A DNA stretch of 64,000 nucleotides from an uncultured Pelagibacteraceae bacterium (lineage in GTDB: Bacteria > Pseudomonadota > Alphaproteobacteria > Pelagibacterales > Pelagibacteraceae), in assembly GCA_902576765.1 (NCBI GenBank), contig CACGWH010000001.1, positions 39,395 through 103,394 on the forward strand, read 5' to 3'. The position numbers were made by a program, and so were the translations under genes. Numbering within the stretch: the stretch's first letter is position 1; each line of letters begins with the position of its first letter. The notes below the pieces were generated by a model that saw only the letters and a program-made list of their open reading frames with translations, did not search any database and was not told where the DNA came from. Shown here piece by piece: positions 1-64,000 of the stretch.

Positions 1-1008
1 TGTAAGAAGCATTGATCCAAGAATCTCATTTGTATTAAATAAATGATTTAAATAATTTTTTGTGTATTTATTCAAATTAAAATTTTTACAATTCTCATCT
101 AGTGGAGTATCGTCATTTTGATATTTGCTATTTCTTATATTTACTCTTCCATTCCAAGTAAATGCAAGACCCGTTCTTCCAGATCGTGTAGGCATTACAC
201 AATCAAACATATCAATACCTCTTTTAACTGCTCCAAGAATATCTGATGGAGTGCCAACACCCATTAAATAATGTGGTTTACTAGATGGTAATTTATCTTT
301 TAAATTATCTAGAACGGTAAACATCTCAGCTTGTGTCTCTCCAACTGCAAGACCACCAACTGCATATCCGTCAAATTCTATTTTAAGAAGTTCATTCAAA
401 GACTCAATTCTAAGATCGTCAAAAAGTCCTCCCTGAATTATTCCAAACAATGCTTTATGAGGATTTTTGCCAAATGCTGTCTTAGATCTTTTTGCCCAAT
501 ATAAAGATAGATTCATTGACTCCTTAATTAATTCATAATTTTTAGAATTTTTAGGACATTCATCCATAATCATCAAAATATCAGAATTTAAATCTAATTG
601 AATTTTAATACTTTCTTCTGGACTGAGATAAAACTTTTTACCATCAATATGTGAATTAAATATTGCACCTTTTTCTCTATCTATTTTATTCAATTTAGAT
701 AGTGACATAACTTGAAAACCACCTGAGTCGGTTAATATAGGTAAATCACAATTCATAAAATTATGTAATCCTCCTACCCTTTTAATTCTATCGACACCTG
801 GTCGTATCATTAAATGATATGTATTTCCTAAAATAATTTCTGAACCTGTTTTCTTGATATCATCAATTGTACAAGCTTTTACTGTCGCTTGAGTGCCAAC
901 TGGCATAAAAGCTGGAGTCTTTATATTCCCTCTATGGGTTTCAATTAATCCACATCTTGCATATTTATTTTCTTTTAAAAGTTTAAAGGCAAATCTTTTT
1001 AATGCCAT
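1..1008 (-). CDS. tgt: queuine tRNA-ribosyltransferase, 3' part truncated by window edge
   Basis: Open minus-strand frame from ATG at 1008 running off the left edge (not in ORF track because it is open-ended); reverse translation gives TGT-like segments (MALKRFAFKLLKENKYARCGLIETHRGNIKTPAFMPVGTQATVKA, NHYLMGVGTPSDILGAVKRGIDMFDCVMPTRSGRTGLAFTWNGRVNIRN). Confidence 0.93.
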   Translation of the reverse strand, partial: MALKRFAFKLLKENKYARCGLIETHRGNIKTPAFMPVGTQATVKACTIDDIKKTGSEIILGNTYHLMIRPGVDRIKRVGGLHNFMNCDLPILTDSGGFQVMSLSKLNKIDREKGAIFNSHIDGKKFYLSPEESIKIQLDLNSDILMIMDECPKNSKNYELIKESMNLSLYWAKRSKTAFGKNPHKALFGIIQGGLFDDLRIESLNELLKIEFDGYAVGGLAVGETQAEMFTVLDNLKDKLPSSKPHYLMGVGTPSDILGAVKRGIDMFDCVMPTRSGRTGLAFTWNGRVNIRNSKYQNDDTPLDENCKNFNLNKYTKNYLNHLFNTNEILGSMLLT

Positions 1009-1013
1009 TTATT

Positions 1014-1574
1014 CTACAAAGATTTAAAACTAATAATCTTATCTGGGTCAGTAACTGAACCATTATTTTTTTCATCACCTCTTTTAATTTTATCAACAAA
1101 CTCCATGCCCTCGATTACTTTTCCAAAAACTGTATATTGTCTATCTAAGAAAGGCGCAGGTTTAAAACAAATGAAAAATTGACTGTTAGCACTATTTGGG
1201 TCAGATGATCTCGCCATAGATAGAGTTCCTCTATCGTGAGGAAGATCATTAAATTCCTGTTGAAGATCAGGCATATCAGATCCACCCATACCTGCCATTC
1301 TTAAATTAAAATCTTTTGAATTTGAGTTTCCAAATTTTACATCACCCGTTTGTGCCATAAAACCGTCTATTACTCTGTGAAATACCACATTGTCATATTT
1401 ACCACTATTAGCTAATTCTTTAATCCGCTTAACATGATTAGGTGCTACATCTTCAAATAATTCAATTTTTACATCACCATCTTTTAGTTTTAATATCATA
1501 ATATTCTCCTCTGAAATTGATTGGTTGGTTAATAAAAAAAACAAGATTAATAATTTTATAAAAAATCTATTCAT
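1014..1574 (-). CDS. cyclophilin-type peptidyl-prolyl cis-trans isomerase with N-terminal signal peptide
   Basis: FHRVIDGFMAQTGD, SMARSSDPNSANSQFFIC, YTVFGKVIEGMEFVDKI cyclophilin motifs. Confidence 0.93.
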   Translation of the reverse strand: MNRFFIKLLILFFLLTNQSISEENIMILKLKDGDVKIELFEDVAPNHVKRIKELANSGKYDNVVFHRVIDGFMAQTGDVKFGNSNSKDFNLRMAGMGGSDMPDLQQEFNDLPHDRGTLSMARSSDPNSANSQFFICFKPAPFLDRQYTVFGKVIEGMEFVDKIKRGDEKNNGSVTDPDKIISFKSL

Positions 1575-2061
1575 ATTTTTTTTTTAATAGTTTAATTGTA
1601 CTTTTGGTTGTAAATTTTTTTATATTGCCCTTTAGCTTTATTATTTCTTTTACAAACTTAGATGAAATTATTTGATTTTCAATATCTGACATTAAAAATA
1701 TAGTTTCTATATTATTATTTAGTTTTCTATTCATTCCAGCAAGTTGAAATTCATATTCAAAATCTGAAACAGCTCTTAATCCTCTTAAAATTATGTTGGA
1801 TCTATATTTTTTACACAAATCAGTTGTTAAAGATGTAAATGAAATTACTAAGATCTTTTTTTTATTCAATTTCAAATCTGAAAAAAGAGCTTTTTTTACA
1901 ATTTCAATTCTTTCGTTTGAGTCAAATAAATAATCTTTATTATCTACGTCAGATACTGCTACAACGATTTTATCAAATAATTTTAAAGCTTTTTTTATTA
2001 CATCAATATGACCAAAAGTAATAGGATCAAATGTGCCTGGGTAAATAGCTACTTTATTCAT
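1567..2061 (-). CDS. coaD: pantetheine-phosphate adenylyltransferase
   Basis: YPGTFDPITFGHIDVI and ILRGLRAVSDFEYEFQLAGMNRKL motifs. Confidence 0.96.
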   Translation of the reverse strand: MNKVAIYPGTFDPITFGHIDVIKKALKLFDKIVVAVSDVDNKDYLFDSNERIEIVKKALFSDLKLNKKKILVISFTSLTTDLCKKYRSNIILRGLRAVSDFEYEFQLAGMNRKLNNNIETIFLMSDIENQIISSKFVKEIIKLKGNIKKFTTKSTIKLLKKKYE

Positions 2062-4640
2062 TAAACTAAATTATCATCGATTTTATCAGCTGAAACAACT
2101 TTTTCTTCTCCTGATAATTTAATTATTCTAACTCCCTGAGTGTTTCTTCCAGCTGTTCTTATTTCTTTTACAGCAACTCTAATAACTCTTCCTTTATTAG
2201 TAGAAATTAAAATTTCATCACCCTCAAATACTGGAAATGAAGATGAAATGTTTCCGTTTCTTGGTGAATTAATTATTCCAATAATTCCCTTTCCACCTCT
2301 ATTGGTAACTCTATAGTCTGTATGTGGAGTTTTTTTTCCAAAACCATTCTCAGTTATGGAAAGGATGAATTTTTCCTTAGCTTTTAATTCAGACTTATCA
2401 TCTTTAGATTTTTTAATTTTTTTGGTGTTTTTATCGCTATCTATAATGGATAATGAAACAATTTGATCGTTGGGAGCTAGAACTATGCCTTTAATACCTT
2501 TTGAAGATCTGCCTTTAAAAATTCTTAATTTCTTTGACTCAAAACGAATACATTTTCCAAATTTTGTACTTAATATAATATCTTGATCCTCTTTACAAAT
2601 TTTTACACCAACTATTTTATCATTAGTATCTAGTTTCATTGCTATTTTGCCTGAAGTATTAATTGATGAAAAATCATCTAAGCTATTTTTTCTAATTTTT
2701 CCTTGTGATGTAGCAAAAACTATTTGGTAATTTTTCATTTCTGACTCATCATCAGGAAACGGCATTATAGAGCTTATAGATTGGTGATTTTTTAAAGGTA
2801 ATATATTAAATAAAGATTTTCCCTTAGAAGCAGCTGATCCTTCAGGTATTTTCCAAGCTTTTATTCTGTAAACTAACCCTTCTGTTGAAAAAAATAAAAC
2901 GGAAGTATGTGTATTAACTGATAAAGTTTGAACAACGGAATCCTCATTTCTTGTTGTAATGCCAGTTTTACCTTTACCGCCTCTTTTTTGAGTTTTGACA
3001 CTATTTAAAGAACCACGTTTTATATAACCTTGAAGTGTCACAGTAATTAAAACTGATTGTTTTTGAATTGTTTCCTCAATATCGTAATTTAATACAGCAT
3101 TAATTATTTTTGTTCTTCTTGGAATTGAATATTTCTCTTTAATGTTTTTTAGTTCTTCACTTATTACTTTTTGTAATTCTTTTTTGGATGAAATTATTTT
3201 TTTATATTTCACAATCAAATCAGCTAACTTCTTAATCTCCAATTCTATTTCATTAATACCTAAAGCAGTTAATTTTTGTAATCTTAATTCTAAAATTGCA
3301 TTCACTTGAGGTTCTGAAAGAGAATATAAATTTTTACTTTTTTTGTTCTCAATTAAAGAAATCATTTTTTGAGATTTGTTTATTTTCCATTTTGTTTTTA
3401 AAATTGATTTTTTTGCATCATCAGGAGTTTTAGATGATCTTATAATTTTGATAACTTTATCTAAATTTTCAACTGAAACCGAAAGACCAATTAATATATG
3501 AGCTCTCTCTTCAGCTTTATTTAAATCAAATTTAGTTTTTTTAATTACTACATCTTCTCTAAAATTTAGGAAGCACGATAAAAATTCTTTTAAATTACAA
3601 GTTTGTGGTTTCCCATCAACTATTGCCAAGGTATTAAATCCAAAAGAACTTTCAATTTGTGTATTTTTGTATAACTGTCTTTTTACAGTTTCGGGTTCAA
3701 CACCGCTTCTAAGGTCAATTGATACTCTAATACCCTCTCTATTAGATTCATCTCTAATATCTCTTATACCTTCTATTTTTTTTTCTCTTACTAATTGCGC
3801 TATTCTTTCATTGAGAACTGATTTGTTTACTTGATAAGGTATTGATGTAATTACTAATCGCTCTCTTCCATTTTTTAGACTTTCAATTGATATTTCACCT
3901 CTTATCTTAAACGAACCTCTCCCTTTATTATAGCCTTGTTTAATTATATCCTTACCAATTATAACTCCACCAGTTGGGAAATCTGGGCCGGGGATATGTT
4001 TCATTAAATCTTTTATTTTAATATCCTTATTTTCAATCAAAGCTAAGGTTCCATTAATAACCTCTCCTAAGTTATGAGGAGGTATACTTGTTGCCATACC
4101 AACAGCTATTCCTCCTGCTCCATTCACTAGTAAATTTGGGAATTGAGCTGGTAAAACACTAGGTTCTTTCTCTGTTTCATCATAATTGCTTTTAAAAGGA
4201 ATAGTATTTTTTTCTATATCATCAATTAAATACTGAGATACCTTTGATAATCTTGTTTCAGTATATCTCATAGCTGCCGCAGGATCTCCATCTATTGAAC
4301 CAAAATTTCCTTGACCATCTACCAAAGGTAAACTCATAGAAAAATCTTGGACCATTCGAACTAAAGCATCATAAACTGATTGATCACCATGAGGATGATA
4401 TTTACCTATAACATCTCCCACTATCCTTGCAGATTTTCTGAATTGTTTTGACCAATCATAACCACCTTTATACATTGCGTACAAAATCCTTCTATGAACT
4501 GGTTTCAATCCATCTCTTATATCAGGCAAAGCTCTGCTGACTATAACACTCATCGCATAAGACAAATATGATGAGCTCATCTCATCATGCATCGAAATTA
4601 GTTTGATGTTCTTATCTTCTGAAATATCAGTCTTTTGCAT
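2061..4640 (-). CDS. gyrA: DNA gyrase subunit A
   Basis: [44 protein letters not shown] around catalytic Tyr; GyrA-box-like QKRGGKG. Confidence 0.98.
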
Positions 4641-4645
4641 AATTA

Positions 4646-5098
4646 TTAAAATGGGATTTCGTCATCCATATCGTTTGAGATTTGAGAAATTTCCTCATTA
4701 TTCGAAACTTGACTTGTGTCGTTTGCTATGCCACCACCAGAATTTCCCCCACCTAGCATTGTCAAAGAAGAATTGTATCCTTGGATAACTACTTCTGTTG
4801 AGTATTTATCTTGACCTGATTGTTCATCTTTCCATTTTCGTGTTGTTAGTTGTCCTTCAACATAAATTTGTGCACCTTTTTTTAAATATTGTTGAACTAC
4901 ATTTACTAAACCCTCGTTAAATACAACTATACGGTGCCATTCAGTTTTTTCCTTTTTTTCACCAGTGTTTTTATCTTTCCAAGATTGACTAGTTGCAAGA
5001 CTTAATCTTGCAACACTTTTGCCATTTACCATTTGTTTTATTTCAGGATCTGCGCCCAAACGACCAATTAAAAGTACTTTATTTAAACTTCCAGCCAT
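4646..5098 (-). CDS. ssb: single-stranded DNA-binding protein
   Basis: OB-fold [15 protein letters not shown]..., acidic C-terminal tip DMDDEIPF. Confidence 0.97.
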
Positions 5099-5187
5099 AA
5101 TATTTTAAATTTGTTAAATTAATTAATTAGATTTATACCACAATTTACACTGAATATTAATTTTATTAAGTCAAAGCAACTAAAATT

Positions 5188-8043
5188 ATGATTAAAAAGA
5201 TAGTTATTAAGGGAGCTAAAGAACACAATTTAAAGAATATTTCTTTAGAAATACCAAAAGATAAATTTATTGTAATTACAGGACTATCTGGTTCAGGGAA
5301 ATCTTCTCTTGCTTTTGACACAGTCTACGCTGAGGGACAAAGAAGATACGTTGAAAGCTTGTCTGCATACGCAAGACAATTTTTAGACAAGATGAAAAAA
5401 CCTAATGTTGACCTGATAGAAGGATTAAGTCCTGCAATATCAATTGAACAAAAAAATACATCGAAAAATCCCAGATCAACTGTTGCTACTGTAACAGAGA
5501 TTTATGACTATATGAGAGTTTTATATGCTAGAGCTGGTATTCCTTATTCACCATTTACTGGTAAACCAATAGAATCGCAAACTGTATCTCAAATAGTAGA
5601 TAAAATTAAACAATTACCAAAAAAATCTACAATATATCTATATGCGCCAGTAGTAAGAGGACGTAAAGGCGAATATAAAAAAGAAATTTTAAGTTTTAAA
5701 AAAAGAGGATTTAGAAAAATAAAAATTGATGAAATTCTATATGATATTGAAAAAGTACCCGAGCTCAATAAGAAAGTAAAACATGATATCTCAGTACTTG
5801 TTGATAGAATAATTTTAAACTCCTCATTAGGAAATAGATTAGCAGAGTCTATAGAAACATCTGTAAACTTAGCTAACGGCTTATTATTTGTCGAGTATGA
5901 AGATGAAACTTTACCAAAAAAATTTAGAAAATTAGAGAAACTTATTTTTTCCACTAAATTTGCTTGCCCAGAAAGTGGATTTACCATTGAGGAGATTGAG
6001 CCTAGATTATTTTCATTTAATAGTCCTTTTGGAGCTTGTGAAGAATGTGAGGGTATTGGTATCAAGCTTAATGTTGATCCAAATTTAGTTATACCCAATG
6101 AAAAAAAAAGTATTGCTGATGGAGCAATTGAACCATGGGCAAAAACTACAACTTTATATTACGCTCAAACATTATCATCTTTGGCTAAACATTATGGATT
6201 TTCCTTAGATGATAAATGGTCAAAATTACCAAAAAAGATAAAAGATATCATACTTTATGGATCGGATGATGAAGAGATTAAATTTTCATACGATGACGGT
6301 TATGAAAAATATTCTCATAAGAAAACTTTTGAAGGAGTTATCAATAATCTTGAGAGAAGATATTTAGAGACAGATAGTGACTGGAAAAGAGAGGAAATTT
6401 CCCAATATCAATCAGATACAAAATGTGAAAGATGTAATGGATATAGACTAAAAGATGAAGCATTGTGTGTGAAAATTGATGGCCTAAATATCAGTGAGGT
6501 TACAGAAAAATCAATTTTAGATGCAACTAATTGGTTTGAAAACTTAAAGAATAAATTAGATAAAAGACAAGTAAAAATAGCAGAACATATTTTAAAAGAA
6601 ATAAATGAAAGATTAAATTTTTTACTTAATGTAGGATTAGATTATCTAACACTTTCTCGAGAGTCCGGTACACTCTCAGGTGGTGAGGCTCAAAGAATTA
6701 GATTAGCTTCTCAAATAGGATCTGGTTTGACTGGTGTTTTGTATGTATTAGATGAACCTTCAATTGGTTTACATCAAAAAGATAATGTTAAACTTATAAA
6801 TGCTTTAAAAAGATTGAGAGATTTAGGAAATACAGTGGTTGTTGTTGAACATGACACTGAAACAATGGAAAATGCTGATCATATTATTGATTTAGGTCCA
6901 GAAGCTGGTAATAACGGAGGTCAGGTTGTAGCTCAAGGATCTATAAAAGACATTACTCAAAATAAAAACAGCATCACTGGTAAATATTTATCAAATAAAT
7001 TTAAAATCGAAATACCAAAGAAAAGACGACTTGCTAAAAATGGAAGATTTTTAGAAATTACAGGTGCTACAGGTAACAATTTAGATAATGTAAATTTAAA
7101 AATTCCTTTAGGAAGTTTAACTTGTGTAACAGGTGTATCAGGAAGTGGAAAATCTACTTTGGTGTTACAAACATTATACAATGCATTGAATCTTACGTTG
7201 AATAATAATAAATCAAGAAAAATTCCAAAACCATTTAAAGGATTCAAAGGCACAGAACTAGTTGATAAAATTATTGATATAGATCAATCCCCTATAGGAA
7301 GAACTCCAAGATCAAACCCAGCTACTTATACAGGAGCCTTTGGTCCGATAAGAGATTGGTTTACAAGTTTGCCAGAGTCTAAAACAAGAGGTTACAAACC
7401 TGGGAGATTTTCATTTAATGTAAAAGGTGGTAGATGTGAAGCCTGTGAGGGAGATGGAGTAATTACATATGAAATGCATTTTCTACCAGATGTTTATATT
7501 CAATGTGATGAGTGTAAAGGAACAAGATATAATCGAGAAACTTTAGAAATAAAATTTAAAGACAAAAGTATTGCAGATGTTTTAAATATGACTGTTGATG
7601 AGGGTTGTGAATATTTTGAAAATATTTCGAATATAAAAACTAAACTTTTAACACTCAAAAAAGTTGGTTTAGGATACATAAAAATTGGTCAACAAGCCAC
7701 AACACTATCAGGAGGTGAGGCTCAAAGAATTAAACTGGCTAAAGAGTTATCAAAAAGATCTACTGGAAGAACAATGTATATATTAGACGAACCTACGACA
7801 GGTTTACACCAACATGACATTAAAAAATTACTTGAAATTCTCCATACTTTTGTTGCCTTAGGAAATACAGTAGTAGTTATAGAACACAATTTAGATGTTA
7901 TAAAAACTGCAGATTATATTGTTGATATGGGCCCAGAGGGAGGTGTTAAGGGTGGTAAAATTATCGCAGAAGGAAAACCAGAGGAAATTTGTAAAATCGA
8001 TAAGAGTTATACAGGTAAATTTTTAAAACCTCTTTTGAATTAG
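5188..8043 (+). CDS. uvrA: excinuclease ABC subunit A
   Basis: Two ABC domains ([14 protein letters not shown] / [14 protein letters not shown]), LSGGEAQRI twice, zinc-finger CxxC pairs. Confidence 0.98.
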
Positions 8044-8069
8044 AAAAAAAATGTTATAATGTATTTCAA

Positions 8070-8672
8070 ATGGGTAATTTATTATCATCATTATCAAAAA
8101 CAATTCATGCTTCACTAGCTTTAGCAATTATTTTATTTTTGGGCTTCTTTTATCAAAATGACGGATTTAGTTTTGATAGATTATTTTGGAGCTGGATAGC
8201 AAGGTATACTCATGTTCTAGTCGGGATAATGTGGATAGGTTTACTTTGGTATTTCAATTTTGTTCAAATCCCCAATATGGCAAAAATTCCTGACGAACAA
8301 AAACCAGCTATAGGTAAAGTGATTGCGCCAGCAGCATTATTTTATTTTAGATGGGCTGCTGCTTTTACAGTGTTGTCTGGATTGATATTAGCAGGTCTTA
8401 ATGGATATCTGCATGACGCTATGACATTAAGTATTGGCTCTGGAATTCCAAAACATACGGCAATAGGGATTGGAATGTGGTTAGGGCTAATAATGGCATT
8501 TAATGTTTGGTTTGTTATTTGGCCTAATCAAAAAAGAGCTTTAGGAATTGTTGAGTGTGAACCTGATCTAAAGGCCAAATCTGCTAGAACTGCAATGTTA
8601 TTCTCAAGAACAAATACTCTACTCTCTGTGCCTATGTTACTAACGATGGTTGCAGCACAAAATTTATATTAA
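8070..8672 (+). CDS. multi-pass membrane protein resembling the urate hydroxylase PuuD / DUF989 membrane domain
   Basis: WSWIARYTHVLVGIMWIGLLWYFNFVQIPNMAKIP and HTAIGIGMWLGLIMAFNVWFVIWPNQK; several TM segments. Confidence 0.7.
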   Translation: MGNLLSSLSKTIHASLALAIILFLGFFYQNDGFSFDRLFWSWIARYTHVLVGIMWIGLLWYFNFVQIPNMAKIPDEQKPAIGKVIAPAALFYFRWAAAFTVLSGLILAGLNGYLHDAMTLSIGSGIPKHTAIGIGMWLGLIMAFNVWFVIWPNQKRALGIVECEPDLKAKSARTAMLFSRTNTLLSVPMLLTMVAAQNLY

Positions 8673-9556
8673 CTTTTATCATCCTCTCTCAATATCGTTT
8701 TTTGTGAAACATTTAATCTAACTAGTATTGTATTGGCAATATATATTGAGGAATAAGTACCAAATATTACACCAAAAATCATAGCAAGAGAAAAACCTTT
8801 AAGAATTTCACCTCCAAAAAAGAAGATGGATAATAAAGCAAGTAATGTAGTAACTGAGGTAATTAAGGTCCTTGATAAAGTTTCATTAATTGAAATATTT
8901 GTTAGTTCAAAAATTTTAATATCTGAATATTTTCTTAAATTTTCTCGAACTCTATCAAAAATTACAACCGTATCATTCATGGAGTATCCAACAATAGTCA
9001 ATACAGCAGCTATGATAGACAAATTTATTTCTAAACCCAATAAAGAAAACAAACCAAGAGTAACGATTACATCGTGAAACAAAGCTGCTATAGCTCCAAG
9101 GCTAAATTGCCATTCAAATCTAATCCAAATGTAAATTAACATTAAAATAAGTGCTACCGATATAGCTATAACTCCAGATCTTAATAATTCTTTACTTACT
9201 TTTGGACCAACATTTTCAACTCTTCTAAAATTAAAATTATTTCCAAAGGATTTATCTAAATTTATTTTTATTTCTTCAATAATTTTTTTGTTTTCATTAT
9301 TTTCAAATTTAATTAAAAAATCCGTATCATTGCCAAAATTTTTAACAGAAACATCTCCTAGATCCATTTGACTCAAATTATCTCTTAATGAAGATACATT
9401 AATTTTTGTATCATTTGACCTTAACTCAATTAGTGTTCCTCCTTTAAAATCTATTCCAAAATTTAATCCTTTGAAAATGAGGAATAATAATGAAATCACA
9501 ACTAAAGAAACTGATAATAGATTAAATTTATTATAGTATTTATTAAAAGCTATCAT
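8669..9556 (-). CDS. secF: protein translocase subunit SecF
   Basis: FGIDFKGGTLIELR; SMNDTVVIFDRVRENLR. Confidence 0.97.
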   Translation of the reverse strand: MIAFNKYYNKFNLLSVSLVVISLLFLIFKGLNFGIDFKGGTLIELRSNDTKINVSSLRDNLSQMDLGDVSVKNFGNDTDFLIKFENNENKKIIEEIKINLDKSFGNNFNFRRVENVGPKVSKELLRSGVIAISVALILMLIYIWIRFEWQFSLGAIAALFHDVIVTLGLFSLLGLEINLSIIAAVLTIVGYSMNDTVVIFDRVRENLRKYSDIKIFELTNISINETLSRTLITSVTTLLALLSIFFFGGEILKGFSLAMIFGVIFGTYSSIYIANTILVRLNVSQKTILREDDKS

Positions 9557-11110
9557 CTAAATTAACCCTTCTTTTTGTTTATTTTTTGAAACGTAAATAA
9601 CAGTCAATAATCTTGCTATAAAATAAACTGAAAAAAGTGTTGTAAAAATTCCAACACCTAGCGTTAATGAAAAACCTTTAATAGGTCCTGAACCCATGAA
9701 AAATAAGATTATAGCTGCTAGTAAAGTAGTTATGTTGGCATCAAGTATAGCAGTTCTAGATTTAGTATAACCACTATCAAAAGCTATTAGATTATTTTTT
9801 TCATTCTTTAATTCTTCTTTAATTCTCTCAAAAATTAAAACATTGGCATCAACTGCCATACCTACTGTAAGAATTATACCTGCTATTCCAGGTAATGTTA
9901 AAGTTGCTTCAAATATTGTTAAAACTCCAATCAAAAGAAATAAATTTATTATTAAAGCAATATTAGTTATTAACCCGAATACTTTGTATTTAATAAAGAT
10001 AAATAATATTACTAGAATGAAACCTATTGCCAAAGCAATCATTCCAGCATTAATTGAATCTTGACCTAAATCAGGACCAACAGTTCTTTCCTCAATTATA
10101 TTTAAAGGAGCTGGTAACGCCCCAGATCTTAAAAGCAAAGCTAAATCAGTAGCAGATTGAAAAGTAAAACCTCCACTAATTTGACCTGAGCCACTTGCAA
10201 TCGTATCTCTAATAACTGGTGCGCTTATTATTTTCCCATCAAGGACAATAGCTAATTGTTTTCCAATACCTGTTGACGTCGCTTTACCAAATCTTTTAGC
10301 TCCTACTCTATCAAGAGTAAAAGAGACTATTGTTTCATTAGTTTCACTGTCGACTCTTGGTTGGGCATCTAAAAGATTATCACCACTCATAATTATTCTT
10401 TTACTTACAAATGCTTCTTCATCGTCTTCCTCAAACTTCAATTTTTCCACACCAAAAGAATCTTCTTTATTATTGGTAACAAATCTGAAAGTTAAATTAG
10501 CTGTTTTTCCCAACAAAGATTTTATTCTCATTGGATCATCTAATCCAGGAAGTTCTACTAATATCCTATCATTGCCACGCTTGAGTATATTTGGTTCATT
10601 TGTTCCTATTTCATCAATTCTTCTTCTGACTATCTCTAAAGCTTGATCTTGAGAGGAAGTTTTTAATTTAACAATTCCTTGTTTAGAAAAATTTACATTA
10701 AAAACATCATTTACTTCTAGAATTTCTAATTGATGTGATTTAAATCTTGGATAGTAGGGATTTATATCACTTTCTTCAGAATTAAATTGATCTAAAACTT
10801 CTTGTTTAAACTCATCATTTACTGAAAAGGTTAATGTTTGATTTGATAGTTTAAGGTTTTTAAGCCTAATATTTTTTTTTTTAAAATAATTTCTAATGGT
10901 AATTGTTAAATTTTGAAGTTTTTGTTCAATAACTGGAGTATTATCTATCTCTAATAAAAGATAGGATCCACCTTGTAAATCAAGTCCAAGATTTATTTTC
11001 TTACTTAATAAATTATTTTCAAACTTAAAAAAATTTGCTGATGCGATTAAGATAAAAATCAATGAAATTAAAGAAACAACGATAATTCTTAATTTAGAAA
11101 AATATAACAC
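9557..11110 (-). CDS. secD: protein translocase subunit SecD
   Basis: LGLDLQGGSYLLLEID; TVGMAVDANVLIFERIKEEL; adjacent to secF and yajC. Confidence 0.97.
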   Translation of the reverse strand: MLYFSKLRIIVVSLISLIFILIASANFFKFENNLLSKKINLGLDLQGGSYLLLEIDNTPVIEQKLQNLTITIRNYFKKKNIRLKNLKLSNQTLTFSVNDEFKQEVLDQFNSEESDINPYYPRFKSHQLEILEVNDVFNVNFSKQGIVKLKTSSQDQALEIVRRRIDEIGTNEPNILKRGNDRILVELPGLDDPMRIKSLLGKTANLTFRFVTNNKEDSFGVEKLKFEEDDEEAFVSKRIIMSGDNLLDAQPRVDSETNETIVSFTLDRVGAKRFGKATSTGIGKQLAIVLDGKIISAPVIRDTIASGSGQISGGFTFQSATDLALLLRSGALPAPLNIIEERTVGPDLGQDSINAGMIALAIGFILVILFIFIKYKVFGLITNIALIINLFLLIGVLTIFEATLTLPGIAGIILTVGMAVDANVLIFERIKEELKNEKNNLIAFDSGYTKSRTAILDANITTLLAAIILFFMGSGPIKGFSLTLGVGIFTTLFSVYFIARLLTVIYVSKNKQKEGLI

Positions 11111-11126
11111 TTTATTTTTACGAAAT

Positions 11127-11414
11127 TTATTTCTTAATTTCTTGAGAACTCATCAAACTTTGAATACCAGTTCCTCTTATTACCTCTACTGTAACATTGT
11201 CAGCGATTTCAACTTCAACTTTATCATTATCAACTACTCTAGTAATTACCCCTGTGATACCACCCGATGTAACTACTTTGTCACCTTTTTTTAAACCCTC
11301 TACCATCGCTTTATGTTCCTTAACTTTTTTTTGTTGAGGTCTTATTAAGAAAAAATAAAAAATAACAAAAATTAATATTAAAGGTATAAACTGACCTATT
11401 CCTGAACTATCCAT
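11127..11414 (-). CDS. yajC: preprotein translocase subunit YajC
   Basis: PLILIFVIFYFFLIRPQQKKVKEHKAMVEGLKKGDKVVTSGGI. Confidence 0.97.
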   Translation of the reverse strand: MDSSGIGQFIPLILIFVIFYFFLIRPQQKKVKEHKAMVEGLKKGDKVVTSGGITGVITRVVDNDKVEVEIADNVTVEVIRGTGIQSLMSSQEIKK

Positions 11415-11469
11415 AAAACTCCTTAATTTAAAAATGAATTTTTATACCATCTCACCGCTTAAAACAACT

Positions 11470-12729
11470 TTAATTCAATGAAATCTTTTCCAAATTATTC
11501 ATATATGGTCTTAGTACTTTAGGAACTATTACTGAGCCATCTTTTTGTTGATAATTTTCTAAAATTGCAATTAAGGTTCTTCCCACAGCTAAGCCACTTC
11601 CATTTAAAGTACCAACAAATAAAGTCTCTCTATTTTGGTCTTTATATCTTGCTTTCATCCTGTTGGCTTGAAAAGTCCCACATGAAGAACAAGAAGAAAT
11701 TTCCCTATATCTATTTTCAGAGGGAAGCCATACTTCTAGATCATATGTTTTTTCAGCGCTGAATCCCATATCACCGCTACATAATATTACTTTTCTATAA
11801 GGCAGTTCTAATAAATCAAGAATACCAGTTGCACATTTTGTCATTCTCTCTAATTCTTCCATGCACTTAGATTGTTCAACAATACTTACTAATTCAACTT
11901 TATAAAATTGATGTTGTCTAATCATACCTTTTGTATCTTTTCCATAACTACCAGCTTCTTTTCTAAAACAAGGAGTAGACGCAACAAATCTCATTGGTAG
12001 AGATTTCAAATCTAAAATTTTTTCCTTAACAATATTTGTTAAAATAACTTCAGCGGTTGGAATTAAAAATTTTCTATCATTTCCCTTATCAATTTTTACT
12101 TCAAATTGATCATTTTCAAATTTAGGAAGTTGACCTGTGCCAAACATTGTATTTTCGGAGGCTAGTAATGGAGGAGAAATTTCCTCATAACTGTTTTTAG
12201 TAATGTGAATATCTAACATGAAATTTGAAATAGCTCTTTCCAATAGAGCTAATTTATTTTTTACAAAAACAAATCTTGATCCAGTAGTTTTAGTAGCCAA
12301 GTCAAAATCAAGCATATTGAGATTTTCACCTATTTCATAATGTGATTTTGGATCAAAATCAAATTTAGGTATTTCACCTGATTTACTAACCTCAATATTA
12401 TCATTTTCATCTTTTCCAATAGGAACATCAGAATGTGGGGTATTAGGTATGTTAGATAAAATATTTTCCAAGTCTAATTTTATCTTTTGTTGTTTTTCAC
12501 TAATTTCATCAATAGATTTAGATATTTCTTTAGATTTAGCAAATAAAGATTTATCTTTTGATTTTGAAATATCTTTTTTTTCTTTTTCTAGTGTTTCTTT
12601 TTTTTGAATAAATTCTCTGTTTTGAATATCTAAATCTTTTAATTTTTTAAAATCAACATTAACAGATCTTTTTTCTAATTTTTTTTCAAAAGAATTAAAA
12701 TCCTTTCTTATTTCTTTTAAATTATGCAT
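11470..12729 (-). CDS. serS: seryl-tRNA synthetase
   Basis: Coiled-coil N-terminus and class II motifs (FRKEAGSYGKDTKGMIRQHQFYKVEL; NGSGLAVGRTLIAILENYQ). Confidence 0.98.
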   Translation of the reverse strand: MHNLKEIRKDFNSFEKKLEKRSVNVDFKKLKDLDIQNREFIQKKETLEKEKKDISKSKDKSLFAKSKEISKSIDEISEKQQKIKLDLENILSNIPNTPHSDVPIGKDENDNIEVSKSGEIPKFDFDPKSHYEIGENLNMLDFDLATKTTGSRFVFVKNKLALLERAISNFMLDIHITKNSYEEISPPLLASENTMFGTGQLPKFENDQFEVKIDKGNDRKFLIPTAEVILTNIVKEKILDLKSLPMRFVASTPCFRKEAGSYGKDTKGMIRQHQFYKVELVSIVEQSKCMEELERMTKCATGILDLLELPYRKVILCSGDMGFSAEKTYDLEVWLPSENRYREISSCSSCGTFQANRMKARYKDQNRETLFVGTLNGSGLAVGRTLIAILENYQQKDGSVIVPKVLRPYMNNLEKISLN

Positions 12730-13492
12730 CAGAATTTTTTAAATTTTTATTCTCTATAATTTTTACAGAAAAAATTGATAATTCATATAAAATTAGTAAA
12801 GGAATGGCTAAACCTATTTGAGTAATTGGATCAGGAGGTGTTAATAATGCTGCGGCTGCAAATATAATCACTACAACATATTTTCTTCTCTTTTTTAAAA
12901 AATCAGAGTCAACTAGTCCAACTCTTGCTAGTAAACTTAAAACAACAGGTAATTGAAAACTTATTCCAAAAGCAAAGATTAATTTCATTACCAAAGAAAG
13001 ATACTCATTTACTTTGGCTTCTAATTGGATAGGTAAATTTGTGGATAAACCCGTACTCTCAAATGATAAAAAAAACTTTATAGCCAATGGCATAATCAAA
13101 TAATAAACTAACATGCCACCCAAAAAAAATAAGATAGGTGTTAATATTAAATAAGGTAAAATTGCAATTTTCTCATGTTTGTAAAGGCCAGGAGCAATAA
13201 ATTTCCATATTTGCATTAAAATGTAAGGGCAAGTAACAAAGAATGCTGTAAAAAAAGAAACTTTTAAATAAGTTAAAAATGTTTCTTGAAGTGCTGTAAA
13301 TATTAATCTTCTATCTGAACCATCATCTTTTACGGCTTTTGCAAAAGGTTCTACTAAAAAACCATACAAATGTTCAGCAAAAAAATAACAAGCAACAAAA
13401 AAAATAATCAAAAATATAAAACTATTGATTAATCTTTTTCTTAATTCCGCTAAATGACTTATAAAGCCACTATCATTTTCATCATGACTCAT
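12722..13492 (-). CDS. tatC: Sec-independent translocase TatC
   Basis: FISHLAELRKRLI; multi-TM; adjacent tatB and tatA. Confidence 0.97.
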   Translation of the reverse strand: MSHDENDSGFISHLAELRKRLINSFIFLIIFFVACYFFAEHLYGFLVEPFAKAVKDDGSDRRLIFTALQETFLTYLKVSFFTAFFVTCPYILMQIWKFIAPGLYKHEKIAILPYLILTPILFFLGGMLVYYLIMPLAIKFFLSFESTGLSTNLPIQLEAKVNEYLSLVMKLIFAFGISFQLPVVLSLLARVGLVDSDFLKKRRKYVVVIIFAAAALLTPPDPITQIGLAIPLLILYELSIFSVKIIENKNLKNSDA

Positions 13493-13694
13493 CTTTTTTT
13501 TCTTCTTTTTTTTCTATTTTATTTTCTTCGAGGTCAATATTTGAAACCTCACTTTGTATATTATTGATATATTTTTTTGCTGTTCCTATCCAGGAGCCAA
13601 CTTTTTTTAACATAATGGGAAAATCTTTGGGTCCAAGGACTACAATAGCTATTGCTACAACTATTAAAATCTCAAACCAGCCAATAGTGGGCAT
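13482..13694 (-). CDS. tatB: Sec-independent translocase TatB (short)
   Basis: MPTIGWFEILIVVAIAIVVLGPKDFPIMLKKVGSWIG. Confidence 0.9.
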   Translation of the reverse strand: MPTIGWFEILIVVAIAIVVLGPKDFPIMLKKVGSWIGTAKKYINNIQSEVSNIDLEENKIEKKEEKKDES

Positions 13695-13699
13695 GTGAT

Positions 13700-13900
13700 T
13701 TATTCTTTTTTGTTGGTATCTTGATTGTCGTCAGAAATATTTTTAGGTTCGTTCTCATCAGTCACATCTGATGCCATTCCCTTTTTAAAACTTTTTATTC
13801 CTTTAGCTACATCACCCATTAAACTGGATATTTTTCCTCTACCAAACAATAATACGACTAGTATTACAACGATCGCTATTTGCCAAATTCCAATGCTCAT
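13700..13900 (-). CDS. tatA: Sec-independent translocase TatA
   Basis: [42 protein letters not shown]. Confidence 0.95.
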
Positions 13901-13948
13901 AGAAAACTTATAACCTTTTTATTAATAATTTAAAAGTCAAATATATTT

Positions 13949-14650
13949 CTATTTTTTTTCTTCCGTGTCGAGAGTGCTACTTAGCATTTCATCAATATTC
14001 GAATAAATGTCCTCTTTTTTGTCATCTTGCTTTTCTTTATAAAATTTACCTGTTCCAAAGATCGCATTATCTATATTAGTACTATCAATTAAACCTGCTG
14101 CACCCAATTCATCCACGGTAGGTAAATCTGACAATTTTTGTAAATTAAAATGACTTAGAAAATCATCAGTTGTTTTGTACAAAATTGGTTTACCAGGGAC
14201 ATCTTTTCTGCCACCAGGTTTAACCCAATTTAGCTCCATTAATATTTCTAATGTATTAGTACCAAAAGCAACTCCTCTAATCTCCTCAATTTCAGCCCTT
14301 GTTACAGGTTGATGATAAACAATTATAGCAAGAGTTTCTATGGCAGCTCGTGATAATTTTTTCTCAACGGTTTTTTCTTGCCTCATTAAATTTGATAAAT
14401 TAGGTGAAGTTCTGAAAGACCATTTTTTTGAAATACAAACTAAATTAATTCCACGATCAGAATATTCAGATTGTAATTTTAATAATACTTTTTCAACATC
14501 AGTTTTTTTGGATATTTTACTTTCAATCGTTTCTATATCTAAAGGCTCAGCAGCAGCAAAAACTATACCTTCAATTTCTTTTTCTATCGATGAGAGTTTT
14601 GTTGGAAAATTTATAATATTATCTTTTTTTTTTATCTTTTTTTTTATCAT
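13949..14650 (-). CDS. scpB: segregation and condensation protein B
   Basis: ALETLAIIVYHQPVTRAEIEEIRGV; GRKDVPGKPILYKTTDDFL. Confidence 0.95.
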   Translation of the reverse strand: MIKKKIKKKDNIINFPTKLSSIEKEIEGIVFAAAEPLDIETIESKISKKTDVEKVLLKLQSEYSDRGINLVCISKKWSFRTSPNLSNLMRQEKTVEKKLSRAAIETLAIIVYHQPVTRAEIEEIRGVAFGTNTLEILMELNWVKPGGRKDVPGKPILYKTTDDFLSHFNLQKLSDLPTVDELGAAGLIDSTNIDNAIFGTGKFYKEKQDDKKEDIYSNIDEMLSSTLDTEEKK

Positions 14651-15387
14651 TTATTTTCTTTAATATATATATCATCAAAAAGTTTTTCTTGTTTTATTCT
14701 AAGATTACCCTCTTTAACTAATTCCAGAGAACCAGCAAATATACCAGCTTTACCTGTTCGCTTATATTTTAAACTACTTTTAAAATTTTCAGGTATCAAA
14801 TCATCTAATTTTTTCCAGTCAATTAATTTACCAAAAAATTCCTTAATAGTTTTTATACCCTCTTCTGTAGTAAATACTGGTAATTTTGGGATATTCATTT
14901 TTTGAAAATCTTTTGTCATTAACACAGTCGAATAAGCTTTTAATAGTTCAAATAAATTTATTTTATATTCACTATTATAAATTGGTTTTATTCCTATTCT
15001 CATTCCTCTTGTTCTAATTTCTCTACCTAGTCTTTTTCTTTTCAACATTTGATCTGATAATAATCTTATAAGTTCAAGTTTTTTGAGCTGAAGTTTCAAT
15101 TTCTCCGCAACTTCTTGAACTTTAAATTCCTCTTCAGGTGTACCTGGTAACAATAATTTAGATTTCAAATAAGCTAACCAAGTAGCCATTAATAAATATT
15201 CTGAGGCAATTTCCAAATTTAAATTTTTTTCTTTAGTTATAAAATCATGAAATTGATCTGCTAATTTTGTAATTGATATATCCTCTAAATTAACCTTTTG
15301 AGCTTTAGCTAAATCTAAAAGAACATCTAAAGGACCATTGTAGTTATCTACATCAACTTTAAATAAAGCAGAATCATTTTCGTTCAT
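14647..15387 (-). CDS. scpA: segregation and condensation protein A
   Basis: YNGPLDVLLDLAKAQKVNLEDISITKLADQF; EYLLMATWLAYLKSKLLLP. Confidence 0.95.
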   Translation of the reverse strand: MNENDSALFKVDVDNYNGPLDVLLDLAKAQKVNLEDISITKLADQFHDFITKEKNLNLEIASEYLLMATWLAYLKSKLLLPGTPEEEFKVQEVAEKLKLQLKKLELIRLLSDQMLKRKRLGREIRTRGMRIGIKPIYNSEYKINLFELLKAYSTVLMTKDFQKMNIPKLPVFTTEEGIKTIKEFFGKLIDWKKLDDLIPENFKSSLKYKRTGKAGIFAGSLELVKEGNLRIKQEKLFDDIYIKENK

Positions 15388-15396
15388 TAGATAATA

Positions 15397-16344
15397 TTAA
15401 CTTAAAATCCTATAAAATTGTGATGTTTTTTTAATTATAAATTTATTAATTAAAGGTGAGTTTTCTCCTATAATTTTCATTTCTTTTTCATTGGCATTAC
15501 AATGTAAGACTATATTGCAACCTGCTTTAAACGTTTTAATTGTATTTTCTTTTAAACTACCCTTGAGACTTTTCATTGATAAATCATCTGATATCAAAAT
15601 ATTCTTAAATCCAATTTTTTTTCTTATTATTTGAATTAATTTTTTTGATTGGGTTACGGTATTTCTTTTATCAATTTTATTGAAAATAATATGTGCAGTC
15701 ATTGCAAAAAAGCTCTTTTTTCTTTTGAATGGAAAAAAGTCATTTTTACCTAAATATTTAAGTTCTTTTTGCACTACAGGTGTAAAATAATGACTGTCAA
15801 CTTTAGCTAAACCATGTCCTGGAATATGCTTTATTACAGTACCGATTCCATTTTTATGAAATAAATTTATACATATGTCGCCTATTTTAGAGACTATTTT
15901 AGGATTTCTAGAGAAAGATCTATCACCAATAATATTTGAACTTCCTTTAATCTTTAAATCTAAAACAGGACAAGTATTTATATTTACACCTATTAACCTT
16001 AGTAGATAAGAAGTTTTATCTATAAATAGATTATAATACGTAGTGAATTCTAGATAATTTTTTATAAATTTTTTTCCAAAAAATTCAGATGTGAGATTAT
16101 CAAATGAAATAAGATTTTTTAATCTATTCACTCTACCACCCTCTTGATCAATTAATATTGGGTATTTTTTATCGTTAAATATTTTTCTAATTTCTGAGGT
16201 TAATTTCTGAGTTTGTTGGATATTTTTTATATTCCTTGTAAATAAAATTATACCCCATGGTCTGTATCTTTTTATAAAATTTTTTTCTTTTGATGAAAGT
16301 TTAGTTGATTTAATACCTACAATAAATGAACGGCGGTTATTCAT
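15397..16344 (-). CDS. nagZ: beta-N-acetylhexosaminidase (GH3, NagZ-like)
   Basis: RPWGIILFTRNI, IDQEGGRVNRL, VIKHIPGHGLAKVDSHY, ILISDDLSMKSLKG. Confidence 0.93.
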   Translation of the reverse strand: MNNRRSFIVGIKSTKLSSKEKNFIKRYRPWGIILFTRNIKNIQQTQKLTSEIRKIFNDKKYPILIDQEGGRVNRLKNLISFDNLTSEFFGKKFIKNYLEFTTYYNLFIDKTSYLLRLIGVNINTCPVLDLKIKGSSNIIGDRSFSRNPKIVSKIGDICINLFHKNGIGTVIKHIPGHGLAKVDSHYFTPVVQKELKYLGKNDFFPFKRKKSFFAMTAHIIFNKIDKRNTVTQSKKLIQIIRKKIGFKNILISDDLSMKSLKGSLKENTIKTFKAGCNIVLHCNANEKEMKIIGENSPLINKFIIKKTSQFYRILS

Positions 16345-16600
16345 TATTTTCTAGTAATTTCCAAAAGTTAAATTTTTTTCTTTTTTTATTATTTTTTTGT
16401 TCAACATACTCTATGATATTCTTAGTATCATCTTCCAAGATTGGTAATTTTTCACTATAGATATTCAATTTTTCATCAATACTGTTAAAAGATCTATAGG
16501 ATTTTTTTTTATTAGTATCAGAAAAGTAATATTTTACTGTGAAAAAAATAAAAAAAGAAATAACAAATATAAATATTAAGTATTTAATTTCTTTAAACAT
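16337..16600 (-). CDS. small single-TM lysine-rich protein of unknown function, at the usual position of a SPOR-domain gene
   Basis: 87 aa ORF, one N-terminal TM (YLIFIFVISFFIFFTVKYYF); overlaps neighbours by a few nt or 1 nt, consistent with a real gene in the operon. Confidence 0.7.
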   Translation of the reverse strand: MFKEIKYLIFIFVISFFIFFTVKYYFSDTNKKKSYRSFNSIDEKLNIYSEKLPILEDDTKNIIEYVEQKNNKKRKKFNFWKLLENNE

Positions 16601-18330
16601 TACATCTTTTCAGGAACATTTACGCCAACGATATCCATTCCAGATTTAACTACATTTGAAATAACTTTTAAGAATACTAACTTATCATCATTAATTTGTT
16701 TCTCATCATTAATGAATCTTTTTTCTGGGTTATCTTTTCCTAAATTCCAATATGAATGAAATAAAGATGCTAATTCAAATAAATAAGTTGGAATTCTATG
16801 AGGTTCTAGTTTATTGCTCGAAGATTCAATGCATTTTGGCCATTCAGCAATTTTTTTAATCACTTTAATTTCATCTTCAGAATATTCAAAATCATATTTT
16901 TTAATTTTTACTTCTGTCATTAAATTTATTCCTAGATGTCTGAAAACTGAAGCAATTCTAGCATAACAATATTGAACATAATAAAGAGGATTATCTTTAG
17001 ATTTTTCTACCACATTATTAAAATCAAAATCTAATTCTGCATCACTACTTCTATTTAACATAATAAATCTTGTAGCATCTTTTCCAACCTCACTAATTAA
17101 GTCATCGACAGTTATATAATCTCCTTTTCTTTTTGACATTTTAAAAGGTTTATTATCTTTAATAAGCTTAACTAATTGACTTACTTTACAAATAAGTTTT
17201 TCTTTTGATTTTGATAACGCTTCAACAGAAGATGAAATTCTTTTAATATACCCTGCGTGATCTGCCCCTAAGATATTTATCAAGTAATCATAATTTCTAT
17301 CTAATTTATTTTTATGATAAGCGACATCACTTGCAAAATATGTCCACGCACCATCTGATTTTTGTAATGCTCTGTCCTTATCATCACCAAAATCAGTTGA
17401 TTTAAAAAGTAATTGTTCTCTCTCGACCCAATTATTATCATCTTCACCTGCTGGTGCTTTTATTTTTCCTTTATAGACAAATTTATTTTTTTGGAGATAA
17501 TCTATTACTTTTTCAACTTCTTGATTTAAAACTAAGTTTTTTTCACTCACAAAATTATCATGATTAATACCAAGACTTTTGAGATTTTTTTTTATTAATT
17601 TGAGAGCTTCATCAATAGATAGAGAGGATAATTTATCAGAAATATTATCAAAGTTATTAAAATCAATCTCATTATTTGATGAAATAATATTATTAGCAAA
17701 ATCTTTTAAATATTCACCTGGATATAAATCTTCATCATTTGGAAAAGGTTCATTAAATTCTATTTCTCTTATTCTAAAATATACTGATTTAGTGAAATTT
17801 ATAATTTGGTTTCCATAGTCGTTTACATAATACTCTTTAGTAACCTTATGATTATTAAATGTTAAAACATTAGCAATAACATCACCTAAAATTGCACCTC
17901 TACAATGGCCAACGTGTAATGGGCCAGTGGGATTAGCCGATACAAATTCGACAAGATATTTTTTCTTTTGTTCTTTATTATTTTTCCCAAATGTTTTTGC
18001 ATCTTTTATTATTTCCTGAATAAAATTAGTCCAAAAAATTGGTTTAAATTTGATATTTATAAAACCAGGCTTCACTACTGATATATCTTTAATCAATGGA
18101 TCTTTTTTTTTTAGTGTATCAGCTATAGTTCCAGCTATTTCTAAAGGAGGTCTTTTATTTATTTTTGATAAAACCATTCCTACATTGGTTGAAAGATCAC
18201 AATTAAATTTTTCTGGAGGAATTTCAGTATTTATTCCATCAAGACTTTCTGGCAAAATAATTAAACTTTCTTTAGACAAATCTAAGAGAATTTTTTTTAT
18301 CTTATCTAAATATTGATCAAAAATATTCAT
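16600..18330 (-). CDS. argS: arginyl-tRNA synthetase
   Basis: EFVSANPTGPLHVGHCRGAILGDVIAN; KMSKRKGDYITVDDLI. Confidence 0.98.
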   Translation of the reverse strand: MNIFDQYLDKIKKILLDLSKESLIILPESLDGINTEIPPEKFNCDLSTNVGMVLSKINKRPPLEIAGTIADTLKKKDPLIKDISVVKPGFINIKFKPIFWTNFIQEIIKDAKTFGKNNKEQKKKYLVEFVSANPTGPLHVGHCRGAILGDVIANVLTFNNHKVTKEYYVNDYGNQIINFTKSVYFRIREIEFNEPFPNDEDLYPGEYLKDFANNIISSNNEIDFNNFDNISDKLSSLSIDEALKLIKKNLKSLGINHDNFVSEKNLVLNQEVEKVIDYLQKNKFVYKGKIKAPAGEDDNNWVEREQLLFKSTDFGDDKDRALQKSDGAWTYFASDVAYHKNKLDRNYDYLINILGADHAGYIKRISSSVEALSKSKEKLICKVSQLVKLIKDNKPFKMSKRKGDYITVDDLISEVGKDATRFIMLNRSSDAELDFDFNNVVEKSKDNPLYYVQYCYARIASVFRHLGINLMTEVKIKKYDFEYSEDEIKVIKKIAEWPKCIESSSNKLEPHRIPTYLFELASLFHSYWNLGKDNPEKRFINDEKQINDDKLVFLKVISNVVKSGMDIVGVNVPEKM

Positions 18331-19445
18331 TTAATGTTATTATAAAGGTTTATTGCGTATCTATCAGTCATACCAGAAATAAAATCTGATACTGCTCTGT
18401 ACTTATTATTAGACAATTCTTCTTTAGCAAGAAATTTTTTTGGATGTTTACTTATCTTTTTGAATAGGTTTTTTATAATAATTTTACCTTTATTATTTTT
18501 TTCTAGAACATTTTTATTATTATACATTTTAGTTCTTAGAAATAATTTGATTTCACTTTCAGAATTTTTAATTTTATCAGAAAAATCAACCATAATTAGA
18601 TCTGTTTTACCTACATCTTTAAACGTTTTTATTTTGTTTTTTTTTAAATTTGTCATTGTATTTTTAATCAAATCTTTAATCATCAAATCTATAGAGTCTC
18701 TTATAATTTGATATGTTGTAATTTTGTAATTTTTTTTATTGATTTTACTTTTGTATTTTTTGTAAATATCTTTAAAAAAATTTATTTCAATTAACTCTTC
18801 TAGCTTAAATAAATTTGCTTTAATTCCATCTTGTATATCGTGATTATTATAAGCAATATCGTCTGATATAGCTGATATTTGAGCTTCAAGTGGAGGATAT
18901 GTATTAAAATTAATCATATTTTTAAATTTTTTGATACCAATCAGATTTTCAATTAAATCTAAATCATCTACTGGACCATTATGTTTTAAAAGTCCTTCTA
19001 AAGTTTCTATAGTAAGATTCAATCCATTGAATTTTAAATATTTATTTTCCAAAAACATAACAATTCTTAAAGTTTGTAAATTATGATCGAATCCACCATG
19101 TGCATCCATGCAATCATTTAATGCATCCTCACCGGCATGACCAAATGGTGTATGGCCTAAATCGTGAGCAAGACTTAATGTTTCTGCTAAATCCTCATTT
19201 AAATTGAGATAACGTGCAATTGATCTTGCTATTTGAGCAACTTCCATAGAATGAGTTATTCTTGTTCTATAGTGATCACCTTCGGTATTAACGAATACCT
19301 GAGTTTTATGTTTTAATCTTCTAAATGAAGCACAATGAATAATACGATCTCTATCTCTTTGAAATGGAGATCTATATTTTGATAAAGATTCCTTAATAAT
19401 TCTTCCTTTGCTTTTGAATATTCCAATCTTTGAGTATTTTTTCAT
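18327..19445 (-). CDS. dgt: deoxyguanosinetriphosphate triphosphohydrolase-like HD protein
   Basis: RDRIIHCASFRRLKHKTQVF; HSMEVAQIARSIAR; LAHDLGHTPFGHAGE. Confidence 0.95.
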   Translation of the reverse strand: MKKYSKIGIFKSKGRIIKESLSKYRSPFQRDRDRIIHCASFRRLKHKTQVFVNTEGDHYRTRITHSMEVAQIARSIARYLNLNEDLAETLSLAHDLGHTPFGHAGEDALNDCMDAHGGFDHNLQTLRIVMFLENKYLKFNGLNLTIETLEGLLKHNGPVDDLDLIENLIGIKKFKNMINFNTYPPLEAQISAISDDIAYNNHDIQDGIKANLFKLEELIEINFFKDIYKKYKSKINKKNYKITTYQIIRDSIDLMIKDLIKNTMTNLKKNKIKTFKDVGKTDLIMVDFSDKIKNSESEIKLFLRTKMYNNKNVLEKNNKGKIIIKNLFKKISKHPKKFLAKEELSNNKYRAVSDFISGMTDRYAINLYNNIK

Positions 19446-19495
19446 CCTTTAAAATAAAAAATTAAGTATTATATTACTAATACCAGTGATCAATT

Positions 19496-19813
19496 ATGAT
19501 TAAAGAAATTAAATTTACTGATAAAGCACTAAAACAGATCAATGTTTTATTGTCTAAAAAAGATAAAGGGTCTTTTTTTAGAATCGCTATCAAAGGTGGT
19601 GGTTGCTCAGGTTTTCAATACGAATTTACTTTTGATAAAGAGAAAGCATCAGATGATTTAAATTTCGAAAATATACTAATTGATAAAACTTCTGCTGATC
19701 TTTTAAAGGGATCTGAGGTTGATTATGTTTCGGAATTAATTGGTGAACAATTTAAAATAACGAACCCGCAAACAAAATCTTCTTGTGGTTGTGGTGTTTC
19801 GTTTTCTCTTTAA
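19496..19813 (+). CDS. erpA: iron-sulfur cluster insertion protein (ErpA/IscA A-type carrier)
   Basis: IKGGGCSGFQYEF and C-terminal CGCG motif (SSCGCGVSFSL). Confidence 0.92.
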   Translation: MIKEIKFTDKALKQINVLLSKKDKGSFFRIAIKGGGCSGFQYEFTFDKEKASDDLNFENILIDKTSADLLKGSEVDYVSELIGEQFKITNPQTKSSCGCGVSFSL

Positions 19814-20589
19814 TGATCATCTCCTCATGGAATGTGAATTCTGTCCGAGCTCGTATTGAAAATATAAAAAGTTATCTTCTAAAATACAAACCAGATATTG
19901 TAATGATGCAGGAGATAAAGACAGAAGAAGTAAATTTTCCTTATGATGATTTTTCATCAATGGATTATGAAAGTCACGTTTTTGGTCAAAAAAGTTATAA
20001 TGGTGTTGCAATTATCTCTAAAGGTAAGTTAAAAAATATTAGAACAGATTTAATTAAAGACAAACTAAAACAATCGAGAATTATTTTGGCTGAATTTGAA
20101 TATAAGAAAAAAAATATTCAGTTAATAAATATATACACACCTAATGGTAATCCTGTTGATACTGAAAAATATGACTATAAAAAAAAATGGCTTGATGATT
20201 TGATAAAGCAATTAAAATCATTGAGTAAAAAAAATTCAAATATTATTCTTGCTGGTGATTTTAACATTATACCAGCAGCAGAAGATGTTTATAATCCAAA
20301 AAGCTTTGAAGATGATGCTTTGTTTAGATTGGAAATAAGAAAAAAATTAAGAGAAATGATTAATCTTGGTTTTAATGATGTTTATAGACATTTTAATGAA
20401 ACTAAAGAAGGATATACGTTTTGGGATTACATGAGAGGTGCTTGGCAAAAAAATAATGGAATGAGAATTGATCACTTCTTAGTTTCGAATTCTTTAATTG
20501 ATCAAGTTAAAAGTATAAATATTAATAAAGATCCAAGAGGTCGTGAAAAACCATCAGATCATACTCCAATAGAGATTACTTTAGCTTAA
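19813..20589 (+). CDS. xthA: exodeoxyribonuclease III
   Basis: SWNVNSVRARIE, MMQEIKTEE, LAGDFNIIP, RIDHFLVS, SDHTPIEI. True start likely MIISSWNVNS at 19813 in a TAATG overlap with erpA, not the ORF-track start at 19783. Confidence 0.95.
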   Translation: MIISSWNVNSVRARIENIKSYLLKYKPDIVMMQEIKTEEVNFPYDDFSSMDYESHVFGQKSYNGVAIISKGKLKNIRTDLIKDKLKQSRIILAEFEYKKKNIQLINIYTPNGNPVDTEKYDYKKKWLDDLIKQLKSLSKKNSNIILAGDFNIIPAAEDVYNPKSFEDDALFRLEIRKKLREMINLGFNDVYRHFNETKEGYTFWDYMRGAWQKNNGMRIDHFLVSNSLIDQVKSININKDPRGREKPSDHTPIEITLA

Positions 20590-21579
20590 AGATTTTATTT
20601 TATTAACAAGCTCTTCGTTAATATTTCGAGGACCTTTGTCTAATCTGTTTTTGTGTCTTCTTTCACCTGGAAGTCTAACTCCATCAAAAGATTTCATTTT
20701 ATCAAAAAATTCATCAGCATGTTTTTGCCAATTAGTTCCTGAAGTTTTGTCTGGTGAAATCGCAATTATAAATTCTCCCCCACTAGGTGGGCCACCATCA
20801 TTATTATCTTTTGCGGCTGTTTCAAAACTAAAATTATCACCAACTAAAGCACCAGCCATCAACTCAACCATCATTGCAATTGCTGAACCTTTGTAACCAC
20901 CAAATGGAAGTAATACTCCACCATCTGCAATTGCGCCTGGATCAGTTGTCTCTTTACCATCTTTTGTTAAACCAGTTCCAAGTGGAACTTTGTGCCCTTC
21001 TCTTTTAGCAACTTGGACTTCTCCCATTGCCATTGATGCTGTAGCCATATCATAAACAACTGGAGTTTTTCCAGGTCGTGGCCAAGCAAATGAAATTGGA
21101 TTTGTTCCAAACAATGGTTTGATTGCTCCAGCAGGTGCTACGGCTGGTTTATAAGATGTGCAAGCAAAAGCAACTAAACCCTCTTCTGCTAATTTTTCTG
21201 TCTCAGGCCACATCGCTGCCATGTGATGAGAATTATTTATTGCAAGGACTGCTACACCATTTTCTTTTGCAGCTTTTGCTAATTCTGGCAAACCCATATT
21301 TAAAACAACTGGGGCTAAACAATTATTACCTTGAACTTTAATTACTGATGCTGAAATCTTTTTAACTTCTGGCTTTCCTTTACCATTAATTTTTCCACTT
21401 TTTAGACCACTTACATATGCTGGTAATCTAAATAAGCCATGAGATAATGAACCATCTCTTTCAGCATTTCTAATTAAATCTGATAAAATAGATGCTGTTT
21501 CATCATCACATCCATTAACCAATAAAGTCTTTTTAGCTAAATCAAATATTTCATCTAATGTAAGGGAAACTGTACTCAT
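20581..21579 (-). CDS. malate/L-lactate dehydrogenase family oxidoreductase
   Basis: Ldh_2-family sequence: NAERDGSLSHGLFRLPAYVSGLKSGKING, NNSHHMAAMWPETEKLAEEGLVAFACTSY, PFGGYKGSAIAMMVELMAGAL. Confidence 0.88.
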   Translation of the reverse strand: MSTVSLTLDEIFDLAKKTLLVNGCDDETASILSDLIRNAERDGSLSHGLFRLPAYVSGLKSGKINGKGKPEVKKISASVIKVQGNNCLAPVVLNMGLPELAKAAKENGVAVLAINNSHHMAAMWPETEKLAEEGLVAFACTSYKPAVAPAGAIKPLFGTNPISFAWPRPGKTPVVYDMATASMAMGEVQVAKREGHKVPLGTGLTKDGKETTDPGAIADGGVLLPFGGYKGSAIAMMVELMAGALVGDNFSFETAAKDNNDGGPPSGGEFIIAISPDKTSGTNWQKHADEFFDKMKSFDGVRLPGERRHKNRLDKGPRNINEELVNKIKSLS

Positions 21580-21621
21580 CCCATTATTAGATATTATTTA
21601 TGACTAAAGATCAATTTTTAT

Positions 21622-22674
21622 TTAACAACCTTTAAAAGATTTTGACATGTTGCCAATTAAATCAAAATAAAGATCTTTACCTGGATTAAGAGTTGCTCCT
21701 AATGGATCTATAACCCCTGTTGCAACATTGGTATCTTTCGCTACAGCCTTAATGATATCAGGATTAAACTGTGGTTCTGAAAATATACAGCTTACTTTAT
21801 CGTGCTCAATTATTTCTCTTATTTCAGCTAACTGTTCAGCACCAGGCATTACATCGGTATTTACAGTAAATGCACCAAGAATATTAATGCCAAATCTTTT
21901 TTCAAAGTATTGATATGCGTCATGAAAAACTATCGATTTGAAATCCTTGTTTAATTCAGATTTTACTTTCTTTGTAAGCTTATCTAAATCTTTATGCGCT
22001 TTTTTTAAATTTGCTTTATATTTAGCTTCATTTTCTTGATCATTCTCGATCAGGTGTTCTGCCATTTCACTTAAAATCACTTTTGCATTCATTGGATCCA
22101 ACCAAATATGTGGGTCATACTCACCATGCGCGTGACCTTCATGACCGTGGTCGTCATGACCATCTTCTTTATGCTCATCGTCATGTCCGTGGTCATCATG
22201 GCCATGTTCTTTTTCTTTTTTGTCGTGATCGTGATCATCATGATCATCTTCTTTTTTAGCATGATCATCGTGGTCATCTTCTTTATGGCCATGATCATGT
22301 TCTTCAAAAATATTTCTTTCTCTAAATTTAAGTTTTGTTAAACCTTTGATTTCCATTAACTCAATTTTCTCAGCTTTTTTCGCAACAGATTTTAATGGTT
22401 TTTCTAAAAAATTTTCCAAATCCTCACCAACCCAGAATATAAGATCTGCATTTTGTAACATTTTTGCATGAGATGGCTTTAAAGCAAATCCATGTGGAGA
22501 AGCATATCCGTCCACTATTAAATCTGGTTTTGTTACTCCATCCATTAAATAGCTAGCTAATGAATGAATTGGTTTAATTGAAGTAACTACTTTAATTTCA
22601 GCATTTGCTGGTACAAAAATAGTTAAGAATGATAGTATTGATAAGATAAATGGTAATTTTTTAATGTTTTTCAT
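21622..22674 (-). CDS. znuA: zinc ABC transporter periplasmic binding protein with His/Asp-rich loop
   Basis: KVVTSIKPIHSLASYLMDGV, YDPHIWLDPMNAKVI, SCIFSEPQFNPDIIKAVAKDT; start at MKNIKKLPFILSILSF (signal peptide) rather than upstream ATG at 22725, which overlaps the Zur-like boxes. Confidence 0.94.
   Translation of the reverse strand: MKNIKKLPFILSILSFLTIFVPANAEIKVVTSIKPIHSLASYLMDGVTKPDLIVDGYASPHGFALKPSHAKMLQNADLIFWVGEDLENFLEKPLKSVAKKAEKIELMEIKGLTKLKFRERNIFEEHDHGHKEDDHDDHAKKEDDHDDHDHDKKEKEHGHDDHGHDDEHKEDGHDDHGHEGHAHGEYDPHIWLDPMNAKVILSEMAEHLIENDQENEAKYKANLKKAHKDLDKLTKKVKSELNKDFKSIVFHDAYQYFEKRFGINILGAFTVNTDVMPGAEQLAEIREIIEHDKVSCIFSEPQFNPDIIKAVAKDTNVATGVIDPLGATLNPGKDLYFDLIGNMSKSFKGC
22119..22300 (-). 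repeat. low-complexity His/Asp/Lys-coding tract within znuA
   Basis: Imperfect repeats of HDDHGHDD / KKEDDHDDH-coding sequence. Confidence 0.9.
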
Positions 22675-22691
22675 ATGTTGTATATTTAAAT

Positions 22692-22706
22692 TGTTATAAT
22701 ATAACA
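22692..22706. promoter_or_regulatory. putative Zur box 1 (znuA-proximal)
   Basis: TGTTATAATATAACA, palindromic except the central base pair. Confidence 0.8.
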
Positions 22707-22709
22707 CTA

Positions 22710-22724
22710 TGTAATAATATAACA
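22710..22724. promoter_or_regulatory. putative Zur box 2 (znuC-proximal)
   Basis: TGTAATAATATAACA, 14/15 identical to box 1, offset 18 bp. Confidence 0.75.
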
Positions 22725-22744
22725 TTTATTAGTCAAGGAATAAA

Positions 22745-23491
22745 ATGGGCTCAGATCAAAATATACTTGTGAAGTTAAATAAAGCTGGTTTTAGTTTAAA
22801 TAATAAATGGCTTGTTAAAGGAGTATCACTTCAAGTTGAAAAAGGTAAAATTGTTACTCTCATTGGTCCAAATGGATCAGGAAAAAGTACAACAGCCAAA
22901 ATTGCTTTGGGTATTTACAAAAAGATTGATGGTTCAGTTGAAAAATACACAAATAAAGTTGGGTATGTTCCGCAGAAAATTTCAATTGATTGGACACTGC
23001 CGCTAAGAGTAAATGATTTCATGGTATTAACTGAAAGTCTTGATAAAGAATCAATAGATGAAGCTTTGTCTTTAACTGGTGTCATTCATCTTAAAGATAA
23101 AAATTTGGGTGACTTATCAGGTGGAGAATTTCAAAGAGTATTACTCGCAAGAGCTATTTCAAAAAAACCAGAATTATTGGTACTAGATGAACCTGTACAA
23201 GGAGTAGATTTTACTGGTGAGATTGCTTTATACGAACTAATTAAGAAAATTTCTGATGAATTGAATTGTGGTATCTTATTAATATCTCACGACTTACATA
23301 CTGTAATGAGCGCTACAGACCACGTTGTTTGTTTAAATGGTCATGTCTGTTGTTCAGGGTCGCCAATGGATGTAGCAAAAAATAATGAATATAAAGCTTT
23401 ATTTGGTGAACAAGCTTCTCAAATATTATCAAGATATGAACATAGACACGATCATGTTCATACAAGTGAAGGTGAAATAAAGAAAAACTAA
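22745..23491 (+). CDS. znuC: zinc ABC transporter ATP-binding protein
   Basis: LIGPNGSGKSTTAKIALG, LSGGEFQRVLLARAIS, LLVLDEPVQGVD; divergent to znuA, before znuB. Confidence 0.94.
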   Translation: MGSDQNILVKLNKAGFSLNNKWLVKGVSLQVEKGKIVTLIGPNGSGKSTTAKIALGIYKKIDGSVEKYTNKVGYVPQKISIDWTLPLRVNDFMVLTESLDKESIDEALSLTGVIHLKDKNLGDLSGGEFQRVLLARAISKKPELLVLDEPVQGVDFTGEIALYELIKKISDELNCGILLISHDLHTVMSATDHVVCLNGHVCCSGSPMDVAKNNEYKALFGEQASQILSRYEHRHDHVHTSEGEIKKN

Positions 23492-24295
23492 ATGTTAGAT
23501 GACTTTTTTATAAGAGCTTTAATAGCAGGTATTGGAGTTGCCATAGTTACTGGACCTCTTGGATGTTTTGTTGTTTGGAGAAGATTATCTTATTTTGGAG
23601 ATACTCTAGCCCACTCTGCTTTACTTGGAGTGACATTAGCTTATTCAATGGAATTCAACATAGCGTTCTCGGTATTCATTATCTCATCTTTAATAGCTTT
23701 AACTTTAATACAACTACAAAAAAGAACCAATCTACCAGGTGATGCTTTACTTGGTCTCTTGGCTCACTCATCGTTAGCAGTAGGACTTGTTGTTATAGGT
23801 TTTTTATCATTTATTAGATTTGATATTATGGGACTATTATTTGGAGATATATTAGCTGTTACTGTTGATGATCTTTTAATTATATGGGTTGGAGGTGCTT
23901 TAATCCTTTTAGTTCTTAAATTAATTTGGAAACCTTTGTTTGCATCAACAGTTAATTACGAATTAGCTGAAGCAGAAGGTTTAAATCCTGATCGTGCAAA
24001 AGCTATATTTACAATCTTAATGGCAGCCATCATTGCAATATCTATTAAAATGGTTGGCTTATTGTTAATCACAGGAATGTTAATCATACCTGCTGCAATG
24101 GCTAGAAATATTTCATCAAGTCCTCAAAAAATGGTAATCTATTCAATCATTGGTGGATTATTATCTGTGATTTTAGGATTATTTTCTTCATTAGAATTTA
24201 ATACTGCTTCTGGACCATCAATTATAGCAGCTTCTTTATTCTTATTTATTTTATCTTTATTAAATATAAAGCAATCGATTAAATTGAAAAATTAA
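23492..24295 (+). CDS. znuB: zinc ABC transporter permease
   Basis: GPLGCFVVWRRLSYFGDTLAHSALLGVTLA; ABC-3 family permease. Confidence 0.94.
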   Translation: MLDDFFIRALIAGIGVAIVTGPLGCFVVWRRLSYFGDTLAHSALLGVTLAYSMEFNIAFSVFIISSLIALTLIQLQKRTNLPGDALLGLLAHSSLAVGLVVIGFLSFIRFDIMGLLFGDILAVTVDDLLIIWVGGALILLVLKLIWKPLFASTVNYELAEAEGLNPDRAKAIFTILMAAIIAISIKMVGLLLITGMLIIPAAMARNISSSPQKMVIYSIIGGLLSVILGLFSSLEFNTASGPSIIAASLFLFILSLLNIKQSIKLKN

Positions 24296-24310
24296 TGAGG
24301 AATCGGTAGA

Positions 24311-24703
24311 ATGAATAAAATGCAAACTCTTTCAAAAAATCAGCAAATCATTTTTGATTTAATTGATAAATCACCTGAACCAATGAAAGCTTATGCAATA
24401 CTTTTTAATGTTCAAAAAAAAGGGATTAAAGCTCCATTACAAGTATATCGAGCATTAGATAAGTTAGTTGAAATAGGAAAAATTCATAAAATTGAAAGCA
24501 GAAATGCCTTTATAGCCTGTCAAAATTCAAGCTGTCAGGTATCAAAAGCTACTGCATTTTCAATCTGTGAGATCTGTGAAAAAGTAACAGAAATTAGCAG
24601 TTCAAGTCTTTCTAAATACTTAACTAATTTCAAAGACAAAGATGGTATGAAATATAGTAAATACAATCTTGAGTTTTTTGGATTATGTAAAAAGTGTAGA
24701 TAA
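24311..24703 (+). CDS. zur: Fur-family zinc-responsive regulator Zur
   Basis: Winged helix plus CxxC pairs (CEICEKVTEISSS..., LCKKC); clustered with znuABC. Confidence 0.88.
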   Translation: MNKMQTLSKNQQIIFDLIDKSPEPMKAYAILFNVQKKGIKAPLQVYRALDKLVEIGKIHKIESRNAFIACQNSSCQVSKATAFSICEICEKVTEISSSSLSKYLTNFKDKDGMKYSKYNLEFFGLCKKCR

Positions 24704-24747
24704 GTTATTATCTAAAATCAAAATAAAACAAGCTGAAAGGAAAACTT

Positions 24748-24969
24748 ATGTTTATTAAGAAGTATCTTAAATGGATAAGCACATTTCTAGTTTTAGTTGG
24801 TATTTTATTAACAAACCTAAATATATATCCTTTAAATATTTATTTTCACGGATTAGGTGTTGTTGGATGGACTATCGCTGGATTCGTTAGCAAAGACAAA
24901 GCGATACTTACTAACTTTGGATTACAAATTCCATTGTTCTTAGTAGGGATTTATAAAATAATTATTTAA
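24748..24969 (+). CDS. small membrane protein of unknown function
   Basis: 73 aa, two or three hydrophobic segments; RBS-like aaagg before ATG; intergenic-filling ORF. Confidence 0.7.
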   Translation: MFIKKYLKWISTFLVLVGILLTNLNIYPLNIYFHGLGVVGWTIAGFVSKDKAILTNFGLQIPLFLVGIYKIII

Positions 24970-25649
24970 ATTAAAGAATAACCCGCGGCTCTAACTGTTC
25001 GAATTAACTCTTTTTTACCTTCAATATTGATTGATTGTCTTAGTCTTCTAATATGAACGTCAATAGTTCTGCTCTCTACATTCACATTATTAGGCCAAAC
25101 TGTTTCTAAAATTTGATCCCGAGAATAAACTCTTTTGGGATTTGTTAAGAAAAATTCTAATAATCTAAATTCTGTAGGGCCAAGTTGAATTTCTTTATCT
25201 GATCTAAAAACTCTTTTTTCTGTTCTATCTAATTTTAAATCTTCAAATATTAATTCATTTGCAACAACTTTAGGATCAGATCTTCTTAGAACAGCTTTTA
25301 TTCGAGCAGATAGCTCATTAAAACTGAATGGTTTTGTGACATAATCATCTACACCACTTTCAAGACCTTTTATCTTGTCTTCTTCCTCTCCTTTGGCTGT
25401 AAGCATAATGATAGGAAGGCTCTTAAAATTACTATCTCTTCTAATATTTTTACAGATATCTATCCCTGATAAATCCGGTAGCATCCAATCTAATAAGAGT
25501 AGATTAGGTTCAAATTTTTTTAGTTCTTTTAAACCTTCATTTCCATTTAATGATGAGGAGACAACAAAACCCTCTTTTTCTAAATTATGTTGGATTAATT
25601 GAACTATTGAAGCTTCATCTTCAATAATAAAAATTTTTCCTTTCATCAA
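24966..25649 (-). CDS. phoB: phosphate regulon response regulator PhoB
   Basis: Receiver domain LLLDWMLPDLSGIDICK, winged-helix LGPTEFRLLEFFLTNPKRVYSRDQILETVWP; next to phoU/pst. Confidence 0.96.
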   Translation of the reverse strand: MMKGKIFIIEDEASIVQLIQHNLEKEGFVVSSSLNGNEGLKELKKFEPNLLLLDWMLPDLSGIDICKNIRRDSNFKSLPIIMLTAKGEEEDKIKGLESGVDDYVTKPFSFNELSARIKAVLRRSDPKVVANELIFEDLKLDRTEKRVFRSDKEIQLGPTEFRLLEFFLTNPKRVYSRDQILETVWPNNVNVESRTIDVHIRRLRQSINIEGKKELIRTVRAAGYSLI

Positions 25650-25650
25650 A

Positions 25651-26343
25651 TTATTCTTGGATTACTTTACCCTTTGGCCTACTACCTTTTAGATATTCAC
25701 CCTTTACTAAATAACATACTGTTTCAGCAATATTCGTTATATGATCGCCTGCTCTTTCCAAATTTTTTGTAGCAAAAATTAAATGTGTAGAAAAATCTAA
25801 GTTTTTTTTATCTTTAGATAAAAAGTCAATTACACTTTCCATTGCAATATAAGTTAAGTCATCAACTTGTTCATCTTTTTCCCAGACTTCTTTAGCTTTA
25901 TCAAAGTTTTTGTTTACATAGCTATCAAGAACATCGTTTAGTTGTTTCATAACTAGTTCTCCTAGTCTTTTTAAATTTCCCAATAATTCATCTGGCAAAT
26001 CTAGTGGTAAAGGCTTAACTTTTTTTGCATTACTTTTTGATAGATCCCCTATTCTTTCTAAATCTTGTGAAATTTTTAATGAACTTATGGTCTCTCTTAA
26101 ATCAATTGCCATAGGTGCTCTTTTAACCAGTAAATTCATTATTTGAGTATCTATTTTAGATCTAAATTTATTAATTTCTTCATCACTTTTAATAATTTTA
26201 TCAATTGAGTCCTTATCAACTTTAATTACAGCATCCATTGCGTCACTCAATTGAGACTCGGTTAAACTTCCCATTTTTATTAAAGAGTCTTTAAGAAATT
26301 GTAGCTCTTCTTCGTATGACTTTACTGTATGTTCATTGCTCAT
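25651..26343 (-). CDS. phoU: phosphate transport regulator PhoU
   Basis: Helical PhoU repeats: LERIGDLSKSNAKKV, LERAGDHITNIAETVCYLVKGE. Confidence 0.96.
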   Translation of the reverse strand: MSNEHTVKSYEEELQFLKDSLIKMGSLTESQLSDAMDAVIKVDKDSIDKIIKSDEEINKFRSKIDTQIMNLLVKRAPMAIDLRETISSLKISQDLERIGDLSKSNAKKVKPLPLDLPDELLGNLKRLGELVMKQLNDVLDSYVNKNFDKAKEVWEKDEQVDDLTYIAMESVIDFLSKDKKNLDFSTHLIFATKNLERAGDHITNIAETVCYLVKGEYLKGSRPKGKVIQE

Positions 26344-26346
26344 AAT

Positions 26347-27108
26347 TTATCCAAATCTACCTGTAATATAGTCTTGTGTCATTTTATTGTCAGGATTTTT
26401 AAAAATTTTCTCAGTTTTTCCAACTTCAATTAACTTTCCTAGGTGAAAAAACCCAGTTTTTTGTGAAACACGTACAGCCTGAGCCATTGAGTGTGTCACT
26501 ATTACAATCGTATAAGTTTTTTTTAATTCATCAATTAATTCTTCAATTTTTGCAGTTGCAATTGGGTCTAATGCTGAACATGGTTCATCCATTAAGATCA
26601 CTTCAGGATTAACAGATATAGCTCTCGCTATACAAAGTCTTTGTTGCTGTCCTCCTGATAAACTTGTGCCTGGTTCATCTAGTCTATCTTTAACTTCTTC
26701 CCATAAAGCAGATTTTTTTAAACTGTTCTCAACAATTTGATCTAGTTCGCTTTTGGTTTCGCCTTTTCCATGAATTTTAGGACCATAAGAAATATTATCA
26801 TATATACTTTTTGGAAATGGATTTGGCTTTTGAAAAACCATTCCAACTCTTTCTCGTAATGAGACAACATCCAGATCTTTATCATTAATATTAATACCAT
26901 CCATTTCAATATTTCCAGTAACTTTACAAATATCGATTACATCATTCATTCTGTTAATGCATCTTATAAAAGTTGATTTACCACATCCAGATGGACCAAT
27001 TAAAGCAGTCACTTCTTTTTCATTTAAATCTAAATTAACATCAAACAATGCTTGTTTATCACCATAATAAACATTTAAATTTTTTGATTTTATTTTAATA
27101 TTACTCAT
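26347..27108 (-). CDS. pstB: phosphate ABC transporter ATP-binding protein
   Basis: [48 protein letters not shown]. Confidence 0.97.
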
Positions 27109-28371
27109 TTAATTCCATCGTTTTTCGAATTTTTGTCTTAAGTATACTGCAATAAAATTCATTACAATTAAAAAGCTTAAGAGCATCATAATAGTCGCTG
27201 AAGTTTTCTCAACAAAGCCTCTTTCTGCGGACTCTGACCATAAATATACTTGAACAGGTAAAGAAGATGATGGATCAATTGGACTTGACGGTATGTCAAC
27301 AACAAATGCAACCATTCCAATTAATATAAGTGGTGCAGTTTCGCCTAATGCTTGCGCTAATCCAATTATAGTTCCTGATAAAGTGCCAGGTAGTGCTAAC
27401 GGTACTACATGGTGAAAAACAGATTGAAATTTAGATGCACCAACTGCTAAAGCGCCCTCTCTTATTGAAGGTGGAACAGCTTTTAATGAAGCTCTACATG
27501 GAATAATAATTCTTGGTAAAGTCATTAACGCTAAAGTTATTCCAGCAACTAATGGTGTTGATCTCGGTAATTGGATAGTTGCAAGCAAAATTTGTAAAGC
27601 AAGTAAACCGTAAACAATAGATGGCACTGCTGCTAAATTATTTATATTAATTTCAATAAAATCTGTAATTTTATTTTTTGGAGCGAACTCTTCCAAGTAA
27701 ATTGACGCTAGAACAGCCACTGGAAAAGCTAATAATAAACAAATTAAAATACTATAAAATGATCCAACTAAAGCTCCACCTATACCTGCTAGTTCTGGAT
27801 CTCTAGAGTCACCATTGTTAAAAAAATAATTGTTAAAATTTTTACTTATCTTTTTATTTTCAACAAAATAATCGTAAATAACTAATTGAAAATCAGAAAT
27901 TCTTCTTCTTTCTTCGGGTAAATCTCTTGGATAATTACCTTTATGTAATTGATCAATATCATCAGAGGCTGTTAAATCTAATGTAATTGTTTTACCTATT
28001 AAGTTATTATCATTTAAAAAAGCTTTTTTAATCTCAATTTCAGCATCGCCACTAAATAGTTTTAATAATTCATCTTCCTCATCTCTATTTTTTGCTGGAT
28101 AAGCCTTTATTAAATTTTCAATCATAGTATCGTAAAAATCAGCTTCCATTATTTCTTCTTGGGATGCACCATTTTGAATTTCTAGTAATTCCTGATCAAA
28201 GAAAACTTCAGTGGTAATTATTGTTTTTTTAAAGGCTGAACTTCCTTTTGAGAAAATATTTTGAACTAGAATAACAACAAACAACAAAGCAACAAAGATA
28301 GATGTTAATCCGTAAAATCTAAATCTTTTTTCTGCTCGGTGTCTTTTTTTTAATCTTTCTTCTTTAGTCAT
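27109..28371 (-). CDS. pstA: phosphate ABC transporter permease PstA
   Basis: Conserved PstA permease core (GALAVGASKFQSVFHHVVPLALPGTLSGTIIGLAQALGETAPLI). Confidence 0.95.
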   Translation of the reverse strand: MTKEERLKKRHRAEKRFRFYGLTSIFVALLFVVILVQNIFSKGSSAFKKTIITTEVFFDQELLEIQNGASQEEIMEADFYDTMIENLIKAYPAKNRDEEDELLKLFSGDAEIEIKKAFLNDNNLIGKTITLDLTASDDIDQLHKGNYPRDLPEERRRISDFQLVIYDYFVENKKISKNFNNYFFNNGDSRDPELAGIGGALVGSFYSILICLLLAFPVAVLASIYLEEFAPKNKITDFIEININNLAAVPSIVYGLLALQILLATIQLPRSTPLVAGITLALMTLPRIIIPCRASLKAVPPSIREGALAVGASKFQSVFHHVVPLALPGTLSGTIIGLAQALGETAPLILIGMVAFVVDIPSSPIDPSSSLPVQVYLWSESAERGFVEKTSATIMMLLSFLIVMNFIAVYLRQKFEKRWN

Positions 28372-29767
28372 ACTTCTCTCTATATTTTTTGACTGCTCTT
28401 TGAGCGATATAATTCAATATTAATGTTGCTATAAATAATGTAAGTCCTAAAGCAAAAGCAGATTGAGTTTTCGGACTATCAAATTCTTGGTCACCAACAA
28501 GTATCATTACAATTTGAGTTGTGATTGTTGTAGTAGACTCTAAAGGGTTAATTGTAAGATTTGCAGCAAGGCCAGCTGCCATAACAACTATCATTGTTTC
28601 ACCTATCGCTCTTGACACTGCTAATAGAACTGATCCTATTATCCCTGGAAGAGCTGCAGGTATTACGACTTGTTTAATTGTTTCTGATTTAGTGGCTCCT
28701 ACAGCATATGAACCGTCTCTTAATGATTGTGGTACAGAATTAATTACGTCATCAGATAAAGATGAAACATAAGGAATAATCATTATTCCCATAATTAATC
28801 CTGCAGCTAAAGCACTTTCAGATGAAACAGTTAATCCTAAATTTTCACCTACTTGTCTAAAAAAAGGTCCAACAGTTAATGCAGCAAAGAAACCATAAAC
28901 TACAGTTGGTATTCCTGCTAAAATTTCAATAATTGGTTTTGAAATTCTTCTTACTTTAATTGAAGCATATTCAGCCATGTAAATTCCTGAAAATAGACCA
29001 ATAGGAACAGCTACCAACATTGCAATAAAAGCTATGAAAGATGTACCTGCAATTAATGGAATAAAGCCAAAAGCGTCTTTTAACTCTTCAAATTCAGCTG
29101 CAGTTATTGATGAGGCATCTCTAACGAAGGCTCTTTGTGGACTCCAATTTGTACCAAATAGATAATCAAAAATATTAATGACTGAAAAAAACTTTATACT
29201 TTCAAAAAGTAGTGAAAATATTATTCCGAGAGTGGTTAAAATAGCTATTAAAGAAGATACAAACAATAAACCCTTTAAAATAACTTCCACATCGTCTCTA
29301 GCTTTATTGTTATTTTTTATTTTTTTTAAAGAGTAAATAACTGAGGCTATAATTATTCCAAAAATTAAAACTACTTTTGAATTTGTAAAAAGATTTATAA
29401 ATTTTGCATAAGCAAGAGCACTTTCTTTCAATATACTGTCTATATCTCCAAAATAAGTACCTAAATGAATAGCCTTAATTTTTTCATATATTAAATTTGC
29501 TTCATTTTTATCACTAAAAATTGCACCTTGATTTGCAGCTGTTTCAATAATTATAGATTTAATGATTACGGGTTCAAATAATGACCAGACCAATAAAAAT
29601 ACTAATGCTGGTATTGAACACCACAAAACAATATAGTATCCATAAAATTTTGGTAGAGCATTTAATTTGATATTATCTTTGATAGAAATGGTTTTAGTTT
29701 TTGATTTTCCATAGAAGAACAAAGAGACAGAAAATATAGTGATTAAAAATATTAGAACGATGTTCAT
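28364..29767 (-). CDS. pstC: phosphate ABC transporter permease PstC
   Basis: Permease core GSYAVGATKSETIKQVVIPAALPGIIGSVLLAVSRAIGETMIV. Confidence 0.95.
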   Translation of the reverse strand: MNIVLIFLITIFSVSLFFYGKSKTKTISIKDNIKLNALPKFYGYYIVLWCSIPALVFLLVWSLFEPVIIKSIIIETAANQGAIFSDKNEANLIYEKIKAIHLGTYFGDIDSILKESALAYAKFINLFTNSKVVLIFGIIIASVIYSLKKIKNNNKARDDVEVILKGLLFVSSLIAILTTLGIIFSLLFESIKFFSVINIFDYLFGTNWSPQRAFVRDASSITAAEFEELKDAFGFIPLIAGTSFIAFIAMLVAVPIGLFSGIYMAEYASIKVRRISKPIIEILAGIPTVVYGFFAALTVGPFFRQVGENLGLTVSSESALAAGLIMGIMIIPYVSSLSDDVINSVPQSLRDGSYAVGATKSETIKQVVIPAALPGIIGSVLLAVSRAIGETMIVVMAAGLAANLTINPLESTTTITTQIVMILVGDQEFDSPKTQSAFALGLTLFIATLILNYIAQRAVKKYREKYD

Positions 29768-29833
29768 TCGCCCTGAGTGATATATTCTTAATGTTACAGA
29801 AATATTACAAATTAAATCTAAGATTGAATAAAC

Positions 29834-29864
29834 AAAAAAGGCCAGTTATTACTGGCCTTTTTTT
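29834..29864 (-). terminator. intrinsic terminator/attenuator between pstS and pstC (bidirectional-looking)
   Basis: AAAAAAGGCCAGT-TATT-ACTGGCCTTTTTTT: 7-bp GC-containing stem extended by A/T tracts; 16 nt after the pstS stop. Confidence 0.85.
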
Positions 29865-29879
29865 GGGGATAAATGAAAA

Positions 29880-30908
29880 TTATTTTAACTTGATTGTATT
29901 CAGATCTACTGCAGCTGTTCTAGTAACTTTGTATTTATCTGAAGCTAAAGGAACAAGTCCTATTTCAGCTAAATAACCTCTGTTACTCATTGCTTTTTTC
30001 GAAGTAAATTCTTTAAGAAACTCTTTAATGCCTGGAATTACTCCAATGTGAGCTTTTTTTACATAAAAGAACAATGGTCTTGCAATTGGATAAGAATAAT
30101 CTTGGATACCTTCTAATGATGGCTGAACACCATTAATAGATGATGCTTTGATTTTATCTTTGTTAGCAACTAAGTAACTATAACCAAAAAAACCATATGC
30201 ATCAGGATTAGATGAAAGTTTTTGTACAATTAAAGTATCATTTTCACCAGCTTCAACAGCATATCCGTCTTCTCTAATTTTAGCACATTCCTTTTTAGCT
30301 TTTTTACCTTCAGCATCATAAAGAGATTTAGCTGTTTTAGTGCATCCTTTAACCATAACTAATGAATTCCATGCATCTCTAGTACCTGATGTTGGAGGTG
30401 CAACTAATATTTCAATCTTTTTATTTGGAAGACTAGCATCTATATCACTCCAATTTTTATATGGATTTTCAACAAGTTTTCCATCAATGTCTACTTTAGA
30501 TGCTAAAGCTCTCCATAATTGTTCTTTTGTGAAGTCTGCATCTGGAGCATTCACTGAGTGTGCAAATGAAATACCATCATTACCTATTACTATTTCAATA
30601 ATTTCAGCAACTCCATTTTTCTCACATAGAGCTTTTTCTTTTGTTTTAATTGCTCTTGATGCATTTGTTATATCAGGATGATTTGCTCCTACACCTGCGC
30701 AGAACAATTTCATTCCTCCACCAGTTCCTGTACTTTCGATTACTGGTGTCTTGAATTTTCCACCTTTACCAAACTTTTCAGCTACAACTGTAGCATATGG
30801 GTAAACAGTAGAAGAACCTACAATTTTTATTTGATCTCTTGCGTAACTTGTTGTTGTAAAACTAAGTACTAAAAGAAACCCTAATAAAATTTTTACTAAT
30901 CTATTCAT
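29880..30908 (-). CDS. pstS: phosphate ABC transporter substrate-binding protein
   Basis: DQIKIVGSSTVYPYATVVAEKFGK; VIESTGTGGGMKLFCAG; upstream of pstCAB. Confidence 0.97.
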   Translation of the reverse strand: MNRLVKILLGFLLVLSFTTTSYARDQIKIVGSSTVYPYATVVAEKFGKGGKFKTPVIESTGTGGGMKLFCAGVGANHPDITNASRAIKTKEKALCEKNGVAEIIEIVIGNDGISFAHSVNAPDADFTKEQLWRALASKVDIDGKLVENPYKNWSDIDASLPNKKIEILVAPPTSGTRDAWNSLVMVKGCTKTAKSLYDAEGKKAKKECAKIREDGYAVEAGENDTLIVQKLSSNPDAYGFFGYSYLVANKDKIKASSINGVQPSLEGIQDYSYPIARPLFFYVKKAHIGVIPGIKEFLKEFTSKKAMSNRGYLAEIGLVPLASDKYKVTRTAAVDLNTIKLK

Positions 30909-30978
30909 ATTTCTCCTTTTTTAGATTCGTTATGCATCAATAAATAAATCTGAATCTTAAATATTTTATTAAAGGAAA

Positions 30979-30997
30979 GTTAAAGTTTTGTTACAAA
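30979..30997 (-). promoter_or_regulatory. putative Pho box (PhoB site) upstream of pstS
   Basis: Minus strand TTTGTAACAAAACTTTAAC: TGTAAC and TTTAAC half-sites at an 11-nt period, followed after 10 nt by TAAAAT (30968-30963). Confidence 0.75.
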
Positions 30998-31016
30998 GGC
31001 TAACTTTTTAGTTGAA

Positions 31017-32174
31017 TTAAATTGAATTAAATTTCAAATCTATAGTAGTTCCTTGGTTTTCCTCACTATTAATAATCATTTCGCCTCTATGTTGAGAAAC
31101 AAGATGTTTAACAATAGCTAGTCCTAACCCTGTTCCACCAACACTCCGACTTTTACTAGGATCAACAGTGAAAAATCTTTCAGTGATTCTATGAATAAAT
31201 TCCTTGGGAATTCCTATTCCTTGATCTGATATAGAGACAATATTTAAATCACCCTCTTTTTTAGTGGCAATTTTAATTTCTTTACCCTTCTCACTATATT
31301 TAATTGAATTATCAATAAGGTTAGTAAAAATTTCTATTAATTTATCCCGATCACCAATAATTTTGAAATTCTCAGTTTTTTGCAGATTTAAATTGATGTT
31401 ATTTTTTTTAACAATGTTTTCATAAGTCTTAATCACGTAACTAAGCACTTCTATTAAATCTATTTCGTGTGTAGGCCTTATGTGTTCTTGCAGCTCAATT
31501 TTCGATAGAGATAACAAATCTCTTATTAGATTTTCCATTCTTTCAGATTGAGAGCTCATTACTGGTAATAAATTAGTAACTTCAGAGTTTTTTTTTAAAT
31601 CTGAATTATTTTCAAATGTCTCAAGTCCCATCTTAATAGATTGCAATGGGGTTCTAAGTTCGTGGGAAACATTTGCAACAAAGTCTGATTTTAATTGTTG
31701 AAATTTGTAAAATTCAGTTAAATCTCTCATAAAAAGTAAGCAAGATGGCTCATCAAAGAATAAATTACTGTTATCTTGGTAAATTGTTACATTCATTCTA
31801 AGAACTGAAGGGTTTCGTAGCTCTATTTCAAGATCATTAGAATTTTCTCCATTGAAAGCTTTCTCAATTGAACTTAACAAGTCAGGATTTCTTAAAAAAC
31901 CACTTATATTTTCATTCAACTTTGTTTGAAATCTTTTACTGGCTGAACTATTGCTAAATATTATTTCCTTAGATTTGTTTAAAATTATAATTCCCTCTGG
32001 AATGTAATTTAAAAGATTATAAATAGTTTCTCTATATTTCTTACTTTCATCTTCATTTAACTTTTTATCTTCAATTTTAACTTCAGTATTAATACCTAAA
32101 ACTCTTTCTTTTTTTAAAAGAAAAAATAACAAAATAGCTATTATGATTATCAATACAAATGTTAAAAGTTCCAT
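31017..32174 (-). CDS. phoR: phosphate regulon sensor histidine kinase PhoR
   Basis: H-box FVANVSHELRTPLQSIKMGLE, G-box VGGTGLGLAIVKHLV; adjacent to pstS. Confidence 0.93.
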   Translation of the reverse strand: MELLTFVLIIIIAILLFFLLKKERVLGINTEVKIEDKKLNEDESKKYRETIYNLLNYIPEGIIILNKSKEIIFSNSSASKRFQTKLNENISGFLRNPDLLSSIEKAFNGENSNDLEIELRNPSVLRMNVTIYQDNSNLFFDEPSCLLFMRDLTEFYKFQQLKSDFVANVSHELRTPLQSIKMGLETFENNSDLKKNSEVTNLLPVMSSQSERMENLIRDLLSLSKIELQEHIRPTHEIDLIEVLSYVIKTYENIVKKNNINLNLQKTENFKIIGDRDKLIEIFTNLIDNSIKYSEKGKEIKIATKKEGDLNIVSISDQGIGIPKEFIHRITERFFTVDPSKSRSVGGTGLGLAIVKHLVSQHRGEMIINSEENQGTTIDLKFNSI

Positions 32175-32195
32175 AAACTATTATCTCATTTAAAT

Positions 32196-32212
32196 GTTAC
32201 AGATTTGTTAAA
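32196..32212 (-). promoter_or_regulatory. putative Pho box upstream of phoR
   Basis: Minus strand TTTAACAAATCTGTAAC: half-sites at an 11-nt period, then 10 nt, then GATAAT (32185-32180), with ATG only 5 nt after it. Confidence 0.65.
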
Positions 32213-32234
32213 TTTTAAAAGCAACTATTTCTAC

Positions 32235-32567
32235 TTAAAATGAGGCTAAAAAAGTAATAATTAATATCAATAAAACAACAAATACGGCAGCACTTGATAG
32301 ATCTTTAATCTTTTTGATTTCAGGATTTATATCAGTGGTAACTTTATCACACAGCTTTTCAACTGCAGTGTTCATTATTTCAAAAGCTAATAAAAGGAAA
32401 TACAATACAGATAATATAATCTTATAGTTTAAGTCTATATTTGATAAGAAAATATATGGAATTAAAAAAACACCTAATACCAACTCTAAAATAAAAGAAT
32501 TTTCTTTCGAGACGATCTTTAACCCATTCAAAGAATTGTTTAAATTGCTGTATAATTTTTTTATCAT
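32235..32567 (-). CDS. dgkA: diacylglycerol kinase (prokaryotic DgkA)
   Basis: AFEIMNTAVEKLCDKVTTDINPEIKKIKDLSSAAVFV. Confidence 0.93.
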   Translation of the reverse strand: MIKKLYSNLNNSLNGLKIVSKENSFILELVLGVFLIPYIFLSNIDLNYKIILSVLYFLLLAFEIMNTAVEKLCDKVTTDINPEIKKIKDLSSAAVFVVLLILIITFLASF

Positions 32568-33760
32568 TACTTTACTCTTCCATACACATCTTGGTATCTA
32601 ACAATATCAGTTTCTTTTAAAATCGAACCTACTTGTGCTTCAATTATTTTAACTGGTTTTTTATATGGGTTTTCTATTCTATGGATTGCACCTAATGGAA
32701 TAAAAATAGTTTCATCAGGTTTCATTGTGAAATATTTCTTATTTAAAGTAATTTTAGGTTTACCATGAGTAACTACCCAATGTTCAGCTCTATGATGATG
32801 TTTTTGAAGACTTAATATACCTTTTGGTTTTACATATAATTCTTTAATTAAAAATTCCTTACCATTAAATAGATTTACATAACTGCCCCAAGGTCTATGA
32901 AATACATTTTTCTTTTTAAAGTATTGTTTCTTATTCCTTCCATACATCTTACAAATTTCTTTCCAAGATCCTAGATCAGACCAAGGAATATCCAACTTGA
33001 TAGCATTTATATCTTTAGTTTTTTCTAATATTGCATAGTCAAAAGATTTAGCTGTTGCTTTAGTAAATGCTTGTTTGTTTAAATAATAAACATTATTTTT
33101 GTATTTTGCTTTTAATACCGCTTTGTTACAGTTTCGGTAAATATTTGGCTGGTATTTCTTGAAATTATTAATTATTGAATCTTTTCTCAAATAAAACATT
33201 CCAGAATTCCAGTAACCTTTTTTACTAATTATTTGTTTAGCTTTGGCCTGTTTGGGCTTTTCGATAAATTTAGTTACTTTAGTATTTTTTGTTAAAAAAT
33301 AACCAAATTCGCTTGAAGGCATTGTGGGTTTAATCCCAAAAATAAAGATATTATTATGAGTAAGTTTCTTTTGATTTTTTTTGATAGCTTTATTGAATAA
33401 ACCAACCTTCTCTATCAAATGATCAGCGGCCAAAAACATTAAAGGTTGTTCGTTTGGAATATCTTTTATTAAAGCAGTGCTTAAAATAGCTGGTGCTGTA
33501 TTTCTTTTAGCTGGTTCTAAAACTATCTTAAATTTTCTTATTTTGTGTTTCTTTAGATGTTGTTTAACTTGTCTTAAATATTTTGCATTAGTACTTATGA
33601 TTGGAGCATCAAATATCGATGCTTTCACTCTCTCAAGGGTTTTGCCTAATAAAGTCCAATTACCAAAATCTATAAACTGTTTAGCTTGATGTTTTTTGGC
33701 ATTAGGCCAAAGTCTTGTTCCTGCTCCACCACATAAGATGACTGGGCGAATTTTCATCAA
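32567..33760 (-). CDS. mannose-1-phosphate guanylyltransferase / mannose-6-phosphate isomerase-like
   Basis: [27 protein letters not shown]-terminal cupin [12 protein letters not shown]...[11 protein letters not shown]. Confidence 0.9.
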
Positions 33761-35475
33761 ATTTTTGAATAATCCTTAACTTCTTTTTTCTTACCAGGAT
33801 GTGTAGGTGCTCCTAAATAGGCAGGTCCAACTGTTTGCGCATATTTCCAAAGTGTTCCTGATCCAAAATCAGATTTTCTAGCCTTCCATTTTCTTCTTCT
33901 TGAAGCTAATTGTGTTCTTGTTAATCGAACATTAATTGTTCCTTTTTTAGCATCAATATCAATAACATCTCCATTTCGTAAAAGAGCTAATGGTCCACCT
34001 AAAGCTGCTTCTGGTCCAACGTGACCTACACAAAATCCTCGTGTAGCTCCTGAGAACCTTCCATCAGTAATTAAAGCAACTTTCTCTCCTTTACCTTGAC
34101 CATAAATTGCACCCGTTGTTGAAAGCATTTCTCTCATACCTGGTCCCCCTACTGGTCCTTCATATCTAATAATGATTACATCACCATCTTTATATTTTCT
34201 ACTTTGAACAGCTTTCATTGCGCTTTCTTCATTATCAAAACATCTTGCTTTTCCAGTAAATTGTAATTTCTTTAACCCTGCAATTTTTACGATTGCACCT
34301 TCAGGAGCTAAATTGCCTTTTAATCCTACAACACCACCATCAGGTGATAAGGGTCTATTATAAGCTCTTAAAACTTTTTGTTTTGGATTAAACTTAATTC
34401 CCTTTAAATTTTCTTTCATTGTTTTACCTGTAACTGTCATACAATCACCATGAATATAACCACCATCATATAAAGTTTTTAATAACATTGGTACACCACC
34501 AGCTAACCACATATCTTTTGCAACATATTTTCCACCTGGCTTTAAATCAGCAAGATAAGGTGTTTTTTTAAATATTTTTGCAACATCCATTAAATCAAAT
34601 TTAATTCCTGCTTCATTTGCAATAGCTGGTAAATGTAATGCTGCATTAGTTGAACCACCAGTTGCAGCAACAATTGTTGCAGCATTTTCTAAAGCTTTTC
34701 TTGTTACAATGTCTCTTGGTTTAATTTTTTTAGCTAATAATTCCATTACCATTCTTCCACTTGCTTTTGCATACTTGTCTCTTTCTTCATACGGAGCAGG
34801 TGTTCCTGCTGAATAAGGTAATGCTAAACCAATTGCTTCTGATACACATGCCATAGTGTTAGCTGTAAATTGACCACCGCAAGCTCCAGCTGTAGGACAT
34901 GCAACTAATTCTAATTTTCTCAATTCTTTTGCTGACATTTGACCAGATGAATGTTTTCCAACAGCTTCAAAAACATCTACAACTGTCACGTCTTTGCCTT
35001 TGTACGTACCTGGTAGAATGGATCCTCCATAAATAAATACACTTGGTACGTTTAATCTTACCATTGACATCATTAAACCTGGTAAAGATTTATCACAACC
35101 TGCGATACCTACTAACGCATCATAACAATGACCTCTTACAGTCAATTCGGCACTATCTGCAATTACTTCTCTTGAGATTAATGAGGATTTCATTCCTTCA
35201 TGTCCCATTGCAATACCATCAGTCACAGTAATAGTACAAAATTCTCTAGGAGTTCCTCCTGAAGCTCTTACACCTTTTTTAACCGACTGAGCTTGTCTCA
35301 TTAAAGCTATGTTACAAGGAGCAGCTTCATTCCATGTCGATACAACTCCTATAAATGGTTTAGATACATCCTTTTCTGTCTCACCCATTGCATAATAAAA
35401 AGATCTATGGGGAGCTCTATCAGGACCTAAGGATGTGTGTCTACTTGGTAATTTTTTTTTATTAAATTTCCGCAT
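33757..35475 (-). CDS. ilvD: dihydroxy-acid dehydratase
   Basis: [64 protein letters not shown]. Confidence 0.97.
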
Positions 35476-38102
35476 TATAAACTTTCAATTGTTAAAGATA
35501 TTTTTTTGATATCATCTTTTAAGTTACTATAGTTAGTTTTTTCCTGTTCAACAATATTTTTTGGTGCCCTATCTACAAATCCTTTATTAGATAATCGTTG
35601 TGAAATCTTAACCATTTCTTCTTGATATTTATTTTGTCTTTTTAGTAAATTTTGTTTAATTAGATTTAGATCAACATTTTCATCAAAATATACTTTGAAA
35701 ATATCACCTGAAATGACCAATGTAGCAGAGGGTTTATCTTGATCTTTGTCATAAAAGTTGTTGATACGACCAAGCTTTTTTAGAACTATCTCGTTGTTAT
35801 TCATCAAAGATTTATTTTTTTTTGCTATTTTATTAATGGATACATCAACAAATGAGCCTGGACTTACATTTAATTCATTTTTAAATGACCTTAATTCTGA
35901 AATAATATTTATTATTTTTTCTACATCTTTTTGAGACTGATCTTTTTTGACTTTGCCCTTAGGCCAGTTTTTATACATTAAAAAATTCTTGTTTGATTTA
36001 TCAAACTTATTCTTAAGCCATATCTCCTCAGTAACGAATGGAATAAATGGGTGAAGCATTATTAATATTTGTTTGAAAATGTAAGCAGATACCTCTTTTA
36101 CTTCTTTTTGAGCTTTTTTATCATCAGAATAAAGAATTGTTTTAGAAAGCTCGATATACCAATCACAATATGAGTGCCAAGCAAATTGGTAGGCATTCTT
36201 AGCAGCCTCATCAAATCTATAATCTTCAATATTTTTTTGAATTTTGTTCTTAATATCCATTAATTCAGAGTATATCCATTTATTTATATTTAACGTTACT
36301 TTTGGAGCCTTATCTGTTTTTTTAAAATCGCATTTATTTGTAATTAAGAAATTATTAGCATTCCATAATTTATTTAAAAAATTTCTATATCCTTTAACTC
36401 TTTCCTCAGAAAGCTTCACATCTGTTCCTGGGGAGGCCATTGAAAGTAAAGTGAATCTTAGTGCATCTGCACTATATTTTTCAATTAGATCTAACGGATC
36501 AATAACATTCCCTTTTGACTTGGACATTTTTTGCCCTTTTTCATCTCTGACCAAAGCATGTACATAAATATCTTTAAAAGGTTCTTTATTTAAAAATTCC
36601 ATTCCAAACATCATCATTCTAGCAACCCAAAAAAAGATAATATCAAAACCTGTAACTAAAACTGTTGTAGGATAAAATTTTTTAACGAAGTCTTTTTTAT
36701 CAGGCCAACCCAATGTTGCAAAAGGCCATAAACCAGATGAAAACCATGTATCTAAAACATCTGGATCTCTAGTTAATTTAACATCTTTTTTATAATATTT
36801 TTTAGCTTGTTTAATTGCTTCCTTTTCATTTATTGCTACAAATATTTTTTTATCAGGTCCGTACCATGCCGGAATTTGATGACCCCACCATAACTGTCTA
36901 GAGACACACCAGGGTTCAATATTATTCATCCATTGAAAATATGTCTTAGACCAATTAGTTGGAAAAAAGTTTGTTTTTTTTGACTTAACTATTTTTTTTG
37001 CTTTTACGGCTAATTTTTTTGCATCAACAAACCATTGTTCAGTTAAAAAAGGTTCTATAACTGAGTTAGATCTATCACCATAAGGAACTTTATTTTTTAT
37101 ATTTTCTTCTTTAACGAAGAAATCTTTTTCTTTAAGTTCATTTAATAATTTTTTTCGTGCCTCAAACCTGTCTAAACCAATATAATCTTTTGGGGCATTG
37201 TCATTTATTTTTCCCTCTTCAGTGAAAATATTTATAATTTCGAGTTTATTTCTTTGACCTACATCATAGTCATTAAAATCATGGGCAGGAGTTATCTTTA
37301 AAGCTCCTGTCCCTTGTTCTGGATCAGCATAATTATCCTTAATGATTTTTATTTTTCTACCCACAATTGGTATTGTGACAGTTTTGCCCACATGACCTTT
37401 GTATCTACTATCTTTTGGATTAACTGCAATTGCAGTATCTCCTAGCATTGTTTCAGGCCTTGTTGTGGCAATTGTAATAAATTCAGAGGAATTTTCGATT
37501 GGATATCTAATATAATAAATTTTGGATTTCATCTCCCTTTGATCAACTTCTAGATCTGAAATGGCTGTTTTAAGAACAGTATCCCAATTTACTAATTTTT
37601 CTGCCTTATAGATCAATTTCTTTTTATGTAATTCGACAAAAACTTTAATTACAGACTTAGATAAATTTTCATCCATTGTGAATGCATTTCTTGACCAATC
37701 ACATGAACAACCGAGTTTTTTTAGTTGATTAATAATTATGTCACCATACTGGTCTTTCCATTCCCATACTTTCTGAATAAATTTTTCTCGTCCTAATGTA
37801 TTTTTGTTTAAATTTTCTTTTTCAAGTTTTCTCTCTACAAGTGCTTGGGTAGCGATTCCTGCATGATCTGTTCCTGGTTGCCATAAAGTTTCATAATTAT
37901 TCATTCTATAATATCGAACTAATAAATCTTGGATTGAATTGTTTAAAGCATGTCCCATATGCAAACTACCAGTTACATTAGGTGGTGGAATAACTATAGA
38001 AAACTTTTTTGAATTCTTTTGTGGTTTGAATAATTTGTTTTTTTCCCAATAAGCATAAATTTTATCTTCTACTTTAGAATGTATATATTTATCGCTTATC
38101 AT
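35475..38102 (-). CDS. valS: valyl-tRNA synthetase
   Basis: [37 protein letters not shown]. Confidence 0.98.
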
Positions 38103-38222
38103 GGGTGTAAATAGTTTATAATTTAATAATCTAAATTAACAATAATCAAATTGGAACGTTATTTAATAGACTAATTGTTATAATTTTATATAAAACCCTT
38201 GTAGCTATCATCTAAAACATTG

Positions 38223-38296
38223 GGCAACGTGGCGGAATGGTTACGCAGAGGATTGCAAATCCTTGTATCCCGGTTCGATTCCGGGCGTTGCCTCCA
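38223..38296 (+). tRNA. tRNA-Cys (GCA), CCA encoded
   Basis: Acceptor GGCAACG/CGTTGCC, anticodon loop around GCA, T-loop GGTTCGATTCC, terminal CCA. Confidence 0.96.
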
Positions 38297-38346
38297 AAAA
38301 AAATCTTGTTTTAGTTAAAAAAGAAAGTAAGTTGAGATTTTTACAT

Positions 38347-38422
38347 TCCTCGGTAGCTCAGTTGGTAGAGCAGTTGACTGTTAATCAATTGGTCGCAGGT
38401 TCGAGTCCTGCCCGAGGAGCCA
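38347..38422 (+). tRNA. tRNA-Asn (GTT), CCA encoded
   Basis: Acceptor TCCTCGG/CCGAGGA, GTAGCTCAGTTGGTAGAGC D-arm, CTGTTAA anticodon loop, GGTTCGAGTCC, CCA. Confidence 0.97.
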
Positions 38423-38424
38423 AA

Positions 38425-38796
38425 TTACACAACTTTAGAAATATTATTATTTGGTACCTGTAGTGACTTGTTAAATTTCAATTTTTGATCGGCATTTAGT
38501 TCAGAATATAATTTAACTAAAAAGTTATAATTAACATTCATATGCCCCTCTTGCGATTTTTCCAAATTTATAAGATATTCTGAAAAATCTTCAAAAAAAT
38601 AATTAATTGGTACTTTTAAATAATTAGAAAGCTGTAATAATCTTATCGAACTTACTCCATTAGTACCTTTTTCGTATTTTTGTATTTGTTGAAATGTAAC
38701 GTTGATTGCTTTTGCTACTTTTGTTTGAGTTAAACCTAGCGCTAACCTTCGTAGCTTAAGCTTATTGCCAAGATGCTTATTAAAATTATCTTCCAT
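38425..38796 (-). CDS. XRE-family helix-turn-helix regulator
   Basis: GNKLKLRRLALGLTQTKVAKAINVTFQQIQKYEKGTNGVSSIRLLQLSNYLKVPINYFFE; resembles alphaproteobacterial PraR/PhrR-like HTH proteins. Confidence 0.9.
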   Translation of the reverse strand: MEDNFNKHLGNKLKLRRLALGLTQTKVAKAINVTFQQIQKYEKGTNGVSSIRLLQLSNYLKVPINYFFEDFSEYLINLEKSQEGHMNVNYNFLVKLYSELNADQKLKFNKSLQVPNNNISKVV

Positions 38797-38959
38797 TAAG
38801 ACCCCTCTTAATTTTTATAAAAAACTTATTCAACTAGTTTTTAATACCTACTGCAACTATAAATTTTTTTATTTTTGAGGAAAAAACCAGTTAATCGATA
38901 AATCTGTCAAGCTTAAGTTAAGCCATTTTTTAAGAAATTTTGCTTGATATTACTGTAGA

Positions 38960-39694
38960 CTATAGTATCTGGCTCAGGAAAAGTTTGGTCCTATCGCTCT
39001 TTGGATTAGCAAAAAATTCCTTTGTATCTGCTTTTTCTACAATCATACCTTCGTCCATAAATATCATTTGGTCAGCTACTTCTTTAGCAAATCCCATTTC
39101 ATGCGTAACTACAATCATAGTCATTCCTTGTTTTGCTAAATTTACCATTACATCAAGTACTTCTTTAATCATTTCAGGATCTAAAGCCGAAGTTGGTTCG
39201 TCAAAAAGCATTATTTTTGGCTCCATACATAAAGCCCTTGCAATTGCTGCTCTTTGCTGTTGTCCACCAGATAATTGACCAGGATATTTTTGTGCTTGAT
39301 CAAGTATTTGCACTCTTTCTAAGTGTTTTAATGCAAGTTCTTCAGCATCTTTTTTAGGCATTTTTTTTACCCATATAGGAGCTAAAGTACAATTATCTAA
39401 AATAGATAAATGAGGAAACAAATTAAACTGTTGGAACACCATTCCAACTTCTGCTCTTATTTGTTCAATATTTTTTGTATCTTCTGTTAGCTCTGTACCA
39501 TCTACAACAATATTTCCTTCTTGATGTTCTTCTAATCTATTAATACATCTAATTAAAGTTGATTTACCTGAACCAGACGGACCACATACAACAATTTTTT
39601 GTTTTGGTTTAACTTCTAAATTAATTCCTTTTAAAACTTGAAAATCACCGAACCATTTATTCATGTTGTTTATTTGGATGATATTTTCAGACAT
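38960..39694 (-). CDS. aapP: amino-acid ABC transporter ATP-binding protein
   Basis: [58 protein letters not shown]. Confidence 0.93.
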
Positions 39695-39698
39695 ATTT

Positions 39699-40982
39699 TT
39701 ATCTATCAGTTTTATATTTAATTTCTAAATTATAACTATATTTACTCATTGCATAACAAATAATCCAGAAAATTATTGCAGCAAAAACGTAACCTTCCAT
39801 GGCAAATCCTAACCATTCAGGGTTAGTTTTAGCTAGATTTAACATTCCAACTATTTCTAAAAGTCCAACTACAAATATTAATGGAGTATCTTTGACTAAA
39901 GCAAGAAATGTGTTTGCAATACCTGGAATAACTAATTTTAATGCTTGAGGTAAAATTACAAATATATGCATTTTCCAATATCCCATTCCTAAAGACTTAG
40001 CAGCCTCATACTGTCCTCTTGGCAATGCTTGCAACCCTCCTCTGATAACTTCAGCTACATATGCTGCTTCAAATAAAGATATAGCGATTATACATCTAAC
40101 TAATTTATCTATAAAAAAATCTGCTGGTAAAAACATTGGAAACATTACAGCTGACATAAATAAAACTGTAATTAATGGAACACCTCTCCAAAATTCAATA
40201 AAACCAATTGATATATATCTTATCAATGGGAAATCTGATCTTCTACCTAAAGCAAAAGCCATTCCAATCGGAAAACAAAAAATTAAGCAGAAAAAAGAAA
40301 TAATAAAAGTTAAAGACAATCCACCCCATGCACCTGTTTCAACCCAATTTAAACCATCTAATTTTCCTAATTCTATTGTTTCCTCAAAAAAGAGAAAATA
40401 TTTCAACAAGATATAAAGGAACAAAGGAACAATTAAAAAATAATAGAATTTAAACTTATTAGGTATAAAAAATCCAATAATTATGGATACAATTGCTGCA
40501 ATAATTCCATAGGAAAAATCAAAAAATACTGGACCTCCTGAAATAAAGAAAAATATAAACAAAAATGCAATTAAAGGATAAATTACAACATAATAGAGTG
40601 TTAAATATTTTTTAAACTTATCAGTTGCAAAATATCCAACCGATCCAAGTAATGCTAGTGCAATAAATGAAAGATTTATTCTCCATTGTTCAGCATTTGG
40701 ATACATTCCGTACATAAATCTTCTCATCCAAACTTTTATATAAGTCCAACAAGCTCCTGATCCTGAACATACATCTTTGCTATCACCAGCAAAACTAGCT
40801 TCAATAAAAAACCAATTTAAAATTGGCGGTATCGATTTAATAACTATAAAAATAATTAATAAAGACAGTATCGCGTTAAAATTATTAGTATTTATATGTT
40901 TATTTAATAAATCTAGTTTTTTGATACCACTGTATTCAATTCTTATAAAATAAAGTCCTATGAAACCTAATATTAAAGGCAT
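39699..40982 (-). CDS. aapM: general L-amino-acid ABC transporter permease AapM (in-frame part)
   Basis: [64 protein letters not shown]. Probable native start at 41142 separated by a frameshift (see next feature and finding). Confidence 0.92.
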
Positions 40983-41025
40983 TATAAAACTTAAGAAATT
41001 AGGTAAAAAACCAATAAAATTTACT

Positions 41026-41142
41026 TTAAAAAAATGAATTTAAAAATACATCTAAAATACTTATAAAAAATAAAAAAGAACCTAGATATAAAAAGGTATT
41101 TAAATTTGATTTATCAGGTTTTAAAAAGTTAATTTTATTCAT
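41026..41142 (-). other. out-of-frame 5' segment of aapM: 38-codon ORF ending at a T7 homopolymer
   Basis: Minus strand ATG at 41142 in TAATG overlap with aapQ stop: MNKINFLKPDKSNLNTFLYLGSFLFFISILDVFLNSFF*; removing one T from the 7-T run (plus A7 41028-41034) reads on as ...[31 protein letters not shown]. Confidence 0.75.
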
Positions 41143-42293
41143 TATTTTTCCTGGATAGCAATTTTTTTGTTATACCAATTCATCAAGATTGAAATTGAAA
41201 TACTTAAACTTAAATATGTGAACATTGTAATAGATACAATCTCAATAGCTTTACCAGTTTGCATCAAGGCGGTACCAGCAAAAACTAAAACTAAATCAGG
41301 ATATGCTATAGCAGCAGCTAGAGAGGAATTTTTTGTTAAATTTAAATATTGATTAGTTGTTGGTGGAATTATAATTCTCAATGCTTGTGGCATTATCACT
41401 AGTTTTAAAACTTGATTAGGTGTCAATCCGATTGAAGCTGCAGCTTCTTTTTGACCTTTACCTACCCCTTGTATTCCTGCTCTAACACATTCAGCAATAA
41501 ATGTTGCTGTATAAAGTGATAGAGATAAAGTTAAAGCGATTAATTCTGGTGGTAAACTTAACCCGCCATCATAAACAAATGAAGTAGCAGCCAACTGTTT
41601 TAATTTAGGAATTTCAAAAGATAAACTTACACCTCCAATTAAAAAACTCAGAAGAGGTAAAATAAAAATTAATCCGATTGCAATTAAAAAAACAGGAATT
41701 TGTTTACCCTGCGTTTCTTGCAATTTTTTTGCCTGAAATCTAATTACAATAATTGCAATTATTGCTGCAACTATTGAGTAAAAGAAAATATTAAAATTTT
41801 CCCAAATAAAAGCAGGAACATATAGACCTTTGATCGTTAAAAAAAATACACCAAAAATTGCTTCAGCATCTTGAGGTAATGGAAGAGCTCTTAATGCTGC
41901 AAAATACCAAAAAAATATTTGTAGAAGAAGTGGTATATTTCTAAAAAATTCTACATAATAAGCTGCAAATTTATTTATTAAATAATTTGGAGATAATCTT
42001 GCTACTCCAACAATAACACCAATTATTGTTGCTATTATAATTCCAATAACAGAAACAAGTATGGTATTTAGTAAACCTACCAAATAAGCTCTAAAATATG
42101 AGTGAGAACCGTCATACTCAATTAAAGAAAACTGAACATCAAAAGATGATTCTTGAGATAAAAAACCGTAACCAAAATCAATACCTCTATTTTCCATATT
42201 GATTTGAGCGTTATAGGTAAAGAAACCAAAAATTAGTACTACAGCGATTACTGTAATTAATTGAGGACCCAAGTCTTTTAATTTAAAGTTCAC
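41142..42293 (-). CDS. aapQ: general L-amino-acid ABC transporter permease AapQ
   Basis: NTILVSVIGIIIATIIGVIVGVARLSPN; EFFRNIPLLLQIFFWYFA; AECVRAGIQGVGKGQKEAAASIGL. Confidence 0.93.
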   Translation of the reverse strand: MNFKLKDLGPQLITVIAVVLIFGFFTYNAQINMENRGIDFGYGFLSQESSFDVQFSLIEYDGSHSYFRAYLVGLLNTILVSVIGIIIATIIGVIVGVARLSPNYLINKFAAYYVEFFRNIPLLLQIFFWYFAALRALPLPQDAEAIFGVFFLTIKGLYVPAFIWENFNIFFYSIVAAIIAIIVIRFQAKKLQETQGKQIPVFLIAIGLIFILPLLSFLIGGVSLSFEIPKLKQLAATSFVYDGGLSLPPELIALTLSLSLYTATFIAECVRAGIQGVGKGQKEAAASIGLTPNQVLKLVIMPQALRIIIPPTTNQYLNLTKNSSLAAAIAYPDLVLVFAGTALMQTGKAIEIVSITMFTYLSLSISISILMNWYNKKIAIQEK

Positions 42294-42316
42294 GATGAGA
42301 TAATATATTGGTTTAT

Positions 42317-42348
42317 AAAAAAAAGGGCTAGAAAAATCTAGCCCTTTT
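42317..42348 (-). terminator. intrinsic terminator/attenuator between aapJ and aapQ
   Basis: Minus strand AAAAGGGCTAGA-TTTT-TCTAGCCCTTTTTTTT: 8-bp perfect stem GGGCTAGA/TCTAGCCC, 4-nt loop, T8; about 20 nt after the aapJ stop. Confidence 0.88.
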
Positions 42349-42367
42349 AAATTGTTTTAAACTACAA

Positions 42368-43408
42368 TTATCTTGCAGGTGGAACGTAAAGTATTCCGCC
42401 TTTTGTCCATAATTGGTTTGGACCTCTGTCTGGTAAAATACCAGTGTCAGCTATATTTCTCTTATAACTTTCACCGTAGTTACCGACTTGCTTGATAATT
42501 CTTAAGCTCCACTCGTTATCAAGACCAAAAGCAGCTCCTAATTCACCTTCAGCTCCAACTAATCTTTTGATTGCTGGGTTTTCTGAAGTTTTCATTGAGT
42601 CTGCATTTGCTGAAGTGATTCCATATTCTTCTGCTTCAATCATAGCATTTAAAGACCATCTTACGATATCTTCCCATACTGAATCACCTTGTCTAACAAC
42701 TGGACCTAATGGTTCTTTAGAAATAGTTTCAGGTAATACAATGTGCTCGTCTGGATTACTCATTTTTGTTCTTTGAGCAGCTAAACCAGATTTGTCAGTT
42801 GTATACGTATCACATCTTCCTGAATCATAAGCAGCAACAACTTCGTCTGCTTTTTCAAAAGCTACTGGTTCATAAGAAATTCCTTTTGAATTAAAGAAGT
42901 CTCTCATGTTTAACTCAGTTGTTGTACCAATGTTTGTACAAGCTGAGATACCATTTTTGAATTGATTTACTGAAGTGATACCTGAACTTTTTCTAACCAT
43001 AAAACCTTGACCATCGTAAAAGTTTACTCCTACGAAAGTAAGTCCAATATCAGCATCTCTAGAAAGTGTCCAAGTTGTGTTTCTTGATAAAATATCAATC
43101 TCACCAGATGTTAAAGCTGTAAATCTTTCTTTAGCACTTAGTGGTGTAAACTTAACTTTGTTTGCATCACCTAATACTGCAGCAGCTACCGCTCTACATA
43201 CATCAACGTCAACACCAGTCCAATTTCCTGCAGCATCAGCATTAGAAAATCCTGGAAGACCTTGAGATACTCCACATCTTACAAAACCTTTCTTTTGAGT
43301 GTTTTTAAGTGTTTTAGATTTTTTAGCAGCCATAGACTCTGTTGTAAAAGTAAACAACACAGCTACCATAGCAACTAAAGAAGTTAATTGTTTTAAGTAT
43401 TTAAACAT
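42368..43408 (-). CDS. aapJ: general L-amino-acid ABC transporter substrate-binding protein
   Basis: KGFVRCGVSQGLPGFSNADAAGNWTGVDVDVCRAVAAAVLGD. Confidence 0.95.
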   Translation of the reverse strand: MFKYLKQLTSLVAMVAVLFTFTTESMAAKKSKTLKNTQKKGFVRCGVSQGLPGFSNADAAGNWTGVDVDVCRAVAAAVLGDANKVKFTPLSAKERFTALTSGEIDILSRNTTWTLSRDADIGLTFVGVNFYDGQGFMVRKSSGITSVNQFKNGISACTNIGTTTELNMRDFFNSKGISYEPVAFEKADEVVAAYDSGRCDTYTTDKSGLAAQRTKMSNPDEHIVLPETISKEPLGPVVRQGDSVWEDIVRWSLNAMIEAEEYGITSANADSMKTSENPAIKRLVGAEGELGAAFGLDNEWSLRIIKQVGNYGESYKRNIADTGILPDRGPNQLWTKGGILYVPPAR

Positions 43409-43430
43409 TATTCTTCCTTTTGTTATTATT

Positions 43431-43446
43431 TATTTGTTAACAAATA
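43431..43446. repeat. 16-bp perfect palindrome in aapJ leader
   Basis: TATTTGTTAACAAATA. Confidence 0.85.
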
Positions 43447-43467
43447 ATTCAAAACAGTGTTTTGAAT
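43447..43467. repeat. 21-bp inverted repeat in aapJ leader, directly abutting the previous one
   Basis: ATTCAAAAC-AGT-GTTTTGAAT, 9-bp perfect arms. Confidence 0.88.
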
Positions 43468-43585
43468 ATTCATAATTTAAGCATGTAAAAAAACTCTCTT
43501 CAAGAAAAATTTAATATTAATGTGCTATTTGTAAAAATTGCGTCAAGGAAATTCTTTAGAAAAATATATACAAAAAAGACAATAA

Positions 43586-43662
43586 TGGCGCGCCCTGAAG
43601 GATTCGAACCTACGACCCTCGGTTTAGAAAACCGATGCTCTATCCAGCTGAGCTAAGGGCGC
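43586..43662 (-). tRNA. tRNA-Arg (TCT), CCA encoded
   Basis: Minus strand GCGCCCTTAGCTCAGCTGGATAGAGCATCGGTTTTCTAAACCGAGGGTCGTAGGTTCGAATCCTTCAGGGCGCGCCA; anticodon TCT. Confidence 0.96.
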
Positions 43663-43693
43663 ATATATTAATGAATACATATACAACAATAAG

Positions 43694-45100
43694 CTAATTT
43701 TTAAAAAGAAATTTTTTTAAAAGTAGAAGGATTGTTAATAACTCTATTCTACCAATAATCATAAATAAAATAAGACAATATTTTATAAAATAATGCAAAC
43801 TATTAAAGTCAAAATCTTCTAAACCATATAAAGAAGAATTCACAGTATTCATTAATGTTAAAATAGATAATTTAAATGATTTTTCAAAATCGATGCCACT
43901 AAAACTTAATAAAGAAGATAAAATAAAAAGTGATAAAATGAATATAATTATAGTTAAAAAATATTTATTTATTTCAGCAAAATCAAATTTAATATTAGTA
44001 AACATTAATTTATTCATAAAAACATTTTTTGGTCTACTAAATGATAAAATTTGATTAATTGAATATTTGAAAAGAGAATAAATCTTAACAAATCTTAAAC
44101 CCGAGCTTGTAGAAAAAAAAGAGCCTCCTATAATAACTAAAATCAATAATAAAAAGTCTAATCTTGGCTGATTTTCATTAACAGAAAAACCAATATTAGA
44201 CATGCTACTTGAAATAGATAAAAGGTTATCTGAAAATTCATTATTAAAACTGAAAAAAAGAAAAAATATTGTAACGATAAACAAGAAATAAATAATCAAA
44301 TGCAAATCTTCATAGAAAAAATTGATATTTCTTTTTTTAAAAAAAACTAAATTGTAACTAAAAAAAATACTAAAAAAAGAAGTTAACATGAGTAATGATG
44401 TAATAATTACTTGTGAATTTTCTTTAAGTATAATCGATAAATCATTTACAGGTAAAAAACCTCCAGAGGATATAAGGCTAAATGCTAAATTTAATGAGTC
44501 GAATGTTCTTATGGAGAAAATATTCAAAATTATGAATATTATTAATGTTAAAACTGAATATAGTAAAAAGATTTTAATAGCTTGTTTAAAAATTTCTGAA
44601 CTATCAAAGGATATAAAATTCGTTAAAGTTTTCTTAAAATTCTCATCATAAATATCAATTAAAAAAATTATTGAAAATAAAAAATAAAGACCTCCTATCC
44701 ATTGGGTTGATGATCTCCATAAAATCAAGCTTTGATCAATATGTTTTATGTTATCAAATATTGTAAATCCAGTTGATGTAAAACCTGATATAGCTTCAAA
44801 AAAAGAATTTAATAAAGTTAAATTATAAATACTAAAATAAAAAGGGATTGACAGAACTAATGGTACAAAAATATATCCAACAAAAATTGTAAAAATCTTA
44901 TTGAAAATAGTTAATCTTTTTTGTTCAAATTTTAAATTGTAAAATAAAATTGATATTACTAATGAACAAAAAAAACTTAAATAATAAGTATCTAAATTCA
45001 AATATAAATTTAGATAGTAGGAATAAATTATATTAAAAAAAGATAAGATCGATACTAATCCAAAAAAAAAACTTAAATATCTAGTTTCTATTCCAAACAT
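43694..45100 (-). CDS. trkH: Trk-type potassium transporter membrane subunit
   Basis: NSFFEAISGFTSTGFTIF, LILWRSSTQWIGGLYFLF, IIGGSFFSTSSGLRFVKIY; adjacent trkA. Confidence 0.92.
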   Translation of the reverse strand: MFGIETRYLSFFFGLVSILSFFNIIYSYYLNLYLNLDTYYLSFFCSLVISILFYNLKFEQKRLTIFNKIFTIFVGYIFVPLVLSIPFYFSIYNLTLLNSFFEAISGFTSTGFTIFDNIKHIDQSLILWRSSTQWIGGLYFLFSIIFLIDIYDENFKKTLTNFISFDSSEIFKQAIKIFLLYSVLTLIIFIILNIFSIRTFDSLNLAFSLISSGGFLPVNDLSIILKENSQVIITSLLMLTSFFSIFFSYNLVFFKKRNINFFYEDLHLIIYFLFIVTIFFLFFSFNNEFSDNLLSISSSMSNIGFSVNENQPRLDFLLLILVIIGGSFFSTSSGLRFVKIYSLFKYSINQILSFSRPKNVFMNKLMFTNIKFDFAEINKYFLTIIIFILSLFILSSLLSFSGIDFEKSFKLSILTLMNTVNSSLYGLEDFDFNSLHYFIKYCLILFMIIGRIELLTILLLLKKFLFKN

Positions 45101-45104
45101 TCAA

Positions 45105-46496
45105 TTATACTGAACTTAATCTAAAAATATTTTCAACTAAAGGTATTGAATCTTTTTTAACAATAAAAACTACTCTATCATCTTTTTTGAATATAAAATT
45201 TGATCTTGGGATAATAATTTTTTTATCTCTTAAAACAGCACCTATTCTTGACTCTTCAGGAAGATTTGAATTTTTAATTTCTTTGTTTATTAATTCTGAT
45301 GTTTCAATTATTTCAGCTTCTATAACTTCATATTCACCATTAGATATTGTATAAGCGTTCTCAATCGTTCCCTTGTGAATATGTTTTAATATACTTGAGA
45401 CAGTTGTCATTCTTGGGTCAATTAGATCATCTATTTTTAAAGATGACTGAAGTAATGAATAATTTGGTTTGTTAGTTAATGCCATAGTTCTTTTATCTTC
45501 GATATTTTTTTTATCTTTAGCAAACTTTTCAATTAGAACGCTCACCATCAAATTGTCCTCGTCATCATTGGTTAATGCTAAAACAGTTTCAGCTTCCTCT
45601 AAGTTTGCTTCGGTTAAAACTTCCTCATCTAAACCGTCACCATTAATTACTATCGCATCATTAAGTTCACTTGCTAAATATTCGGCACGCTGTTTATCTT
45701 TTTCAACTATTTTTACTCTCACTGTTTCCAAAGTATCTTCGATATTTTTTGCTAGGTTAAATCCAATATTTCCACCACCAATAATTAATATTTTTTTTGA
45801 TATTTTTTCTGAATGACTAAATGCCTCTAAAGTTTCTGACATTTGTGAAGAATTTATTATTACATAAACTTTATCTTCTTTTTTAACCGAGTCTGTTTTT
45901 TTGGGGATAAAAAACTTGTCAGATCTATTTATACCTATGATATTAGCTTCAAGTTTTGGGTATTTTTTTGCTAATTCATTAAATTTGATTCCAATCGATT
46001 TACAATCGTTTTTTATCAAAATTTCTAATAAACGAATTTTATTGTCAGCAAATGGAACGCTATCAAGTGCACCTGGAGCTTCTAATTTTCTTTGAATTGA
46101 TTTAGCAATTTCAATTTCAGGAGAAATTATTACATCAATAGGTAAGTTTTCTTTATTATAAACTCTAGTGAATTTTGGATTTAAATAATCTTGAGATCTT
46201 ATTCTAGCTATTTTTTTTGGTATTTTGAATATTGAAAAAGCGATTTGACATATCAGCATGTTTATCTCATCATTTCTAGTGACAGCAATTATCATATCTG
46301 TTTCAGAAGCATTGGCTTTTTCAAGAATTGAGGGATAAGTTGCTTTTCCAACGATCGCTTTAACATCTAAGCTGTCATCTATTTTTTGAATATCCTCGCT
46401 TGATTGGTCAATAACAGTAATGGAGTGGCCTTGTTCACTCAGTAATTTAGCTATAGTAAATCCTACTCTTCCAGCGCCACAAATAATTATATTCAT
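45105..46496 (-). CDS. trkA: Trk potassium uptake regulatory protein TrkA
   Basis: Two Rossmann/RCK units: MNIIICGAGRVGFTIAKLLSEQGHSITVID and KKILIIGGGNIGFNLAKNIE. Confidence 0.95.
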   Translation of the reverse strand: MNIIICGAGRVGFTIAKLLSEQGHSITVIDQSSEDIQKIDDSLDVKAIVGKATYPSILEKANASETDMIIAVTRNDEINMLICQIAFSIFKIPKKIARIRSQDYLNPKFTRVYNKENLPIDVIISPEIEIAKSIQRKLEAPGALDSVPFADNKIRLLEILIKNDCKSIGIKFNELAKKYPKLEANIIGINRSDKFFIPKKTDSVKKEDKVYVIINSSQMSETLEAFSHSEKISKKILIIGGGNIGFNLAKNIEDTLETVRVKIVEKDKQRAEYLASELNDAIVINGDGLDEEVLTEANLEEAETVLALTNDDEDNLMVSVLIEKFAKDKKNIEDKRTMALTNKPNYSLLQSSLKIDDLIDPRMTTVSSILKHIHKGTIENAYTISNGEYEVIEAEIIETSELINKEIKNSNLPEESRIGAVLRDKKIIIPRSNFIFKKDDRVVFIVKKDSIPLVENIFRLSSV

Positions 46497-46497
46497 T

Positions 46498-47853
46498 TTA
46501 ATTAAATTCTTTTATTCCTAAACCCTTTAATTTTCTGTGAAGAGCGCTTCTTTCCATTCCAACAAAGTTAGCTGTTTTAGATATATTTCCATTAAATTTC
46601 TTCAATTGAATAGTTAAATACTCTTTTTCAAATTTTTCTCTAGCCTCTTTTAAAGGCACAGAAAGGCTATTTTCTTTTATCTTTTCATTAAATGTGTCAT
46701 TTTTAAGAGACTCTTTTACAATATTTGAAATTTTTTCTTTCGTTTCAGGTTGTAATATTGCAATTCTTTCAATTAAATTTCTCAGTTCTCTTACATTTCC
46801 CTTCCAATTATGATTTAAAATATAACTGTCATTTTCATCAATTTGTAATTGTTTGATATTATAATTATCTGAGATTTTTTTTGAAAAATAATCTATCAAT
46901 AAAGGAATATCTGAAACTCTATCGTTTAACGATTGAATATTTATTTCAAAAACATTTAAACGATGATAAAGATCTTCTCTGAAATTACCTATCTTAATTT
47001 CATCCTTTAAATCTTTACTTGATGAGCAAATCAATCTAACATCCACGTTAACATCATTATTTCCATTAAGCCTTTTAAATTTTTGATCAGTCAAAACTCT
47101 CAAAATCTTAGATTGAATTTCTAATGGAATCTCAGAAACCTGATCAATTAATAATGTACCTTTGTTTGCTTTTTCCAAAGCACCATAAGAAATTGATCCA
47201 TTTTCTTTTTCTTCTCCAAATAACTCTAATTCATATTTATTTGTATCTAATAATGCTCCATTTAAGATAATAAATGGCTCTGAAGATCTATTTGAATTTT
47301 TATGAATTTTTCTAGCAATTAATTCTTTACCTGATCCAGAAGGACCATTAATTAAAACTCTACTTTCAGTTAATGAAATTTTTTTTATTTGATCTCTTAT
47401 AGTTGAAATATTTTTGCTATTTCCAACTAACTCATAGGATGAAAACAATTTGTTTTCATAATCTTTATTTTGAGTTTTCAAATTTAAATTTTCAACTGCT
47501 CTTTTTATAAAATTTAACAATCGATTTTGATCAAAAGGCTTCTCAACAAATTCAAATGCACCATGTTTCAATGAATTGACAGCCATCTCTATGTTTGCAT
47601 GTCCCGTAATAATAATTACAGGAACGTCTTTGTTTTTAGATTTAATATGAGATAATAATTCTATTCCATCATTATCACCTTTATCAAGTTTTACATCTAA
47701 TATTGCAATATCAGGAACTTTTTTATCAATTTCCGTTAATGCTTGATTATAATTTGCAGCTAATCTGGTTTTATAACCAGCGTCTAATATTAATTCATTT
47801 AGGATATTTCTAATATCCGAGTTGTCATCAACTATGAGTATTTCTATTGCCAT
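46498..47853 (-). CDS. ntrX: NtrX-type response regulator with AAA+ domain and Fis-type HTH
   Basis: Receiver MAIEILIVDDNSDIRNIL, Walker A GPSGSGKE, C-terminal HTH NISKTANFVGMERSALHRKLKGLGI; adjacent ntrY. Confidence 0.94.
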   Translation of the reverse strand: MAIEILIVDDNSDIRNILNELILDAGYKTRLAANYNQALTEIDKKVPDIAILDVKLDKGDNDGIELLSHIKSKNKDVPVIIITGHANIEMAVNSLKHGAFEFVEKPFDQNRLLNFIKRAVENLNLKTQNKDYENKLFSSYELVGNSKNISTIRDQIKKISLTESRVLINGPSGSGKELIARKIHKNSNRSSEPFIILNGALLDTNKYELELFGEEKENGSISYGALEKANKGTLLIDQVSEIPLEIQSKILRVLTDQKFKRLNGNNDVNVDVRLICSSSKDLKDEIKIGNFREDLYHRLNVFEINIQSLNDRVSDIPLLIDYFSKKISDNYNIKQLQIDENDSYILNHNWKGNVRELRNLIERIAILQPETKEKISNIVKESLKNDTFNEKIKENSLSVPLKEAREKFEKEYLTIQLKKFNGNISKTANFVGMERSALHRKLKGLGIKEFN

Positions 47854-49630
47854 CTATTTTAAAAGTAATTTCTATTTTTGCACCTTCAGAAATTGAAATA
47901 AAATTAATTTCTCCGTTATGATCATTTATAATTTTACTTACTATTGATAAACCTAAACCAGTACCGTTTTTTTTTGTAGTATAATAAGGATTTAGTATTT
48001 CTTTAATGTTATTTGTTTTTTTATCAAAGCCTAAACCATTATCAATCAATATAAACTTAATATGATCATTATTATCTAAAATTTCAATTGCTATTTTTTT
48101 CTCAAAATTTGGGTCTTTTTCAGTTTTTTGCTCAATACTTTCAATAGAATTCTTGATCAAATTAAAAAATACTCTTCCCATTTGCTCTTTATCACAATTA
48201 AATAAAATTTTTTCTAAATTTTTTGAAAAGGTAATAATTATTGATTTATCAATTTCGGAAACTAATTTTATATTCTCCTCTAAAATTTTGATTAAATCAT
48301 TATTTTTAAAAATTGGTTTTGGCATTCTTGCAAAATCAGAAAATTCGTTAACTAAATTTTCAATTTGTTTTATTTGATTATTTATGATTTTAAGATTTTC
48401 CTTAAAATTAATTTGATCTTGCTCATCTATTTTATCAGAATATCTATCTTTAATTCTATCTATGGTTAATTGAATAGGAGTTAATGGGTTTTTAATTTCG
48501 TGTGCAAGTTTTCTTGCCAAATTTCCCCAAGCTTCATGTCTTTCAGTTATAATTAATTTCTCTTGTTGATTTTTCAACCTCTTAATCATCAAATTAAAAT
48601 TTTTATTTAATACTTCCATATCTTTATCAGTTTTAATTTCAGGTACTTTGATATCTAAGTCACCCTGACCGATTGCTGTTGAAGCTAATATCAAATTATT
48701 TATGGACCTAAAAAACCTTGAAGAAAATCTTATAGCGATAGTTATTGATACAAATAATAATAAAGAAACTATTATAATGTAGATTATAGCAAAGGAAATT
48801 TTTATTCCTGTGCTTCTTTCCTCAACGTTATAATAAAAGCTTATAGCCTCTTGAGACTCGTTTAGATAATTTGAAATATCTTTATCTAAATATTTTACAA
48901 CATATAAAAATCTATTTTCAAAATTTTGCAATCTCATAATTGCAGCAGAAATATTAGCTGGAGCGTTAATTATCTTTAATGGACGATCATCTTCTAATAC
49001 TAGATTTAATGCTCGATCTATAGGTGGCTTATAATTCTCTTTATTTTCTGAAGAATAAAATAAAACTTTATCTTTATCGATTATGTGTATTTCATCTACA
49101 TTTCTAATTAATTTTTGCGTTCTTAAAAATCGAAGATATTCGTTTGAATTTTCATTAAGGAATTTTGCACTTTTATTAGTATCAAACGCTATCAAGATTA
49201 TATCAGCTTCAATCTTATTTCTTACTTCTTGAACGTAGCTTTTTGCTAATTCGTAAGAATTATTAACAACTGTTGTAACTTTTTTGTCAAAATATTTTTC
49301 TAAAGCAAAAGTAAATAAAAATAATGAAAAAATAGAAATTAAAATCGATGGTATTAGCGTAAATAAAGAAAAATAAGTTATATATCTTTTGTTAGAAGTT
49401 AATCCGTCTTTATCAATATCAATTTTGATAGATTTTTTAATTTCATTGAAAATAAATACAAATAATAAAAAAAGTAAAAATATATTTAAAATTAATAAAT
49501 ACTGTAAATTATCTTGGTTAAGTTCTATAAAGCCTCTATCGATAAATGTTAAAAATGTTAAAAAACCTATAAATAGTGTGATACTAGATAGAATTATGAT
49601 AAATATATTTTTTTTCAAAAACTCAACCAT
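47828..49630 (-). CDS. ntrY: NtrY-type sensor histidine kinase
   Basis: TM regions, HAMP, H-box EAWGNLARKLAHEIKNPLTPIQLTIDRIK, GTGLGLSIVSKII. Confidence 0.94.
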   Translation of the reverse strand: MVEFLKKNIFIIILSSITLFIGFLTFLTFIDRGFIELNQDNLQYLLILNIFLLFLLFVFIFNEIKKSIKIDIDKDGLTSNKRYITYFSLFTLIPSILISIFSLFLFTFALEKYFDKKVTTVVNNSYELAKSYVQEVRNKIEADIILIAFDTNKSAKFLNENSNEYLRFLRTQKLIRNVDEIHIIDKDKVLFYSSENKENYKPPIDRALNLVLEDDRPLKIINAPANISAAIMRLQNFENRFLYVVKYLDKDISNYLNESQEAISFYYNVEERSTGIKISFAIIYIIIVSLLLFVSITIAIRFSSRFFRSINNLILASTAIGQGDLDIKVPEIKTDKDMEVLNKNFNLMIKRLKNQQEKLIITERHEAWGNLARKLAHEIKNPLTPIQLTIDRIKDRYSDKIDEQDQINFKENLKIINNQIKQIENLVNEFSDFARMPKPIFKNNDLIKILEENIKLVSEIDKSIIITFSKNLEKILFNCDKEQMGRVFFNLIKNSIESIEQKTEKDPNFEKKIAIEILDNNDHIKFILIDNGLGFDKKTNNIKEILNPYYTTKKNGTGLGLSIVSKIINDHNGEINFISISEGAKIEITFKIDGNRNTHS

Positions 49631-49656
49631 AATTTAGAATTATAGTATTTAAATAA

Positions 49657-50763
49657 ATGAACAACTACTTTGTAATATTAGCGGCAGGTAAAAGTAAGAG
49701 ATTTCATAAAAATTTGGACAAACAATTCTATATTTATAAAAATAAAGAGATTATCGAACATTCAATAGAAAAATCATTAAATTCAAAGCTTTTTAAGAAA
49801 ATAATAGTTGTCACAAATAATGCTATTCATTTTAAAAATAAAATATATTCCAAGTCTATTAAAATTATTAAAGGAGGAAAAGAACGATCGGACTCTACAT
49901 TAAATGCATTGAAATTTATAAAAAAATATAAACCAAAAAATGTCTTTATACATGATGCTGCTAGACCAAATTTTTCAATAAGATTACTTAAAAAAATAAC
50001 AAATAGTTTAAAAAAAAATAAAGCTGTTGTACCTATAATTTCTTCAAAAGATTCAATAAAATACAAAATTAAAAATCGAGTATTTAACATTAAAAGAAAT
50101 GATTCATTTTTAACTCAAACACCACAAGCGTTTGCATTTAAAGAATTATACAATTTAGCAATAAATCAAAACAATCAAGTGAGTGATGAGGCATCCCTTT
50201 TTATAAATAATGATTATAAAATAAAATTTATACCAGGTGAAAATCAAAATAATAAAATTACTTTTTTAGATGATATTAATGAACCAAAAACTTTTTTTGG
50301 CATAGGCTTTGATATTCATAAATTAGTTAAAAATAGAAGACTTTATTTAGGTGGATCAAGAATACCTTTTCATTCTGGACTTAAAGGCCATTCAGATGGA
50401 GATGTAATTTTGCATTCAATAATTGATGCAATTTTAGGTGCTACACAAAAAAAAGATATTGGTAGTCTTTTTCCTAATACAAAAAAATTTAAGAATATTA
50501 AATCTGTAAAAATGTTAAAACCCATCTTAATTAATTTAGATAAGGCAAATTTTATTATAAATAATCTTGATATTAATTTAATTTGCGAGCAGCCTAAAGT
50601 TTCAAAATATAGAAATAAGATAGTTAATTCTATTTCAAAAATTATGAATTTAAATAATAACCAAATTAATTTAAAAGGTAAAACAGTTGAAAAATTAGGA
50701 TTAATAGGTAAAGAGAAAGCCATAGCTTGTGAAGTTATAATTTCAATCACAAAGTATGATTAA
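49657..50763 (+). CDS. ispDF: bifunctional MEP cytidylyltransferase / MECDP synthase
   Basis: IspD half (ILAAGKSKRF, HDAARPNFS, TQTPQAF) fused to IspF half (GFDIHKLVKNRRLYLGG, LKGHSDGDVILHSIIDAILGA). Confidence 0.96.
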   Translation: MNNYFVILAAGKSKRFHKNLDKQFYIYKNKEIIEHSIEKSLNSKLFKKIIVVTNNAIHFKNKIYSKSIKIIKGGKERSDSTLNALKFIKKYKPKNVFIHDAARPNFSIRLLKKITNSLKKNKAVVPIISSKDSIKYKIKNRVFNIKRNDSFLTQTPQAFAFKELYNLAINQNNQVSDEASLFINNDYKIKFIPGENQNNKITFLDDINEPKTFFGIGFDIHKLVKNRRLYLGGSRIPFHSGLKGHSDGDVILHSIIDAILGATQKKDIGSLFPNTKKFKNIKSVKMLKPILINLDKANFIINNLDINLICEQPKVSKYRNKIVNSISKIMNLNNNQINLKGKTVEKLGLIGKEKAIACEVIISITKYD

Positions 50764-51259
50764 AAATTTAAACTCGTTATTTGTAACAATGTTTGGTTTA
50801 GGAAAAATAAAACCTATTCCTGGAACCTATGGATCTTTGGCTACGGTAATTATACTTTATTTTTTTTTTCATATTCTATCTATTCCTTCAAATATAATAT
50901 TATTAGGTTTATTGATCATTTTTGTATTATCTTTTTTTTCTGTTGCCTTGCACATTAAAGATAGTGATAATAAAGATCCTAAAGAGGTAATAATTGATGA
51001 ATTCATTGGTCAATCTATTCCAATTTATTTATACGAGATTTCTCATGGAATAAAAAAATCTCCTGATGAAGCTCTAATATTTTATGGTGTTTGTTTTATC
51101 CTGTTTCGATTTTTTGATATTGTAAAACCTTTCCCTGTTAATTATTTTGACAAAAACTACAAAAATAGTTTTGGTGTAATTATGGATGATGTTTGTGCAG
51201 GATTTTATGTTGTTATATCTTTAATTTGTTTTATGGTTTTAAGTAGTTATTTGATGTGA
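50756..51259 (+). CDS. pgpA: phosphatidylglycerophosphatase A
   Basis: FGLGKIKPIPGTYGSLATV; VIIDEFIGQSIP; FDIVKPFPVNYFDKN; GVIMDDVCAGFY. Confidence 0.94.
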   Translation: MIKNLNSLFVTMFGLGKIKPIPGTYGSLATVIILYFFFHILSIPSNIILLGLLIIFVLSFFSVALHIKDSDNKDPKEVIIDEFIGQSIPIYLYEISHGIKKSPDEALIFYGVCFILFRFFDIVKPFPVNYFDKNYKNSFGVIMDDVCAGFYVVISLICFMVLSSYLM

Positions 51260-51720
51260 TGAAATCATTAATTAAGATTTTAGCCAAAAAGAAACTTAGA
51301 ATTTCGGTTGTAGAATCATGCACTGGTGGACTACTAGCTAGCAAAATAACATCTACAAGTGGAGCATCTAAAGTATTTAATTTAGGATTTGTTACTTATT
51401 CAAACCATGCAAAAATAAAAATTTTAAAAGTAAATAAAAATATTATTCAGAAATACGGTGCAGTAAGTCACGAATGCTGTTTAATGATGGTAAACAATTT
51501 ATCTAAAATCTCAAAAGCCAATATTAATGTTTCAATTACTGGAATAGCGGGCCCAAAAGGTGGTACTAAATCAAAACCTGTAGGATTAGTTTATATTGGA
51601 ATTAAGAAAGGTAATAAAATTAGTGTAAATAAGTGCTTATTTAAAAGTAAAAAAAGATCTTCAATACAAAAAGCTTCAGTGAATAAAGCCTTAAATTTAA
51701 TTCTTAGAACTGTGAAATAA
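51256..51720 (+). CDS. pncC: CinA C-terminal domain / nicotinamide-nucleotide amidohydrolase
   Basis: VVESCTGGLLASKITSTSGASKVFNLGFVTYSN; SITGIAGPKGGTKSKPVGLVYI. Confidence 0.93.
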   Translation: MMKSLIKILAKKKLRISVVESCTGGLLASKITSTSGASKVFNLGFVTYSNHAKIKILKVNKNIIQKYGAVSHECCLMMVNNLSKISKANINVSITGIAGPKGGTKSKPVGLVYIGIKKGNKISVNKCLFKSKKRSSIQKASVNKALNLILRTVK

Positions 51721-52155
51721 TTCTTTTGCTCTCTTCTGAAAAGCGTCAGCAATTTTCTCTAATCCAAATTGAAATGAAATGATCATTAAAGAATTTAAAA
51801 ATTTATTTTTGATTTCAAAATCAATATCAAAAGTTACTTCTGTATAACCATTTTTTTGATCACTAAAAATCCAATTATTTGATAGATGGTTTAAAGGTCC
51901 ATCAATATTTTTTACAAATATAGAATCTTTTTTTTTATTAAAGATCACATCACTTTTATATGTATCTTTAAATGGTCCTTTTCCAATTGTAAGGTCAGCA
52001 ATAATATTCTTTAGATCACCTTGGTCTTTATTTTTATATATTTTTGCATTATAGCAAAAAGGAACAAATTCTGGATATTTTTCAATGTCTAAAACCAAAT
52101 CTATTAAATCTTTTTTTTTACATTCAATTAATCGCTTAACTGAAGCCTTGGGCAT
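51697..52155 (-). CDS. COQ10/START-domain polyketide cyclase-like protein
   Basis: LIDLVLDIEKYPEFVPFCYNAKI...FDIDFEIKNKFLNSLMIISFQFGLEKIADAFQKRAKELF. Confidence 0.92.
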   Translation of the reverse strand: MPKASVKRLIECKKKDLIDLVLDIEKYPEFVPFCYNAKIYKNKDQGDLKNIIADLTIGKGPFKDTYKSDVIFNKKKDSIFVKNIDGPLNHLSNNWIFSDQKNGYTEVTFDIDFEIKNKFLNSLMIISFQFGLEKIADAFQKRAKELFHSSKN

Positions 52156-53075
52156 TAATTGATGTTAATTCGGTTTTGCTGAAGTTTGGCAAAATCTTCA
52201 TCTGCATGATAAGAAGATCTAGTTAAAGGAGATGATGAAACTAATAAAAAACCTTTAGCTTTTGCAATTTTTCCTAATTCGTCAAATTCTTGTGGTGTAT
52301 AATATCTTTCGAGTGGAAAATGTCTGACAGATGGCTGTAAATATTGACCGATAGTTAGAAAATCTACATCAGCAGATTTTAAATCATCCATAACTTGTAA
52401 AATTTCATCTCTGGTTTCACCAAGACCAACCATTATTCCTGACTTAGTAAAAATTTTTTTATTTACTATTTTGGCATTTTTTAAAAGTTCTAAAGATGCA
52501 AAATATCTAGAACCTGGTCTTACTTTTAAATAGAGACTAGGAACAGTTTCAATATTATGATTAAAAACATCAGGGTTAGCCTCTAAAACTTTTTTATAAG
52601 AGTCACCTTTTCTCAAAAAATCTGGCGTCAAAACTTCAATTGTAGTATTAGGATTAGTTTTTCGTGTTTGATTAATTACTTCATAAAAATGATTAGATCC
52701 GCCATCATCCAAATCATCTCGATCAACTGATGTAATTACAACGTGTTTTAAATTTAATTTTTTTACAGCTTCTGCAATTTTTATTGGCTCAAGAGAGTCA
52801 AGTTTTCCTGGTTTACCAGTTTTAACATCACAAAATGCACATGCTCTTGTGCAAGTATCACCCATGATCATGAATGTAGCGTGTCTTTTGCTCCAACATT
52901 CAGTAATATTTGGACAATTAGCTTCCTGACAAACTGTTACAAGATTATTTTTATTTACAATTGTTTTTGTTAAGAAAAACTCTTTGCTGTTTGATAATTT
53001 TGATCTTATCCAATTCGGTTTTTTTTTAATTGGATTTATCGGTTTATTTCTTTTTTCTGGATGTCTAATTTTCAT
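52155..53075 (-). CDS. lipA: lipoyl synthase
   Basis: [42 protein letters not shown]: both Fe-S cysteine motifs. Confidence 0.97.
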
Positions 53076-53367
53076 TATTTTTAATTATATAAATTTTTTC
53101 ATTTTTTTTGCCAAATAATAACCTTTCTCTAATCAAAGTTTCAATATAATCAAGATCAAGATTGTCACTTAATAATGAATTTTTAAAATCCAAGTCATTT
53201 ATTTGATTAATTAATAAGGATTCCTGTTTTTGTAAGTTTTTTAAAAATTTTTTTTTTTCAAAATAAGAGATTAAACCTCTTTGTCCAGACAAAAGGTTGA
53301 AAAAAAAGTACAATATTAAAAAAATAGATATTAGTAAAAAATAGTTTTTTTTTAATCTTTTAAGCAT
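53065..53367 (-). CDS. ftsB: septum formation initiator / FtsB-DivIC family protein
   Basis: Short TM plus coiled coil ([62 protein letters not shown]), next to eno. Confidence 0.88.
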
Positions 53368-54623
53368 TAATGAATCTTATTCATTCTTGCTTTTTTGCCA
53401 AGTTCTTCTTCAATACGTAATAATTGATTATATTTAGCTACTCTTTCAGATCTAGCCAAAGATCCAGTTTTAATTTGATTTGAATTAGTTCCAACAGCTA
53501 AATCAGCAATAAAAGTGTCCTCACTATCTCCGGACCTATGAGAAATAATAGTTTTGAAACCAATAATTTGGGCAAATTTTATAACTTCGAGTGTTTCGGA
53601 GACAGTGCCAATTTGGTTAAGTTTTATCAATATTGCATTAGATGAAACATTTAAAAATCCCTTTTTAAGTCTTTCTAAATTTGTTACATAAAGATCATCA
53701 CCAACTATTTGAACTTTTTGAGTTGATTTCATCAACTTATTCCATGAAATCCAATCATTTTCAGCAAACGGATCTTCAATAGATTTAATTTTATATTTTT
53801 TTATTATTTTTTTATACTCTTTAATTGATTTATCTACAGATACATAATTTTTTGAATGAATAGAATATTTATTTTTTTTATACAATTCATTTGCAGCTAC
53901 ATCTAAACAAATCGAAATATCTTTGCCATTTTTAAAACCAGATTTTTTAATTGCTGACACTATAAGGTCTAAAGCTTTGTTATTGCTTGAGATCATTGGT
54001 GCAAATCCACCTTCATCACCTACAGATGTAGATAATCCATTATTTTTTAATAATTTTTTTAAATTATTTATTACCAAAAAACACATTCTCATTGCCTCAG
54101 AAAAACTTTTTGCTTTATCAGGTCTAATCATAAATTCTTGAATTCTCAAATCGTTATTTGCATGCGCACCACCATTAATTATATTCATTAACGGATAAGG
54201 AAGCTGAAAATTGTTTTTTACAGAAAAAGTTTTATATAAAGGTAACTTCTTCACTTTAGCAGAAAGTTTTTTAACTGCCATTGAAACAGCAAGAATTGAG
54301 TTGGCTCCTAATTTTGCTTTTTGTCTTGTGCCATCTAAGTTAATCATCAACGAGTCAATTCTTTCTTGATTATGAATATTTTCACCTTTTAATTTTTTAA
54401 AAATTTTAGAATTTACTAATTTGATTGCATTTAAAACACTTTTACCTAAATATTTTTTATTATTAATATCTCTTTTTTCAAAAGCCTCATAAGTACCAGT
54501 GGATGCACCTGAAGGACAAATGGCTTTAGCGCTATTATTTTTTATAAAAACTTCAGCCTCTACAGTTGGATTACCTCTGCTGTCATAAATTTGACGTGCT
54601 TTTACTTTTAAAATTTGACTCAC
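53367..54623 (-). CDS. eno: enolase
   Basis: ARQIYDSRGNPTVEAEV, SGASTGTYEAFEKRD, SIEDPFAENDW, ISHRSGDSEDTFIADLAV. Confidence 0.98.
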   Translation of the reverse strand: MSQILKVKARQIYDSRGNPTVEAEVFIKNNSAKAICPSGASTGTYEAFEKRDINNKKYLGKSVLNAIKLVNSKIFKKLKGENIHNQERIDSLMINLDGTRQKAKLGANSILAVSMAVKKLSAKVKKLPLYKTFSVKNNFQLPYPLMNIINGGAHANNDLRIQEFMIRPDKAKSFSEAMRMCFLVINNLKKLLKNNGLSTSVGDEGGFAPMISSNNKALDLIVSAIKKSGFKNGKDISICLDVAANELYKKNKYSIHSKNYVSVDKSIKEYKKIIKKYKIKSIEDPFAENDWISWNKLMKSTQKVQIVGDDLYVTNLERLKKGFLNVSSNAILIKLNQIGTVSETLEVIKFAQIIGFKTIISHRSGDSEDTFIADLAVGTNSNQIKTGSLARSERVAKYNQLLRIEEELGKKARMNKIH

Positions 54624-55447
54624 TAATTTTTAATTAAGTTATCTATATCTGTAAGTTGTTTTAACAAACTCTCTAGTTTATTTAATGGAACCATATTAGG
54701 TCCATCTGAGGGTGCGTTATCTGGGTCCTGGTGAGTTTCTATAAAAACTCCTGCAACACCTACAGCTACAGCTGCTCTCGCTAGATACTCAACGAATTCT
54801 CTTTGACCTCCACTTTTTTCTCCTAGTCCACCAGGTTGCTGAACAGAATGTGTAGCATCAAATATCACTGGATAACCATTTTTTGCCATTATAGGTATTG
54901 ACCTCATATCTGAAACTAATGTGTTATAACCAAAACTTGCTCCCCTCTCTGTAACTAAAATATTTTTATTTCCAGAATCTGAAATTTTCTTAGTTACATT
55001 TACCATATCCCATGGTGCTAAGAATTGACCTTTTTTTACATTAATTATTTTATTAGTGCTAGCTGCAGCTACTAACAAGTCTGTTTGTCTGCACAAGAAA
55101 GCAGGAATTTGTAATATATCAACGTGCTTCGCAACTATAGAGCATTGTTCTATATTATGAATATCTGTCAAAACAGGTATATTTAGTTCTTTTTTAATTT
55201 TATCAAATACAGGAAGAGAAGCTTCCAAACCTGCTCCTCTTTTGCCTTTGAGGCTTGTTCTATTGGCTTTATCAAATGATGTTTTATAAATAAAACCTAA
55301 ACCAAATTTACCAGTAATTTCTTTTATTTTACCAGCCATATCCATTGCATGTTGCTCTGACTCAAGTTGACAAGGACCAGCGATAATACAAATTTTTTTA
55401 TCGTTTGAGATTTCTATTTTTCCACAATTAACTTTTATGTTGTTCAT
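54623..55447 (-). CDS. kdsA: 3-deoxy-8-phosphooctulonate synthase
   Basis: [51 protein letters not shown]. Confidence 0.97.
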
Positions 55448-57060
55448 TTATGATTTTTAGCTGCTTTGATAAAAGATGAGAATAAAGGATGAGGAGCTAA
55501 AGGTCTAGATTTAAATTCTGGATGAAACTGAACACCAATAAACCAAGGATGATTTTTTAGTTCAATTATCTCAGGTAATAAACCATCTGGAGATAAACCA
55601 GAAAAAACCAATCCTTTTTTCTCAAATTTGTCCTTATAGTTAATATTAACTTCATATCTGTGTCGATGTCTCTCGTTAACTACTTTCTTTCCATAAATCT
55701 TTCTAATCATAGAATTATCTTTCAATTTAGCCTCGTAAGAACCCAATCTCATTGTGCCTCCCAAGTCTTTATCTGTTCCTTTTATAGTTTTGCCGTCTTT
55801 AATCCATTCATTTATTAAACCTATAACTGGAAGTCCATTTTTATCAAACTCACTAGAAGTGGCTTTTTTTAAATTTAGTTTGTTTCTTGCAAATTCGATT
55901 ATTGCCATTTGCATTCCATAACAAATTCCGAGGAATGGGATTTTATTATTTCTTGCATATTTAATTGCAGCAATTTTTCCGTGAGTACCTCTTTTACCAA
56001 AACCACCAGGTATTAAAATTCCAGAAATATTTTTAAGTTTTTTTGGTATCTCTGATAATTCTAATTTCTCAGAATCAATCCTAACTAGGTTTACTTTAGT
56101 ATTATTTTCAATACCACCATGGGTGAGTGCTTCATCAAGAGATTTATAGGCATCTTTTAATTCGATATACTTTCCAATAATTGCAATATTTACTTGTTTT
56201 TTTGTTTGTAAAATAATTTTAGTAATTTTTTTCCAAGGATTTAAATTAACTGGTTTTTTTGATTTTAAATTAAAGTAATTTAAAACTTGAATATCTAATT
56301 TTTCCTTAAAAAAACTGATTGGTGCCTCATAAATAGTCCTCACATCTACAGTTTCAATTACATTTTTAATGTTAACATTACAAAATAATGATATTTTTTT
56401 TCTATGTTCCAATGGTATTGATCTCTCAGATCTACAAATAATTATGTCTGGCTGAATACCTATACTTCTTAATTCTTTGACAGAATGTTGGGTAGGTTTG
56501 GTTTTAATTTCATCTGAGGATTTTAAGTAAGGAACAAGCGTTAAATGAATGAATAGCGTATTTTTTTTTCCTATATCATTTGCAAACTGTCTTATTGCTT
56601 CTATAAAAGGTAAGCTTTCAATATCTCCTACAATTCCACCTATTTCACAAATTACAAAATCTTCCTTTGATGAGTCTTTTTTAATAAATTCTTTAATACG
56701 ATCTGTAATATGGGGTATTACTTGAACAGTTTTACCAAGATATTCTCCTTTACGTTCTTTTTTGAGAACATCATTATAAATTTTTCCTGTTGTTATATTA
56801 TCTGATTTTTTAGCTGACACTCCAGAAAATCTTTCATAATGACCTAAATCAAGATCTGTTTCTGCTCCATCATCAGTTACAAAAACCTCTCCATGTTGAA
56901 ATGGACTCATCGTACCTGGATCTACATTTAAATAAGGATCAAGTTTTCTTAATCTAACTTTATAACCTCTAGATTGAAGTAAATAAGCTAATGAAGCTGA
57001 AGAGAGACCTTTTCCTAATGATGAAACCACGCCGCCCGTGACAAATATAAATCGCGCCAT
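55444..57060 (-). CDS. pyrG: CTP synthase
   Basis: [53 protein letters not shown]. Confidence 0.98.
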
Positions 57061-57100
57061 GGAATTATCTTATAGCGAATAAAAAAGCGATTGAAAAGGA

Positions 57101-57403
57101 TTAATTATTATTCTCTGGTATTTCAGGTGTATCTTCGGTCTTTTCTTTCACTGTGTCCAAAACAGATGATGTTGGAGCCAAATCACCTCTAGAAATGATA
57201 GTGAGACCTAAACTACAAATAATAAATAATGCAGCAACTATAGCAGTTGCTTTGGTCATAAAATTACCAGCAGATCTTGAAAACATAAAATTTTCTTGTG
57301 AAACACCTATTCCTAGTGCCCCACCCTCAGATTTTTGCATTAAAACTAGTAAAACTAAAATAATTGCAAATATGATATTAAGGATTAAAAAAATATTTTC
57401 CAT
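57101..57403 (-). CDS. secG: preprotein translocase subunit SecG
   Basis: ILNIIFAIILVLLVLMQKSEGGALGIG...RSAGNFMTKATAIVAALFIICSL. Confidence 0.94.
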   Translation of the reverse strand: MENIFLILNIIFAIILVLLVLMQKSEGGALGIGVSQENFMFSRSAGNFMTKATAIVAALFIICSLGLTIISRGDLAPTSSVLDTVKEKTEDTPEIPENNN

Positions 57404-57409
57404 GGAGTT

Positions 57410-58147
57410 TTAATTAAAGGATTTTTTGATTATATCAATAAATTTTTTTGCATCTTGAGAAGCCCCACCAACTAAAAATCCATCAATATTATCAATAGAT
57501 CTTAACTGAATAATATTTTTCGGATTTACTGATCCACCATATAAAACTTTATTTTTTTTTTTCTTACTTTTTATAAAATCGATTGTATCTGATAAATCTG
57601 TTGATTTTGGAATTAAACCAGTGCCTATAGACCAAACTGGTTCGTAAGCAATTATAATATTTCTATTATTTTTAATTTTGTTTAAACCCTTTCTTAATTG
57701 TAAATTTAAAACTTTTTTAGTAATTTTTTTTCTTTTTTCTTTTAAAGTTTCTCCAATACAAAAAATTACCTTTAGTCCTGAATTTAAAGCACTTTTTATT
57801 TTCAAATTAATTAATCTATCATTTTCTCCTGATTGTCTATTTTCTGAATGTCCAATTATTACATATTTAGCTCCAACATTTTTCAACATCATTGAATTTA
57901 CTGATCCAGTGAATGCTCCATAAGTATCATTTTCGTGACAATTTTGTGCACCCACTTCAATTTTAGAGTTTTTGAGTTTTTTTGACATTGGTCGAATTAA
58001 TATATTTGGTGGACAATAAATTATTTTGATAGACTTGTTTTTTTTGAAAGTTTTAAAAAATTTAACTATTTTATGCAGTGAATTTAGCGAATTCAAACCT
58101 CCAAACATTTTCCAATTAGCAATAAAATACATATATTTATTTGTCAT
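57410..58147 (-). CDS. tpiA: triosephosphate isomerase
   Basis: FIANWKMFGGLN, GHSENRQ, IAYEPVWSIGTG, VLYGGSVNPKN. Confidence 0.97.
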   Translation of the reverse strand: MTNKYMYFIANWKMFGGLNSLNSLHKIVKFFKTFKKNKSIKIIYCPPNILIRPMSKKLKNSKIEVGAQNCHENDTYGAFTGSVNSMMLKNVGAKYVIIGHSENRQSGENDRLINLKIKSALNSGLKVIFCIGETLKEKRKKITKKVLNLQLRKGLNKIKNNRNIIIAYEPVWSIGTGLIPKSTDLSDTIDFIKSKKKKNKVLYGGSVNPKNIIQLRSIDNIDGFLVGGASQDAKKFIDIIKKSFN

Positions 58148-58203
58148 ATGTTATTTTTTAATTTATAGCTTTGCTTTTTATAGATCAATAAATTTATAGA
58201 TTA

Positions 58204-59619
58204 ATGATTGGTAGCTTTAGAAATTTTGCCAAAACTAAGTTTGCTGGCTTATTAGTTTTTATCATGATTATACCCTTTGTATTCTGGGGTATGGGAGGTA
58301 TGTTTAGTAGTGGTAATACAAATAACCTAGCGAAAATAAATAAAACAAATATTTCAACTAGTGATTTTTTTGTTTATTTAGATGAAATAAATATTGCAGG
58401 GGAAACCATTAGAAATAATTTAGAAAATAATATCATTGAAGAACTTTTACAAACTTTGATTTCAACAAAACTTCTTGATCTAGAAATTGAGAGTTATAAA
58501 ATTTTACTTAACGAAGAAACGCTATTAAAAAAAATTAAAAATAACAAAAATTTTTTTGACGATACAGGAAAATTTCAAAGAATAAAATATGAGAAATTTT
58601 TACTTGAAAATAATATCTCTGCGCCATTATTTGAGCAAAGACTAAAAAAAAGAGAGTCCCAAAAAAACTTATTTGACTATATAGGTGCAGGTACTACCTC
58701 GCCAAATTTTTTAGTGACAAAATTATTTAATGATGAAAATAGAAAATTAAATTTAGAATTTTTCAACTTGGAAAATTTTTATAAAAAAAAAAATGAGTTT
58801 TCTGAAAAAGATTTAAATGAATTTCTTTTTGAAAATAAAGATAACCTCAAAATTGAGTATATTGATTTCAAATACACTATTTTAAATCCAACTAATTTAG
58901 TTGGGGTCGATGAATTTAATCAAGCTTTTTTTGATAAAATTGACCAAATTGAAATTGATATATCTAATGATATTAATTTTGATGATATAGTTTCAAATCT
59001 TAATTTATCATCTACCAATGTAAAAAATTTCAAATTTTCAGATGATAAAAAAGAAATAGAGAAAAAAATCTACCAATTAAGGGATAATAAATTTGATATT
59101 ATCGAGGATGAAAACGATTACGTTTTATATCAAATTCAAAATATTGAAAATAGAGATCCTGATTTAAAAGATAAACAAACTCGGGGAGAAATAATTGAAC
59201 TAATTTCACAAAAAAATAAATTTGAGTACAACAGTGATTTATTAAAAAGAATTAAGAATAATGATTTTAACAAGAATGATTTTTTAAATATGGGTAAAGA
59301 TAAAATTGAAAAAATTGAATTAAATTCTGTTAAAGATAATAAAAAATTTGATATAAATGCTATTGAGCTTTTATATTCAATGCCAGTGAATACTATAACT
59401 TTAATTAATGATGAAAAAGATAATATTTACTTAGCAAGAATAAATAGTTTTAAAGATATGGAAATTAGAAATGATGAAGATAATTTCAAAAATTATATTA
59501 TTAAACAAAAAACAAATAATAAGAACTCAATATTAAAATCTTACGATTTATTTTTAAATAATAAATACAAAGTAAATCTTAATCAAAAAACGATTGAGAG
59601 AATAAAAAATAATTTTTAA
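58204..59619 (+). CDS. SurA_N/PpiD-like membrane-anchored periplasmic folding factor
   Basis: MIGSFRNFAKTKFAGLLVFIMIIPFVFWGMGGMF anchor typical of alphaproteobacterial PpiD; precedes trpE; SurA_N-like helices. Confidence 0.85.
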   Translation: MIGSFRNFAKTKFAGLLVFIMIIPFVFWGMGGMFSSGNTNNLAKINKTNISTSDFFVYLDEINIAGETIRNNLENNIIEELLQTLISTKLLDLEIESYKILLNEETLLKKIKNNKNFFDDTGKFQRIKYEKFLLENNISAPLFEQRLKKRESQKNLFDYIGAGTTSPNFLVTKLFNDENRKLNLEFFNLENFYKKKNEFSEKDLNEFLFENKDNLKIEYIDFKYTILNPTNLVGVDEFNQAFFDKIDQIEIDISNDINFDDIVSNLNLSSTNVKNFKFSDDKKEIEKKIYQLRDNKFDIIEDENDYVLYQIQNIENRDPDLKDKQTRGEIIELISQKNKFEYNSDLLKRIKNNDFNKNDFLNMGKDKIEKIELNSVKDNKKFDINAIELLYSMPVNTITLINDEKDNIYLARINSFKDMEIRNDEDNFKNYIIKQKTNNKNSILKSYDLFLNNKYKVNLNQKTIERIKNNF

Positions 59620-61079
59620 TGAAAATTAATCGAAACTTCAAAGATTTTAAGTTTCGACACAGAAACAGAAAAAATCAAATCATTTATACATCTAAAAAAG
59701 TTAAAAATGACGAAGAAATATTAAATTTAATCGACAATTTTTTAGAAGAAAAAAACAGTTTTATATTTGAGTCAGTTGAAAAAGGGAAAATAAAAGGCAG
59801 ATATACAATATTTGGGAAAAATCCTGATAAAATTTGGGAATTCAATAATAATACCTCTTATCAAATAAAAAAAAATAAAAAGATAAAATTAAAAGATAGC
59901 CCAGAGAAATTAATTGAAAATATAATTGAGGATTTTAGATTTGAAACACCAAAAGATTTACCAAAAATTTGCTCTCTAATATCTGGTTTTTTTTCCTACG
60001 ACTCAATTAGATATATCGAAAAAATTCCTAATAATTGTAAAAATGATCTTAAGTTACCTGATGTAAGACTTTTAAGACCAAAAACACTAGTGATTCACGA
60101 TAATGTAAAAAAGGAAATATTTTTTATAATTAACATATTTAAAGATGAAAAAATTAAAGATTATCATCAAAAATACGAAGAAATAAAAGCTGATATTTTT
60201 AGATTATTTATTCAGTCATCAATTAAAATTTTAAAAAAAAACGAAAATTTTTTTTCTAAAAATATAAAAGTAAAATCTAATATTCCAAAAAGTAAATTCA
60301 TTTCTATGGTAAATAAAGCAAAAAAATACATTAAATTAGGTGATATATTTCAAGTAGTTTTGAGTCAAAGATTTGAAACTAATTTAAATAAGAAACCTTT
60401 AGATATTTACAAAAAACTTAGAATTACTAATCCCTCGCCTTTCATGTTTTATTTTAATTTTAATGACTTTCAAATAATTGGTGCAAGTCCTGAAATATTA
60501 GTAAGGCTTAGAGATAACAAGATCACCGTAAGACCAATAGCAGGAACAAGACCACGTGGAAAAACACATAAAGAAGATCAATTTTACAAAAAAGATCTTC
60601 TCAAAGATAAAAAAGAGCTTGCAGAACATTTAATGCTTCTAGATTTAGGAAGAAATGATGCTGGTAAAGTTTCAAAAATTAATTCAGTAAAAGTGACTGA
60701 AAGTTTTATTATTGAGAAATATTCTCATGTTATGCATATTGTCTCAAATGTTATAGGAGAGCATGATAAGAGGTTTTCAAAATTTAAGTCATTATTAGCA
60801 GGTTTTCCTGCAGGAACTGTTTCTGGCGCTCCCAAAATTAGAGCTATGGAAATAATTGATGAATTGGAAACAACAAAAAGAAAAGTTTATGCAGGAGGTA
60901 TAGGGTATTTTTCTGCTAATGGAGAATTTGATACTTGTATAGCGCTGAGAACTGCTGTTGCTAAAAAAAATAAATTTTATGTTCAGGCTGGTGCTGGAAT
61001 AGTTGCAGATAGCAAACCACTCAAAGAATATGAAGAAACTGTAAACAAAGCTAAAGCTTTAATTAATGCGCTAAAATGA
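59619..61079 (+). CDS. trpE: anthranilate synthase component I
   Basis: GDIFQVVLSQRFE, NPSPFMFYF, IGASPEILVR, RPIAGTRPRGKT, PAGTVSGAPKIRAMEIIDELE. Confidence 0.97.
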   Translation: MKINRNFKDFKFRHRNRKNQIIYTSKKVKNDEEILNLIDNFLEEKNSFIFESVEKGKIKGRYTIFGKNPDKIWEFNNNTSYQIKKNKKIKLKDSPEKLIENIIEDFRFETPKDLPKICSLISGFFSYDSIRYIEKIPNNCKNDLKLPDVRLLRPKTLVIHDNVKKEIFFIINIFKDEKIKDYHQKYEEIKADIFRLFIQSSIKILKKNENFFSKNIKVKSNIPKSKFISMVNKAKKYIKLGDIFQVVLSQRFETNLNKKPLDIYKKLRITNPSPFMFYFNFNDFQIIGASPEILVRLRDNKITVRPIAGTRPRGKTHKEDQFYKKDLLKDKKELAEHLMLLDLGRNDAGKVSKINSVKVTESFIIEKYSHVMHIVSNVIGEHDKRFSKFKSLLAGFPAGTVSGAPKIRAMEIIDELETTKRKVYAGGIGYFSANGEFDTCIALRTAVAKKNKFYVQAGAGIVADSKPLKEYEETVNKAKALINALK

Positions 61080-61645
61080 AAAAAATAGTTCTAATTGATA
61101 ATTATGATAGTTTTACTTTTAACCTCTATCATTACCTATCTTCATTGAAAGTAAAAGTTGATGTTATTAGAAATGACCAAATTAATTCAAAAGAAATTAT
61201 AGAGAAAAAGTACAATAAAATTGTAATCTCACCTGGACCAGGTAATCCTAACCAATCAGGTAATTGTTTGAAAATTGTAAAATCTTTATACAGAAAAATA
61301 CCTATTCTTGGAGTTTGTTTGGGTCATCAAATAATAGGACAGGTATTTGGATCTAAAATTGTTCAAGCAAGAAAACTTATGCACGGAAAAACTAGTAAAA
61401 TAATATCAAATAAAAACGGTATATTAAAAAATCTTCCTAAAACTTTCGAAGCAACTCGATATCATAGCTTAATTATTGAAAAAAAATCACTTTCAAAAGA
61501 TCTTGAGATTACTGCTGAAACTAAAGATGGGTTAATAATGGGTGTCCGACACAAAAAATATCATGTTCATGGAGTGCAATTTCACCCTGAAAGTATTAAA
61601 ACTAAGTTAGGTATTAAAATTTTAAAAAATTTTATTAAAATTTAG
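61076..61645 (+). CDS. trpG: anthranilate synthase component II (glutamine amidotransferase)
   Basis: IDNYDSFTFNLYHYL, SPGPGNPNQSG, GVCLGHQIIGQVFG, GVQFHPESI. Confidence 0.97.
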   Translation: MKKIVLIDNYDSFTFNLYHYLSSLKVKVDVIRNDQINSKEIIEKKYNKIVISPGPGNPNQSGNCLKIVKSLYRKIPILGVCLGHQIIGQVFGSKIVQARKLMHGKTSKIISNKNGILKNLPKTFEATRYHSLIIEKKSLSKDLEITAETKDGLIMGVRHKKYHVHGVQFHPESIKTKLGIKILKNFIKI

Positions 61646-61650
61646 AGGCA

Positions 61651-62643
61651 ATGAAACAATTCATAGAAAAAATTAAGAATAAAGAAAATTTATCATTCGA
61701 GGAAAGTAAAGCAGCTTTTGAACTATTAATGGAAGGTAAAGCCGAAGAGCAAGAAATATTTGATTTTTTGACATTTTTATCAATTAAAGGTGAAGCATCA
61801 GACGAAATAGCTGGTGGAGTGTTTGTTCTTAGAAATAAGTCTAAAAGAGTTAATGTAGATAATTGTGTTGATACATGTGGTACGGGTGGAGATGGCATGA
61901 ATACACTTAATATATCTACAGCATCTGCTTTGCTGCTTGCAAGTATGGGTGTCAAGGTAGCAAAACACGGAAATAAAGCTGTATCTTCTAAATGTGGATC
62001 AGGTGATGTTTTAGAAGCTTTGAATATCAAAATTAATTTAGAGCCAAATGAAATAGAAAATCAAATTAATAAAAATAATTTTGGTTTTATGTTTGCACCA
62101 AATTACCATAGTGCAATGAAGTTTGTTGGTCCAACTAGAAAAAAAATTGGAAAAAGAACCATATTTAATATGATTGGACCATTAAGTAGCCCTGCTTTAG
62201 TGAAGAGACAAGTGGTTGGTGTCTTTGATAAAAAACTCTTAAAAATATTTGCGAATGCCTTAAATAATTTAGATATCAAATTTGCATGGATTGTAAATAG
62301 TGAAGATGGTTTAGATGAAATTTCTCCTTATGCTAAAACTAACATTATTCAATTAAAAGATAATAAGATTTCTGAAATTACAGTTGATCCAAAAGAATTA
62401 AATGTAAATGCAGACAAATTTGAAAATCTTGTAGGTGATGATGCAAAATTTAACGCAAATAAGATTATTGATATATTCAAAGGGGAAGATAATGATTTTT
62501 CTAAAGCTGTTTGTTTAAATACAGCTGCAGGATTAATAGTAAATGAAACTCATCAAAACTTTGCCGATGCATATAGCAATGCAAGAGAACATATTTTATC
62601 AAGTAAAGTTAAAAATTATTTAGAAAAAATTAAAAATGGCTGA
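61651..62643 (+). CDS. trpD: anthranilate phosphoribosyltransferase
   Basis: DTCGTGGDGMNTLNISTASA, AKHGNKAVSSKCGSGDVLEAL, GPLSSPA. Confidence 0.97.
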   Translation: MKQFIEKIKNKENLSFEESKAAFELLMEGKAEEQEIFDFLTFLSIKGEASDEIAGGVFVLRNKSKRVNVDNCVDTCGTGGDGMNTLNISTASALLLASMGVKVAKHGNKAVSSKCGSGDVLEALNIKINLEPNEIENQINKNNFGFMFAPNYHSAMKFVGPTRKKIGKRTIFNMIGPLSSPALVKRQVVGVFDKKLLKIFANALNNLDIKFAWIVNSEDGLDEISPYAKTNIIQLKDNKISEITVDPKELNVNADKFENLVGDDAKFNANKIIDIFKGEDNDFSKAVCLNTAAGLIVNETHQNFADAYSNAREHILSSKVKNYLEKIKNG

Positions 62644-63427
62644 AAATATTCTTGAAAAAATAATAAAAAAAAAAAGTGAAAAGATAGTAAATTTAAAAAA
62701 AACTATTTCACTAGATTCATTAAATGAATTAATTGATTCAAATAAAACATTTATCAATTTTAAACATAAGATTGAAAACAATATTAAAGAAAACAAATTT
62801 TCGATTATTGCCGAAATAAAAAAAGCAAGCCCTTCCGCAGGTGTAATTATTAAAGATTATGATCCTGTTAATATAGCTAATATATATAATGATAATAAAG
62901 CTTCTTGTTTATCAGTTTTAACTGAAGAAGATTTTTTTTTAGGAAACCTAATCCATATTAGCAAAATTAAACAGAAAGTTAATCTACCAATTTTATGTAA
63001 AGACTTTTTTATAGACAAGTTTCAGATACCATTAGCTAAAAGTTATGGGGCTGATGCTATATTAATTATCTTAGCCGGTGTCAGTGAAAGACTTGCAAAT
63101 GAATTATATGAAGAAGCTTTAAAGTTAAATATGTCTGTAATAGTTGAGGTGCATACTGTTATAGAGGCCAAACAAGCTCTCAAATTTAAAAATGCTTTGA
63201 TAGGAATAAATAATAGAAACCTAAAAACTTTAAAAACTGACATAAATACAACTTTTGATATTCATGATATTTTAGTCAATCATCAAGGCCCGTTAATTTC
63301 TGAAAGTGGAATTAGAACGAAAGATGAGCTTTTAGAATTATCTGAAAAAACTTCCATTAAAACTTTTTTAATTGGTGAATCACTTTTAAAAAATTTAGAA
63401 AATAATTCTATTTTTTCAGTTCTTTAG
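62636..63427 (+). CDS. trpC: indole-3-glycerol phosphate synthase
   Basis: FSIIAEIKKASPSAGVI, LPILCKDFFIDKFQI, IGINNRNLKTLKTDI, ISESGIRT. Confidence 0.97.
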   Translation: MAENILEKIIKKKSEKIVNLKKTISLDSLNELIDSNKTFINFKHKIENNIKENKFSIIAEIKKASPSAGVIIKDYDPVNIANIYNDNKASCLSVLTEEDFFLGNLIHISKIKQKVNLPILCKDFFIDKFQIPLAKSYGADAILIILAGVSERLANELYEEALKLNMSVIVEVHTVIEAKQALKFKNALIGINNRNLKTLKTDINTTFDIHDILVNHQGPLISESGIRTKDELLELSEKTSIKTFLIGESLLKNLENNSIFSVL

Positions 63428-63476
63428 TCAAATAATCCCCTTATTTACTGCCTTTTTTACTATTGTGAATTGTAGA

Positions 63477-63491
63477 GAACTTTTGTAGAAC
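63477..63491. promoter_or_regulatory. SOS box (LexA operator), alphaproteobacterial type
   Basis: GAAC-TTTTGTA-GAAC = reverse complement of GTTC-N7-GTTC, 25 nt upstream of the lexA ATG. Confidence 0.88.
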
Positions 63492-63515
63492 AGATTTTGT
63501 ACGATATTTGTTCTT

Positions 63516-64000
63516 ATGCTAACAAAAAAACAAAAAAACCTGCTTTTATTTATCAACAAGAAGTTGAGAAGCTCTGGCGTATCTCCTTCTTACGAAGAAA
63601 TGAAAGAATCACTAAATTTAAAATCTAAATCAGGAATTCATAGATTAATAAGTGCGTTAGAAGAAAGAGGATTCATTAAAAGACTAGCCCATAAAGCAAG
63701 GGCGTTAGAGGTAATTAAATTACCAGAAACAGCTTCAGCAAATGATATTTATAATAGTTTTTCACCAAGTGTTATTAAAGGTGGCTTAGATGATGAAAAA
63801 CCTATGTCTGATGATGCTGAGGTGCCCGTTTTAGGAAAAATAGCAGCTGGAACACCTGTAGAAGCTATTCAAAATGAAGTTTCTAGAATTCCATTGCCAA
63901 GTAACTTAGAAAAAAATGGTGATTATTTTGGTCTTAAAGTACAGGGAGACTCAATGATTGAAGCTGGAATTAACGAGGGTGATACTGTTATTATTAAAAG
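63516..64000 (+). CDS. lexA: LexA repressor, truncated by window end
   Basis: MLTKKQKNLLLFINKKLRSSGVSPSYEEMKESLNLKSKSGIHRLISALEERGFIKRL...LGKIAAGTPVEAI...LKVQGDSMIEAGINEGDTVIIK; AG cleavage site and Ser active site visible. Confidence 0.96.
   Translation, partial: MLTKKQKNLLLFINKKLRSSGVSPSYEEMKESLNLKSKSGIHRLISALEERGFIKRLAHKARALEVIKLPETASANDIYNSFSPSVIKGGLDDEKPMSDDAEVPVLGKIAAGTPVEAIQNEVSRIPLPSNLEKNGDYFGLKVQGDSMIEAGINEGDTVIIK

Follow-up and report, generated by a model that had tools for sequence, protein, structure and literature searches.

A natural glutamine at the Walker B glutamate site of NtrX, a regulator without GAFTGA, in a sub-clade of Pelagibacter

Described NtrX and related regulators

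The Walker B glutamate is the residue by which AAA+ proteins burn ATP. The protein described here is the NtrX of an uncultured Pelagibacteraceae bacterium, encoded in a stretch of 64,000 nucleotides that was analysed as a whole and is called the window below. The closest solved structure belongs to its full-length orthologue, NtrX of Brucella abortus (5m7n, 5m7o, 5m7p; 42-43% identity), which shares its three domains, likewise has no GAFTGA and has been crystallised in ATP- and ADP-bound forms, but which, unlike the window protein, retains the Walker B Glu (DEVADMP). This Glu-bearing Brucella protein is reported not to oligomerise, and Fernandez et al. (2017) reportedly found that it binds ATP and shows no ATPase activity despite an intact DE pair, in a protein without GAFTGA.

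The identical substitution at the equivalent position of the AAA+ domain of an enhancer-binding protein (bEBP) is that of Escherichia coli PspF E108Q (4qnm, 4qnr, 4qos), although this is an engineered form of a GAFTGA-bearing sigma54 activator, whereas the window NtrX is natural and has no GAFTGA. PspF E108Q has less than 1% ATPase activity and an approximately 30-fold higher affinity for ATP, and is a constitutive hexamer that forms without nucleotide, in which the E108-N64 switch pair stays engaged (PMC4132715). GAFTGA is also deleted in the NtrC proteins of Rhodobacter capsulatus and Caulobacter, which belong to a different paralogue from NtrX and act at sigma70-type promoters (PMC10274813). 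The R. capsulatus protein requires ATP binding and not hydrolysis (cited in PMC10274813). In vivo, however, the Caulobacter protein depends on both its Walker A Lys and its Walker B Asp (PMC10274813), so that loss of GAFTGA alone does not abolish the need for the ATPase site. VpsR of Vibrio cholerae, matched by fold, is another GAFTGA-less bEBP acting at sigma70 promoters, but it is distant, binds c-di-GMP and is reported to be ATP-independent. The literature searched contained no ATP-binding or ATPase data on any SAR11 NtrX, and no earlier report of a Glu-to-Gln change in NtrX.

The ntrX locus of the window

The window protein, a response regulator of the NtrC family without GAFTGA, is orthologous to alphaproteobacterial NtrX. 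A profile search gives the order receiver, sigma54-activator-type AAA+ domain with lid, and Fis-type HTH; this order, the adjacent NtrY and the absence of GAFTGA are those of NtrX. The NCBIfam NtrX equivalog is the top model (541.7 bits, against 333 for the second-best), below its cut-off of 600 bits, which makes the protein an outlying member. Codons 237-239 read GAT CAG GTT (D-Q-V), which confirms the D-Q for D-E in Walker B of the preliminary description, and the Walker A and arginine-finger regions that it had called intact are so in the alignment (Table 1). The deletion of GAFTGA and the SSS of sensor I had escaped that description. The protein thus departs from a canonical sigma54-dependent bEBP in having no GAFTGA, Asp-Gln rather than Asp-Glu, and no RpoN found in its genome. 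The AlphaFold model has a mean pLDDT of 86, with most AAA+ blocks above 85. Its top six PDB matches are Brucella NtrX, including the complexes with ATP (5m7n) and ADP (5m7p), and other matches include the PspF E108Q mutant (4qnm) and a Walker B mutant of NtrC1 (3m0e).

Table 1. Position of ntrX, its functional sites and the neighbouring genes in the window
Feature	Position	Strand	Basis or remark
ntrX, response regulator (REC-AAA+-Fis HTH), 451 aa	46498..47853	-	domain profiles and NtrX model
Receiver phospho-acceptor Asp53	47695..47697	-	Asp in 284/284 sequences covering the site
Walker A GPSGSGKE, residues 170-177, intact	47323..47346	-	
Switch Asn198, glutamate-switch partner of the catalytic Glu, retained	47260..47262	-	aligned to PspF N64
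Loop 1, shortened, ELFGEEKENGSISYG, residues 210-224, GAFTGA deleted	47182..47226	-	alignment
Walker B LLIDQ, residues 234-238, Asp237 retained	47140..47154	-	
Gln238, codon CAG, at the catalytic Walker B Glu site	47140..47142	-	
Sensor I SSS, residues 277-279, in place of A-T-N/H	47017..47025	-	alignment
Arginine finger 1, Arg292	46978..46980	-	
Arginine finger 2, Arg298	46960..46962	-	
Sensor II Arg355 (GNVREL)	46789..46791	-	
Fis-type HTH, residues 405-443, includes GNISKTANFVGMERSALHRKLK	46525..46641	-	PF02954
ntrY, cognate sensor kinase, 26-base overlap with ntrX	47828..49630	-	PF19312 (NtrY_N), HAMP, HisKA, HATPase
trkA, next downstream of ntrX	45105..46496	-	TrkA_N and TrkA_C
Divergent trkH-like gene, beside a normal trkA	43694..45100	-	PF02386, 22.8 bits, under the 27-bit cut-off
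Fused IspD-IspF gene, divergent from ntrY, 26 bases between	49657-50763	+	

The neighbouring NtrY has 600 aa, with no PAS domain detected in a profile search and only about 15 residues between HAMP and HisKA. Brucella NtrY has been reported to bind heme, a property reportedly assigned to its PAS domain. As no such domain was detected in the window NtrY, heme-based redox sensing by this kinase is unlikely.

The Walker B column in NtrX and its relatives

The NtrX alignment covers 286 loci, drawn from searches of the family, order and class together with 80 named Pelagibacteraceae records, a few of the loci repeating the same genome. Across these the Walker B Glu column holds Glu in 152, Gln in 103, Asn in 25, His in four and Asp in two. 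Gln is restricted to a supported sub-clade of Pelagibacter, the genus of the window (102 Gln and two His of 104 sampled; the two His sequences group with the Gln clade), whereas the NtrX sampled from the rest of the genus, which share 68-76% identity with that of the window, carry Glu. It is therefore not clade-wide in SAR11, a point that had been proposed for checking: most SAR11 genera retain Glu, as do all 20 sequences read from a second SAR11 family (f132), and Asn is found in the same-family genera g5, g7, g9 and g12. Nor does the catalytic Glu lie elsewhere, since Gln238 aligns with the Glu of Brucella NtrX and of 68/68 GAFTGA-bearing alphaproteobacterial bEBPs; misalignment is thereby excluded. 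A sequencing or frame error is also ruled out by the presence of Gln in 102/104 of the clade with synonymous codon variation; single-cell genomes, MAGs and closed genomes are all represented among these sequences.

Outside SAR11, 7/87 NtrX have lost the Glu (His in L093 and L259; Asn in L245, L261 and L285; Asp in L260 and L267), and six more keep it and have lost the Walker B Asp to N, K, E or R (L253, L264, L268, L274, L276, L281). L267 has lost both residues, and Walker A features are missing from two distant members, L259 (GSGQE) and L285 (KFSDKE). All non-SAR11 NtrX with a lost Glu or Asp retain the HTH signature GMERSALHRKL or a near form. A tree of 142 sequences, computed without columns 196-245 and hence without the trait columns, requires a minimum of 10 switches between Glu and another residue; several lone tips are weakly placed on long branches. 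On this tree the Gln-and-His clade has a support of 99, and the SAR11 Asn sequences form two groups that represent one event or two. In genus g9 (L072-L074, L076-L079, L092), 8/25 of the Asn-bearing sequences have the Asn/Glu switch pair swapped to Asp198/Asn238; Asp198 and Glu238 never occur together.

No GAFTGA was found in any of the 286 NtrX, and loop 1 is shortened or rebuilt throughout. Loop 1 is almost wholly deleted in L282, L284 and L286 (e.g. FEMALNSMLAQATGGTLFLDEVADL), where Walker B is intact. The control set consisted of 70 other alphaproteobacterial PF00158 proteins (the 30 best-scoring and 40 picked lower in the list), which score well against the Pfam model so that the set leans canonical; GAFTGA is present in 68/70 and the Walker B Asp-Glu in 70/70. 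All 68 GAFTGA-bearing controls carry the full set of Walker A Lys, switch Asn, the Walker B Asp-Glu pair, both arginine fingers and the sensor II Arg, hence the Glu column is variable in NtrX and not generally. A broken DE pair occurs in 13/87 non-SAR11 NtrX vs 0/68 of these controls (Fisher p = 0.0006, with kinship ignored).

No RpoN was found in the genome that contains the window, which is 65% complete, and none of 197 SAR11 (order) genomes has it above the Pfam cut-off, vs 147/192 genomes across the class. Three sub-threshold matches in the order lie within frames of 843-874 aa and are probably not RpoN. According to a SAR11 study, sigma70 and sigma32 are the sole sigma factors of the group (PMC13198564), and in 58 SAR11 genomes NtrX is the only bEBP, with 0 or 1 copy each. 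Given this absence of RpoN, NtrX presumably acts at sigma70-type promoters. RpoN loss as the sole cause of Glu loss is excluded, because RpoN is present in 4/7 of the non-SAR11 losses (L093, L245, L260, L267) and many RpoN-less SAR11 keep Glu.

No variation occurs within the Gln clade at the Walker A Gly and Lys residues, at Asn198, Asp237, Arg292, Arg298 or Arg355, or at the receiver Asp53. Sensor I reads SSS in nearly the whole clade vs A-T-N/H in the controls; the sensor I Asn is missing from most NtrX, so this departure is family-wide and not peculiar to the clade. Mean pN/pS within the clade amounts to 0.13 in the AAA+ core, which is thus under purifying selection, compared with 0.11 in the receiver and 0.04 in the HTH, with synonymous sites near saturation. 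Codon 238 is CAA in 87, CAG in 15 and CAT in two, a variation that is almost only synonymous. By these measures of sequence variation, both the AAA+ domain and the Gln are maintained in the clade.

ATP as fuel or as a held ligand

The explanation that we consider probable is that NtrX, without GAFTGA, acts without sigma54, and that its AAA+ domain holds ATP while hydrolysis is dispensable, leaving the catalytic Glu free to change for that reason. NtrX would have ceased sigma54 remodelling before SAR11 arose, and ATP would then have become a held ligand that sets the conformation of the AAA+ domain and its subunit contacts, with no need for turnover. NtrY would phosphorylate Asp53 and the HTH would bind DNA. 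Glu would have changed once to Gln in the Pelagibacter sub-clade and later to His in a few members; further SAR11 genera would have acquired Asn, and Alphaproteobacteria outside SAR11 Asn, His or Asp. ATP binding is expected of the window NtrX from its conserved pocket residues and from the ATP-bound structures of an orthologue, and absence of hydrolysis is predicted from PspF E108Q; by this analogy the Gln protein would bind ATP tightly, with turnover well under normal and the Asn198-Gln238 pair engaged. The suggestion of the preliminary description, nucleotide binding without normal hydrolysis, is thus favoured by the kept ATP-binding residues and by the low ATPase and raised ATP affinity of the PspF mutant, but it is incomplete, as the Gln is no isolated flaw of a sigma54 activator. 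Brucella NtrX, with its intact DE, is reported to be ATPase-negative, so that Gln more likely followed from a need already gone than brought about the loss of hydrolysis; Gln itself may not be what removed hydrolysis, and is best read as one independent loss among several of a residue that could be dispensed with.

It could also be that Glu-bearing NtrX are slow ATPase timers and that the Gln, Asn and His lineages gained a permanently ATP-locked state, with constitutive oligomers and tight ATP sensing. The constitutive hexamer and raised ATP affinity of PspF E108Q would fit this, as would purifying selection that holds codon 238 as Gln, as if Gln itself mattered, and the retention of Glu in most lineages. 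We nevertheless regard it as unlikely: the Glu-bearing Brucella protein is reported to have neither ATPase activity nor oligomers, and the variety of substitutes (Q, N, H, D), together with the Walker B Asp losses, fits a lost need better. It also speaks against dispensable hydrolysis that most NtrX keep Glu and Asp, which thus still serve some function in the majority of lineages, perhaps in slow turnover or in structure.

Decay of the AAA+ domain, with nucleotide binding gone and the receiver and HTH sufficing, might be read from the changed catalytic and sensor I residues and from the two distant NtrX that lost Walker A features. It is very improbable in view of the invariant Walker A Lys, Asn198, Asp237, arginine fingers and sensor II of the Gln clade, and of a model that is confident across the AAA+ domain, with nucleotide-bound NtrX among its best matches. 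Degradation is also unsupported by pN/pS, the value for the core being near that of the receiver. Still less credible is that a different acid sustains hydrolysis, such as an Asp replacing the switch Asn in the SAR11 genus where Walker B has Asn. The swap in genus g9, with Asp198 never beside Glu238, would fit this, but it may do no more than preserve a hydrogen bond, and Asn198 is kept in the window protein and the Gln clade, which leaves no acid there.

The Gln NtrX is a variant that occurs in nature and has evolved repeatedly, in a family of unusual GAFTGA-less regulators that is already known. The repeated loss of Glu with the ATP pocket retained suggests, under the reading of dispensable hydrolysis, that ATP is a bound structural part and not a fuel. 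More tentatively, and on balance somewhat doubtfully, NtrX might represent a recurrent natural shift of an AAA+ protein from an ATP-burning machine to an ATP-held switch reading occupancy alone, with about 10 independent Glu replacements that include the Asp198/Asn238 swap and the Pelagibacter Gln trap. NtrX is the sole enhancer-binding-type regulator of SAR11, which are among the most abundant cells of the ocean and have very few regulators. If it is true that NtrX works by ATP binding alone, the annotation 'sigma54-dependent regulator' is wrong for it, and the variants found in nature, with Glu, Gln, Asn, His or the swapped pair, provide a ready series on the purpose of an AAA+ domain after sigma54 remodelling has been lost.
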